Assembly (NCBI RefSeq): GCF_001707915.1
Contig: NZ_MAVV01000007.1
Span: forward strand, 1 to 49,037
Reading direction: 5' to 3'
Source: Thermodesulfovibrio sp. N1
GTDB lineage: Bacteria; Nitrospirota; Thermodesulfovibrionia; Thermodesulfovibrionales; Thermodesulfovibrionaceae
Length of the DNA: 49,037 bases
The number at the start of each line of letters is the position of its first letter. The first letter of the stretch is position 1. Shown here piece after piece: positions 1 to 49,037 of the stretch. The notes under the pieces are model-generated. The model had not been told where the DNA came from, ran no database searches, and saw only the letters and a program-made list of their open reading frames with translations. The position numbers and the translations under genes were made by a program.

Positions 1-311
1 TTTATTCTGTCCAACTCATTCTGAATAGCTAAAAGTCCTCTTCTTCTTGCAAGTATTAAAAGTTCTAAAATTATATCAATTGTTTCCTGATAGGATATTT
101 TTCTGTTAATGAATATTAATTTAAGGGATTTCAATGCAATATTTAAATCCTTAAGAGGAAAACTAAGTAGAACAGCTCCTATGGTTCCTCCAAAAACAAT
201 AATTGCTGCAGCCAATTGAACTAAATGACCTGTTGTTCCACCTTCAACAATATTTCCTACAACAACCGCACAAATTCCTATGATTAAACCTAACAGGGCT
301 ATAAAATCCAT
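1..311 (-). CDS. motA: Flagellar motor stator protein MotA, N-terminal part (runs off the window)
   Basis: The reverse strand from an ATG at 311 encodes 103 codons without a stop and continues past base 1. It opens MDFIALLGLIIGICAVVVGN, followed by GGTTGHLVQLAAAIIVFGGT and a short stretch ending in a basic ARRRGLLAIQNEL segment. This is the N-terminus of MotA/PomA: first membrane helix, the periplasmic turn with GG, second helix, then the cytoplasmic region. MotA forms the proton- or sodium-driven stator with MotB, whose gene would be expected further to the left. No Shine-Dalgarno is visible before the ATG, but a good promoter ends 5 nt upstream, so the transcript is probably leaderless. Identification is by sequence recall; the rest of the protein is not visible. 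Confidence 0.88.
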   Translation of the reverse strand, partial: MDFIALLGLIIGICAVVVGNIVEGGTTGHLVQLAAAIIVFGGTIGAVLLSFPLKDLNIALKSLKLIFINRKISYQETIDIILELLILARRRGLLAIQNELDRI

Positions 312-316
312 AAATA

Positions 317-345
317 AGTATATAATTATTTATTGCTTAATTCAA
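317..345 (-). promoter_or_regulatory. Predicted sigma70-type promoter of motA
   Basis: Read on the minus strand: TTGAAT (340-345), a 17-nt spacer, TATACT (317-322), then five bases to the motA ATG. The -10 is so close to the start codon that the RNA would begin at or next to the ATG. Confidence 0.55.
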
Positions 346-495
346 GTAGGAGATTAATATTCTTTGAAAATATTTTAACAGGATTCGCTTATGAGAGATT
401 TTATGGACAGTTCTAAGCTTGCATATTGTGGTCATTCCGAGGGGTTCAATACCCCGAGGAATCTCTCATTAAAGAATCTATCTGGTGAAAAAGGA

Positions 496-572
496 GGAGA
501 TACTTCACCTTCGGCTCAGGGTGACAGCCAACAATACTGTCATTCTGAGGCACGAAGTGCCGAAGAATCTCA
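496..572 (+). repeat. Composite repeat unit, copy A
   Basis: Two units in opposite orientation (496-525 and 539-572) joined by a 13-nt linker, AGCCAACAATACT (526-538). The same arrangement recurs at 906-986, 1401-1472 and 1491-1568, and in reverse complement around 3975-4028. Copy A ends seven bases before the last base of the GIY-YIG stop codon. Confidence 0.85.
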
Positions 573-579
573 TCTTTTT

Positions 580-870
580 TCAAACAATCTCCTCATATAA
601 ATCCTTCCACATTGGGTTAAATTCCTTTATCAAATCCTCCTTTTTTTCTCTCTTCCATCCTTTTATTTGTTTTTCCCTGTTGATTGCTTCCTTTATATCA
701 TTGAAAACTTCATAATATACAAGCTTTGTTAGATTATACTTAGCAGTAAAGCCTTCTACTAGTTTATTTTTATGCTCGTAAACTCTTCTTACCAAATCAT
801 TGGTTACACCTGTATAAAGAACAGTGTTATATTTATTCGTCATAATATAAACATAATAATGTTCACTCAT
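580..870 (-). CDS. Single-domain GIY-YIG nuclease (UPF0213/YhbQ-like)
   Basis: A 96-residue protein made of one GIY-YIG fold. Visible motifs: YVYIM (residues 6-10, the GIY strand), YTG (19-21, the YIG strand), R28/R29 and H33 after it, the family block NREKQIKGW (64-72) carrying the likely metal-binding Glu66, and a C-terminal FNPMWKDLY. Family members are small metal-dependent nucleases of uncertain substrate. The open frame runs up to 1023, but its extra N-terminus is translated repeat, so I start at the ATG at 870, where homology begins; the ATG at 885 is an alternative. Hairpin repeats lie 7 bp from one end of the gene and 35 bp from the other, in inverted orientation relative to each other, and composite units in direct orientation flank both sides. 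The gene has no operon partner. Domain assignment is firm; a role with the repeats is inference. Confidence 0.88.
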   Translation of the reverse strand: MSEHYYVYIMTNKYNTVLYTGVTNDLVRRVYEHKNKLVEGFTAKYNLTKLVYYEVFNDIKEAINREKQIKGWKREKKEDLIKEFNPMWKDLYEEIV

Positions 871-905
871 GGCATATTTTATCATAAAATACTGACAGAA
901 AAGGA

Positions 906-986
906 GGAGACCCTTCGGCTTACGCCTCAGGGTGACAAACAACAATACTGTCATTCTGAGGGAGCGTATGCGACCGAAGAATCCCC
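906..986 (+). repeat. Composite repeat unit, copy B
   Basis: Units 906-936 and 950-986 in opposite orientation, joined by the linker AAACAACAATACT (937-949). It has the same orientation as copy A at 496-572, so the GIY-YIG gene lies between two direct copies of the composite. Confidence 0.85.
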
Positions 987-1400
987 TCCGAATGTTGTCA
1001 TTCTGATCCCTCTTTTTTGTCATTCTGAGCGTCAGCGAAGAATCTCCTTCTTGTCTTAAAGGAATGAGACCCTTCGGCTTACGCCTCAGGGTGACAATAA
1101 AGGATCATTCTGGATTTTTTATTTTGTCATTCTGAACGGAGCGATAGCGAAGTGAAGAATCCCCTCTGTTTTCCGTCATTCTGAGCCGAAGGCGAAGAAT
1201 CTCATACTTATTTCTGAGAAAGTTCCTTCGCTCTGCTCAGGCCAGCGACTCGGGGTATTGAACCCCTTCAGAATGACAGAAAGGAATGAGACCCTTCGGC
1301 TTCGCCTCAGGGTGACAATAAAGAGGTGTCATTACGAACATATTTCCATGTCATTCGGAGGCACGAAGTGCCGAAGAATCTCATCTTTTTTCTCAAAGGA

Positions 1401-1568
1401 GGAGATCCTTCGCCTTCGGCTCAGGATGACAGCCAACAATACTGTCATTCTGAGCGTCAGCGAAGAATCCCCTCCTTTTAACAATCGGAAGGAGATCCTT
1501 CGGGGCATTGAGCACCTAAGGGTGACAAACAACAATACTGTCATTCTGAGCGTCAGCGAAGAATCCCC
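1401..1568 (+). repeat. Composite repeat units, copies C and D
   Basis: Copy C joins 1401-1430 and 1444-1472 with the linker AGCCAACAATACT (1431-1443). Copy D joins 1491-1526 and 1540-1568 with AAACAACAATACT (1527-1539). Linker length is 13 nt in both. Confidence 0.82.
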
Positions 1569-1619
1569 TCCTTTTTTTCTGAGAGATTCCTCGGGACATT
1601 GAGTCCCTCGGAATGACAA

Positions 1620-1646
1620 TAAAAAAGGCGGGGAGGAATCCCCGCC
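1620..1646 (-). terminator. Rho-independent terminator of the porin gene
   Basis: On the minus strand, GGCGGGGA, a 4-nt loop and TCCCCGCC (1627-1646) form a perfect 8-bp GC-rich stem, followed by a run of six T. It lies 33 nt past the porin stop codon. Confidence 0.88.
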
Positions 1647-1652
1647 CTATGA

Positions 1653-1664
1653 CGGACACGGTGC
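1653..1664. repeat. 12-bp inverted repeat flanking the porin gene, 3' copy
   Basis: CGGACACGGTGC at 1653-1664 is the exact reverse complement of GCACCGTGTCCG at 3284-3295. One copy lies between the porin stop codon and its terminator, the other in the predicted 5' leader. Confidence 0.8.
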
Positions 1665-1678
1665 GTTTTTTTTAATTA

Positions 1679-3166
1679 TTAGAATCTAAGCTGGATACCA
1701 TGTCTTACTGCCCAGGCATCATCTGGGTCTTTACCGCCTTTCATTTTGTAAGCATCACCTGGCCAGAAGTAGCCACCCTCTACGAAGTAGGTGAGACCCT
1801 TGTCAATCTGATAAGTTACCTTAGCATCAACTTCCCAACCAAGGTCTTTGTCTGGTGATGGAGCAGTTCCTGTTCCTACATTTGAATTAATAGCAACTGC
1901 TTTGTGGGCTCTTAACCAGTAACCATAAAGCTCAGCCTTGAGGTCTTTTGTGATGTCATAGGCACCACCGAACTTTACATACTGGGTGTTGCAGAGACCG
2001 GTTCCAACTCCACCATCACAAGCTGAAGGTGCAAGATACTCATATACAAATGTATAGTGTTGTTCTGGCCCGAGAGCAGTTACAAAATAGGTGAAATCTT
2101 CGCTATCTTCTTTCTGACCGCTTCCAATTGCATACTCAAGAGTAAGTGAAAGAGGGATTGTCTTGAATTTGTAGTCCAGTCCAGCCATAGCTGCCCACCC
2201 TTTAAATTTTGGATCATGTCCAAATGGTAAATCAACTTTTCCAGTCTGAAACTCAACATCTGCTTTAAAAGCAAGTCCTGTACCAGCAATGTCATCTACA
2301 TTTCCTCTTAAACCGAAGTTCCAAAGATGAAGAGGTGCAAATCCTGCTCCAACTCCAGGTACAGAAATATAACCGAATTTCTGATGATCAACATAAGTAA
2401 TATCGGCGCTTAAACCAAAGCCTTTTCCTGCATAAGCTGCAAGAATTCCATAAGCTGTAGCATCATCGTTAAGAAAAGTATAACCTTCATAAAATTTGAT
2501 TGTATGGGCCGCGAGGGTAAGTTCCTTCATTGGCTGAACGAATGCAAGAATTGCATCGTCACCATAGTAGGTGTGGTCAAAGAAGAGTCCATAGCCAAGC
2601 TTAATGAGCTGTTTTCCAACCTTTACACCAGCGGGAACACCGAGAAGCCCACTTCCCTGATACTGAATCCATGCCTGACGGATGTAGAGATTGCTTTCAT
2701 CATGCCAGTTACCCATTGGATAATTACCTTTTGGACCTTTTGAGCCACTGCCCCAGTAAACATTCTCTGATGCATTAGCCCCCTTTCCTTCGTCATAGGT
2801 TCTATTACTCTCAATTTCTACATATCCAGTAGTATTAGGAGATACCTTAGCTTCTAATGAAAGTCTAACTCTATAATCGTAGTATGATGTGTTTTTACTT
2901 TTTTGAACTGGGACTGTTATTTGACTACCACTAATAAGGTCATAATATGTTAAATTCTGAGTTCCATAATAACCCTCATCTTTTATAACTAAATTGCTTC
3001 CATACATTCCCCTGAATCTCAACTCACCGCCGAGGGTTATCTGGGTTTTGCCTTTTGCGATTACTGCTGAGGTGTCTGCTGGAATCTCTGCTGGTGCAGA
3101 GTAAGAGATGGCTGCAAAGCCAAGAAGAAGAACAAATACGGCTAAAAGACTTGCATATTTTTTCAC
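1679..3166 (-). CDS. Outer-membrane beta-barrel porin
   Basis: A 495-residue protein with a typical Sec signal peptide (basic MKKYA, hydrophobic core to about residue 20, cleavage near SYSA-PAE at 24). The rest is rich in alternating aromatic/polar strands with Gly-Asp-Asn turns, and the last residues HGIQLRF end in the Phe that outer-membrane barrels use as the BAM recognition signal. It resembles porins annotated as alginate-export-like, but the transported substrate cannot be read from the sequence. The start is GTG at 3166, preceded by GGAGG seven bases upstream. The gene stands alone, with a near-consensus promoter, a leader of about 155 nt and a strong terminator, which suggests high expression. 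Repeat fields lie on both sides, one repeat is inside the leader, and a 12-bp inverted repeat brackets the gene. Confidence 0.85.
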   Translation of the reverse strand: MKKYASLLAVFVLLLGFAAISYSAPAEIPADTSAVIAKGKTQITLGGELRFRGMYGSNLVIKDEGYYGTQNLTYYDLISGSQITVPVQKSKNTSYYDYRVRLSLEAKVSPNTTGYVEIESNRTYDEGKGANASENVYWGSGSKGPKGNYPMGNWHDESNLYIRQAWIQYQGSGLLGVPAGVKVGKQLIKLGYGLFFDHTYYGDDAILAFVQPMKELTLAAHTIKFYEGYTFLNDDATAYGILAAYAGKGFGLSADITYVDHQKFGYISVPGVGAGFAPLHLWNFGLRGNVDDIAGTGLAFKADVEFQTGKVDLPFGHDPKFKGWAAMAGLDYKFKTIPLSLTLEYAIGSGQKEDSEDFTYFVTALGPEQHYTFVYEYLAPSACDGGVGTGLCNTQYVKFGGAYDITKDLKAELYGYWLRAHKAVAINSNVGTGTAPSPDKDLGWEVDAKVTYQIDKGLTYFVEGGYFWPGDAYKMKGGKDPDDAWAVRHGIQLRF

Positions 3167-3169
3167 TTC

Positions 3170-3212
3170 CTAACCTCCAATTGGTTAGTTCAGTTACACC
3201 GCCAAAGACGGT
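3170..3212 (-). promoter_or_regulatory. Porin ribosome-binding site inside possible leader hairpins
   Basis: On the minus strand, CTAACC and GGTTAG (ends of 3170-3188) can pair around a 7-nt loop, placing the GGAGG ribosome site partly in the stem. A second small hairpin, CACCG/CGGTG (3196-3212), lies just upstream. This could tune translation; no known riboswitch class is recognised. Confidence 0.35.
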
Positions 3213-3283
3213 GGTACTACATAATAAGGATGAGATTCTTCCCCTTCGCTGTTGCTCAGGGTCAGAATGACTCCTACGTTAAT

Positions 3284-3295
3284 GCACCGTGTCCG
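3284..3295. repeat. 12-bp inverted repeat flanking the porin gene, 5' copy
   Basis: GCACCGTGTCCG here is the exact reverse complement of 1653-1664. With two mismatches the match extends to 16 bp. It lies about 30 nt into the predicted porin transcript. Confidence 0.8.
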
Positions 3296-3329
3296 CCTCT
3301 CACCTCCTTTGTTTTTTAAGTTTTAAAAA

Positions 3330-3358
3330 AGTTTACCATACTTTTTTTATGTTGTCAA
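3330..3358 (-). promoter_or_regulatory. Strong predicted promoter of the porin gene
   Basis: On the minus strand: TTGACA (3353-3358, perfect -35), 17-nt spacer, TAAACT (3330-3335). Transcription would begin near 3322, giving a leader of about 155 nt that contains the 12-bp inverted repeat, one hairpin repeat and the ribosome site. Confidence 0.75.
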
Positions 3359-4173
3359 GTGTTTTTTGAGGATGAGATTCTTCACTTCGCTAACGCTTCG
3401 TTCAGAATGACAAAAAGAGGGGATTCTTCGCTTCGCTCAGGGACAGATAAAAGAAGATCCGAATGACAGAATAAAATTCAGAATGACAACCCCTTTTGTC
3501 ATTCCGAGGGGGTCAATCCCCCGAGGAATCTCTCAGAAAAAAGAGGGGGATTCTTCGCTGACGCTCAGAATGACTCCTTCCTTTGTCACCCTTTTTTTCT
3601 TCTGTCACCCTTTTTCCCTCTTTTCTGTCACCCTGAGGCGTAAGCCGAAGGGTCTCCTCAAAAAATATGAAAAATAATTTTTCAAAGAACATTTTTTTGT
3701 CTAAAAAAGCAAATTTTTTGCCATATGGGGAGGGTTGATTTTTAAATGTTTCTTTTTAATTTGTGTGTGTTTTTTGATACATTTTGTTGAAAAAAAAGGA
3801 CAGAGGAGGGGATTCTTCGCTTACGCTCAGAATGACTTTTTTATTGTCACCCTTTTTTCTTTCTTATCACCTTTTTTTCTTGTCACCCTGAGGGACGAAG
3901 TCCCGAAGGGTCTCATTCTTTTGAGACAAGAGAAGGAGATTCTTCGCTATCGCTCAGAATGACAAAAAAAGAGGCTCAGAATGACAGTATTGTTGTTTGT
4001 CACCCTGAGGCGCAAGCCGAAGGGTCTCATTCTGATTGAAAAGGAGGGGATTCTTCGGCACTGCGTGCCTCAGAATGACAGGGAAAGAAAGTAAGGGATT
4101 CTTCGCTATCGCTCCGTTCAGAAGGACAGAATAAGGGGAGTAAGGTGATAAATAAAGGAATAAAAGAAAAAAG

Positions 4174-4203
4174 TTGATAAAAGTTTACAAAAATAAATAA
4201 AAT
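4174..4203 (+). promoter_or_regulatory. Predicted promoter of the TPR gene
   Basis: TTGATA (4174-4179), 18-nt spacer, TAAAAT (4198-4203), then only six bases to the ATG at 4210. No Shine-Dalgarno is present, so the transcript is probably leaderless. Confidence 0.55.
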
Positions 4204-4209
4204 TTAATT

Positions 4210-4806
4210 ATGCCAAAGCAGAAAATTAACACAAAACTTAAAATAATCAAGAGAAACAAGCACGATATAGCAATTGCTAAATATACAAAAATTATTGAAG
4301 CAGAACCAGGAAATTATCAGGCTTATAAGGAAAGGGGAAATGCCTATTACAGAAAAAAACTCTATCATTTAGCTATTGCTGATTACACAAAGGCTATTGA
4401 GCTTAAACCTGATTACTTCCTTGCCTACAACAACAGAGGTATTGTTTATTCTGTTCTGGGATTGTATGAACTTGCCATTTCTGACTATAACAAAGCCATA
4501 GAACTTAAGCCTAACAATGGTATGCCTTACAATAACAGAGGCTTTACTTTTTTGTTAATGGGTAAAATTGAAGAGGCTGAAAGGGATATAAAAAAATCTG
4601 TTGAGTTAAACCCAAATAATATTTATGCATTAAACAGTATGGCTGAGCTTTACGCAGCAAAGGGAATGCCTGAGGAAGCCTGTGAATGGCTAATTAAAGC
4701 AATCAGCAAAGGATACAATAACTGGAATTATCTGAAAAATTCCAAAACCTATGATCCAATAAGAAATCATCCATGTTTTAAGGCTATTCTTGAAAGAAAA
4801 ATTTAG
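4210..4806 (+). CDS. Tetratricopeptide repeat protein
   Basis: A 198-residue protein made almost wholly of about four TPR units, roughly residues 18-51, 52-85, 86-119 and 120-153, each with the pattern A-Y-x-x-R-G and a following DYTKAIEL-P type helix (DYTKAIELKP, DYNKAIELKP). TPRs form a helical scaffold for protein binding. There is no signal peptide or membrane helix, so it is probably cytoplasmic. It is the first gene of a plus-strand run with the DUF3108 protein, uvrA and rluD. The partner and role cannot be told from sequence. Confidence 0.85.
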   Translation: MPKQKINTKLKIIKRNKHDIAIAKYTKIIEAEPGNYQAYKERGNAYYRKKLYHLAIADYTKAIELKPDYFLAYNNRGIVYSVLGLYELAISDYNKAIELKPNNGMPYNNRGFTFLLMGKIEEAERDIKKSVELNPNNIYALNSMAELYAAKGMPEEACEWLIKAISKGYNNWNYLKNSKTYDPIRNHPCFKAILERKI

Positions 4807-4810
4807 GGAT

Positions 4811-5806
4811 ATGAAGTTCAAATGGATTGCAATAGCTTTGGTTATTTCTCTATTTTTTCACATCGGAGTATTGCTTGGCTTTGGTAAAATTCATATTAGC
4901 CTTCCTTCCTTTTACTTTATAGAAACTTTCATTCTTTCAAAAGAAAAAAAGCCAACAACCTCACCTGAACTTAATGAAAAAATTCAGCAAGAAAGTGAAA
5001 ATGTAAGTGAAAAAAATGGGAATAGTGAAATTCAAAGGGATACAACTGAAGAAAAAGAAGAATATTTAACACAGAATGAAGTTGAAAGTCTAAGCAAACT
5101 CTCTGAAGAGAAAAAAACAGAAGAAGTCCCTGTTATTCATAACAACTTTAAAAAATTCATTAATGAAAAAATGAGATTTGACATATACTGGATGGGAATT
5201 TATGCAGGTTATGCATTGATTAATGTAAAAGGAAATGAAAAGGAAGTAAAAATTATTTCAGAGGTTCATTCTGCACCATTTATTTCAAATTTCTACTATG
5301 TAAATGATAAGGCAGAAAGTACAATTGAACATGGAAAACCAAAACATTTTAGATTTTTGCAGATTGAAGGAAAACATAGAGGTGACAAAGAAATCCATTT
5401 TAACTATGATTCTAAAGAGATTACATTTATAAATCACATTAAAAATAAAGTTTCCATTCATAAGGGTGTTGAAAAGGTCTTCATGGATGTTTTATCAGGC
5501 TTTTTCTATCTTCGCAGTTTATCCATTGAATTAAATAAACCTGTTTTAATTGACATCTTTGACAGTGACAAATTCGCTACAGTTGAGGTAAAACCTATAA
5601 AGGAAGAGGTTATAGAAACTTCACTTAATAAAGAAGTGAAAGCTTTGGTTGTCAAACCTGAACTTACAACAGAGGGATTATTTAAAAGAAAGGGCGATAT
5701 TTTTATCTGGTTAAGTAATGATGAAAGAAAAATTCCATTAAGAGTTGAAACAAAGGTTTCTGTTGGTAGAGTTGTTGCAGAATTAAAGGAGTACAAAAAA
5801 GACTAA
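4811..5806 (+). CDS. DUF3108 family envelope protein with N-terminal membrane anchor
   Basis: A 331-residue protein. Residues 1-25 form one hydrophobic segment after MKFKW, followed by a charged Lys/Glu-rich linker to about residue 100 and then a globular C-terminal domain with alternating beta pattern of the DUF3108 type (starts near MRFDIYWMGIYAGYA). The layout, an anchor, a low-complexity periplasmic linker and a folded domain, suggests a periplasm-facing protein tied to the inner membrane. I chose the ATG at 4811; a TTG at 4790 in the same frame would overlap the TPR gene and add a charged stretch before the anchor. The stop is two bases from the uvrA ATG. Function is unknown. Confidence 0.72.
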   Translation: MKFKWIAIALVISLFFHIGVLLGFGKIHISLPSFYFIETFILSKEKKPTTSPELNEKIQQESENVSEKNGNSEIQRDTTEEKEEYLTQNEVESLSKLSEEKKTEEVPVIHNNFKKFINEKMRFDIYWMGIYAGYALINVKGNEKEVKIISEVHSAPFISNFYYVNDKAESTIEHGKPKHFRFLQIEGKHRGDKEIHFNYDSKEITFINHIKNKVSIHKGVEKVFMDVLSGFFYLRSLSIELNKPVLIDIFDSDKFATVEVKPIKEEVIETSLNKEVKALVVKPELTTEGLFKRKGDIFIWLSNDERKIPLRVETKVSVGRVVAELKEYKKD

Positions 5807-5808
5807 GG

Positions 5809-8316
5809 ATGTCTCAAAATTACATTGTAATCAAAGGTGCAAGACAGCACAACCTGAAAAATCTTAATTTGTCTCTTCCAAGAAACAAATTAATTGTAAT
5901 TACAGGACCTTCTGGTTCAGGGAAGTCTTCTTTGGCAATTGATACAATTTTTGCAGAAGCCCATAGAAGATATTTACAGAGCCTGCCAATTGAGTCAAGA
6001 ACAATATTTGAACAAATTCAAAAACCTGATATTGATTATATAGAAGGGCTTTCTCCTGCTATTTCTGTTGACCAGAAAACTATTTCAAAAAGTCCTCGTT
6101 CAACAGTGGGAACTATTACTGAGATTTACGATTATTTGAGACTTCTTTTTGCCAAAATAGGGAAACCCTTTTGTCCTAAATGTGGCAGACCCTTACATTC
6201 ACAGGATATAAATAAAATGATTGATACACTTTTGAGTTTGCCTGCAGGAACAAAAATTCAGGTTCTATCACCTATTGTAATAGAAAGAAAAGGAGAACAC
6301 AGGGCAGAAATTGAAAAAGCAAGGGCTGAAGGGTTTATAAGGGCGAGAATAGATGGTAAAATTGTTGATTTAACACAGGATATATCGCTTAAAAAAAATA
6401 TCAGACATACAATAGAACTTGTTGTTGACAGAATCATCGTAAAGGAAAATTACAAAAAACAAATAAGACGGGCTTTGGAGTTAGCACTCAAACATTCTAA
6501 TACAATTGTAGTGAATATTGTTGAAGAAGATAAAGATTTAATTTTCAGCTCTCTTCTTTCATGTCCGAGCTGTGGAATAAATCTACCTGATATTGAGCCA
6601 AAACTTTTTTCTTTTAACAGTAAATACGGAGCCTGTCCTAAGTGTAGAGGATTAGGATTCGAAAATATTGAATCAGAAGAAGAGGAAATTGACGAGATTA
6701 GTCTAAAGACCTGTTCACTCTGCAATGGTAATCGATTGAGACAGGAAGCCCTTGCTGTAAAGATAAATGGAAAAAATATCGCAGAGCTTTCAAATCTTAC
6801 CCTTGATGAACTTGAAATTTTTATTAGAGAACTCTCTCTAAGTTCCTATGAAAAAAAGGTTTCCGATAGAATCATAAAGGAGATATTTGTAAGGCTACAG
6901 TTTTTAAAAAAAATTGGGATTTCTTATTTAAGTCTTAATAGACCCTCCTTTAGTCTTTCAGGTGGTGAAGCACAAAGAATAAGGCTTGCAACACAGCTTG
7001 GTTCCCATCTAAGTGGTGTTTTATATGTCTTAGATGAACCAAGTATAGGACTTCATCCAAGGGATTTTAGTAAATTGATAGAAAGCTTGAAGGAGCTTAA
7101 AGAGAAAAAAAACACTCTTATAATTGTAGAACATGATGAATCTACTATTAAAAATGCGGATTTAGTCGTAGAGTTAGGTCCTGAAGGTGGAGAAAAGGGT
7201 GGTTATTTAGTAACTGTAGAAAGCCCTGAGAAATTACTTTCCAATCCTTCTTCAATTACAGGTAAGTATCTTTCGGAGAAAGAAGGAATTAAAATACCTA
7301 AAGAAAGAAGAAAACCAAAGGGTTTTATCAGATTATACGGTGCAGAGGCGTTTAATTTAAAAAATATAGATGTGAAAATTCCTCTTGGAGTTTTCCTTTG
7401 TGTTACAGGAGTGGCAGGCTCTGGAAAAAGTACTCTGATTTTTGAAATTTTATACAAGGCATTAATGAGGGAACTTTATGGTTCTGATATAGTTGCTGGA
7501 AAATTTAGAGCAATTGAAGGGATTGAACAGATAGACAAAGTTGTATGCATTGATCAGTCTCCTATTGGAAGGACTTCTCGGTCAACTCCTGCTACTTACA
7601 CACAAGTTATGAACGAGATAAGAGAGTTATTTGCAATGCTTCCAGAGGCAAGAATTAGGGGATATACAAAATCAAGATTCAGCTTTAACCTTTCAGGAGG
7701 CCGCTGTGAATCCTGTCAGGGGGATGGAATGAAGAGAATAAAAATGCACCTTTTACCTGATGTCTATGTAATGTGTGATAGTTGTAAAGGAAAAAGATAC
7801 AATGATGAAACCCTAAAGATTACATACAAAGGCAAAAGTATAAGTGATATTCTTGAAATGACCGTTTCAGAGGCTTTAGAGTTTTTTTCAGCTGTTCCAA
7901 GGCTAAAACATAAATTGCAATTGATGGAGGATATAGGGCTTGGATATATAAAACTTGGTCAGCCTGCAACAACCCTTTCAGGTGGTGAGGCACAGAGAGT
8001 TAAACTCACTAAGGAACTAAGTAAAAAGGCAACGGGAAAAACCCTTTATATCCTTGATGAACCTACAACAGGACTTCATATGATTGACATAGAGAGACTT
8101 CTTAGTATTCTTCAAAGACTTGTTGAAAATGGAAACACAGTTATAGTTATCGAACATGACATTGACATTATAAAATGTGCAGACTACATTATAGATCTTG
8201 GTCCTGAAGGTGGCACTCAAGGAGGATACATTGTTGCAGAGGGAACACCTGAAGAGGTTGCCATGAATTCGTCATCATACACAGGTAAGTTTTTAAGGAA
8301 AAAATTGGGATTATGA
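5809..8316 (+). CDS. uvrA: Excinuclease ABC subunit A, short form lacking the insertion domain
   Basis: An 835-residue tandem ABC ATPase for nucleotide-excision repair damage recognition. Walker A motifs GPSGSGKS (33-40) and GVAGSGKS, two signatures LSGGEAQR, and Walker B YVLDEPSIGLH and YILDEPTTGLH are all present. The first zinc pair C122/C125, the UvrB-binding region (about 131-245), the second zinc module (C252, C255, C276, C279) and the C-terminal zinc finger CESCQGDG...CDSCKGKRYN are intact. Canonical UvrA is about 940 residues; here only about 20 acidic residues separate GLGF (284) from TCSLC (301), where the insertion domain normally lies. A UvrB-binding region argues against the UvrA2 class. 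The start overlaps the upstream stop region, and rluD overlaps its end by 4 bp. Confidence 0.92.
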   Translation: MSQNYIVIKGARQHNLKNLNLSLPRNKLIVITGPSGSGKSSLAIDTIFAEAHRRYLQSLPIESRTIFEQIQKPDIDYIEGLSPAISVDQKTISKSPRSTVGTITEIYDYLRLLFAKIGKPFCPKCGRPLHSQDINKMIDTLLSLPAGTKIQVLSPIVIERKGEHRAEIEKARAEGFIRARIDGKIVDLTQDISLKKNIRHTIELVVDRIIVKENYKKQIRRALELALKHSNTIVVNIVEEDKDLIFSSLLSCPSCGINLPDIEPKLFSFNSKYGACPKCRGLGFENIESEEEEIDEISLKTCSLCNGNRLRQEALAVKINGKNIAELSNLTLDELEIFIRELSLSSYEKKVSDRIIKEIFVRLQFLKKIGISYLSLNRPSFSLSGGEAQRIRLATQLGSHLSGVLYVLDEPSIGLHPRDFSKLIESLKELKEKKNTLIIVEHDESTIKNADLVVELGPEGGEKGGYLVTVESPEKLLSNPSSITGKYLSEKEGIKIPKERRKPKGFIRLYGAEAFNLKNIDVKIPLGVFLCVTGVAGSGKSTLIFEILYKALMRELYGSDIVAGKFRAIEGIEQIDKVVCIDQSPIGRTSRSTPATYTQVMNEIRELFAMLPEARIRGYTKSRFSFNLSGGRCESCQGDGMKRIKMHLLPDVYVMCDSCKGKRYNDETLKITYKGKSISDILEMTVSEALEFFSAVPRLKHKLQLMEDIGLGYIKLGQPATTLSGGEAQRVKLTKELSKKATGKTLYILDEPTTGLHMIDIERLLSILQRLVENGNTVIVIEHDIDIIKCADYIIDLGPEGGTQGGYIVAEGTPEEVAMNSSSYTGKFLRKKLGL

Positions 8317-9245
8317 GTGTAAGCTTTAGTATTGAAAGTTTTGATGAGGGGAAAAGAGTTGATTTATTTGTCTCTGAAAAGCTGAACATAAGCAGAGCCA
8401 AGGCTCAGGAATTGATAGAAAAGGGTTATGTCAAAATAAATAATTCAGCAAAACCGAAAAGTTATAAATTAAAGCCCGGTGATTTTATTGAGATTTATGA
8501 AGATAAATTAAAACTAAATGAAGAAAACCAAGAATTAATTCCACAAAATATTCCCATTGAGCTGATCTATAGGGATGATTATTTAGTTGTTCTGTCAAAG
8601 CCAGCTGGTATGGTTGTTTATCCCTGTGCTGGACATAAAGAGGGAACTCTTCTTAATGCTTTAGCCTATCATTTTAAAAAACTTGCAAATATTGGTGCAC
8701 CACTAAGACCAGGAGTTGTTCACAGACTTGACAAGGATACTTCAGGAGTGATTGTTATTGCCCTTGATGACAGAGCCTATTATGGATTGGTTGAAATGTT
8801 CAAAAAAAGACAAGTAAAGAAGGAATATCTGGCAATCGTTTATGGCGAGTTAAAGGAAGGGGGTACGATAACTCTTCCAATTGGAAGAGCAGAAAATGAT
8901 AGAAAAAAGATGTCAACAAAGGCAAAGAGGGCTAAAGAAGCTATTACAGAATGGCAGGTACTTGAAAATTTTAAAAATTACACTCTTGTAAAAGTTAAAA
9001 TAATTACTGGAAGAACCCATCAGATAAGAGTTCACTTTTCAGCAATTGGACATCCTCTTTTAGGTGATAGAACCTATGGAAGGAAAACATATATTGAGAA
9101 GGGGAATAAAAAAATACCTGTTTTAAGACAGATGCTTCATGCATGGAGAATTGAGTTTAAACATCCTGTAACTGGTGAGAATCTAAAGTTTGAATCACCT
9201 TTGCCAGAGGATATGAAAAAAGTTGTGGAGCTCTTATATGATTAG
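8313..9245 (+). CDS. rluD: RluD-family 23S rRNA pseudouridine synthase
   Basis: A 310-residue enzyme with an N-terminal S4 RNA-binding domain (about residues 13-65, with DLFVSEKLNISRAKAQELI) and a RluA/RluD catalytic domain. The catalytic block is HRLDKDTSG (137-145) with Asp140 as nucleophile; GRTHQIRVHF follows later. RluD makes pseudouridines in helix 69 of 23S rRNA, but RluC and other paralogues share this layout, so the exact target is inferred. The ATG overlaps the uvrA stop by 4 bp (ATGA), implying translational coupling. It converges with the next gene with a single base between the stop codons. Confidence 0.88.
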   Translation: MSVSFSIESFDEGKRVDLFVSEKLNISRAKAQELIEKGYVKINNSAKPKSYKLKPGDFIEIYEDKLKLNEENQELIPQNIPIELIYRDDYLVVLSKPAGMVVYPCAGHKEGTLLNALAYHFKKLANIGAPLRPGVVHRLDKDTSGVIVIALDDRAYYGLVEMFKKRQVKKEYLAIVYGELKEGGTITLPIGRAENDRKKMSTKAKRAKEAITEWQVLENFKNYTLVKVKIITGRTHQIRVHFSAIGHPLLGDRTYGRKTYIEKGNKKIPVLRQMLHAWRIEFKHPVTGENLKFESPLPEDMKKVVELLYD

Positions 9246-9246
9246 G

Positions 9247-10008
9247 CTAATAATCTGTTTTTATGAGGAGCACTCCCTTTTCATCGGCTAATTTTTCAGC
9301 ATCCTCTTGTGTTTCAGCAGAGACAACAGTTGGAATTACTTCTTCTTTTAGAAGTTGAGCTAATATTTCAGCTCTTTCAATTGCTCTTTCAATGTCATCC
9401 TTGTATAAACTGTATGAAACCTCTACTGCAAGAACTACAGGTTTTTGTGTGGATTTAATTTGTCCCTTTACAATGATATCAAGTCTTAATAGGCTATCCC
9501 TTTGTTCTTCTGTAATTAAGCCCTTTTCTTCTGCATCATCAAGGATTGGAAGTATTTCTTCAAATTGAATAAGTTTTGTCTTTCTTAGAAGTTTTCCGAA
9601 ATAGGCATAATATTTTTCCCTTATTGTTCTTTCAAAATCTTTTCCTTTGAATCTGCCAAATTCTCCTTTTAAATAAGCCACGTCTTTCTTTAAAATCTCT
9701 ACATCTTGTTTAAGTATTGCTACGTCTTGTTTAAGTACTGCTACGTCTTGTTTAAGTATTGCTACGTCTTGTTTAAGGATAGCCACATCCTGTTTAAGAA
9801 TCTCTACATCACTTTCAATTTTTTCAACTCTTTTCAAAAGTTCATCAAATTTTTTTGGAAGTTCAAGGAGTTCTGTAGTTAAAATAATTTTCCTTAATTC
9901 TTCAAGCCATTCTGGATGACTTTTAAGAGCGCGCAATATATCTGCAAAGGTAACTATAGGATATTGTTCCATCTGTTTTTCTAAATCTTTTTCTTGTGTT
10001 GCTGGCAT
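9247..10008 (-). CDS. Coiled-coil protein with predicted PD-(D/E)XK nuclease domain (DUF3782-like)
   Basis: 253 residues. The N-terminal 50 residues contain a conserved-looking block (PIVTFADILRALKSHPEWLEELRKII). Residues about 55-115 are a heptad coiled coil with six near-identical copies of LKQDVAI. The C-terminal domain has LDIIVKG and AVEVSYSLYK, spaced like the Asp and Glu of PD-(D/E)XK nucleases, although the canonical Lys of ExK is not obvious. Proteins with this layout are known, mostly as uncharacterised DUF3782-type proteins. It is a single gene convergent with rluD. A TATAAT lies five bases before the ATG. Nuclease activity is inferred from fold only. Confidence 0.65.
   Translation of the reverse strand: MPATQEKDLEKQMEQYPIVTFADILRALKSHPEWLEELRKIILTTELLELPKKFDELLKRVEKIESDVEILKQDVAILKQDVAILKQDVAVLKQDVAILKQDVEILKKDVAYLKGEFGRFKGKDFERTIREKYYAYFGKLLRKTKLIQFEEILPILDDAEEKGLITEEQRDSLLRLDIIVKGQIKSTQKPVVLAVEVSYSLYKDDIERAIERAEILAQLLKEEVIPTVVSAETQEDAEKLADEKGVLLIKTDY
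9680..9805. repeat. Six tandem 21-bp repeats encoding the coiled coil
   Basis: Units at 9680, 9701, 9722, 9743, 9764 and 9785, each 21 bp; the three central copies match ACGTCTTGTTTAAGTATTGC or differ by one to three bases. In frame they encode successive LKQDVAI heptads. Confidence 0.9.
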
Positions 10009-10013
10009 ATTTA

Positions 10014-10019
10014 ATTATA
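10014..10019 (-). promoter_or_regulatory. Predicted -10 box for the coiled-coil nuclease-like gene
   Basis: A perfect TATAAT (minus strand) lies five bases before the ATG at 10008. The -35 at 17 nt is poor (TAATCT). The spacing fits the leaderless pattern seen for other genes here. Confidence 0.4.
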
Positions 10020-10133
10020 ACAAAAATTATAAAAGTAGATTAAAAAAATGTGATATTCAGCATGGGCATTCTGTATCTTTCTTTTCAGTCGTTCTGAGCC
10101 TTTTACTCTCTCATTTTGTTACACTTTTTCTTT

Positions 10134-10299
10134 GTCATTCTGAGCGATAGCGAAGAATCTCATCCTTTTTGAGAGATTCCTCGGGACATCGAGTCCCTCG
10201 GAATGACACAGAGGAAGGAGACCCTTCGGCTTCGCCTCAGGGTGACAAGAGGAGGGAAAAAAGAATGAGACTCTTCGGGACTTCGTCCCTCAGGGTGAC
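10134..10299. repeat. Hairpin repeat field 3 (4 units)
   Basis: Units 10134-10161 (+, ATTCT type), 10171-10207 (-, ATTCC type), 10217-10246 (-, ACCCT type) and 10267-10299 (-, ACCCT type with one arm mismatch). All three main subfamilies sit side by side. The remaining bases of the gap 10009-10389 are AT-rich with a decayed half unit near 10089; no gene is visible. Confidence 0.92.
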
Positions 10300-10352
10300 A
10301 AAACCTTTAAAGATAATTTTCTCTATCGGCAACTTCAGGAAAAATTTTAATG

Positions 10353-10382
10353 TTGACTATTTTCTGAGAATGAATTTATTAT
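10353..10382 (+). promoter_or_regulatory. Predicted promoter of the DUF3842-cooT-lipM run
   Basis: TTGACT (10353-10358), 18-nt spacer, TATTAT (10377-10382), seven bases to the ATG at 10390. The same TTGACT-N18-TATTAT arrangement precedes the DUF2703 gene. Confidence 0.6.
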
Positions 10383-10389
10383 TTAAAAA

Positions 10390-10806
10390 ATGTTAAAAAT
10401 TGCTGTTATAGATGGTCAGGGTGGTGGCATTGGAAGTTATATCATTAAGGCTTTAAGAGAAGCCTTTGGTGACAAAATAGAAATTTTGGCACTGGGAACA
10501 AATGCTGCTGCAACTGCCAATATGATGAAAGCTAAAGCAAATAAAGGAGCATCAGGAGAAAATGCCATATCATGGAACTGTACAAAAGTAGATTTAATAA
10601 TCGGTCCTTTAAGCATAATTGTATCAAATGCTATGATGGGAGAATTAACTGCAAAAATGGCAGAAGCTGTATGTAATTCTTCGGCAAAAAAAATTCTTTT
10701 ACCAGTAACGCAGGAAAATATTGATATAATAGGTGTAGTAAAAGAACCTCTTCCACATCTTGTGGAAAAATTAATCCTTCATTTAAAGGAGGAGTTAAAT
10801 GTGTGA
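10390..10806 (+). CDS. DUF3842 family protein
   Basis: A 138-residue protein with an N-terminal strand and glycine-rich turn, IAVIDGQGGGIGSYI (residues 4-18), that looks like a nucleotide-binding Rossmann or P-loop-like turn. ALGTNAAATANMMKA and DLIIGPLSIIVSNAMMGELT follow. I recognise it as the DUF3842 type, found mainly in anaerobes; biochemical function is unknown. It overlaps the start of the CooT-like gene by 8 bp, and the ribosome site for that gene (AAAGGAGG) lies within its last codons. Co-transcription with a nickel-binding protein suggests, but does not prove, a link to metal or CO-related metabolism. Confidence 0.7.
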   Translation: MLKIAVIDGQGGGIGSYIIKALREAFGDKIEILALGTNAAATANMMKAKANKGASGENAISWNCTKVDLIIGPLSIIVSNAMMGELTAKMAEAVCNSSAKKILLPVTQENIDIIGVVKEPLPHLVEKLILHLKEELNV

Positions 10807-10990
10807 AGCCAATGCTTACATAATTAAAGATGGCAAGGAAGAAATATATTTAGAAGCAGTTGATATATTGAAACCAGAGGGAGATGAAATTTATTTGCGC
10901 AGTATTTTTGGAGAACAAAAGATTTTCAAGGGAAGAATAAAGGAGATGTCACTGCTTAACCACAAAATAATCTTAGAGGAATATAAATAA
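10799..10990 (+). CDS. CooT-like small nickel-binding protein
   Basis: A 63-residue protein starting MCEANAYIIKDGKEE. The Met-Cys start followed by a small beta-rich domain matches the CooT family, whose founding member binds one Ni(II) per dimer through Cys2 and supports maturation of carbon monoxide dehydrogenase in Rhodospirillum rubrum. Cys2 is present. A good Shine-Dalgarno (AAAGGAGG) precedes the ATG. The gene overlaps DUF3842 by 8 bp and is followed by lipM after 7 bp. No CODH gene is in the window, so the role in nickel supply is family-based. Confidence 0.7.
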   Translation: MCEANAYIIKDGKEEIYLEAVDILKPEGDEIYLRSIFGEQKIFKGRIKEMSLLNHKIILEEYK

Positions 10991-10997
10991 TTTTTCA

Positions 10998-11801
10998 ATG
11001 TTAATCAGATTTATCAATTTTAAAATCTGTAATGCCTTCCTTAATATGGCAATTGATGAGGCAGTTAATTTATTCGTAAGAAAAGATAAAGTTGTTCCTA
11101 CTTTTAGATTTTATGGATGGGAAAGCCCTTCGATTTCCATTGGAGAATTTCAGAACATTAATGATGTTAACATTGATTTTTGCAGTAAAAAAAATATTCC
11201 TATAGTAAGAAGACCCACTGGTGGTAAAGGAATTTTTCATTTTGACGATTTAACATACAGTTTTTCTTCAAAAAAAGAGGGAATTTTTAAAGGAAGTCTG
11301 TTTAAAAGTTATGAAATTATAAGTCAAATATTAGGGTATGCATTTATTCTATCTGGATTAAATGTAGAGATTCGTAGGGAAAAAAGAATTACTAATAGAA
11401 GTGCTTTGTGCTTTGCTCGTTCTTCCTTTGGTGAGATTTGTTATAAAGAATTTAAAATTGTAGGATCAGCACAGAAAAGATGGATTGATGGATTTTTACA
11501 GCAGGGAACAATTCCTTTGAAAGTAAACAGAGAGCTAATTAAAGAAGTATTTAATATCGATGATGGCAATCTTAACAGGATTTATGGAATAAAGGAACTT
11601 TATGAAAATTTTGAGATTTATAAATTTATCGACAATGTAAAAAAAAGTTTTAAGTCTTTTGGTTTTGAGATTCTTGAGGAGGAGATTCTTGAGGAGGAAC
11701 TTGCTGTGGCAGAGGAACTTCTTGATAAGTATCAGAACCCTGGGTGGCTTCTTGGGAAAAATCTCCACCAGTTTGCAGGTAATAGGCAAAGTATGCAGTA
11801 A
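10998..11801 (+). CDS. LipM/LplA-family octanoyl- or lipoyl-transferase
   Basis: A 267-residue biotin/lipoate ligase-fold enzyme. It has the lipoyl-binding loop RRPTGGKGIFH (71-81), Cys138 in SALCFARSS at the place of the LipM catalytic cysteine, and GSAQKR (156-161) with LQQGTIPL following. Presence of the cysteine favours an octanoyltransferase of the LipM type over an ATP-dependent LplA; either would attach the cofactor to 2-oxoacid dehydrogenases or GcvH. Its last 152 bases are antisense to the end of the convergent membrane-protein gene. That tail (VAEELLDKYQNPGWLLGKN) looks like a normal family C-terminus, so the overlap appears real. Confidence 0.8.
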   Translation: MLIRFINFKICNAFLNMAIDEAVNLFVRKDKVVPTFRFYGWESPSISIGEFQNINDVNIDFCSKKNIPIVRRPTGGKGIFHFDDLTYSFSSKKEGIFKGSLFKSYEIISQILGYAFILSGLNVEIRREKRITNRSALCFARSSFGEICYKEFKIVGSAQKRWIDGFLQQGTIPLKVNRELIKEVFNIDDGNLNRIYGIKELYENFEIYKFIDNVKKSFKSFGFEILEEEILEEELAVAEELLDKYQNPGWLLGKNLHQFAGNRQSMQ

Positions 11802-12660
11802 ATATAACCATAGTGATATAAATATGGGCAAATTGAGTTAAAAATTGATATACTGCAACTAATAAAGCTCCTACTGTAGGAATTATTGCTATAATAGAGC
11901 CGATTGATAAAATAAATCCTCCTGTTAATACATAGATAACGAATAATAAAAAGGCTCTAAAAAGACTATTTGGATTAAGTAATATATATTTCTTTGTCTC
12001 TTTGATCGCTTGCAGGGCTGTCAAATTTTTAGCTACGATTCCATAATAACCTATAAGCGTAAATGATATCCATATAATAAATGCTATTAAGGCTGAGATT
12101 AATATTGTTAAATAGAAGAAAACACTAAAAAATATGTAAACTGAATGGCTGTATTGTCTAAGTAGTTCAATAAATGAACTGCTTAAATCACTAATCAAAC
12201 CAAGTATAAAGGTGAAGCTAAAAAATAAAAGAGCAGAAAAAATTGAATAAGCCCCGATTTTCCAGAAAAATTTTTTACCATAATGGTGAAAATCTTTCAA
12301 ATTAAAAATTATACCTCTTTCAAGATATTGATAAACTATTCCTAAGGTCCCTGAAAAAATATAAATCCATAAACTAATAACAAATATGATGTAGATTACC
12401 AAACTAAGGAGAAAAACAACGGCAATTATCAAGAATTTTTTTAAAAGATTTATTGATGAAATTATAATTTCAATAAAGCTTCCCTTTAGAATATCAGTCA
12501 AGTCAATTCCAAAAATTACAAATAGAACACCTAAGGGAATACTCAATATAAAAAAAAGACTAAAAAAAGCTACAAATAAAAAGGCAAAATGAATAAACAA
12601 TATCTGGTAGTTTTTATGGACTGTTTTTAACCCTTCATTTATGGAGCTGAAAATGTTCAA
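11650..12660 (-). CDS. Polytopic membrane protein with Pro/Gln-rich tail
   Basis: 336 residues with about six hydrophobic segments (near residues 22-45, 62-90, 125-150, 175-205, 225-255 and 265-295) and a C-terminal tail rich in Pro, Gln, Glu and Ser (PPQESPPQESQNQKT). No family is firmly recognised; it resembles uncharacterised YciC/DUF-type integral membrane proteins. The start is TTG at 12660, with AGGGTG about ten bases upstream. It is the last gene of the long lipid A and outer-membrane run, 6 bp after lpxI. The tail is encoded in the region antisense to the LipM-type gene and may have been gained by overprinting. Confidence 0.62.
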   Translation of the reverse strand: MNIFSSINEGLKTVHKNYQILFIHFAFLFVAFFSLFFILSIPLGVLFVIFGIDLTDILKGSFIEIIISSINLLKKFLIIAVVFLLSLVIYIIFVISLWIYIFSGTLGIVYQYLERGIIFNLKDFHHYGKKFFWKIGAYSIFSALLFFSFTFILGLISDLSSSFIELLRQYSHSVYIFFSVFFYLTILISALIAFIIWISFTLIGYYGIVAKNLTALQAIKETKKYILLNPNSLFRAFLLFVIYVLTGGFILSIGSIIAIIPTVGALLVAVYQFLTQFAHIYITMVIFTAYFAYYLQTGGDFSQEATQGSDTYQEVPLPQQVPPQESPPQESQNQKT

Positions 12661-12666
12661 TTTTAT

Positions 12667-13467
12667 TTAACACCCTATTATTATGATATCAAATTCATTA
12701 GCCCTGTTTACCATATCCTGCTTCTGTATTATAATAGATTTTTTTGCTTCTAAAGCTAAAACTCTTGCTTTAGCAGTCTTCATGTTTATTATTGTCTGTA
12801 ATCCAACAGCAGGGGGGTCAAGTTTTAAATTTTGCTGAGGTTTGCTTACCTTTACAACAACGGTATCTTCAACATATTTACCTGCCCTAAGTATTGTTTC
12901 ATCTGTTCCTTCCAATGCCTCAACAGCAACTACAGACTTGTCCTTTACTACCACTGTTTGACCAATGTCAAGCTCTCCAATTTTTTTTGCAATATTGAAA
13001 CCGTATAAGATGTCTTCCATCTCTTTTTTTGATGGCTTTTTTTTAGTTAAAACTCCCTGGGGAGTTAACAATTCCGGACAGTATTTAGTTAATTCAACAA
13101 GCTTTATTCCTTCCTTTAAAAGTTCATTTTCAACTATTTGTAAAAGTTCATTATCTCCTCTCATTTTTGCTGAGAATAACATTTTTAAAGCTTTCATATC
13201 GGGCTTTATTCTTTCAGTTTCGTAGATAATTTTTTTAGGCACTTTCCCTGTAAGTATCAGTTCATTTACATTATTTTTCTTTAGAAAAGATATAATTTTC
13301 CCAACCTTTCCAATGTTCATTTTTTCATAGTTATCAGCATATTTAATTAAGTTTTCATCTGCCAGCCCTTCTAAGGCAACAATTGTTAAAGAATAGTCCT
13401 TTCCCTTTAATGTTCTGGCAATGATTGAAGGTAGTTCACCTGCTCCAGCAATTAGTCCTATCTGCAT
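12667..13467 (-). CDS. lpxI: UDP-2,3-diacylglucosamine pyrophosphatase LpxI
   Basis: 266 residues of the LpxI (DUF1009) family, opening MQIGLIAGAGELPSIIA and containing ELILTGKVPKK and the C-terminal VGLQTIINMKTAKARVLALE. LpxI hydrolyses UDP-2,3-diacylglucosamine to lipid X and UMP, the fourth step of lipid A synthesis, replacing LpxH in many bacteria. It overlaps the end of lpxA by 10 bp, as expected for the common lpxA-lpxI pairing. Confidence 0.9.
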   Translation of the reverse strand: MQIGLIAGAGELPSIIARTLKGKDYSLTIVALEGLADENLIKYADNYEKMNIGKVGKIISFLKKNNVNELILTGKVPKKIIYETERIKPDMKALKMLFSAKMRGDNELLQIVENELLKEGIKLVELTKYCPELLTPQGVLTKKKPSKKEMEDILYGFNIAKKIGELDIGQTVVVKDKSVVAVEALEGTDETILRAGKYVEDTVVVKVSKPQQNLKLDPPAVGLQTIINMKTAKARVLALEAKKSIIIQKQDMVNRANEFDIIIIGC

Positions 13468-14237
13468 ATACCTCTTTTATTTGCCTCAATAAATTCAATG
13501 AGATGCCGAATTTCGGGGATATCTGGAAGTTCCTGGTTTATTTTTTCTATGGCTTCTTTTAATGATAATTTGTCTCTGAATAGAATTTTATAAGCTTTCT
13601 TTAAAGTATTTATTGTTTCTTCACTAAAGCCCCTTCTTTTTAAACCTACAGTGTTAAGTCCATAAAGCTTCGCTCTTGCCCCAGATGCCATTGTAAATGG
13701 TGGTATATCCTGACCTACTCCGCTAAAGCCTCCCACCATTGCATAGGCTCCTATTCTTGTAAATTGATGTATGGCTACCATGCCTCCGATAAAAACATAA
13801 TCTTCCACTATAACATGCCCCGCTAAAGTAGCAAGATTTGCCAATATTACTGAGTTTCCAATTTTACAGTCATGGGCTATATGAACATAAGCCATTATAA
13901 AATTATTATATCCAACTGTTGTCCATCCATCTCCTGAAACAGAAGCCCTGTGTATGGTTACATACTCTCTTATAATATTGTTATTGCCAATTTTCACACC
14001 TGTAGGTTCTCCTTTGTATTTCAAATCCTGTGGTGGAAATCCTATTGTAGTGAAAGGATAAATCTGGCAATTTTCTCCTATTTCAGTTTTACCTTCAATG
14101 TGGACATGACTTATCAACTGTGTACCTTTACCAATTTTAACATTGTCTCCAATTATACAATAGGGACCTATATAAACATCGCTTTCTATCTCTGCTTTAG
14201 GACTTATTATTGCTGTTTTATGAATATTCTTAGACAT
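13458..14237 (-). CDS. lpxA: UDP-N-acetylglucosamine O-acyltransferase LpxA
   Basis: 259 residues, the usual length. The N-terminal two thirds are hexapeptide repeats (for example AEIESDVYIGPYCIIG) forming a left-handed beta helix; the region VHIAHDCKIGN carries the catalytic His and the C-terminal helical part follows GVGQDIPPFTMASG. LpxA transfers a 3-hydroxyacyl chain from ACP to UDP-GlcNAc, the first step of lipid A synthesis. It lies 13 bp after fabZ and overlaps lpxI. Confidence 0.95.
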   Translation of the reverse strand: MSKNIHKTAIISPKAEIESDVYIGPYCIIGDNVKIGKGTQLISHVHIEGKTEIGENCQIYPFTTIGFPPQDLKYKGEPTGVKIGNNNIIREYVTIHRASVSGDGWTTVGYNNFIMAYVHIAHDCKIGNSVILANLATLAGHVIVEDYVFIGGMVAIHQFTRIGAYAMVGGFSGVGQDIPPFTMASGARAKLYGLNTVGLKRRGFSEETINTLKKAYKILFRDKLSLKEAIEKINQELPDIPEIRHLIEFIEANKRGICR

Positions 14238-14250
14238 ATTCTCTCCCTGT

Positions 14251-14673
14251 TTATTTTGTTACCATAGCTGTAAATTCCGCTTCTGTTACTACCTTATCAT
14301 CAACCTTTGCTAATCCTGCAAATTTCCATACATCGCCTCTTCTATGTAAAACATTTACTTCAAATCTGATTTGATCCCCTGGTATTATTGGTTTACGAAA
14401 TTTTACTTTTTCAATACTCATGAATAAAACTCCTGTGCCTTCTACTCCTGATTTAAAGGCAAGAACACCAGCTACTTGAGCCATTGCTTCAACTATTAAT
14501 ACTCCGGGCATTACAGGATTACCGGGGAAATGTCCCTGAAAAAAGGGTTCGTTAATGGTAACATTTTTTATACCAACTGCCTTTTCATTAGTTTGTATTT
14601 CTAAGATTCTGTCAACTAAAAGAAAGGGATATCGGTGTGGTAGAATGTTCATTATTTCTTTGATATCAATCAT
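14251..14673 (-). CDS. fabZ: 3-hydroxyacyl-ACP dehydratase FabZ
   Basis: 140 residues of the hot-dog fold. The active-site loop [14 protein letters not shown] with His48 and the following helix LIVEAMAQ with Glu62 are intact. FabZ dehydrates 3-hydroxyacyl-ACP in fatty acid elongation and competes with LpxA/LpxD for that substrate, which fits its place between lpxD and lpxA. It overlaps lpxD by 8 bp. Confidence 0.95.
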
Positions 14674-15688
14674 TTCTCCCCTCCAGTTTTTTAATTTTTT
14701 CTTCCAATTCTTTTAATTTTTTATACATTTCAGGAAGTTTTTGAAATATGGCACTTGCTTTAAGCCATTCTCTATGAGGCATAATAGGTGTGCCTGAAAA
14801 AACTCCTTTTTGAACTTTACCTGGCATAACTCCTGATTGGGCTGTAATAATTGTTCCAGATTCAATTTCTACATGGTCAGAAATTCCAACCTGTCCTGCA
14901 AGAATGCATCCATCACCAATTTTTGAACTTCCCGCAATTCCCACCTGTGCAACGATTATACAGTGTTTTCCAATTTTTACATTGTGGGCAATTTGAACAA
15001 GATTATCTATTTTTGTTCCAGCACCTATTACAGTATTTCCAGTTGTTGCTCTGTCAATGGTCACAGATGAGCCAATTTCAACATCATCCTCAATAACAAC
15101 ACCGCCAATCTGAGGGATTTTGTTATGTTTTCCCTCATGAAAAATATAGCCAAATCCATCAGAACCAATTACTGTACCTGCGTGAATGGTTACTCTGCTT
15201 CCAATTTTTACTTTTTCTCTGATTGTTACATTGGAATAAATTACACAGTCAGAACCTATGAAACTATCCCTGCCAATAAAGGTGAAGGGATAGATAACTG
15301 TATTGTCACCTATTGTGACATTTTCATCAATGTAAACAAAGGGATAGACAGTAACATTGCTACCAATTTTAGATGTTTCCGAAACAAAGGAATTTTTGCT
15401 GATTCCTTTATGTGGATGGGGGTTAACATAAAAAATTTCAAGAAGTTTAGCAAAAACCAATTGAGGATTTTCAACGATAAGCTGAGCTTTCTGTATGTTT
15501 TCTATTTTTTCTTTCACAATAAATGCCGATGCCTTTGATTCTTTAGCTATTTCAATATGTTTTGACGATGTAATATAACTTATATCGCCTTCCTGAGCAT
15601 CCTCAAGTCCTCTTACTCCTGTAATTTCAATATGAGGATTTCCCTCAACTACAGCGTTGAAAATCTCAGCTATTTGGCTAAGTTTCAT
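14666..15688 (-). CDS. lpxD: UDP-3-O-acylglucosamine N-acyltransferase LpxD
   Basis: 340 residues. An N-terminal uridine-binding domain (to about residue 100) is followed by many hexapeptide repeats, with the catalytic-His stretch [15 protein letters not shown] and a C-terminal helix rich in Lys/Glu. LpxD adds the second 3-hydroxyacyl chain in lipid A synthesis. Its ATG overlaps the stop of ompH by 4 bp. Confidence 0.95.
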
Positions 15689-16221
15689 TTCTTCCCTTTT
15701 TGAGTTGATGTTTTCTGATTAAAAAGGGAAATGATTTTGTCTGTTACATCTATGTTGGGAGTATTGTAAATGATAAACTGTTCTGCCTTTTCTAAGATTA
15801 AGTTGTATCCTTCTTTTTGAGCAAATTCATTAATAATCTGTCTTATTTCTTTAAGCATACTCTGTGTTATTTCATTTTGTTTTTTTTGGAGTTCTACCTG
15901 ATAGTCTGCTGCTGTTCTCTGAAGGTCTCTACCTAAACGCTCAATTTCTTCTTCTTTTGATTTTCTTGCTTCTTCACTTAAAACAGATTTCTTTTTTTCA
16001 TATTCTTCCCTGAGAGTCTGAATTTTTTTCTGCTTTTCTTCTAAGGTTTTTTGTCTTGAATCAAGCAAGCTTTGAAGTTCTGAAACAGCCTTTTTACCTT
16101 CCTCTGATTCATTTAAAACTCTGTAAAGATCGACTAACCCAATTTTGACCTCTGCCTTTACAAAGGAAACAAAGGTTAAAACAAAAGCTAAGCTTAAAAA
16201 AACCGTAATAAACTTCCTCAT
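15685..16221 (-). CDS. OmpH/Skp-family periplasmic chaperone
   Basis: 178 residues with a signal peptide ([17 protein letters not shown], cleavage near VKA), then [15 protein letters not shown] and a long Lys/Glu/Gln coiled coil from about residue 50 to 130, as in Skp tentacles. Skp holds unfolded outer-membrane proteins in the periplasm before BamA inserts them, and the gene lies 20 bp after bamA. A clear AGGAGG precedes the ATG. Confidence 0.9.
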
Positions 16222-16241
16222 TCTAAGTCCTCCTTATTTTT

Positions 16242-18488
16242 TTAGAAGAATGAACCAAATCCAAACTCAATCTTTGATTTTGATTCTCCTTCTTTTCTGT
16301 TAAGATTTATTCCATAGTCAATTTTTAAAGGTCCAAGCGGTGAAAACCATCTAAAACCAAATCCAGTTGTATATTTAATATTTGAACCAAATTTTTCAGT
16401 TTCATCGTATCCTTTTCCTAAGTCAAAAAATATTATACCCTTTAATTTCATCTCTGCAACAATTGGGAATAGATACTCTATATTTGCTATTATAGCTCTT
16501 TTTGCACCAATTGGGTCATTTTTGCTGTCCTTTGGTCCTGCTTCACCATAACCTAATCCTCTAATTGTATCAAGTCCACCGATGTAAAATCTTTCGTAAA
16601 GGGGATATTTTTTACCAAAGAGTTTATCTGACATACCGATTCGTCCTCTTAAATGTAAGGTTGATTCTTCAAATATTGGGATATACCATCCAAGATCAAG
16701 CAAGCTTTTCCAAAAACCTGTATCTCCTCCTAAACCAGCAACAGTAAAACTCAGTGAATGTCTTCTTCCCTTTGAAGGGTCAATGTAACTGTCACGGGTA
16801 TCATTAACTATCTGAAAAGTAATAGAGCTTGTAAGTAAATTCCCTTCCATATCTTTTACTATTGTATCAGCATCTTCAGCAACATCTGAAACTTTTGTTT
16901 TTTCAATGTCATAGGTTATTGATGCAGACCAGTCTTCTCCATATCTTTTACCAAAGGTAATTGAAAGCCCATTTGCATCCCTTGTATAGTTAACATACTC
17001 TCTTTTTTGTCTGTAAAGGTTGAAACCAAAAAGAAGAGGTTTATCAAGAAACCAGGGGTCTCTAAAAGCTATTGTATAGTAAGAACTTTTCCCACCAAGC
17101 TCTCCTCTTAAAGTTAAAGAATATCCCCTACCAAAGAGATTTGTTTGTGTTACATCTACCATTCCTATGAGATTGTCTATAGAACTGTAACCACCACCTA
17201 TTGTTAAAAAGCCTGTTGGTTTTTCTTTAACATTAACATCAAGGTCAACAGTTTTTTTATCGGCATCGGGTTTTTGATTTATATCAACTGTTTCAAAATA
17301 CTGAAGGTCCTCCAGTCTCCTTTTACTTTTCTGAATCTTACTTGCAGAGTAATCTTCACCTTCGTCAACTCTTACTTCTCTTCTTATAACTTTGTCAATT
17401 GTTTTAACATTTCCAGAGATGTTTACCCTTCCAATGGTAAATTTTTCTCCCTGTCTTATGTTATAGACTACATCTACTGTTAATTTTTCTTCATTAGGAA
17501 TAACATCTGGCATTACAGATGCAAGGGCATAACCTCTATCAGAATAATAGGAAACTATTGCTTCAATGTCCTTTCTCATTTTTCCTTTGCTAAAAACCTC
17601 TCCCGCTTTAACTTTTATAAGTCCCTTTATTTCTGTTTCTTCCTTTTTATCCTTAATCCCTTCAAGTTTTAAAGATGAAATTTTAAATTGCGGACCCTCT
17701 GATATTGGAATTATAATGGTCATTGATTTTTTATCCTGTGAAAATTCAAGTTTTGGTTCACCAATTGAAACCTTTAAGTATCCATTGTCATGGTATAAAT
17801 CTTTAATTTTTTCAAGATCCTGAAGCATTTCATATTTTTTATAAAATCCACTGCCTGTAATAAAGGAATAAAACTTCCTTTCAGTAGTTGCCATGACCTT
17901 TTTAATTTTCCTGCTTGACAGGGCTTTATTGCCTTCAAATTTGATCTCTTTTATTTTTACTCTGTTGTTTTCTTCAATTACATAGGTTAATTCAACTTCT
18001 TCTTCTGTTTTTTTCTTCAATACAGGTACAATTTTTGCAAAATAATAGCCTTCACTTTCATAGAAGGCTTTTAATCTTAAAGCATTATCATTGATTAGTG
18101 TTACATCTGCAATTGCACCAGGTACAATTGTCACAACTTCCTTTAACTTGTCCTCATCATATTTCTTGTTTCCTTCAAAACTAACTTTTACAATTGTAGG
18201 TTTTTCTTTAACTGTATAGATTACTTTTACACCACCTTCAAAGGGTTCTATATCAACCTTTACGTCTTCGAAATAACCCATTTTATATATTGATTTTATA
18301 TCTTCTGAAATTTTCTCCTGAGATATTTCTTCACCAAGTTTAATGGAGATTTTATTTTTGACTGCTGCAGGCTCAATTCTTTTAATTCCCTTTATTTCAA
18401 TACCTGTTATCTTTGGCAGTTCCTGAGAATAAATTGTAATTGGTGCAAAAAGAAAAAAAATTAAAATTATCAAGAAAAATCTTTTCAT
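16242..18488 (-). CDS. bamA: Outer-membrane assembly factor BamA
   Basis: 748 residues: signal peptide (MKRFFLIILIFFLFAPITIYS), five POTRA domains to about residue 400 (first one LPKITGIEIKGIKRIEPAAV), then a 16-strand Omp85 barrel with GGLDTIRGLGYGEAGP, the conserved loop 6 VRGF-like motif, and a C-terminal GFGSFF. BamA inserts barrel proteins into the outer membrane. The frame stays open upstream, but the ATG at 18488 has GAGGTG before it and starts directly with the signal peptide, so the 28 extra residues are left out. Confidence 0.95.
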   Translation of the reverse strand: MKRFFLIILIFFLFAPITIYSQELPKITGIEIKGIKRIEPAAVKNKISIKLGEEISQEKISEDIKSIYKMGYFEDVKVDIEPFEGGVKVIYTVKEKPTIVKVSFEGNKKYDEDKLKEVVTIVPGAIADVTLINDNALRLKAFYESEGYYFAKIVPVLKKKTEEEVELTYVIEENNRVKIKEIKFEGNKALSSRKIKKVMATTERKFYSFITGSGFYKKYEMLQDLEKIKDLYHDNGYLKVSIGEPKLEFSQDKKSMTIIIPISEGPQFKISSLKLEGIKDKKEETEIKGLIKVKAGEVFSKGKMRKDIEAIVSYYSDRGYALASVMPDVIPNEEKLTVDVVYNIRQGEKFTIGRVNISGNVKTIDKVIRREVRVDEGEDYSASKIQKSKRRLEDLQYFETVDINQKPDADKKTVDLDVNVKEKPTGFLTIGGGYSSIDNLIGMVDVTQTNLFGRGYSLTLRGELGGKSSYYTIAFRDPWFLDKPLLFGFNLYRQKREYVNYTRDANGLSITFGKRYGEDWSASITYDIEKTKVSDVAEDADTIVKDMEGNLLTSSITFQIVNDTRDSYIDPSKGRRHSLSFTVAGLGGDTGFWKSLLDLGWYIPIFEESTLHLRGRIGMSDKLFGKKYPLYERFYIGGLDTIRGLGYGEAGPKDSKNDPIGAKRAIIANIEYLFPIVAEMKLKGIIFFDLGKGYDETEKFGSNIKYTTGFGFRWFSPLGPLKIDYGINLNRKEGESKSKIEFGFGSFF

Positions 18489-18522
18489 AAAGCACCTCTT
18501 AATGTAAAAGTTTTTAAGTATA

Positions 18523-19902
18523 TCACAATATTTTATAAAATTGAAATACTTCAAAAAGTCTTTGATGAACAATGGCTTTTATGTCTTCAAGGGCTTCTTC
18601 TGTTTCTGCTTCAAAGCGTAAAACTAAAACAGGTTGCGTATTTGATGCTCTAAGTAATGCCCATCCCTTTGGAAAATTAATCCTTACTCCATCAATTGTC
18701 ACACATTCGTATTTATTGAAATGCTCTTTAAATTTTTCAACAACAATAAATTTTTTGTCATCGGGACAATTTATTCTTATTTCGGGGCTAAAGTGACAAC
18801 TTTTGATACCTTCAAGTAATTTGCTTAATCCATAAGGTTTAAAGTTTTTTTTCATAATCTCAACAAGTCTTAAAGAAGCATATATTGCATCGTCATATCC
18901 AAAGTATCGGTCATTAAAAAATATGTGTCCACTCATCTCTCCTGCAAGTAGAGCATTCTCTTCCTTCATTTTCTTTTTTATTAATGAATGTCCTGTCTTC
19001 CACATAATGGGTATACCACCCATATTTTTTATTTCTTCATACATAATTTGGGAACATTTTACTTCACCTATTATCTTTGCCTGAGGATTTTTTGATAAAA
19101 GCTCCCTTGCAAATATGACCATTAATTGATCTCCCCATACGACATTGCCATTTTCATCAATTACACCAAGTCTGTCTGCATCACCATCATAACCTATACC
19201 AATTTGGGCTTTTTCTTTTAAAACAGTGTCTCTTAAAATTTGAATGTTTTCAGGAACAACAGGATCGGGATGATGATTAGGAAATCTTCCATCGGGTTCG
19301 CTGAAAAGTTCTATTACTTCTGCACCGAGTTTTTTAAAAATCTCTGGAGCAACAAGTCCCGCAGTGCCATTACCAGAATCAATAACTAACTTTATTCCTT
19401 CAAAGGAAGGAAATTGATTTATCATGAAATTTTTATAGTCTTCTATTATGTCATAGGTTTCCACAGTACCCTTTTTTTCATTAGTTATAAAGTCCTTATC
19501 AAGGATAATTTTTCTTAAAAGTTTGATTTTTTCTCCAAAAATCGTTTCTTTTCCGATGCTTAATTTAAATCCATTATATTCTAATGGATTGTGACTTCCT
19601 GTAATCATTATTCCGCCATCTAAAGGAAGCCTAAAAAGAGAAAAATATTGTAGTGGTGTAGGGCACATTCCTAAGTCAATTACATTAACTCCGCTTTCTG
19701 TAATGCCTTTTATGAGGGATCTTTTTAATCTTTCAGAGTGCAGTCTTGCATCCATTCCAATAGAGAGTTTTTCAGGTTCTTTACCTGTGTCTTTTTTTAT
19801 CAAAGAAATAAAGGCTTTACCGACTAAATAAGCAGTCTCATCGGTAAGGTCTTTTCCATAAATACCTCTTATATCATATTCCCTGAATATCTGATCTTCC
19901 AT
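18523..19902 (-). CDS. Phosphomannomutase/phosphoglucomutase
   Basis: 459 residues of the alpha-D-phosphohexomutase family. The phosphoserine loop is ITGSHNPLEYNG, the metal loop DGDADRLG and the sugar-binding loop GEMSGHIFF are intact, with the usual C-terminal RASNTQPVLVLRFEA. It converts mannose-6-phosphate to mannose-1-phosphate (AlgC/ManB type, often also glucose phosphates). Its start lies 29 bp inside manC, so the two are coupled and together make GDP-mannose. AGAGGAT precedes the ATG. Confidence 0.9.
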   Translation of the reverse strand: MEDQIFREYDIRGIYGKDLTDETAYLVGKAFISLIKKDTGKEPEKLSIGMDARLHSERLKRSLIKGITESGVNVIDLGMCPTPLQYFSLFRLPLDGGIMITGSHNPLEYNGFKLSIGKETIFGEKIKLLRKIILDKDFITNEKKGTVETYDIIEDYKNFMINQFPSFEGIKLVIDSGNGTAGLVAPEIFKKLGAEVIELFSEPDGRFPNHHPDPVVPENIQILRDTVLKEKAQIGIGYDGDADRLGVIDENGNVVWGDQLMVIFARELLSKNPQAKIIGEVKCSQIMYEEIKNMGGIPIMWKTGHSLIKKKMKEENALLAGEMSGHIFFNDRYFGYDDAIYASLRLVEIMKKNFKPYGLSKLLEGIKSCHFSPEIRINCPDDKKFIVVEKFKEHFNKYECVTIDGVRINFPKGWALLRASNTQPVLVLRFEAETEEALEDIKAIVHQRLFEVFQFYKIL

Positions 19903-21304
19903 AAATATCCTCTAATCTCTTTATATCATCTTCTTCCACATATTCTCCAACCTGAACTTCTATAATTTCAAGAGGAATCTTTCCCGGATTTTCAAGTCTG
20001 TGAAGAGTGCTTTTGGGAACATAAACAGATTCATTTTCATGAACAAAATGTTCATTCTGCCCGATTAAAACCTTTGCTGTTCCCTTTACAACTACCCAGT
20101 GTTCAGACCTATGATGATGCATCTGTAAAGACAGGGATGCTCCTGGATTTACTGTTATTCTTTTGATTTTATATCTTAAGCCTCTTTCAAGTAAGGTAAA
20201 ACTACCCCACGGTCTGTATACAGTTGTATGTTCTTCTACCTCAGGATAGGATTTTTCCGATAATATATTTACAATATCTTTTACTTTCTGACACTCACCC
20301 TTTTTAGCAATAAGTAAAGCATCATCTGTCTCAACTATTATTAGGTCTTCAACTCCTAAGGTGGCAATTAATCTTTTGTTACCTAATATTAGGGTTGATT
20401 TTGTCGATATATTTATTGTTTCTGCTATCTTGGCATTGTTGTCTTTGTCTTTTGGTAAAACTTCATATAGACTTTCCCATGAACCAATATCAGACCAGAA
20501 AATTTCAAGGGGAAGTAAAACACCTCTCTTTGTTTTCTCCATTACCGCATAGTCTATTGATATATCTGGTAAATCTTTAAAATTTCTTAAAACTTGCTCA
20601 TAGGGCTTTTCAAATATTTCTGCCAAAGGAGGAATATATTCTTTAAACTCTGCAATTAATTGGTCAGCAGTGAAGGCAAACATTCCTGAATTCCAATAAT
20701 AACGACCATCTTCAATGTACTTTTTTGCTGTTTCTATGTCTGGTTTTTCTACAAACTGTTCTATTTCGTAGAAATTTTTGTTTTCTCCGTCGGGATTATT
20801 AACTTTAATATAGCCAAAGCCTGTCTCTGGCCTTGTTGGTTTTATTCCAAAGGTAACAATAAATCCCTCCTTAGCAATCTTTTCTGATTCATTAACATAA
20901 TTTATAAATTTTTCAGCAGGGTCAATTAAATGGTCAGAGGGACTTACAAAGAAAACTTCATCAGAGGGAACTCCTTTTTGTAATGCCTTTTTTATTGCAA
21001 GGGCTATTGCTGGAGCTGTGTTTCTCTGGACTGGTTCAAGAATTACTTCTGTTTTTATTGATTCTCTTAATTTTTTCTTTATTTCTTCTATTTGCCCATA
21101 AACATAAAATTTATATTTTTCATTGGTTATAATTAAAATTTCTCCATCGGGAAATAAAGAAAATCTCCTAATAGTTTTCTGGAAAAAACTTTCTGCCTCA
21201 CTGTTGTCTTTTGCAGGAATTTTTAAAAACTGTTTTGGGAAATTTTTTCGGGAAAGAGGCCAAAGCCTTGTTCCTGAACCTCCTGCTAATACTATGAATT
21301 TCAT
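19874..21304 (-). CDS. manC: Mannose-1-phosphate guanylyltransferase (ManC type, with cupin domain)
   Basis: 476 residues. The N-terminal nucleotidyltransferase domain carries LAGGSGTRLWPLSR (residues 6-19) and FVEKPD; the C-terminal cupin domain (from about 355) carries PWGSFTLLERG and MHHHRSEHWVVVKGTA as in bifunctional AlgA/ManC proteins, so phosphomannose isomerase activity is possible too. Product GDP-mannose feeds polysaccharide or LPS synthesis. It lies 3 bp after ribE. Confidence 0.92.
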   Translation of the reverse strand: MKFIVLAGGSGTRLWPLSRKNFPKQFLKIPAKDNSEAESFFQKTIRRFSLFPDGEILIITNEKYKFYVYGQIEEIKKKLRESIKTEVILEPVQRNTAPAIALAIKKALQKGVPSDEVFFVSPSDHLIDPAEKFINYVNESEKIAKEGFIVTFGIKPTRPETGFGYIKVNNPDGENKNFYEIEQFVEKPDIETAKKYIEDGRYYWNSGMFAFTADQLIAEFKEYIPPLAEIFEKPYEQVLRNFKDLPDISIDYAVMEKTKRGVLLPLEIFWSDIGSWESLYEVLPKDKDNNAKIAETINISTKSTLILGNKRLIATLGVEDLIIVETDDALLIAKKGECQKVKDIVNILSEKSYPEVEEHTTVYRPWGSFTLLERGLRYKIKRITVNPGASLSLQMHHHRSEHWVVVKGTAKVLIGQNEHFVHENESVYVPKSTLHRLENPGKIPLEIIEVQVGEYVEEDDIKRLEDIYGRSDIQGI

Positions 21305-21307
21305 TTT

Positions 21308-21964
21308 TTACTCCTTAATAAATCCATAATCCTTTAATTTTGTTATAAGGCGATCCTGCCTGATAGAAGTTGCCTGATTTACAAATTTTTCAACATACTT
21401 AGCTATGATATCTGTTTCAAGGTTTACTTTATCTCCCACTTTTTTAAACCCTATTGTGGTCATTTTAGCTGTATGGGGAATAATTACTACAGTAAAAGAG
21501 GATGAATAAAGGTCTACTATTGTGAGGCTAATTCCATCAATGGCAATAGAGCCCTTTGGAATACAGTATCTGAGAATTTCATCTTTGGCTTCGATTTCTA
21601 TTTTTAAATAATCGCCAATATTTTCAATTTTCTTAATAATCCCTGTGTCTTCTACATGTCCACTTACAAGATGTCCGCCCAGTTTCGTGTTTAAGGTTAA
21701 AGCAGGTTCAAGATTTACATAATCTCCCTTTTTTAATTCTCCAAGGGTGGTTTTTTTTAGTGTTTCAAAGGAAACATCAAAAGATAAAATATTTTTGTTT
21801 CTGTCCATTTCAGAAACTGTAAGGCATACTCCGTTGATGGATATGCTGTCTCCGAGGTTTGCTTCATTAATAACTTTATTTGAAAATACATTTAATCTTG
21901 CACCCTGTGCAATTTTTTGAATCTCTGCTATTTTGCCAAGTTCAACTATTATTCCTGTAAACAT
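21308..21964 (-). CDS. ribE: Riboflavin synthase alpha subunit
   Basis: 218 residues with two tandem lumazine-binding repeats: the first starts MFTGIIVELGKI and the second near HLVSGHVEDTG. Motifs SINGVCLTV and SIAIDGISLTI mark equal positions in the two halves. It dismutates 6,7-dimethyl-8-ribityllumazine to riboflavin. No other rib gene is nearby. One base separates it from lepB. Confidence 0.93.
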   Translation of the reverse strand: MFTGIIVELGKIAEIQKIAQGARLNVFSNKVINEANLGDSISINGVCLTVSEMDRNKNILSFDVSFETLKKTTLGELKKGDYVNLEPALTLNTKLGGHLVSGHVEDTGIIKKIENIGDYLKIEIEAKDEILRYCIPKGSIAIDGISLTIVDLYSSSFTVVIIPHTAKMTTIGFKKVGDKVNLETDIIAKYVEKFVNQATSIRQDRLITKLKDYGFIKE

Positions 21965-21965
21965 C

Positions 21966-22571
21966 TTATTTTATAATTTTACCAATTCTTTCAATTCTTG
22001 GCTTACTATTTTCACTATCCCATGACCAATATATAATTAGAGCTTTACCTTTCACATCTTTGAGATCAACAAATCCCCAGAATCTGCTATCATAGCTTTG
22101 GTCTCTGTTATCACCCAGAACAAAAAGTTTTCCCTTTGGGACCTTTAATGGACCAAAATTGTCTCTTAGATCAAGTTCTCTTGGATGTATAAATGAATCA
22201 GAATATCTGGCATAGGGTTCTTTAAGTTCAACTCCGTTAACATAAATTTTTTTATCTCTTCCTTCAACAATATCTCCTTCTACAGCAATAACTCGTTTTA
22301 TAAAGTCCCTATCAGGATCTTCAGGATATTTAAAAACTATTATGTCTCCCCTTTTAGGCTTATCAAAAACAAGAATTTTTTTATCCATCAGCGGAGGATT
22401 TACTCCATAAATAAACTTTGTTACAAGAAGATGATCTCCTATCAATAATGTTGGAATCATCGAACCAGAAGGTATTTTAAAGGCTTGAATGATATAGGCT
22501 CTTATAAAGAGGGCAATTAGAATAGCAATGCCAATGCTTTTTATGTAATCTAAAATTTTTTTACTTGTCAA
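21966..22571 (-). CDS. lepB: Signal peptidase I
   Basis: 201 residues. One N-terminal membrane helix (IGIAILIALFIRAYI), then PSGSMIPTLLIGDHLLV with the catalytic Ser, DFIKRVIAVEGD with the catalytic Lys, and GDNRDQSYDSRFWG. It removes signal peptides of exported proteins such as BamA and OmpH in the same run. The start is TTG at 22571, supported by GGGAGG six bases upstream. Confidence 0.93.
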   Translation of the reverse strand: MTSKKILDYIKSIGIAILIALFIRAYIIQAFKIPSGSMIPTLLIGDHLLVTKFIYGVNPPLMDKKILVFDKPKRGDIIVFKYPEDPDRDFIKRVIAVEGDIVEGRDKKIYVNGVELKEPYARYSDSFIHPRELDLRDNFGPLKVPKGKLFVLGDNRDQSYDSRFWGFVDLKDVKGKALIIYWSWDSENSKPRIERIGKIIK

Positions 22572-22582
22572 TTTTTTCCTCC

Positions 22583-24367
22583 CTATTCAACTTTGAGTAC
22601 TGAGAGAAATGCTTCCTGTGGTATTTCAACTTTACCAATTTGTTTCATTCTTTTTTTACCTTCCTTTTGTTTTTCAAGCAGTTTTTTCTTTCTTGTTACA
22701 TCACCTCCATAACATTTTGCAAGAACATTTTTTCTTAGTGGTGCAATGCTTTCTCGAGCAATTATTTTACCACCAATAGCAGCCTGAATAACTACTTCAA
22801 AAAGCTGTCTTGGAATGACTTCCCTAAGTTTTTGCGCAATTGCTCGTCCTCTATAGTAGGCTTTTTCCTTATGAACAATTACAGAGAGAGCATCAACTTT
22901 TTCACCGTTTATAAGAATATCTAGTTTTACAAGATCACTTGGTCTGTAACCTAAAAGTTCATAATCCATAGATGCATATCCCTTTGAAAGAGATTTTAAT
23001 TTATCATAAAAATCCCATAATATCTCATTTAATGGAATTTCATAGACAAGAAGTATCCTATCCTTTGTTATATAGGAAAACTCTTTCTGAATACCCCGCC
23101 TTTCCTGACAGAGTTTCAAAATATCTCCTACAAAGTTTTCAGGAACAATTATAGAAACTTTCATATAGGGTTCTTCAATTGCTTCAAAAACCTTTGGCAT
23201 TTTGCTTGGATTTTCTATTAAGTAAGCTTCTCCATTTTTTTCTATGATTTTGTAACGAACTGTTGGTGCAGTACTTATTAAAGATAAATTAAATTCTCTT
23301 TCAAGTCTCTCCTTGATTATCTCCATATGCAGTAGTCCCAAAAAACCACATCTAAAGCCAAAACCTAAAGCAGCTGATGTTTCTGGTTCAAAGAAAAAGG
23401 ATGAATCATTAAGTCGGAGTTTTTCTAAAGCAGTCTTAAGTTCTTCATATTGATGGGTTTCTGTTGGATAAAGTCCACAAAAAACCATAGGTTTGACTTC
23501 TCTAAATCCTGGTAGAGGCTCTGAAGAAGGATTTACTGCCTCTGTAACTGTATCTCCAATTTTTGTATCTGCAATGTTTTTTATTCCAGCTACAACAAAA
23601 CCAACTTCTCCTGCTGAGAGTTTCTCAATATCTTTTGGATAGGGGGTAAGAATGCCAAGTCTCTGCACCTCATATTCTTTTCCTGTGGCAAACAATTTTA
23701 TTTTCATTCCGGTTTTTAAATTTCCATCAAAAACCCTCACAAGAATTATAACTCCTAAATAATTGTCAAACCATGAATCAAAAATCATTGCTCTTAGTGG
23801 TGCATTGGGATTACCTTTTGGAGGTGGAATTTTTTTAATAACTGCCTCAAGAATCTCTTTAGTGCCTATCCCCTCCTTTGCAGATGCAAGAATTGCCTCT
23901 TTAGAGTCAATTCCTAAAATATCTTCAATTTGTTGTTTAACTCTTTCAGAGTCTGCCTGAGGTAGGTCAATTTTATTTATAACCGGTATTATCTCATGAT
24001 TGTGGTCTATTGCTAAATAGGCATTAGCCACTGTTTGTGCTTCTACTCCCTGAGTAGCATCAACAACAAGAAGGCTTCCTTCGCAGCATGCTAAAGAACG
24101 GGATACTTCATAGGAAAAATCAACATGTCCTGGTGTATCGATTAAATTTAAAATATAGTTTTCTCCATCTTCTGCTTTGTACTGTAGTCTTACTGCATGA
24201 GCTTTGATGGTTATACCTCTTTCTCTTTCAAGATCCATTGAATCAAGAATCTGTCCCATCTTTCCAGCAAGATTGACTGCACCTGTGAATTCGAGAAGTC
24301 TATCTGCAAGGGTTGATTTTCCGTGATCTATATGGGCAATTATTGAAAAATTTCTGATATTTTTCAT
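22583..24367 (-). CDS. lepA: Elongation factor 4 (LepA)
   Basis: 594 residues, full length. G1 [15 protein letters not shown]3 DTPGHVDF and G4 NKIDLP are present, followed by EF-G-like domains and the LepA-specific C-terminus ([20 protein letters not shown]). A GTPase acting on ribosomes, linked to ribosome assembly and stress. lepA-lepB is a classic pairing. It overlaps the ROK kinase gene by 4 bp. Confidence 0.96.
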
Positions 24368-25272
24368 TGATTTCTGAGCAAAAAGACAGCTCCTAAAACT
24401 CCTGCAGAATCTATGCGTTGAGACTGAACAATCTCAACTGTTTCAGACAATCCCTTTAAGGCTCTTTTTTTAGCTTCATTTATAGCTGTTTCAATATAAA
24501 TGTTTTTTGCTCTTGAAAGTCCCCCTGTTAAAATTATTTTATCAGGAGCAAAAATATTGATCAGATTTGCTATCCCCGCGCCAAGAGCCTTTCCTGCATT
24601 TTTTAAAACCTGTCTGGAAAGATTGTCGCCATCTAATGCTAATTTGTAAACATCTTCTGAGGAGATTTTATAAAAATTACCTTCATAAAGTTGTTTAGCC
24701 TGGCTATGTTCTCCATCTTCAATTTTTTCAATCAATGTTTCTTTTATTGCCTTTGCAGATGCGTACATCTCAAGGCATCCGCTGTTACCACAACTGCATA
24801 ATTTCCCCTGATATTCAATGCTCATATGTCCAACTTCCATAGGAAATTTAATAAGTCTTTGACCTTCATAAAGTCCTCCACCAATTCCTGTCCCAAGAGT
24901 AAGCAATATGAATCTACGAATTCCTAAACCTTCTCCAAAATGGGCTTCACCTATTGTAGATACTTTAGCATCATTTTCTACTTTTATAGGGACATTAAAT
25001 TTTTCTCTAAAAATAGAGGCGATTGGTACTTTATTTAATGATGGAATATTTGGAGATTCAATTACAGTCCCTTCGGAATTTACCAAACCTGCAACTCCGA
25101 CTCCTATACCAGTAATATAATGTTGATTAAAAAGACTCTGAATTTCCTCAATTAATGAATTCAAAACATTATTACCTGTGGGAAATTTGCAAAGGGTTAT
25201 AATTTTATAATCCTCTGAAATTAACCCGATTTTCGTGTTTGTGCCTCCTATATCAATTCCAAGATAATACAT
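24364..25272 (-). CDS. ROK-family sugar kinase (glucokinase-like)
   Basis: 302 residues. ATP-binding [13 protein letters not shown] near the N-terminus, [18 protein letters not shown] with the catalytic Asp, and the ROK zinc motif [10 protein letters not shown]. It probably phosphorylates glucose or a related hexose. It is the first gene of the long minus-strand run. A perfect -10 box lies eight bases before the ATG with no Shine-Dalgarno. Confidence 0.87.
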
Positions 25273-25280
25273 AGAAAAAT

Positions 25281-25309
25281 ATTATATCATAATCCTTTAT
25301 TTAAGATAA
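25281..25309 (-). promoter_or_regulatory. Predicted promoter of the thirteen-gene envelope run
   Basis: On the minus strand TATAAT (25281-25286) follows a weak TTATCT (25304-25309) after 17 nt. The -10 is eight bases from the ROK kinase ATG. It overlaps in space with the divergent promoter at 25314-25341. Confidence 0.45.
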
Positions 25310-25313
25310 ATTT

Positions 25314-25341
25314 TTGAGAGAACCCTGTTATCTGATAAAAT
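25314..25341 (+). promoter_or_regulatory. Predicted promoter of the DUF3147-metal protein pair
   Basis: TTGAGA (25314-25319), 16-nt spacer, TAAAAT (25336-25341), then five bases to the ATG at 25347; no ribosome site. Leaderless transcription is likely. Confidence 0.55.
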
Positions 25342-25346
25342 AAAAA

Positions 25347-25688
25347 ATGGATATTAAATATGTAATATATTTCTTGATTGGAGGAAGTGTTGTAAGTTTA
25401 GTGACCTATTTCGCAAGCCATTCAAAGGGATTAATAGCTGCTTTTTTTGCTAATCTACCTGTTATTACTCTTACAACTTTTATTATTATCTATTTTGAAT
25501 CTGGTGAAAAAAATGTTCTTATTTATGCTAAAAGCCTTCTTGTTATGCTTTTCCCCTGGTTAGCTTATATATTTTCGGTTATTTTTTTGGGTTCCAAAAT
25601 TGGTATTATTCCTTCACTTTTAATAGGACTGACATTTTATTTGATTCTCTCTTATATAATAATTAAAAATTTTTCTATTACAACATAA
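25347..25688 (+). CDS. DUF3147-like small membrane protein
   Basis: 113 residues with four hydrophobic segments (about 5-22, 29-48, 61-80, 84-105) and very short loops, like half of a small transporter. It resembles the DUF3147 family. Substrate unknown. A heavy-metal-binding protein follows after 15 bp, which makes a metal-related role possible but unproven. Confidence 0.6.
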   Translation: MDIKYVIYFLIGGSVVSLVTYFASHSKGLIAAFFANLPVITLTTFIIIYFESGEKNVLIYAKSLLVMLFPWLAYIFSVIFLGSKIGIIPSLLIGLTFYLILSYIIIKNFSITT

Positions 25689-25703
25689 AGGAGTGATTCT
25701 ACT

Positions 25704-25904
25704 ATGAAAGAAATGAAAATTTTTATTGAAGGAATGACCTGTAATCATTGTATTAAAAGAGTAACTCAAGCGCTTGAGCTTGCAGGAGTTGAAGAAGCAG
25801 ATGTAAAAATTGGTGAAGCTAACATAATTTTTGATGAGAATAAAACAGATATTGAAAAGATTGCCAAAGCACTGGAGGATGCAGGATATAAATTGAAAGG
25901 TTAA
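25704..25904 (+). CDS. Heavy-metal-associated (HMA) domain protein, CopZ-like
   Basis: 66 residues forming one ferredoxin-like HMA domain. The metal site is GMTCNHC (residues 10-16), with both cysteines. Such proteins carry Cu(I) or similar ions to transporters. AAGGAG lies before the ATG. The stop overlaps the convergent lolD stop by 4 bp. No P-type ATPase is in the window. Confidence 0.88.
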   Translation: MKEMKIFIEGMTCNHCIKRVTQALELAGVEEADVKIGEANIIFDENKTDIEKIAKALEDAGYKLKG

Positions 25905-26611
25905 TTTAGATTTATTAAAAAACCATCAATCATCCTAAATCTTCTTGTGCATTTTTGAGCTAAAGCTTCATTGTGAGTTACTACTATGAAAGTAGTTTTG
26001 CTTTCCTCATTAATCTTTAAGAATAGTTCAAAAAGTTCCTGAGCGGATTTAGAATCAAGATTTCCTGTAGGTTCATCGGCAAGCACAATAGATGGATTTT
26101 TAAATAAAGCTCTTGCTACCGCCACTCTTTGTTGTTCTCCTCCTGAAAGTTCTCCTGGATAATGATGGATTCTTTGATGGATTCCTAATCCTTTAAGTAT
26201 TTCAAAGGCTCTTTCTTCCAGTTCGTGTTTATTTATTTTTTTCTTTCCAAATTCACTAGTAATTAATTCTGGTATAATTACATTTTCAAGAACATTAAAT
26301 TCTGGTAAAAGATAGTGAAATTGAAAAACAAATCCAATATGCCTATTACGAAATTCTGAAAGAGCATCTCTCGATAACTTTGATGGGTTTATTTCAGTAT
26401 CAAATTTAAATAAAATTTCTCCTTCAGTTTGTGCTTCAAGAGTTCCTATTATGTGTAGAAAAGTACTTTTACCTGCTCCAGAGGCTCCTGTTATTGCTAA
26501 TATTTCACCTTCGTAGGCTAAAAAATCAATTCCCTTTAATACCTCTATTTTACCTGCTTTTTTAAAATAGGTCTTTTTAAGGTTTTTTGTTATCAATATC
26601 TCTTTTTTCAT
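25901..26611 (-). CDS. lolD: LolD-like ABC transporter ATPase
   Basis: 236 residues: Walker A GASGAGKST, Q-loop, signature LSGGEQQRVAVARAL, Walker B IVLADEPTGNLD, and His loop VVTHNEAL. With LolC/E it pulls lipoproteins from the inner membrane. I chose the ATG at 26611 (MKKEILITKNLKKTY), which matches the family start; an ATG at 26638 is also open, and neither has a good ribosome site. It overlaps the small membrane-protein gene upstream by about 35 bp. Confidence 0.85.
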   Translation of the reverse strand: MKKEILITKNLKKTYFKKAGKIEVLKGIDFLAYEGEILAITGASGAGKSTFLHIIGTLEAQTEGEILFKFDTEINPSKLSRDALSEFRNRHIGFVFQFHYLLPEFNVLENVIIPELITSEFGKKKINKHELEERAFEILKGLGIHQRIHHYPGELSGGEQQRVAVARALFKNPSIVLADEPTGNLDSKSAQELFELFLKINEESKTTFIVVTHNEALAQKCTRRFRMIDGFLINLN

Positions 26612-26831
26612 CTGATTTAAAAGGTTTTGCCATTTCATCTATTTTTTTCAGTGTACTTTTATGTATACTGTCTGCTTTCTGAGCAGCATAATGGAAAACT
26701 TTTTTTACTACTCCCGTTGTTTTATCACCTATCTGTCTTATTTTCTCTCCTCCAAAAAGTAAGGCAACTACAAAAAAAATAGTTAAAACAATAATAGATA
26801 AACATCCTATGTTTCTTATAAATTTAAACAT
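26577..26831 (-). CDS. Small single-span membrane protein, TatA-like shape
   Basis: 84 residues: a short N-terminus, one hydrophobic helix (about 9-28), then FGGEKIRQIGDKTTGVVKKV, which recalls the FG hinge and amphipathic helix of TatA, and a charged tail. TatA proteins usually have the helix closer to the N-terminus, so this is only a resemblance. It sits between lolC and lolD, starting exactly where lolC ends. A lipoprotein-export helper is possible but not supported by sequence. Confidence 0.55.
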   Translation of the reverse strand: MFKFIRNIGCLSIIVLTIFFVVALLFGGEKIRQIGDKTTGVVKKVFHYAAQKADSIHKSTLKKIDEMAKPFKSDEKRDIDNKKP

Positions 26832-28036
26832 TATTCATACCTCAATATCTCTACTGGATTTATTTTAGCAGCTCTATGAGCTGGATATACAGTAGATATA
26901 AGACTAATAAACAATGCTGAAACTGAGATTAAAATAATATCAAAAATTTTAACCTTTACTGGCAATTTACTTAAATAGTAAACATCTGCAGGAAGTTTTA
27001 CAATTTCATAGGATTTAATTATTTCACACAAAATCAGTCCTCCTGTAAGTCCAATTAGTACACCAATTATACCAATTAGAAATCCCTGATACATAAAAAT
27101 CAATTTTATTAAATTATCTGTAGCTCCCATTGACTTAAGAATAGCAATATCTCTTTGTTTTTCTGTTACATTTACCATAAGCATACTTATTATATTGAAG
27201 GAGGCAACAAGCACTATTAATGTAAGTATAACAAACATAGCAAATTTTTCAAGCTTTAGAGCAGAAAAAAGATTTCTGTTCATTTGCATCCAATCTTTCA
27301 CATAATAATCTTCGCCAAGCTCTTTACTAAGAGACTGACTTACTGTGTTAGCTTTATAGACATTTTTAAGTTTAAGTTGAATTCCTGTTACTTTATCGCC
27401 ATATTCAAAAAAATCCTGAGCTATCTTAAGATCAGTAATGGCAAGATTCATATCATATTCATACATTCCTATTTCAAAGATACCTGTAATAATAAATTTT
27501 TTTACTTTTGGGATAATACCCAAAGGGCCTATTGACCCCATAGGAGAGATTATTGTAATAGAATCTCCTGGTAATACTCCTAAAAGATTTGCAAGCTCTT
27601 TTCCAATTATTATCCATGGAAGATCAGTATAATTTTCATATTTGTATTTAACATGTTTAAAAACTTCCGTAGTTTTCATATCATACTCTGGAATAATTCC
27701 TCTTAGATATACTCCATGGGCTCTTTTGCCAGATGAAATTAAAACCTGTCCCATTACAAAGGGAGAGAATGCGAGAATGTCGTTTTTTTCCGAGAAAAAA
27801 ACTCCAAGCTTATCATAATCTTTTATACTTCCTGAATAACTTAGCACTACTGCATGGGCTTGGGCACCTAAAATTTTTTTTTGTAAATCTTCATGAAATC
27901 CGCTTATTACGGAAATAACAACAATCAATGCCATAACACCAAGAGCAACTCCACTTATTGAAATTAACGTACCAAAGGAAAGCCCTTTTTTTCTGCTTTT
28001 AAGATATCTTAGAGCAATAAAAAAGGGAAGTTTCAT
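26831..28036 (-). CDS. LolC/LolE-like lipoprotein-releasing permease
   Basis: 401 residues. N-terminal membrane helix in [21 protein letters not shown], a large periplasmic domain (about 60-260), and the FtsX-type C-terminal block of three helices starting near [16 protein letters not shown], with [14 protein letters not shown]. One permease gene serving as both LolC and LolE is common outside gamma-proteobacteria. Its ATG overlaps the lysS stop by 4 bp. Confidence 0.88.
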
Positions 28037-29515
28037 TTTTCAGGTCTTAAAAGAGGAAAAAGTATTACATCTCTTATTGATTGATTATCCGTTAAAAGCA
28101 TAACAAGCCTGTCTATGCCAATTCCTTCTCCTGCAGCAGGAGGCATGCCTATTTCAAGAGCTCTTATAAAATCTTCATCCATTTCAGGGACTTCCTCGTC
28201 TCCTTTAAGTCTTTCCTCAAGTTGCTTAAGAAATCTCTCTTTCTGGTCAATGGGATCATTGAGTTCTGAAAAGGCATTTGCAATTTCTCTTCCTGCAATA
28301 AAAAGTTCAAATCTTTCAACAAGTTCTGGATTGTCCTTTTTTCTTTTTGCTAAAGGAGATAGCTCCACAGGATAATCAATAATGAATGTAGGTTGAATAA
28401 GGAATGGTTCAACAGTTTCTTTAAATATCTCATCTAAAATTTTAGGAAGGCTTGCTTCCTTTGGAAGCTCTATACCTCTTTCTTTTGCCCACTTAGTTGC
28501 CTTTTCTTGATTTTTAAATATTTCCTCAGGAACTCCCTTTTCTTTTAAAGCATCATACATGGAAATTCTTTTGTACGGAGGAGTAAAATCAATTATGTCA
28601 TCACTGTATTTTATTTTTAAGGCACCACAAACTTTTTCAACAACATAGCATAGAAGTTTTTCTGTAAAATCCATTAACCAGTTATAGTCTTTATAGGCAA
28701 CATAAAATTCTATCATTGTGAATTCGGGATTATGTTTTGTAGATATTCCTTCATTTCGGAAGTTTTTACCTATTTCAAAGACTCTTTCAAATCCACCAAC
28801 AAGAAGTCTTTTTAAAAAAAGTTCAGGAGCAATTCTCAAGTAAAGTTCCATATCAAGGGCTTCATGATAAGTTTTGAAGGGTTTTGCCCTTGCTCCTCCT
28901 GCTATTGTATGCATAATGGGCGTTTCAACTTCAAGAAAACCTTCATTTTCAAGAAATTCTCTTAAATATCTGATAATCTGTTGCCTTTTTACAAAGGTTT
29001 CCTTTACAGAAGGATTAACAATTAGATCTACATATCTTTGCCTGTAACGGGCTTCAATATCTTTAAGTCCGTGCCATTTTTCTGGAAGAGGTCTAAGGGA
29101 TTTACTTAAAAAAACAAAATTTTTAACTTCTATAGTTAATTCATTAGTTTTGGTTCTAAACAGCCTTCCTTCAACGCCAATAATATCTCCGATATCAATA
29201 TTTTTAATTAATTGAAAATTCTCTCCTAAAAGGTCCTTTCTAAGATAAATTTGAATCCTACCTTTCGAATCCTGTAAATGAGCAAAAACTGCTTTGCCAA
29301 AATCTCTTAGAAGTATAACTCTTCCTGCAACTGATGTATTTATAATATTTTGTTCTAATTGATCTTTGTCTAAATTCCCAAAATTTTTAAAAATTTTCAT
29401 ATGTACTATGTTGAGGTTCAAAGACTCCATCGTAGGGCTCAATACCCATATTTCTTAAATTCTCGAGTTTTTTAATTCTCTGTTGAATGAGTTCTGATAA
29501 TGGCGTTTCTTGCAT
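28033..29515 (-). CDS. lysS: Lysyl-tRNA synthetase, with one frameshift near the N-terminus
   Basis: Class II synthetase: OB-fold anticodon domain ([21 protein letters not shown]), motif 2 [13 protein letters not shown], motif 3 [12 protein letters not shown]. The frame with the main body opens only at 29442. The true N-terminus is in another frame from the ATG at 29515: [20 protein letters not shown], then [21 protein letters not shown] and a stop. Removing one T from the T5 run at 29389-29393 joins the two into a normal 493-residue LysS ([14 protein letters not shown]). A TTGACT-N18-TATAAT promoter eight bases before 29515 supports that start. LysS is normally essential, so sequencing error or slippage is likelier than gene loss. 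Confidence 0.85.
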
Positions 29516-29523
29516 AATTTTGA

Positions 29524-29553
29524 ATTATACCCCCTTAATATTTTGATAGTCAA
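29524..29553 (-). promoter_or_regulatory. Predicted promoter of lysS
   Basis: On the minus strand: TTGACT (29548-29553), 18-nt spacer, perfect TATAAT (29524-29529), eight bases to the ATG at 29515. Confidence 0.65.
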
Positions 29554-29561
29554 ATTAAAAA

Positions 29562-29636
29562 TCGGGGCGAGCCGATTTGAACGGCCGACCACTCGCACCC
29601 CAAGCGAGTGCGCTAACCAGGCTGCGCTACGCCCCG
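29562..29636 (-). tRNA. tRNA-Pro (GGG)
   Basis: 75 nt on the minus strand. Acceptor arms CGGGGCG/CGCCCCG close the cloverleaf; the anticodon stem ACTCGC/GCGAGT holds loop TTGGGGT, anticodon GGG; the T arm has GTTCAAATC. The 3' CCA is not encoded. It sits between the MerR gene and lysS. Confidence 0.95.
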
Positions 29637-29637
29637 A

Positions 29638-29985
29638 TCATGATAGGATATCAAGAATTTCTCTTAATTTTATTTTAACTCTTTCTATGATTTCTTTTTT
29701 ATTGTCCATTTCGTAACCAGAAGCATTGTATATTTTACTTAATTTTTTTCTTACTCCCTCTACTGTATATTTTTCTTCATATAGCATTTTTTTTATCAAA
29801 ATCAACATCTCAATTTCTCTTTTAGTATATAATCTTTGACCACCTTTGGTCTTTTTCGGCTTTAAAAAGGGAAACTCTGTTTCCCAGAACCTTAAAACAT
29901 ATGTATTAACACCTAATATTTTGCTTACCTCTCCTATTTTATAAAATAACTTAAAAGGTAATTCTTTCTGTAAAGATTCTCCCAT
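29638..29985 (-). CDS. MerR-family transcriptional regulator
   Basis: 115 residues. The winged-helix DNA-binding part starts YKIGEVSKILGVNTYVLRFW and continues GGQRLYTKREIEML (the wing), followed by a short helix region and a Lys-rich dimerisation tail. There are no effector-binding cysteines or extra domain, as in the small MerR proteins often found beside IHF genes. It lies 1 bp after the IHF/HU gene; the pairing of ihfA and a MerR gene is common in bacteria. Confidence 0.85.
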   Translation of the reverse strand: MGESLQKELPFKLFYKIGEVSKILGVNTYVLRFWETEFPFLKPKKTKGGQRLYTKREIEMLILIKKMLYEEKYTVEGVRKKLSKIYNASGYEMDNKKEIIERVKIKLREILDILS

Positions 29986-29986
29986 T

Positions 29987-30271
29987 TTATGTTAAATTTT
30001 TCTTAAACTGCTCTTTCAGCTTTTCGCTGGGTTTAAATGTTACAACTTTTCTCGGTTTAATTTCAACGGGTTGCATTGTTTTTGGATTTCTACCAATTCT
30101 TAACCCTTTTTTTCTTACTGTAAAAACACCAAAGCCTGATATTTTTAATGCTTCCTCTTCAATTAGTCCCTCTTTCATTGTTTCAAAAACTGTATCAACA
30201 ATTTTTTGTATCTCAGTTTTTGGTAATCCTATTTTTTCAAAAATGTAGTTAACCAAGTCAGCCTTTGTCAT
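29987..30271 (-). CDS. Integration host factor/HU-family DNA-bending protein (IhfA-like)
   Basis: 94 residues of the HU/IHF fold: MTKADLVNYIFEKIGLPK, then LKISGFGVFTVRKKG and the arm GRNPKTMQPVEI with the DNA-intercalating proline. It compacts or bends DNA. A strong AGGGAGG precedes the ATG. HU and IHF cannot be told apart with certainty; the ihfA-merR order favours IHF alpha. Confidence 0.9.
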   Translation of the reverse strand: MTKADLVNYIFEKIGLPKTEIQKIVDTVFETMKEGLIEEEALKISGFGVFTVRKKGLRIGRNPKTMQPVEIKPRKVVTFKPSEKLKEQFKKNLT

Positions 30272-30306
30272 GTGCCCTCCCTATAAGTGTATGAAAATTA
30301 TTGAAT

Positions 30307-30335
30307 TTTAAAATATTTAATTATAAACCTGTCAA
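30307..30335 (-). promoter_or_regulatory. Predicted promoter of the ihf-merR genes
   Basis: On the minus strand: perfect TTGACA (30330-30335), 17-nt spacer, TTTAAA (30307-30312). The leader of about 30 nt ends in AGGGAGG before the IHF-like ATG. Confidence 0.6.
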
Positions 30336-30337
30336 GC

Positions 30338-32281
30338 TTATCCTAAAACCTTTTTTCTTACATAAGGCAATAATCCACCCTCAAGGATAAGGTCTTTTTC
30401 TTTAGAATTAAGATTAGAGTTTACATAAAAAACAAAATCTTTTGTTAAATTTTTTACTTCATACCGCTGATTATACCTAACACCTTCAATAAGATTTTTT
30501 ATCTCTAATATATCTCCCTGTTCAATTTTTTCGTAATCATGAGGGTCCGCAAATAAAAGAGGAATTATACCGAAATTTATTAAATTTGCTCTGTGAATTC
30601 TTGCAAAGGATTTGGCTATAACTGCTTTAATTCCGAGATACATAGGAGCAATTGCTGCATGCTCTCTTGAGGAACCCTGCCCATAGTTTTCTCCTCCTAC
30701 AATAATACCTCCTCCCTTTGATTTTGCATTAAAAGCTCTTTCATAAAAAGTCTCATCGATATTTTTAAATGTAAATGTTGAAATCATTGGAATATTTGAT
30801 CTGTAAGGCAGAACCTGAGTGCCTGCTGGTAGAATGTCATCAGTTGTAATATTATCTCCAAGTTTTAGTAAAACTTCTGCAGAGATTTTTTCTTCAAGAG
30901 GTTCTTTTACTGGTACTTCTTTTATATTGGGACCTTTTATTATCTTGATTTCTTTATCCTTCTTTGGAGGAATTATCATGTTATCATTTATTGAAAACTC
31001 ATTAGGTTCAGGAATATCATCAATTTTAATATTACTTTCAAAGGGATCAACTAATTTCCCATTAATAGCAGATAGAGCACATACTACAGGAGAAGCAAGA
31101 TATACAAAAGCATCTTTAGTTCCCGATCTCCCTTTAAAATTACGATTGTATGACCTAAGGGATACCTGTCCACTTCCTGGAGCACCTCCCATTCCTATAC
31201 AGGGACCACAGGCGGATTCAAGGATTCGGGCACCTGCTGAAATCATGTCTTTGATTGCCCCATCTTTAGCAAGCATCTCATAGACTTGTTTTGACCCTGG
31301 ATTTATAAAAAGAGTTATGTCCTCATGAACAACTTTATCTTTTAATATGGATGCTACTGTTTTCATAATTTTATATGATGAATTGGTGCAGGAACCAATA
31401 CAAACCTGATCTACTTTAATTCCCTTTATATCCTTCACAGCAACTACATTGTCAGGACTATGGGGCTGAGCAATCATTGGCTCTATCTCAGAAAGGTCAA
31501 GTTCTACTATTTCATAATATCCTGCATCTTCATCGGCTTCAAGTTCAATCCACTGATGCTGTCTTCCCTGGGCATTAAGAAATCTGCGAGTATTTTCATC
31601 GCTTGGGAAAACAGAAGTAGTTGCTCCAAGTTCAGCTCCCATATTAGTTATGGTTGCTCTCTCAGTAACGGAAAGGTCTTTGACTCCGGGACCTCCGTAT
31701 TCAAAAATTTTCCCAATTCCACCTTTAACAGTTAACATTTTTAAAAGAGTAAGTATAACATCCATAGCAGTCACATAGGGTCTGCGCAATTTACCAGTAA
31801 GGTGAATTTTTACTATTTTTGGCATGGTAAACTCAAAGGGCATACCAGCCATAACAGAGGCAGCTTCAAGACCGCCAACTCCTATTGCTATCATACCTAT
31901 TCCACCACCTGTTGGTGTATGGCTATCTGTGCCTAAGGCAATCCTTCCAGGAGCAGCAAATCTTTCAAGATGTACCTGATGACATATACCATTTCCAGGC
32001 CTTGAAAAATAGGCTCCGAAACGGGCTGCGGATGTTTTTAAAAAGAGATGGTCATCGGCATTCATAAAATTGCTTTGAAGCATATTATGGTCTACATAGG
32101 AAACTGCAGTTGGAACTTTAACTTGATCCAATCCAATAGCTTCAAACTCAAGCCATGTCATTGTTCCAGTTGCATCTTGAGTATAAACCTGATCAACTCT
32201 TACTCCAATAAGACTTCCTTCTTTCAAGTCTCCATAAACAAGATGAGATTCTAAGATTTTTTCAACAACACTCTTACCCAT
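30338..32281 (-). CDS. Aconitate hydratase
   Basis: 647 residues, the short bacterial aconitase form. Fe-S ligands lie in IGSCTNSSYK and ESACGPCIGMGG; GTDSHTPTGGGIGM and the swivel-domain GENYGQGSSREHAA are intact. It interconverts citrate and isocitrate in the TCA cycle, in either direction. The start overlaps the phosphatase-family gene by 8 bp. No other TCA gene is in the window. Confidence 0.93.
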   Translation of the reverse strand: MGKSVVEKILESHLVYGDLKEGSLIGVRVDQVYTQDATGTMTWLEFEAIGLDQVKVPTAVSYVDHNMLQSNFMNADDHLFLKTSAARFGAYFSRPGNGICHQVHLERFAAPGRIALGTDSHTPTGGGIGMIAIGVGGLEAASVMAGMPFEFTMPKIVKIHLTGKLRRPYVTAMDVILTLLKMLTVKGGIGKIFEYGGPGVKDLSVTERATITNMGAELGATTSVFPSDENTRRFLNAQGRQHQWIELEADEDAGYYEIVELDLSEIEPMIAQPHSPDNVVAVKDIKGIKVDQVCIGSCTNSSYKIMKTVASILKDKVVHEDITLFINPGSKQVYEMLAKDGAIKDMISAGARILESACGPCIGMGGAPGSGQVSLRSYNRNFKGRSGTKDAFVYLASPVVCALSAINGKLVDPFESNIKIDDIPEPNEFSINDNMIIPPKKDKEIKIIKGPNIKEVPVKEPLEEKISAEVLLKLGDNITTDDILPAGTQVLPYRSNIPMISTFTFKNIDETFYERAFNAKSKGGGIIVGGENYGQGSSREHAAIAPMYLGIKAVIAKSFARIHRANLINFGIIPLLFADPHDYEKIEQGDILEIKNLIEGVRYNQRYEVKNLTKDFVFYVNSNLNSKEKDLILEGGLLPYVRKKVLG

Positions 32282-33071
32282 TAATTCCTCCTAAAGTATC
32301 TTTTACTTTCTTGACCAAAAAAGAATGAATTACAGGATTACCTGCAATGATATTGCCTGTTTTTAAATATTCTTCATTGCCTTCAAAGTCTGAAACGCAA
32401 CCTCCTGCTTCTTTTATTAAAACTATACCTGCTGCAATATCCCAGGGACTCAGTGAAAACTCGAAAAAACCATCAACTCTACCTGAGGCTACATAAGCAA
32501 GGTCAATTGCTGCAGCACCTGGTCTTCTAAGATCGCTTACAGAAAAAAGTAGTTCACGAAAAATTTTTATATAAGGGTCAATATATTGTTTATTTCTAAA
32601 AGGAAAGCCTGTTGCTATAAGGCTTAACTCAGGTAATTTTGTTGATGATACTTTTATTTTTCTCCCATTTAAAAAGGCTCCTCCATTCTTTTCAGCATAA
32701 AATATTTCCTGCCTTATTGGATCATGGACAACCCCTAAAACCAGTTCTCCTTTATACATTAATGCAATTGATATGGCTACTACTGGAAACCCATGAATAA
32801 AATTAGTTGTCCCATCTAAAGGATCTATTATCCACAAATATTCAGCCTTTTTATAGTCATTAGATGACTCTTCAGCCATTATTTGATGGGATGGGAAACT
32901 CTTTTTTATATGATCAATGATTGTTTTTTCAGCTAATACATCTACTTCTGTAACATAGTCAGAAATGCTTTTTTGTGTGATTTCTTCATTGGTGATTGTT
33001 CCAATTCTTTCTTTTATAATTCTGCCTGTCTGTTGAGCAGCTTCCAATGAAACAATGAGAAAATCTCTCAT
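32274..33071 (-). CDS. Inositol monophosphatase family protein (SuhB-like)
   Basis: 265 residues. Metal-binding motifs MAEESS, IDPLDGTTNFIHGFP and SPWDIAAGIVLIKEAGG are complete. Members hydrolyse inositol-1-phosphate or related sugar phosphates; SuhB also acts in rRNA transcription. It overlaps the nitroreductase gene by 4 bp and aconitase by 8 bp. Confidence 0.88.
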   Translation of the reverse strand: MRDFLIVSLEAAQQTGRIIKERIGTITNEEITQKSISDYVTEVDVLAEKTIIDHIKKSFPSHQIMAEESSNDYKKAEYLWIIDPLDGTTNFIHGFPVVAISIALMYKGELVLGVVHDPIRQEIFYAEKNGGAFLNGRKIKVSSTKLPELSLIATGFPFRNKQYIDPYIKIFRELLFSVSDLRRPGAAAIDLAYVASGRVDGFFEFSLSPWDIAAGIVLIKEAGGCVSDFEGNEEYLKTGNIIAGNPVIHSFLVKKVKDTLGGING

Positions 33072-33589
33072 TCCACAAACTCCACTGCTTCATGAATTGA
33101 TACACGGGGAGGTGCCTTTGGAATGTCTGCTGGATAACCAACAGGTAAAATTACAACAGGCCTTAAATGCTTTGGCAAGTTTAATATTTTAGATACTTCA
33201 TCTTCTCTAAAAGCTCCGATCCAGACACTGCCAAGTCCATTTTCATGGGCAACCAGCATCGCATTTGTAATGCTACAGGATACATCCTGAATGGCATAGA
33301 GATAAACACCCCTTTCTCCATATCTCGGATAGATTTTGTTAATATCAATACATCCAACAATAACTAATGGAGCTTCTGCAATAAACATCTGATTTAATGA
33401 AGCATAGGCAAGTTTCAATTTCAAATCTCTATTTTTTATAAAAAAGAACTTTCTTGCCTGAAGATTTCCTGCTGAGGGTGCCCAGATAATAGCTTCAATA
33501 AGTTTTTTTATTAATTCTTCAGGAATTTCTTTTTTTAAAAAGGACCTGATACTTCTTCTTTCTTTTACTGCCTTTAAAACCTCATCCAT
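33068..33589 (-). CDS. Nitroreductase-family flavoprotein
   Basis: 173 residues. The FMN-binding start AVKERRSIRSFLKKEIPEE, then WAPSAGNLQARKFFF and GLGSVWIGAFRE near the middle, and ILPVGYPADIPKAPPR near the end. An FMN enzyme reducing unknown substrates with NAD(P)H. It overlaps ttuA by 8 bp and the next gene by 4 bp. Confidence 0.87.
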   Translation of the reverse strand: MDEVLKAVKERRSIRSFLKKEIPEELIKKLIEAIIWAPSAGNLQARKFFFIKNRDLKLKLAYASLNQMFIAEAPLVIVGCIDINKIYPRYGERGVYLYAIQDVSCSITNAMLVAHENGLGSVWIGAFREDEVSKILNLPKHLRPVVILPVGYPADIPKAPPRVSIHEAVEFVE

Positions 33590-34496
33590 GCTTATATTCT
33601 AACAGCTTTTCCTTTAATCTGCAAATGCTACATAAATCTGCTAAGGTTAAATATCCGCATTTTTTACATGAATTTAGCACAACTTGATCATCATTTTCCC
33701 GATAGAAGTTTTTGCTCCTTTTTAAGTATCCTTTATAAAAGCCGATAATAGAGCCAGGGAAATTATTATTCAGTTCTTCTACAATACCTTTAAATACATC
33801 ATAAACTTCGGATTTATATGGACATCTTTCCTCTATGACTTCTATTCCTGAAATTTTACAGAAAAGCCTTGTTTCATCCTCTGTAATCAGACATAGAGGT
33901 TTTACTTTTCTGTTTAATCCTTCCTTTTCTTTCAAAACAGGAGAGATTCTTGATAATAAATCATCATTCCAGAAAAGCATATTTTTCAGTATAAATGAAA
34001 CTTCATCGTTTAAAGTATGTCCTGTAACAATTGTTTGATTTTCTCCTTCTTTATTCATTAAATATCTTCTAAGCATTCCACATACTGCACATACAGGTTT
34101 TTTGGTTACTTTAGAAAGTTTTACCAATGGAATATCAATAAAATCCTTTAATTTTAAAATTTTTAATAATATTCCTTCTTTTTCACAAAAAGCACTAACA
34201 AGTTCTTCTGTTTTTTCTGATAATCCATCTATCCCAATATTGATGTGTAAAGCCTTGATGTTATATCCCAAATCCTTAAGTGCCTTTGTGATACTCATGC
34301 TGTCTTTTCCACCTGAAAGGGCAACTAAAATTGGTGTAGATTTTTCAAACATTTTAAATTTTTCGATGGTATCAACTACCCTTTTTCTAAAAAAAGAGGG
34401 GAAACATTCAAGGCATAACTTAAGATTGTAATGATTGAGGATAATTCCTTCTTTAAGGCTGTTACAAATTTTGCATCTTATTCTTCTGTTTTCCAT
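33582..34496 (-). CDS. ttuA: tRNA-5-methyluridine(54) 2-sulfurtransferase TtuA
   Basis: 304 residues with the TtuA arrangement. N-terminal zinc finger C8/C11/C28/C31; PP-loop SGGKDS (61-66); Fe-S cysteines C136, C139 (CAVCG) and C225 (ERCPY); C-terminal zinc finger C277/C280/C289/C292. TtuA adenylates and thiolates T54 of tRNA to s2T, which stabilises tRNA at high temperature. It belongs to the TtcA/TtuA group; the two zinc fingers favour TtuA. No TtuB sulfur-carrier gene is in the window. It overlaps rnhA by 19 bp and the nitroreductase gene by 8 bp. Confidence 0.86.
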   Translation of the reverse strand: MENRRIRCKICNSLKEGIILNHYNLKLCLECFPSFFRKRVVDTIEKFKMFEKSTPILVALSGGKDSMSITKALKDLGYNIKALHINIGIDGLSEKTEELVSAFCEKEGILLKILKLKDFIDIPLVKLSKVTKKPVCAVCGMLRRYLMNKEGENQTIVTGHTLNDEVSFILKNMLFWNDDLLSRISPVLKEKEGLNRKVKPLCLITEDETRLFCKISGIEVIEERCPYKSEVYDVFKGIVEELNNNFPGSIIGFYKGYLKRSKNFYRENDDQVVLNSCKKCGYLTLADLCSICRLKEKLLEYKHG

Positions 34497-34876
34497 GATG
34501 CTTCTTTGGCTAATTTATCTGCTACAGAATTTTCTTCTCTGTATACATGATATATCTTGTACTGATTAAATTTATTTAAAAGTTCTCTAACTTTTTCATA
34601 AAGGGGAATTAATTTTTTATTTCTTACTTTGTAAATACCAGATATCTGAAAAACAAGAAGTTCACTGTCTGAGAAAATTTCAATATCTTTTGCTTTGTGT
34701 TTTAATGCCTCTTCAAGCCCTCTTATCAAAGCGGTATATTCTGCTACATTATTTGTTGTTTTTCCAATATACTCAGATATTTCTATTTTTTTATTATCAA
34801 TAACAAGTAAACAACCTATTCCCGCATCTCCTGGATTTCCACGAGATGCTCCATCGCAGTACAGCTTTGCCTTCAT
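34478..34876 (-). CDS. rnhA: Ribonuclease HI
   Basis: 132 residues. The catalytic carboxylates are visible: YCDGASRGNPG, NNVAEYTALIRGLEEAL, FSDSELLV and ENSVADKLAKEA. The compact form without the basic protrusion is typical of this bacterial subtype. It removes RNA from RNA-DNA hybrids. ATGA overlap (4 bp) with the upstream zinc-ribbon gene. Confidence 0.9.
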   Translation of the reverse strand: MKAKLYCDGASRGNPGDAGIGCLLVIDNKKIEISEYIGKTTNNVAEYTALIRGLEEALKHKAKDIEIFSDSELLVFQISGIYKVRNKKLIPLYEKVRELLNKFNQYKIYHVYREENSVADKLAKEASWKTEE

Positions 34877-35613
34877 TCAGAGGAAACCTTTTGCTCTTCT
34901 TTTTTGTCCTTGGATTTATAATAAAGAATACGACCACATTGAGGGCAGTATTTAATAGTCTGGTTAAGTTTTATTTCAACATAAAGTTGTGGTGGAATAT
35001 GAAGGAAACAACCCTGGCAAATTTCATCTATAACTTCTGCTACTGCTAAGCCTTTGTGTTTTTTCATTAATTCTTTATATTCTTCGTATAATTCTGAAGG
35101 AAGTTGAGAGACAATATTTTTTCTTTTTTCTTTAAGGTTTTCTATTTCATTGTTTATTTTTTCTGCATCACTCTCTATGTCTTTTCTTAGTTGAAGAATT
35201 TCATTTTTTTTGCTTTCCCATTCCTTTCTACTTTTTTCCAGTAGTTTTATATTTTCATCAATTTCATAAAACATTAAAAGCAAATTGTCCTCTTCCTTTT
35301 TTATTGAATCTTCAATTAAACTGATCTCAAGAAGTAATGCTTGATATTCCTTATTCGTTTTTATCTGAGAAGTTTTTTCTTTTAGTTTTTTTATTTTCTC
35401 GTGTAAATCTTCTATCTGTCTTTCTTTTTCTTTCCTTTTCTTTTCTAAGTCTTGTAGTTTCTTTTTTTCATTTTCAAACTCTTTATCAAATTTGTTAATC
35501 ATTCCATCGATTTTTTTTAATTCAGAAGGAATAGTATCTAATGTATGTTTGAGAGAAATTATTTGGGAATCTATTTGCTGTAACTCAATGAGAGTTTTTA
35601 ACTCTTCTGTCAC
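34873..35613 (-). CDS. Coiled-coil protein with C4 zinc ribbon (CT398 type)
   Basis: 246 residues: a long coiled coil (about 1-175, dense in Lys/Glu) followed by a zinc ribbon with CQGCFLHIPPQ and CPQCGRILYY. Such CT398-like proteins are widespread beside rnhA and rpoN-linked genes, but their role is unclear. The frame is open into the neighbouring tRNA gene; I start at GTG 35613, which has AGGAGTG upstream and stays clear of the tRNA. Confidence 0.82.
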   Translation of the reverse strand: MTEELKTLIELQQIDSQIISLKHTLDTIPSELKKIDGMINKFDKEFENEKKKLQDLEKKRKEKERQIEDLHEKIKKLKEKTSQIKTNKEYQALLLEISLIEDSIKKEEDNLLLMFYEIDENIKLLEKSRKEWESKKNEILQLRKDIESDAEKINNEIENLKEKRKNIVSQLPSELYEEYKELMKKHKGLAVAEVIDEICQGCFLHIPPQLYVEIKLNQTIKYCPQCGRILYYKSKDKKEEQKVSSE

Positions 35614-35639
35614 AAAACTTTCACTCCTTTTATTTAAAA

Positions 35640-35713
35640 TGGGCCCACCAGGATTCGAACCTGGGACCAACCGGTTATGAGCCGGTAGCTCTGGCCAGCT
35701 GAGCTATGGGCCC
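35640..35713 (-). tRNA. tRNA with CAT anticodon (Met or Ile2)
   Basis: 74 nt on the minus strand. Acceptor GGGCCCA/TGGGCCC; anticodon stem ACCGG/CCGGT around CTCATAA, anticodon CAT; T arm GGTTCGAATCC. CCA is not encoded. The CGGCTCATAACCG anticodon arm resembles tRNA-Ile2, whose C34 is changed to lysidine by TilS; elongator Met cannot be ruled out. It does not have initiator-tRNA features. Confidence 0.93.
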
Positions 35714-35761
35714 TTTTTAAAAATGTTACAAAATTACTATAACCCTAAGAATGGGGTTAAG

Positions 35762-37072
35762 TCAAGATTCCTTAATGAAATCTCTAAGCCATTTAAGACC
35801 GCTCATTCGTTTTAATTTACGCATTGCTCTTAATTCTAATTGTCTTACCCTTTCCCTTGAAATGTGGAGTTCTTTGCCAACCTCTTCAAGACTTTCAGGT
35901 CTATCATGATTAATGCCATAACGTTTTAATAAAATTTCCTTTTCTTTATTTGTAAGATTTATAAAGAGTTCAAGTATTTTTTCTCTTAATTCATTACGCA
36001 TAGATTCATAATAGGGATTTGGTGAGTTAGAATCTTCTATAGTTTCTATTAATAAAGTATCATCATCTTCCCTTAAACTGATGTCTATTGATATTGGTTC
36101 CTTTGTAATCATTAAAATTTCTTCAATTTTTTCAACAGATATGTCTAAGATTGAAGAAATTTCATTTAAGTCAGGGTTGCTGTCTGTTTTTTGACAAATC
36201 TCTCTGAATAATTTATTAATTTTACATATATTATCAACAATATGAACAGGTACTCTGATAGTCTTTGAATGATCTGCTATAGCTCTGTTAATTGATTGTC
36301 TTATCCACCATGTTGCATATGTACTGAATTTGAATCCCTTTTTATATTCAAATTTATCAACAGCTTTCATCAATCCTATGTTTCCTTCCTGAATTAAATC
36401 TTCCAAAGGTAACCCTCTACCTAAATATCTTTTAGCAATGCTTACAACTAATTTTAGATTTGCCTCTATTAATTTATTTTTTGCTTCAGAAAACTCAAAA
36501 AATATCTTTTGAAGATTATCAAACCGTTTTATAAATTCTTCAGTGGGTAATCCAACAGTATCAATTACATCATTGCCTCTCTGGGCTAAGTTGTATATTT
36601 TTTCGAGTTCTTCAAAAAACATCACAATTAATTCATCTTTTAAGGGAATATTGAAAAAATTTTTTAAAATTTCTCTGTTATTCTTTTTTCTTCTCATTAT
36701 CGCCTTTATACTCTCAGAAATTTGAATGAATCTATGTTTAATTTCCTCAGTTTCTAATTCCTCTTCATCAATTATCTCTTTTGCTTTTTCTGGATTTTTA
36801 ATAAAAATTTCACTTAAAGAACCAATTTTGTTGTAGACAAAGGGAATACTAAGAAACTCTTCGATAAGTTGTCGTTTTTTATTATCAATTAACTTTGCTA
36901 ATGATTCTTCCTGCTGCCTTGTAAGAACAGGTATTTTCCCTATTAACTTGAAGTATAGTTTCAGAATATCGTATATATCTTCGGACTCTCTAATCTGAAA
37001 TACTTCTTCTTTTCCTTCAAAATTGTCAAAATTAATATTCAGTTCGTCAAAAGATTCCTCATAATCCTTCAT
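35762..37072 (-). CDS. rpoD: RNA polymerase primary sigma factor RpoD
   Basis: 436 residues. Region 1.2 near LYFKLIGKIPVLTRQQEESLA, region 2 with RYLGRGLPLEDLIQEGNIGL and FSTYATWWIRQSI, region 3 IRVPVHIVDNI, region 4 HTH near ESLEEVGKELHISRERVRQLE. Region 1.1 is largely absent and the non-conserved region is short. It directs housekeeping transcription. It overlaps dnaG by 14 bp. Confidence 0.95.
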   Translation of the reverse strand: MKDYEESFDELNINFDNFEGKEEVFQIRESEDIYDILKLYFKLIGKIPVLTRQQEESLAKLIDNKKRQLIEEFLSIPFVYNKIGSLSEIFIKNPEKAKEIIDEEELETEEIKHRFIQISESIKAIMRRKKNNREILKNFFNIPLKDELIVMFFEELEKIYNLAQRGNDVIDTVGLPTEEFIKRFDNLQKIFFEFSEAKNKLIEANLKLVVSIAKRYLGRGLPLEDLIQEGNIGLMKAVDKFEYKKGFKFSTYATWWIRQSINRAIADHSKTIRVPVHIVDNICKINKLFREICQKTDSNPDLNEISSILDISVEKIEEILMITKEPISIDISLREDDDTLLIETIEDSNSPNPYYESMRNELREKILELFINLTNKEKEILLKRYGINHDRPESLEEVGKELHISRERVRQLELRAMRKLKRMSGLKWLRDFIKES

Positions 37073-38762
37073 AAGAATTCCTTAAAATTTCTTTCTTTTG
37101 CCTTATAAGATTTTGTAAAAGATTTTTATCGGCTGATTTGCTTAATTCTTTAATTTTTTTATCTATGAATTTTATTTTAAGTCTTTTTATGCAATCCTTT
37201 AAATTCTCCATGATATAATCTTCATCAATTTCTGCGGAGATTATTAACTTAGATACAAATCTTTTTTCTTCTTCTGTTAAAGTGTTTAAAAATTTGTCAA
37301 CTGTGAAATCATTTTTTGCTTCCTTTTTGTCTGTATCAGTAATATTTTTCATCTTATAAAATATTTGCCTTACAATTTGATTTTCCAGTGTTTCAAGCTC
37401 AATTTTGCTTAATAGGGGTTGAATTTTATCAGGAAAAGATAGTGCTATTCTCAAAAGAGTCTCCTCTTCATTTAAAACATTAGTACCACTTTTCTTTTCA
37501 AAAGTTCTTTCTTTTTTCAAAGAAGTTAAAATTTTTTTAATCTCTTCTCTTAATGTAAGCTCATTTATTGTTGACTTTTCAGATAGTTCTTTTATTAATT
37601 CATCTCTGTAAATAAGATTGTTCATATATGCAATTTTATGAAGAAGTTCATAAACTTTTTCATTTAGAGTTTTTTTGGATTTAGTCTCTAAAATAAAATC
37701 TACCGGTGATAGTGCTTTTGCAATAAAATTTTTAAAAGTTTTTTCTCCATACCTTTGCAGTATACTTGCAGGGTCCTGTCCATCAGGTAATCTTGCGATT
37801 TTAACAATAAAGCCTTTCTGAAAGAGAGTCTGAAGAATTTTTTCTGCTGCCTGTGTTCCAGCTTCGTCACTATCAAAGACAATAACCACTTTGTTGGTAA
37901 ATCTTTTTAATTTATTTAATTGTTCCTGCGTTAAGGCAGTACCTAAGGGAGCAACAGAGTTTTTAAATCCGTATTGATGAGATAAAATTACATCAAGATA
38001 TCCTTCCATTAAAATGGCATATCCTTTTTGTCTAATATATTGTTTTGCCTGCCATAGTCCAAAGATGCTATTACCTTTTTTAAATATCGGCGTATCCGAT
38101 GAATTTATATACTTTGGAAGTTTAGAATCCTGTTGAATAATTCTACCTCCGAAGGCAACAACTCTTCCCGTTAAATCATGAATAGGGATAATGATTCTAT
38201 CTCTGAAAAAATCCATGAAATTATGTATAAGACCTGAAAATTTAATTATTTTTTCATCGAACCCCTGTTTTTTTAGATGCTGATATAAAAAATCTTTTTC
38301 TTCAGGTGCATAGCCGACTTTAAAAATTTCAATACTTTCTTGATTAATTCCTCTTTCTTTTAAGTATCTTTGAGCTATCTGAGATTCAGATAGTTTTTTT
38401 GAATATATTTCTGTAGCAATTTCATAAATCTGATAAAGTTTATCTTTAGGAATTGAATAGGTAGATGATTTATTAATTGGAAGTTCTATGCCAGCTTTAG
38501 TAGCTAACATAGATAAGGCTTCAATGAATGAAAGCTTTTCATACTCCATTAAAAAACTAAGGAGATCTCCTCCTTTACCGCAGCCAAAACAATGAAAAAT
38601 TTGTTTTGATGGACTTACAAAAAAAGAAGGAGTTTTTTCAGGATGGAAAGGGCATAAAGCTCTGTAATTTTGTCCTGTTTTAGTTAAGTTAATATATTCT
38701 GATATAAAGTCAACAATATCAATTTTGCTTTTTATTTCTTCTAATAATTTTTGGTAATCCAT
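37059..38762 (-). CDS. dnaG: DNA primase DnaG
   Basis: 567 residues. CHC2 zinc finger with C37, H40, C58 and C61; the TOPRIM part has MEGYLDVILSHQYG and IVFDSDEAGTQAA; the C-terminal DnaB-interaction region is shorter and less conserved. It makes RNA primers at the replication fork. Together with rpsU and rpoD it forms the macromolecular-synthesis cluster. Confidence 0.95.
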   Translation of the reverse strand: MDYQKLLEEIKSKIDIVDFISEYINLTKTGQNYRALCPFHPEKTPSFFVSPSKQIFHCFGCGKGGDLLSFLMEYEKLSFIEALSMLATKAGIELPINKSSTYSIPKDKLYQIYEIATEIYSKKLSESQIAQRYLKERGINQESIEIFKVGYAPEEKDFLYQHLKKQGFDEKIIKFSGLIHNFMDFFRDRIIIPIHDLTGRVVAFGGRIIQQDSKLPKYINSSDTPIFKKGNSIFGLWQAKQYIRQKGYAILMEGYLDVILSHQYGFKNSVAPLGTALTQEQLNKLKRFTNKVVIVFDSDEAGTQAAEKILQTLFQKGFIVKIARLPDGQDPASILQRYGEKTFKNFIAKALSPVDFILETKSKKTLNEKVYELLHKIAYMNNLIYRDELIKELSEKSTINELTLREEIKKILTSLKKERTFEKKSGTNVLNEEETLLRIALSFPDKIQPLLSKIELETLENQIVRQIFYKMKNITDTDKKEAKNDFTVDKFLNTLTEEEKRFVSKLIISAEIDEDYIMENLKDCIKRLKIKFIDKKIKELSKSADKNLLQNLIRQKKEILRNSYEGL

Positions 38763-38774
38763 TGCAAAAAAGGC

Positions 38775-39731
38775 TTATTGCCTTTTTACTCTTACAAAAC
38801 CGGAGCACTCAAGTATTTTAATATCTTCTTCCTCCAAAATTCGGTCAAGCAAAAGATTTAATCCCAAATTATCACTTGCTATATGTCCTGCAATAACTAC
38901 ATTTATATGATTTTTTTCTGCTTCTTTGCGGTGCTCCTCGCTTAAATGCATAGCTACTATGGTATTAATTCCGCTTAATGCTATACTGTTGAATATATCC
39001 TTTGATCCCTCTGTTCCTCCTGTCATATCAACGAATATTTTCCCTGCTTTTCTATCTTTGTTGCCAATTAAAATTCTTGGACCAGCATTGTTTTTTTCAG
39101 CCTCTCTGTATTCTGGAATTTCAAGTAAAATTTCAATGACATCGTCTAAAGTAAAAGGTTTTTTATCATCAAAAATTTTCTGTAAATAAGTTGCAACCAT
39201 GTTGTCCGCAGGTGTATGTAAACACAGGAAAGGAATATTAAGAAGTCTTGCTGCATCAACAGCCCTTGTATGATTTACTGGCATAAGTTTTCTTTCGACT
39301 TCCTTAATTCTGCTTTCCATAAGACTTTCAGCTATATTAATAGGCACACCAAACCTTCCAAGAATATCCGCTTGCATATACATTACTGCAAATAGCCTTG
39401 CATAAGCTCCACCTTCAGGATGATGAGAGATAATTAAATCTACTCTTTCACCTTTTTGCCTTAAAGCATCAGCTAAAACTACTTCGCCAACTTCCATGTC
39501 TATTCCTGCTATTATTGTTTTAATTTCTTCATCACCGCTTCCTACAAGAATTCTTGAGTCAGCATAGGGATTTTCTAAAGACTCCATATCAAAAAACTGT
39601 TTTTTCTTTTCAGAAAGTGTTTCATAATCCTTTTTTCTTTTTTCCAATTCCTTTAATATTAGCTCTTTTCCTCTGGGATCATTTTCTATACCAATCTGTA
39701 TAGCTTTTTTATATAAATCTCTTAATTTCAT
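38775..39731 (-). CDS. Nif3-like dinuclear metal centre protein
   Basis: 318 residues. VDLIISHHPEGG holds the paired histidines typical of Nif3/DUF34 proteins, HLSEEHRKEAEK and VVIAGHIASDN give further metal ligands near the C-terminus. Nif3 proteins bind two metals; the substrate is not established. The N-terminal ~80 residues are an extra charged region not seen in short Nif3 members. AGGAGGATC precedes the ATG. dnaG follows after 12 bp. Confidence 0.78.
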   Translation of the reverse strand: MKLRDLYKKAIQIGIENDPRGKELILKELEKRKKDYETLSEKKKQFFDMESLENPYADSRILVGSGDEEIKTIIAGIDMEVGEVVLADALRQKGERVDLIISHHPEGGAYARLFAVMYMQADILGRFGVPINIAESLMESRIKEVERKLMPVNHTRAVDAARLLNIPFLCLHTPADNMVATYLQKIFDDKKPFTLDDVIEILLEIPEYREAEKNNAGPRILIGNKDRKAGKIFVDMTGGTEGSKDIFNSIALSGINTIVAMHLSEEHRKEAEKNHINVVIAGHIASDNLGLNLLLDRILEEEDIKILECSGFVRVKRQ

Positions 39732-39754
39732 AGATCCTCCTTTTAAATGGATTA

Positions 39755-39797
39755 ATAAAAAAAATAGAGGAGCTCACGTTTCATAAACTCCTCTATT
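39755..39797 (-). terminator. Rho-independent terminator after rpsU
   Basis: On the minus strand, AATAGAGGAG and CTCCTCTATT (39763-39797) pair perfectly over 10 bp, followed by a run of T (39756-39764). It separates rpsU from the Nif3-dnaG-rpoD genes, so it may set a high rpsU-to-dnaG transcript ratio by partial readthrough. Confidence 0.88.
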
Positions 39798-39813
39798 AAT
39801 CATTGAGAAAAAA

Positions 39814-40011
39814 TTATTTAGATAGCATTTTTAATTTTTTTGCCAGCTTTTTTTTAGCAGCAAGAACTTTTTTCTTTCTTTTTACGCTCGGCTTTTCATA
39901 GTGTTCTCTTTTTTTGATCTCTGAAAGAATTCCCTCTCTTTCGCACTGCTTTTTGAACAATTTGAGAGCTGACTCAAAAGAATCCATATCTCTTACATTT
40001 ACAGAGGGCAT
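39814..40011 (-). CDS. rpsU: 30S ribosomal protein S21
   Basis: 65 residues: [20 protein letters not shown] and a very basic C-terminus ([18 protein letters not shown]). Full length. Very strong ribosome site (GGAGGGGAGGAA). First gene of the macromolecular-synthesis cluster. Confidence 0.94.
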
Positions 40012-40052
40012 TCAGTTCCTCCCCTCCTCTCTTTTATGAATTTAATTAAGAT

Positions 40053-40095
40053 ACTTTACCAGTAAAACTGTAAATTAGTCAATAAAATTTGTCAA
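40053..40095 (-). promoter_or_regulatory. Two overlapping predicted promoters of rpsU
   Basis: On the minus strand: TTGACA (40090-40095), 17 nt, TACAGT (40067-40072); and TTGACT (40077-40082), 18 nt, TAAAGT (40053-40058). Either gives a 40-50 nt leader. Confidence 0.55.
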
Positions 40096-40410
40096 AAAAT
40101 AAAAAATTTTTTAATTTTCCTGCCCTTTATTATCATAATTGCCAGTCTAAATTTGCTAATTGAGGAAAACTATCTTCGCTCATTAGAGATTTTGACATTT
40201 TAGGTTTAGCTACAAAATATAACTTATAGACTGACATTGATCTTCTTGATATGCTACCTAATCTGTTATTCACAAGCAACATAACCGTTTAGAATTTTTT
40301 GTATAAGTGAATTTTTAGGAGCAAAAACATCTAGATGCTCAAAATTAAGACCAATCATATTTAATTATTTTTATGCTTAATTTTTAAAATTGTTTTTAAA
40401 GTGTAAAATG
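40096..40410. other. AT-rich intergenic stretch without visible gene
   Basis: Between the divergent rpsU and DUF2703 genes. No reading frame with coding character, no hairpin repeat unit and no recognisable RNA; it could contain a decayed gene, but nothing identifies it. Confidence 0.5.
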
Positions 40411-40440
40411 TTGACTAATTTAATAAAATATTTTTATTAT
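40411..40440 (+). promoter_or_regulatory. Predicted promoter of the DUF2703 gene
   Basis: TTGACT (40411-40416), 18-nt spacer, TATTAT (40435-40440). Unlike the leaderless genes, AGAGG lies five bases before the ATG at 40470. Confidence 0.6.
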
Positions 40441-40469
40441 ATTTTATCATTCTCTAAGAAGAGGCAAAG

Positions 40470-40862
40470 ATGAAAAAACTTATTATCAAATGGCAGAGAC
40501 TTCTTTACAATAACTCTACCTGTCCAAGATGTTCGGAGACAGAGAAAGAAATTGAAGAAGCCTTTTTTAAGCTTAAAGAAGCTTTTAAACATTTAAATAT
40601 TGAGGTTATCTTAGAAAAAATTGAACTGAATAAAGTTGAATTCAGTAAAACTCCACTTAGTTCCAATCTAATATTAATTAATAATAAACCTCTTGAGGAA
40701 TGGCTGGGTGCAGAGACGGGGAAATCGAAATGTTGTAGTGTCTGTGGAGACGAAGACTGTAGAACTATTCATTTTAAGGGGAATACTTATGAGGCTATTC
40801 CTGAAAATTTGATAATTAAAGCATCTTTGATTGCTGCATCTGAAATGTTTTTTACAAAATAA
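40470..40862 (+). CDS. DUF2703 family cysteine-rich protein
   Basis: 130 residues with a thioredoxin-like CPRC site (C18, C21) near the N-terminus and a second cysteine cluster, KCCSVCGDEDC, after residue 85. This matches the DUF2703 family, found in anaerobes and often near metal or arsenic genes. A redox or metal-binding role is inferred; function is unknown. It is a single gene with its own promoter. Confidence 0.72.
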   Translation: MKKLIIKWQRLLYNNSTCPRCSETEKEIEEAFFKLKEAFKHLNIEVILEKIELNKVEFSKTPLSSNLILINNKPLEEWLGAETGKSKCCSVCGDEDCRTIHFKGNTYEAIPENLIIKASLIAASEMFFTK

Positions 40863-41283
40863 AATTTTAGGAGAAACTGAGGAAGAGCTTTCTTGAAAAG
40901 CTTCACAATTTCAAACTATTTCCTTTTTTGTAATTATCAGTATGATTATTAAAATTGCTATAGCTATTGCATTTTCGGCTTTTAATCCCACTGTATGTAA
41001 ACATTTTTAAAGATAAATAGAGGAACTTCATGTTCCAATGCGTTGTCCTGATGGGAAATCAAAGGAACTTTCTTCAAAAAAAGAAGATATCCTTCGCTTG
41101 CGCTTAGAATTACAAATTAAAGTGTGAGACTTTTCTATTTTTGGCTGAAAATAAAAAAAATTATCCAAGACAGCACTTCTCTATTGTAAATTTGAAATGT
41201 CAGCAAAGGACTTTCGAATTTTTTCTCAAGTTTTGTATAATTTTATAATTATTTTATAAAAATTTTATAAATGGGAGGTATCA
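40863..41283. other. Intergenic stretch with one decayed hairpin repeat
   Basis: No gene is visible between DUF2703 and lysA. A degenerate repeat unit lies at 41086-41112 (GATATCCTTCGCTTGCGCTT then AGAATTAC). A 22-codon frame at 40942-41010 has hydrophobic content but no family match. TATAAT boxes at 41236 and 41244 are the likely lysA promoter region, with a weak -35. Confidence 0.6.
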
Positions 41284-42540
41284 GTGCATTTTTTTAATTA
41301 TAAAAATGGACAATTATATGCTGAAGATGTTCCTGTAATTGAACTTGTTAAGGAATTTGGCTCTCCTCTTTATATTTATAGTTATGGAACTCTTATTAGA
41401 CATGTAAGAGCCTATGAAGAAGCTTTTTGTGAAGTCCCTCACATAATTTGCTACGCTGTTAAAGCCAACTCTAATTTAGCAATACTGAATCTTTTTGCTC
41501 AATTAGGGCTTGGTGCTGATATTGTCTCAGGAGGAGAACTTTACAAAACATTAAAAGCTGGAATTAAACCTTTTAGAATAGTCTTTGCAGGTGTTGGGAA
41601 AACAGAGGAAGAAATAGAGTATGCTCTTAAAAGTAAAATATTAATGTTTAATGTAGAGTCGGAAGCTGAACTAATTAAAATAAATGAAGTAGCAAAAAAA
41701 TTAAAAAAACAGGCTTCTGTTGCCCTAAGAGTAAATCCTGATATTGATCCAAAAACCCACAAATATATTGCCACAGGACTTAAAACAAGCAAATTCGGTA
41801 TTCCAATAGAAAAAGCCCTTGATTATTACAAGCTTGCTAAATCCTTAGAAAATATCAAGATAATCGGAATTCATAAACATATAGGTTCACAAATTACAGA
41901 AACTAAAGCCTATGTTGAGGCATTATCTAAAATTCTCGATTTATATGATAAACTTGTCAAATTCGATTTAAATATTGAATACATTGACATTGGTGGTGGA
42001 CTTGGAATTACTTATAAAGATGAAGAACCACCCCATCCAAAAGATTTAGCTAATGCTCTAATTCCACTTATTAAAAATAAAAAAGGAAAAATCATAATTG
42101 AGCCAGGTAGATCAATTGTAGGTAATGCAGGAATACTTGTTACAAAGGTTTTATACACTAAAACATCGGAAGAAAAAAATTTTATAATAGTTGATGCAGG
42201 AATGAATGACCTCATAAGACCTACTCTTTATGGTTCCTACCATGAAATACAACCTGTAACTTCCAAAGACAGAAATAAAATATTAGCAGATATAGTTGGA
42301 CCTATATGTGAGTCAGGAGATTTTCTTGCAAAGGATAGACAGATAGAAAAAATTTTACCCGGTGAGTATCTTGCTGTTATGAGCGCAGGAGCCTATGGTT
42401 TTAGTATGTCATCGAATTATAACAGTAGACCAAGAGCAGCTGAAGTATTAGTAAAAGGAGAACAGTATGCCCTGATAAGACAACGGGAGACCTATCGAGA
42501 TTTGATCAGAAATGAAATTATACCGGAGGAGCTTCTATGA
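41284..42540 (+). CDS. lysA: Diaminopimelate decarboxylase
   Basis: 418 residues of fold-type III PLP enzyme. CYAVKANSNLAIL carries the PLP lysine, IGIHKHIGSQI and EPGRSIVGNAG bind phosphate, and GPICESGDFLAKDR is the active-site block. It makes L-lysine from meso-diaminopimelate. The start is GTG at 41284, with GGGAGG five bases upstream. It overlaps dapF by 4 bp. Confidence 0.95.
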   Translation: MHFFNYKNGQLYAEDVPVIELVKEFGSPLYIYSYGTLIRHVRAYEEAFCEVPHIICYAVKANSNLAILNLFAQLGLGADIVSGGELYKTLKAGIKPFRIVFAGVGKTEEEIEYALKSKILMFNVESEAELIKINEVAKKLKKQASVALRVNPDIDPKTHKYIATGLKTSKFGIPIEKALDYYKLAKSLENIKIIGIHKHIGSQITETKAYVEALSKILDLYDKLVKFDLNIEYIDIGGGLGITYKDEEPPHPKDLANALIPLIKNKKGKIIIEPGRSIVGNAGILVTKVLYTKTSEEKNFIIVDAGMNDLIRPTLYGSYHEIQPVTSKDRNKILADIVGPICESGDFLAKDRQIEKILPGEYLAVMSAGAYGFSMSSNYNSRPRAAEVLVKGEQYALIRQRETYRDLIRNEIIPEELL

Positions 42541-43370
42541 ATAAAAAATTAGAGTTTATAAAGATGCATGGATTGGGTAATGATTTTATTTTAATTGATT
42601 GTATAAAACAGGATATACCTAATCCAGAAGATTTTGCTGTTAAATACTGTAATCGCAGATTTGGAATTGGAGCAGATCAGCTACTGCTTCTTTATCCCTC
42701 AGAGATTGCAGATTTTAAAATGAGAATATTTAATGCTGACGGTTCAGAGGTAGAGATGTGCGGAAATGGGATAAGGTGTTTTGCTAAATATATTTGGGAT
42801 AGAGGACTTTCTAAAAAGGAAGTACTTGAAGTAGAAACCCTTGCTGGAATTATTAAACCTAAAAAAATAGGAAACCTTATTCAGGTAGATATGGGAATTC
42901 CCCAATTTAATCCCTCTATGATTCCTGTTGATGTAGAAGGAGAACAGGCATTTGATATACTCCTTGAAGTTTCAGGATGGCATACAAAAATTAACTGTGT
43001 TAGTATGGGTAATCCCCATGCAGTTATTTTTCTCTCTGTAGAGCCTAAGGACTTTGCTGTTTATAAATACGGTCCGTTAATTGAAAATCATCCAATCTTT
43101 CCAAAAAGAACCAATGTAGAATTTGCTTTTGTACAAAATCCACAGGAAATAACAATGCGGGTTTGGGAAAGAGGAGCAGGAGAAACTCTTGCCTGCGGAA
43201 CAGGTGCTTGTGCTACTGCAGTAGCAGCAATAAAAAAAGGTTTTACAGAAAAAAAAGTTACCGTTCATCTCTTAGGGGGGGATTTACATGTTGAGTGGGC
43301 AGAGGATGGTCATGTGTATATGACAGGACCAGCAGAGGAAGTTTTTGAAGGTAGACTTACAAATTATTAA
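42537..43370 (+). CDS. dapF: Diaminopimelate epimerase
   Basis: 277 residues. The two catalytic cysteines lie in EMCGNGIRCFAKY and LACGTGACATAV; MHGLGNDFILID marks the N-terminus. It converts LL- to meso-diaminopimelate, used for peptidoglycan and by LysA. ATGA overlap with lysA means the two are translated together. Confidence 0.96.
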   Translation: MNKKLEFIKMHGLGNDFILIDCIKQDIPNPEDFAVKYCNRRFGIGADQLLLLYPSEIADFKMRIFNADGSEVEMCGNGIRCFAKYIWDRGLSKKEVLEVETLAGIIKPKKIGNLIQVDMGIPQFNPSMIPVDVEGEQAFDILLEVSGWHTKINCVSMGNPHAVIFLSVEPKDFAVYKYGPLIENHPIFPKRTNVEFAFVQNPQEITMRVWERGAGETLACGTGACATAVAAIKKGFTEKKVTVHLLGGDLHVEWAEDGHVYMTGPAEEVFEGRLTNY

Positions 43371-43381
43371 TATTAAAAAAT

Positions 43382-44293
43382 CTAAACAAAAAATTGAATT
43401 ATATATCTTAGGGCAATATAGACAATTATAATCGATAAAATAAGCTTTATATATTTTTGAGGTACATGTTTCTGTACCCTTGCACCAAGATATATTCCAA
43501 AGGCTCCACCAATTCCAAAAAGTAAACCAAGTAACCAGTCAGGACTTGTCTGAAGTCCTGCTGGTGAAGGAAGAATTGCATAATAGATAACACCGAATAC
43601 AGAAGCCGTGGCAGTACCCATAAGGCAAGCACCTGCTATGCTATGAACAGGAAGCTTAAAAAATGTTACCAAAAAAGGAGACATAATTGCTCCACCACCA
43701 ATTCCATAGGCACCACCTATTACTCCTATAACAAAGGCAAGGATAAATACCCAAATTGTACTGAAAGAAAATCTTTCTCCCCAAAATTCATATTCAGTCC
43801 TTTTTAATGAAAAAGATGTTGTTTTGACCACAGCTTCTTTTGTAAGTTTCTGGTCAAATTTTTTTTGTGTTTCAGCTTTTTTCTTTTTGAAAACATCAAG
43901 AAAAAGCCTTACACCAATGTAAAGCAAAACAAGACCGACAAAAAATTTAAAAGACTTTGGATCTGGAAGAATTTTTATTCTTATATAATATCCAATGATA
44001 ATGCCTGGAACTGTTCCAGCCATAATAACCCATGCAAGGCAGGGAATTCTTTTTTCTTTATGATACCTGTAAACACCAGAGGGAATAGCAACTACATTAA
44101 AAATAAAGTTAGTTCCACTTACTCCCGGAGATGTATAGTTAAGGGCACTTACCTGAAATGGCAATAGAAGAAATGCTCCAGATACTCCTCCCATTGATGT
44201 AAAAAAAGAAACAATGAAAGCAACCAGAGGTGGAATAAGTATATTTGTTGTAACACCTGAAATAGGAAATGTATATGTCAGAAAATCTAACAT
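43382..44293 (-). CDS. TauE/SafE-family sulfite/anion permease
   Basis: 303 residues with seven to eight membrane helices. Two repeat signatures GVSGTNFIFNVVAIPSGV and GGAYGIGGGAIMSPFLVTF, and a charged cytoplasmic loop of about 60 residues in the middle. Such permeases export sulfite, sulfoacetate or related anions, or import them. Substrate not determinable. Convergent with dapF, 11 bp apart. Confidence 0.82.
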   Translation of the reverse strand: MLDFLTYTFPISGVTTNILIPPLVAFIVSFFTSMGGVSGAFLLLPFQVSALNYTSPGVSGTNFIFNVVAIPSGVYRYHKEKRIPCLAWVIMAGTVPGIIIGYYIRIKILPDPKSFKFFVGLVLLYIGVRLFLDVFKKKKAETQKKFDQKLTKEAVVKTTSFSLKRTEYEFWGERFSFSTIWVFILAFVIGVIGGAYGIGGGAIMSPFLVTFFKLPVHSIAGACLMGTATASVFGVIYYAILPSPAGLQTSPDWLLGLLFGIGGAFGIYLGARVQKHVPQKYIKLILSIIIVYIALRYIIQFFV

Positions 44294-44355
44294 GATTGGA
44301 TTTTATTAAATTTTCCAAAATTATACAAATTAAAATTTTTTATTATCAGATAAAA

Positions 44356-44604
44356 TTATTTTGAATTGAGTTCTTCAATTAAGATATTTCTTATTTTGTC
44401 TTCTGATGGAAGCGGAAATCCCGAATGTTTAAGTTTTCCATTTACAAGCAAGCCTGGAGTGACTTGAGTATATTTGAAAATCTCTTTTAAATCTTTTATA
44501 TGTATGACATCAGCCTGAATTCCAAGCTGGGAAACTACTTTTTTAACGGTTTCTTCAACTTTGTAACAATTAGCACATCCGGGACCAAGAATTTTTATTT
44601 CCAT
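44356..44604 (-). CDS. Small thioredoxin-fold protein
   Basis: 82 residues of the MTH895-like mini-thioredoxin group: MEIKILGPGCANCYKVEETV, with redox site CANC (10-13), and a cis-Pro segment VTPGLLVNGK. Likely a cytoplasmic disulfide reductase or metal-handling protein. GGAGG precedes the ATG. It follows the DUF255 gene on the same strand. Confidence 0.87.
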   Translation of the reverse strand: MEIKILGPGCANCYKVEETVKKVVSQLGIQADVIHIKDLKEIFKYTQVTPGLLVNGKLKHSGFPLPSEDKIRNILIEELNSK

Positions 44605-44646
44605 AATAAACCTCCTATAAAAAATTTTTTATATAATTATAATATA

Positions 44647-46440
44647 TCATAATCTTAAAAATTTTGCTAATTCTTCTGGTTTATAAATTGGATCAAACTG
44701 TTTTGATCCAACTGACGGAATTATATAATTATTGTCCCTTCCTCTGTGGGCAATAACTGTAAAGGGTGTTATTTGATGAATCGTTGCCTTTCCAAGGGGA
44801 GATTCTAAATTTGTATAAAAATTTAATGTAAGTAAATCAAAATAGCTAAGGAGGGCTTTTACATAGTAAGGAGAAAGATAAGCAGAGGCTAAATTTGAAA
44901 AGGCTTTCAAAGCAACAATTGCCAAGTTCATAAATCTTTCTTCTTTAGTTATGGCATAAAGCTTTAAAAAATTTATTATCATAATAGAGTTTGGTGATGG
45001 ATAGGGAGTATCATGAATGTTTTTCTGTCTTATTGAAAAAATAGACTCTGGAGAATCAAAAAAACCTCCCTTTTGCATATCCCATAGATTTTCCATAGCT
45101 AAATCCATTAATTTTGAAGCCCTGTGAAGATATTTATCCTCTGCGGTAACTTCATAGGCTGAGATAAGTGCAGAAATCATGTAGGCATAATCATCTATTA
45201 AGGCAGGAATGTCTTCGATTTTTCTATAAAGTTTTTCACCAATAAACAAATTTGAAAGTGTGTTTTCAATAGATTGAAGAGCCATATTCAAAAGATTTCT
45301 GTCTTTTATTGTTCTCCAAGCTTTTATAAAAGCATCGGCACAAATTCCGTTTACAAAGCAATAAAGAGTACTATCTACAGAAGGAGCATCTTTTTGTTTT
45401 CTTTTTGAAATAAATTTTTCTCTCAGTTGTTTAATTAATTCCCTATCTCTACCTATGATAATAAATCTTCCATCTATCATGGCTTTTTCATCAACAAGGG
45501 TGATAGTTAAATCAGAGATTTCTCTTAATTCTTTTTCTTCCCATGTATAATAGAACTCATCGGCAAACTGACTTGCACAGAAAAAACCATCTTTAGAAAA
45601 TAAATTTTTTATCATATAATCAATTGTTTCCATGGCAATCTCTCTATAAAAAAAGTCCTTTAAAATATTAAAAGCATCGAGAAAATTGATAATGTGCCAT
45701 GCATTGTCTACTGCAAGTTTTTCAAAATGAGGTACTAACCATTGTTTATCTATACTGTATCTATGAAATCCGCCTTCAATATGGTCATATATACCTCCTG
45801 ATACCATAACTTTTAGTGTTTTTTCTATTCCACTGAAAACCCAGGGCTTATTTTTTATCCAGTATCTCCAGATAAGAAGATCAATATGGGCAAAAGGTGG
45901 AAATTTAGGAGTTTTTTTAAATCCTCCATATTCAAAGTCCATCTCTTTAACTATATCCTCTTCTGGATTATGGACAAGTTCCTCTCTTATATCAGACGAT
46001 GCAACTTCTATTGGTTTTATTGCATCTACTATTACCTGTGCTCGTGTGGAAATTTTTTCTTGATTAGTTTGATATAGTTCAAGAGCTTTTTCTATCATTG
46101 TCCTGAAATAATCTTTTTTTTCATTACTTTTGTAAGTAAATCCAGCAAAGGGTCTTCCATCTGGAATTAGAAAAAGATTAAGAGGCCAGCCACTTCCTTG
46201 TCCAATAATATATGATGCTTTCTGATATATTGAGTCAATATCAGGTCTTTCATCACGGTCAATAAAGACAGGAATAAAATTTCTATTTATAATTCCACTA
46301 ATTTCTGGATCATCTAATACATCTTTTTTCATTTTCTTACAATAACTACTCCATTTTGCAGAGATATGCAAAAAAATTGGCTTCTTTTCATGTTCAGCCC
46401 TATGAAGGGATTCTTTTTTGTAAGGCAACCAATTGATCAT
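44647..46440 (-). CDS. DUF255 thioredoxin-like/glycoside-hydrolase-fold protein (YyaL type)
   Basis: 597 residues. An N-terminal thioredoxin-like DUF255 domain (about 1-125) with DRDERPDIDSIYQK and GWPLNLFLIPDGRPF, then an (alpha/alpha)6-type region (about 170-560) with GGIYDHIEGGFHRYSID and VPHFEKLAVDNA. The usual CHWC active site reads SSYC (31-34), so only Cys34 remains. YyaL/SSP411-type proteins have poorly defined functions. It is followed by a separate mini-thioredoxin gene after 42 bp. The loss of the first cysteine may mean a non-redox role. Confidence 0.82.
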   Translation of the reverse strand: MINWLPYKKESLHRAEHEKKPIFLHISAKWSSYCKKMKKDVLDDPEISGIINRNFIPVFIDRDERPDIDSIYQKASYIIGQGSGWPLNLFLIPDGRPFAGFTYKSNEKKDYFRTMIEKALELYQTNQEKISTRAQVIVDAIKPIEVASSDIREELVHNPEEDIVKEMDFEYGGFKKTPKFPPFAHIDLLIWRYWIKNKPWVFSGIEKTLKVMVSGGIYDHIEGGFHRYSIDKQWLVPHFEKLAVDNAWHIINFLDAFNILKDFFYREIAMETIDYMIKNLFSKDGFFCASQFADEFYYTWEEKELREISDLTITLVDEKAMIDGRFIIIGRDRELIKQLREKFISKRKQKDAPSVDSTLYCFVNGICADAFIKAWRTIKDRNLLNMALQSIENTLSNLFIGEKLYRKIEDIPALIDDYAYMISALISAYEVTAEDKYLHRASKLMDLAMENLWDMQKGGFFDSPESIFSIRQKNIHDTPYPSPNSIMIINFLKLYAITKEERFMNLAIVALKAFSNLASAYLSPYYVKALLSYFDLLTLNFYTNLESPLGKATIHQITPFTVIAHRGRDNNYIIPSVGSKQFDPIYKPEELAKFLRL

Positions 46441-46441
46441 C

Positions 46442-47083
46442 TTATTTCTCCTTTATTTTTGATTTGACTTTTTCAATAAATTTTTTTATAAGTTCATGAT
46501 CTTTTTTGCCTTTATAAAGTTCTACTCCACTACTTACATCAACAGCATAGGGAGCTACTTTTTTTATTGCTTCTTCAACATTAAAAACATTTAATCCCCC
46601 AGAAAGAATGATATTACCAAATTTTTTTGCTATCTTAGCTACCTCCCAGTTAAAAGTTTTGCCTGTACCTCCATATTCATCTTTACTAAAACTGTCAATC
46701 AGGAAAGCAGATACTTTGTAATTAGGCAAAACTTCTTCAAGGGATTTACCATCTGGGAGATTACCAAATTCGGTGACTCTGAATGCCTTTATAACTCGTT
46801 TAAATTTATTACAAAATTGAGGAATCTCTTCTCCATGTAGTTGGACTGTGTCAATTCCAGTTAAATTTATGATTTCATTAATTTTTTCAACATTTTCATT
46901 TACAAATACGCCAACAAAATTTATAAATGGTGGAAGAGCTTCTATTATCTCCTTTGCTTTTTCAGGATCTATATATCTTGGACTCTTTTTATAAAATATA
47001 AATCCTATAGCATCGGCTCCACATTTTACTGACCATAGTGCATCTTCCATATTTGTTATCCCGCAAATTTTAACTCTAATCAT
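46442..47083 (-). CDS. trpF: Phosphoribosylanthranilate isomerase
   Basis: 213 residues, TIM barrel. [12 protein letters not shown] near the N-terminus with the catalytic Cys, [24 protein letters not shown] and the phosphate-binding [21 protein letters not shown] at the end. Third step from chorismate to tryptophan. No other trp gene is nearby, so the gene is separated from a trp operon. One base from the DUF255 gene and directly abutting the PPC gene. Confidence 0.94.
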
Positions 47084-47518
47084 TTATACCTTAAGAAGTA
47101 TCATTTTGGATTTTTCATCAAGTTCTCTTGTAACATTTACATCAGTAATTTCCATTATTATTGCTTCCAGAACAAGAAATACCTCCGGATTTTCTCTCAT
47201 ACATCCCATTCTTACAAAATCTTCTCTTCCATAGATACCATGTAAATGGATTTTAGGTTCATCACCATGCCAGATAATTGTTCCAATGCCTATAATTTCA
47301 TGATTTCCTGTAATTTCCCGCCAAATTGGAATGGGCGGAAGTGTATCATTTTCAGGACCTACTACAAATCTGCCACCTTTTAACCCACCAATTAACCAAA
47401 ATATGGCACAATGGAGCTTCTCTTTTTTGGCAAATTCAGTCAATTCATTTAAAGGATTTTCACCATCTTCAAATTTTGCTATAAAAACTCTTCCAGTATT
47501 ACCTTTTTGATATTTCAT
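47084..47518 (-). CDS. PPC-domain (DUF296) protein
   Basis: 144 residues of the PPC/DUF296 domain, found in plant AT-hook proteins and in stand-alone bacterial forms: GRVFIAKFEDGENPLNELTEF, ITGNHEIIGIGTIIWHGDEP and HLHGIYGRED. The histidines in the last two motifs form a conserved site. Function in bacteria is unclear. I start at ATG 47518, which overlaps the upstream stop by 4 bp and has GGAGGAG just before it; an ATG at 47530 is the alternative. Confidence 0.8.
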   Translation of the reverse strand: MKYQKGNTGRVFIAKFEDGENPLNELTEFAKKEKLHCAIFWLIGGLKGGRFVVGPENDTLPPIPIWREITGNHEIIGIGTIIWHGDEPKIHLHGIYGREDFVRMGCMRENPEVFLVLEAIIMEITDVNVTRELDEKSKMILLKV

Positions 47519-48513
47519 AAACTCCTCCATTCAACTATCCTATTGTATACCATTTGAGGTGTTATTTCTCTCATACATTTTTGGTCTTCGCATTTTTTCT
47601 TAAAGCAGGGACTGCAAGGTAGCTCTGCTCTAATTATAAGATGATCTTCTCCAAAAGGACCTGTTCTTTTAGGCGATGTAGGTCCGAATAAAGCTACAAC
47701 TTTTTTGCCACAGGCTGTAGCAAGATGCATTGTTCCTGTATCAGGTGTTATTACAAATAAAGACTTATTAAATATAACAATTAATTCTTTAAGTGTAGTC
47801 TTTCCAGCCACAGAGATTGCTTTACCCTCTGAGTATTCTTCAATCTTTAATGCTTCGGAAACATCGGATTTTGAGCCGACAATAAGGAAAGAGTATGGTA
47901 ACATTTTAACAAGTTCAACAAAATAGGGAAGAGGCCAATTTTTAGATTGCCATCTTGCAGATGGAATAATTACAACAAAATCCTTTAATTCTCTAAGCCA
48001 TTCTGGTTCTTTGGGTTTTGGAAGGGGGAATTTTATTTCATTTATTGTGCATCCAAGTTCTTTGGCAACTTCAAGATAACGAAAAACAGCATGTTTTTCA
48101 ATAGATGCAGAAATTTTTTTATTGTAAAAAATTGTGCTAAATTCTCTTGATTCTTTGAAACCAATTCTAATTGGAGCTTTGCTTAGCATTGTAATAATTC
48201 CGCTTCTTAAAAGTCCTTGAAGGTCTATGGCAATATCATATTGTTCTTTTTTTAGTTCTTCCCTTAAATTAAAAAATTCTCTAATTGTACTGTTAATATT
48301 TTTTATTGACCTCCATTTATCCTTATCTATGACTATCAGTTTTTCAACTAAAGGATGTTCAGTAAGAAGTTCCTCAAAACCTTTTGCAACAACCCAGTGA
48401 ATTTTAGTGGAGGGAAAATTTTCTTTAAGAGTATTTAAGAGAGGCAAAGAATGGACAATATCTCCAAGAGAGCTTGGTTTAATTATAAGAATTTTCTCAT
48501 TTCCTTTAATCAT
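47515..48513 (-). CDS. LPS heptosyltransferase, glycosyltransferase family 9
   Basis: 332 residues. ILIIKPSSLGDIVHSLPLLN at the N-terminus, FVVIIPSARWQSKNWPLPYF at the domain joint, and ITPDTGTMHLATACGKKVVALFGPT near the end are GT9 signatures. A cysteine-rich stretch, CSPCFKKKCEDQKC, follows and may bind metal, as in several GT9 proteins. It transfers heptose from ADP-heptose to the lipid A core; WaaC and WaaF cannot be told apart here. It overlaps gmhB by 8 bp, joining sugar supply and transfer. Confidence 0.87.
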   Translation of the reverse strand: MIKGNEKILIIKPSSLGDIVHSLPLLNTLKENFPSTKIHWVVAKGFEELLTEHPLVEKLIVIDKDKWRSIKNINSTIREFFNLREELKKEQYDIAIDLQGLLRSGIITMLSKAPIRIGFKESREFSTIFYNKKISASIEKHAVFRYLEVAKELGCTINEIKFPLPKPKEPEWLRELKDFVVIIPSARWQSKNWPLPYFVELVKMLPYSFLIVGSKSDVSEALKIEEYSEGKAISVAGKTTLKELIVIFNKSLFVITPDTGTMHLATACGKKVVALFGPTSPKRTGPFGEDHLIIRAELPCSPCFKKKCEDQKCMREITPQMVYNRIVEWRSL

Positions 48514-49037
48514 CGAAATCTCTTTTTATAATATCAACCACTTCTTTTAAATTTTTAGCATCTTTTTCAATTAAAATTCCCTTTGCACCTATCATCTGAG
48601 CAAGCTCTATATCTATTTGTTTATCGCCCACTACATAGGATTTTTTAAAGTTAATATTGTATTTGTAGCGTGATATTATAGCAATTGCAGGATTTGGTTT
48701 TCGACAAAAACATCCTTCATCGGGATGATGGGGGCAGTAAAAAAAGTCATCAAATCCGTATTTATCAATAAAAAATTTATTGACCTCCTGAACAAAATCC
48801 TCTTTTACAATACCCCTTGCTATTCCTGATTGGTTACTTATCCCAATAAGAAGAAATCCTAAATTTTTAATTCCCTTAATGCATCAATATCAGGATATAC
48901 CTCAAAATTCTCCCATCTTGATAAATAGTTTGCATCTTTGCAGAGAGTTCCATCTCTATCGAAAAAACAACTCTTTTAGATGGGATAAGTTCTGATAAAG
49001 CATTCCAGACATCTTCAACCTCTATGGATATACTAGG
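48506..49037 (-). CDS. gmhB: D-glycero-D-manno-heptose-1,7-bisphosphate 7-phosphatase, 5'-partial and with two frameshifts
   Basis: HAD-family phosphatase reading off the right end of the window. In order on the minus strand: DRDGT nucleophile motif, GISNQSGIARG, the zinc loop CPHHPDEGCFCRKPNPA, and VVGDKQIDIELAQMIGA. Two one-base losses break the frame: a T run at 48962-48967 (6, where 7 would read VVFFDRDG) and an A run at 48864-48868 (5, where 6 would read LKNLGF). All motifs are otherwise intact. Upstream of the motif, PSISIEVEDVWNALSELIPS stays in frame and is longer than a normal GmhB N-terminus, so a fusion or an upstream start is possible. The reaction makes heptose-1-phosphate for LPS core synthesis. 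Confidence 0.82.

Follow-up and report, generated by a model that had tools for sequence, protein, structure and literature searches.

A candidate 5′–3′ UTR clamp on the mRNA of an outer-membrane porin in the genus Thermodesulfovibrio

Near the beginning of a contig of Thermodesulfovibrio sp. N1, a porin gene is bracketed by two short sequences that are complementary to each other, which raises the question of whether they act in DNA, as the ends of a segment that has moved or can invert, or in RNA, by joining the two ends of one message. The window, i.e. the whole stretch of DNA that was analysed (49,037 nt), is contig 7 of a 1.92-Mb genome, denoted G000; the other genomes compared carry G-numbers of the same kind. 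A first-pass annotation of this DNA had reported a perfect 12-bp inverted repeat between the porin leader and the stretch separating the stop codon from the terminator, and the repeat is exact: the 12-mer GCACCGTGTCCG lies at 3284–3295 on the plus strand and its exact complement at 1653–1664.

The two arms and the porin transcript

Allowing up to one mismatch, these are the only two matches to the 12-mer in the window, none was seen in 100 shuffles and the remainder of the G000 genome holds one additional place, with one mismatch. On the transcript (minus) strand the match grows to 14 pairs, 3297–3284 with 1664–1651, one of which is G–U. The features of the locus, all on the minus strand, are as follows.

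3330..3358, minus strand: sigma-70-like promoter of the porin transcript, TTGACA-17-(TG)TAAACT, 10/12 with TG before the second hexamer
3300..3310, minus strand: extended Shine-Dalgarno-like element AAAGGAGGTGA, ~135 nt before the porin start, with no conserved ORF
3284..3297, minus strand: 5′ clamp arm, reading GGCGGACACGGTGC in the transcript, containing the 12-mer at 3284–3295
3197..3213, minus strand: predicted leader hairpin, CACCGTC-TTT-GGCGGTG
3170..3188, minus strand: hairpin CTAACC..GGAGGTTAG with the true Shine-Dalgarno of the porin, its helix kept by RNAalifold
1679..3166, minus strand: porin gene, 495 aa, GTG start, Pfam Alginate_exp (PF13372) at 2.2e-15
1651..1664, minus strand: 3′ clamp arm, reading GCACCGTGTCCGTC in the transcript, 14 nt past the stop codon, containing the 12-mer at 1653–1664
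1625..1648, minus strand: hairpin resembling an intrinsic terminator, with a U tract after it and a counterpart by eye in 8/8 genus loci

The porin also matches an NCBIfam porin family, under its cut-off. Since a promoter-like site lies upstream (3358–3330) and a terminator-like hairpin downstream (1648–1625), both arms should, as a prediction, be transcribed. The promoter comes from a consensus scan only, which found 3 such sites against 4.1 in shuffles; by eye, promoter-like sequence occupies the same place in G012, G002, G004, G014, G009, G011 and G013, and is not evident in G001. The terminator-like hairpin starts 2 nt past the 14-nt 3′ arm, and the leader arm is internal to the mRNA, ~26–40 nt from the predicted transcript start and not at the very end.

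The leader arm follows 2–3 nt downstream of AAAGGAGGTGA, which we take to match the anti-Shine-Dalgarno end of 16S rRNA over a long stretch. This element is identical in seven of the eight genus loci and present as a variant in G011, and when the eight loci were inspected by eye no small conserved ORF was seen past it and no common start codon at 5–9 nt, leaving a strong Shine-Dalgarno-like site in the leader that has no ORF at normal spacing.

The first-pass annotation had also placed two repeat fields outside the arms. Real fields of dispersed short repeats do lie on both sides (430–1620 and 3230–4140); they lie around the porin, are dense, hold repeats of the GTCATTCTGAG..GAAGAATC type in both orientations and extend into the leader, and the 12-mer is no part of them. 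Through such repeats the spacer from the clamp arm to the start-proximal hairpin varies between species. An ORF with a GIY-YIG domain (580–1023, minus strand; 9e-17) sits inside the repeat field, and G001 and G012 likewise have relatives of it on the downstream side of the porin.

Conservation and covariation of the arms across the genus

The porin is present in 51 of the 61 genomes searched and in 9 of the 16 genomes of the genus. The gene is open in G000 and in six others (G012, G002, G004, G014, G009 and G001), is represented in G013 by its first part only, at a contig end that removes the 3′ end, and is split in G011 into two frames (L011 1501–2370, L052 2981–4463); the arms of G011 still pair, with changed bases, and the broken frame may reflect either faulty assembly or gene decay. 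All eight genus loci with both gene ends have one arm after a AAAGGAGGTGA-like element and the other between stop codon and terminator, always in the same orientation. The uninterrupted helix measures 14–16 pairs in seven species and 11 in G011, where the helix contains one mismatch and 14 of 15 aligned positions pair. The 5′ motif pattern occurs once each in 8/16 genus genomes and the 3′ motif pattern once each in 7/16, all of them among those eight, and both lie always at the porin; the changed arms of G011 are missed by both patterns, and G013, without its 3′ end, is the eighth genome with the 5′ motif.

The eight arm pairs were aligned over 15 pairs, i.e. 120 cells, with segments joined by hand. 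Standard pairs fill 116 of the cells (96.7%), 108 being Watson–Crick and 8 G–U, compared to 24–43% when the partner is slid by 1–3 columns. Both partners changed in six of the 15 pairs, one partner in another three and neither in the remaining six, and the seven-base core CACGGTG is constant in 7/8 loci. The remainder of the UTRs has largely diverged between species, while the arms changed in step at those six pairs. Neither the covariation score nor the count of doubly changed cells was reached in any of 500 shuffles, and the count of doubly changed pairs was reached in 5 of 500; the pair-type count goes against covariation, as it does not rise above the shuffles (393/500 reach it). When the 3′ arms were reassigned among species, 12 of 40320 permutations equalled the observed pairing, and these are the 2! 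× 3! swaps among identical 3′ arms (G002/G004; G012/G014/G009). Such controls do not remove relatedness among eight loci of one genus, and independent covariation events are not countable because the porin tree is poorly, and for the most part not, resolved.

Shuffling of the segments reached the observed match in 0/500 cases for seven of the eight species, and reached the 11-bp best uninterrupted helix of G011 in 12/500. Together with the absence of matches in the 100 shuffles of the window, and with arms that are kept together and covary across the genus, this bears out the initial view that the repeat was unlikely by chance. Conservation or covariation of both segments in relatives had been proposed as the check to make, and both are seen, the arms occurring together in 8/8 two-ended loci.

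Folding of whole predicted transcripts, with the start set 28 nt before the core of the Shine-Dalgarno-like element and the end at the U tract, gave the seven-pair helix core a probability of >0.99 at 37 °C and at least 0.98 at 65 °C in all eight cases. In most species the clamp and the hairpin before the start codon coexist in the predicted fold, and in most the Shine-Dalgarno-like site is mostly open. The leader hairpin at 3197..3213 has pairing probabilities at 65 °C of 0.20–0.27 in G000, and its listed pairs reach 0.73–1.00 in six other members of the genus and ≤0.06 in G011. The suggestion that the transcript ends could pair is thus strongly supported, by arms that are jointly conserved, covary and are closed in whole-transcript folds. 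Because relatives changed both halves in step and so kept the match, the pairing is very probably real; the ends of the porin mRNA very probably pair, with the pairing used by the cell, and comparison of the sequences makes it highly probable that the RNA pairing itself is a selected feature.

Other genes, and porins outside the genus

Leaders and 3′ regions were scored against each other in 678 ORFs, seven porins included, and dispersed repeats aside no other gene came close to the porin clamps. In the first sample (331 ORFs from 18 stretches of seven genus genomes) three dispersed-repeat matches rank highest, at 89, 49.5 and 42.5, the second being the window porin itself; six porin clamps follow (35.5–40.5), and then the best other non-repeat score, 31.0. 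Dispersed repeats score high through their own complementarity, and such matches were discounted after inspection. The second sample (347 ORFs from 20 further stretches of G009) had a best score of 33.5, against 35.5–40.5 for the seven porin clamps, with 36.5 for that of the window porin. Because the sample comprised 678 ORFs, other clamped genes may exist.

Outside the genus, no signal of a clamp appeared in 23 porins (self 22.0 vs cross 21.6), nor in the 25 of 33 loci in whose leaders a pattern search found a Shine-Dalgarno-like element (self 18.0 vs cross 17.7), a test in which the script-chosen start codons are doubtful in L018, L021, L025 and L026, the 3′ UTR of L017 is cut by a contig end, and the eight loci without the pattern, which is too strict for some of them, were left out.

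The leader has a second, start-proximal motif (3164–3215, minus strand), in which a three-base-loop hairpin is followed by a start-site hairpin, CTAACC..GGTTAGGAAGTG, that holds the Shine-Dalgarno. Of 121 genomes of the order, 40 are hit by a leader model built from 15 loci, one of them at two places and the others at one each; because several rows are a column out of register, the covariance model, R1, keeps only one of the two hairpins, and the search is mainly sequence-based. All ten non-genus matches that were fetched precede a porin-like ORF, as judged by eye from length and N-terminus, and against Rfam 15 positions 1–5000 of the window gave eight weak matches, none at the gathering score. 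The order-wide leader does without the clamp in porins beyond the genus, and so does not depend on it; the simplest reading is that the clamp was added within the genus to a porin leader of older origin.

What the clamp may do, and known systems

Our reading, to which we give a probability of about 0.6, is that the arms form a cis-acting 5′–3′ UTR clamp comparable to that of Bacillus subtilis hbs, and that this clamp holds the porin mRNA closed and shields it from degradation. That the clamp works in cis on its own mRNA is likely, and stabilisation is, by a modest preference, the net effect we infer. In the cell, a helix of 14–16 uninterrupted pairs would close the porin mRNA on itself, and a ribosome or 30S subunit at the Shine-Dalgarno-like site could, together with the end clamp, shield the leader from RNase E/G and RNase Y, giving a long-lived porin message. 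RNase Y and RNase E/G are encoded in the genome; RNase J, the 5′ exonuclease of Bacillus, has a sub-cut-off match only. Intact messages would be favoured, because breakage anywhere loses the clamp, and the effect would mainly be on mRNA stability, because the porin Shine-Dalgarno is uncovered and the arm lies directly past the Shine-Dalgarno-like site. Because the leader arm stops short of the 5′ terminus, it is doubtful that the clamp hides the 5′ phosphate directly.

The same pairing might instead be repressive, either by lowering porin translation or by creating a substrate for RNase III, as in Staphylococcus aureus icaR. The helix is double-stranded RNA, it contacts the leader beside the Shine-Dalgarno-like site, and the start-proximal hairpin of G004 offers the 3′ arm a second, weaker partner of 8 bp; however, no anti-Shine-Dalgarno motif occurs in the 3′ arm, and the leader arm starts 120–276 nt ahead of the start codon, therefore leaving the porin Shine-Dalgarno uncovered, and we consider repression unlikely. 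More speculatively, and only as a tentative idea, the message could be a closed loop in which the Shine-Dalgarno-like site is a ribosome dock and the clamp returns ribosomes terminating near the 3′ end to it, so that they recycle on intact porin messages; if true, this would be an equivalent of the eukaryotic closed loop made of RNA alone.

The 3′ arm could also be the seed of a 3′-UTR-derived sRNA that acts in trans on its own mRNA leader, a feedback of the OppZ/CarZ kind. Such an sRNA would give identical covariation, and would fit the placement of the arm immediately ahead of a terminator-like hairpin and its U tract. The usual RNA chaperone partner of 3′-UTR-derived sRNAs is Hfq, and a search for it, whose control matched 5/14 known genomes, gave no match in the genus (16 genomes, 11 near complete). 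With Hfq unmatched, a leader arm that does not overlap the porin ribosome-binding site and a single other near match (1 mismatch) in its own genome, this explanation seems improbable.

As a DNA element, the arms would either bound, as its terminal inverted repeats, a porin cassette that has moved or can invert, an option that the first-pass annotation had offered, or be paired operator half-sites for a protein. Inverted repeats can stay matched at the DNA level too, the core CACGGTG is unchanged in 7/8 loci, and the neighbours of the porin differ among many species. Yet the Shine-Dalgarno-like site and the terminator, which lie outside the arms, are kept in 8/8 loci, as is the promoter in most; there is no second copy in the G000 genome and no inverted state among the eight; and the 8 G–U cells among the 116 paired, neutral in RNA, would be mismatches in DNA. 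The neighbourhood is, moreover, partly common to G012/G009, to G002/G004/G014 and to G014/G011. With promoter, Shine-Dalgarno-like site and terminator outside the repeats and the orientation constant, a mobile or invertible cassette is unlikely, and we regard a DNA element of any of these kinds as very improbable. Synteny, also tried as a criterion for a cassette, gave partial and mixed evidence, G000 sharing only the GIY-YIG ORF with G001 and G012. Since neighbour genes are only partly shared, rearrangements around the porin appear common, with the arms not singled out, and there may have been a larger rearrangement of the porin region, as these genes differ between many species. A fortuitous ancestral match that has yet to decay, for which one could cite eight related loci and 6/15 invariant pairs, is hardly credible given arms that changed in step at six pairs within otherwise diverged UTRs and a match that 0/500 shuffles reach in 7/8 species.

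A stabilising clamp is therefore favoured: the porin Shine-Dalgarno is free, the arm lies beside a Shine-Dalgarno-like element, the anti-Shine-Dalgarno motif of icaR is absent and hbs is the closest known system. A limited, word-based search of the open-access literature found no earlier report of the clamp or the leader. For the Shine-Dalgarno-like site, the nearest likeness is the STAB-SD of cry mRNA, reportedly described by Agaisse and Lereclus in 1996 as a leader Shine-Dalgarno without an ORF of its own. The site in the porin leader is likewise without a conserved ORF and its stabilising role is putative; unlike STAB-SD, it is followed directly by a clamp arm.

In S. aureus icaR, according to the passages on it in PMC3868564, a 7-nt UCCCCUG anti-Shine-Dalgarno motif located 260 nt past the stop codon covers the ribosome-binding site, whereas the porin arms are 14–16 nt long and leave the porin ribosome-binding site free, so that a 3′ UTR motif over the ribosome-binding site of the ORF is not what is found here. 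OppZ and CarZ of Vibrio cholerae are presented in the relevant parts of PMC7821165 and PMC8406224 as autoregulatory sRNAs derived from 3′ UTRs, which RNase E sets free and which target a ribosome-binding site in trans; as in that account, 3′ UTR sequence would pair with its source mRNA in the porin, but in a genus in whose 16 genomes Hfq was not found.

Few bacterial mRNAs with pairing ends are known. In the hbs mRNA of B. subtilis (Braun, Durand and Condon 2017), as summarised in sections of PMC7821165 and PMC8406224, a 14-nt pairing between 3′ UTR and 5′ UTR protects from RNase Y. As in that description, pairing in the porin is between the UTRs of one mRNA, with complementarity longer than expected by chance, and RNase Y is encoded here too; unlike hbs, it concerns another gene, phylum and sequence, and the protection is one we infer. 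The part of PMC7821165 on functional 3′ UTRs, that of hbs included, notes a lack of conservation among close relatives, whereas the porin clamp is conserved by covariation. Placed beside a ribosome-docking-like site it offers a compact, testable system, and a genus-wide, compensatory 5′–3′ clamp on an outer-membrane porin message would be evolutionary evidence that bacteria can select closed mRNAs.
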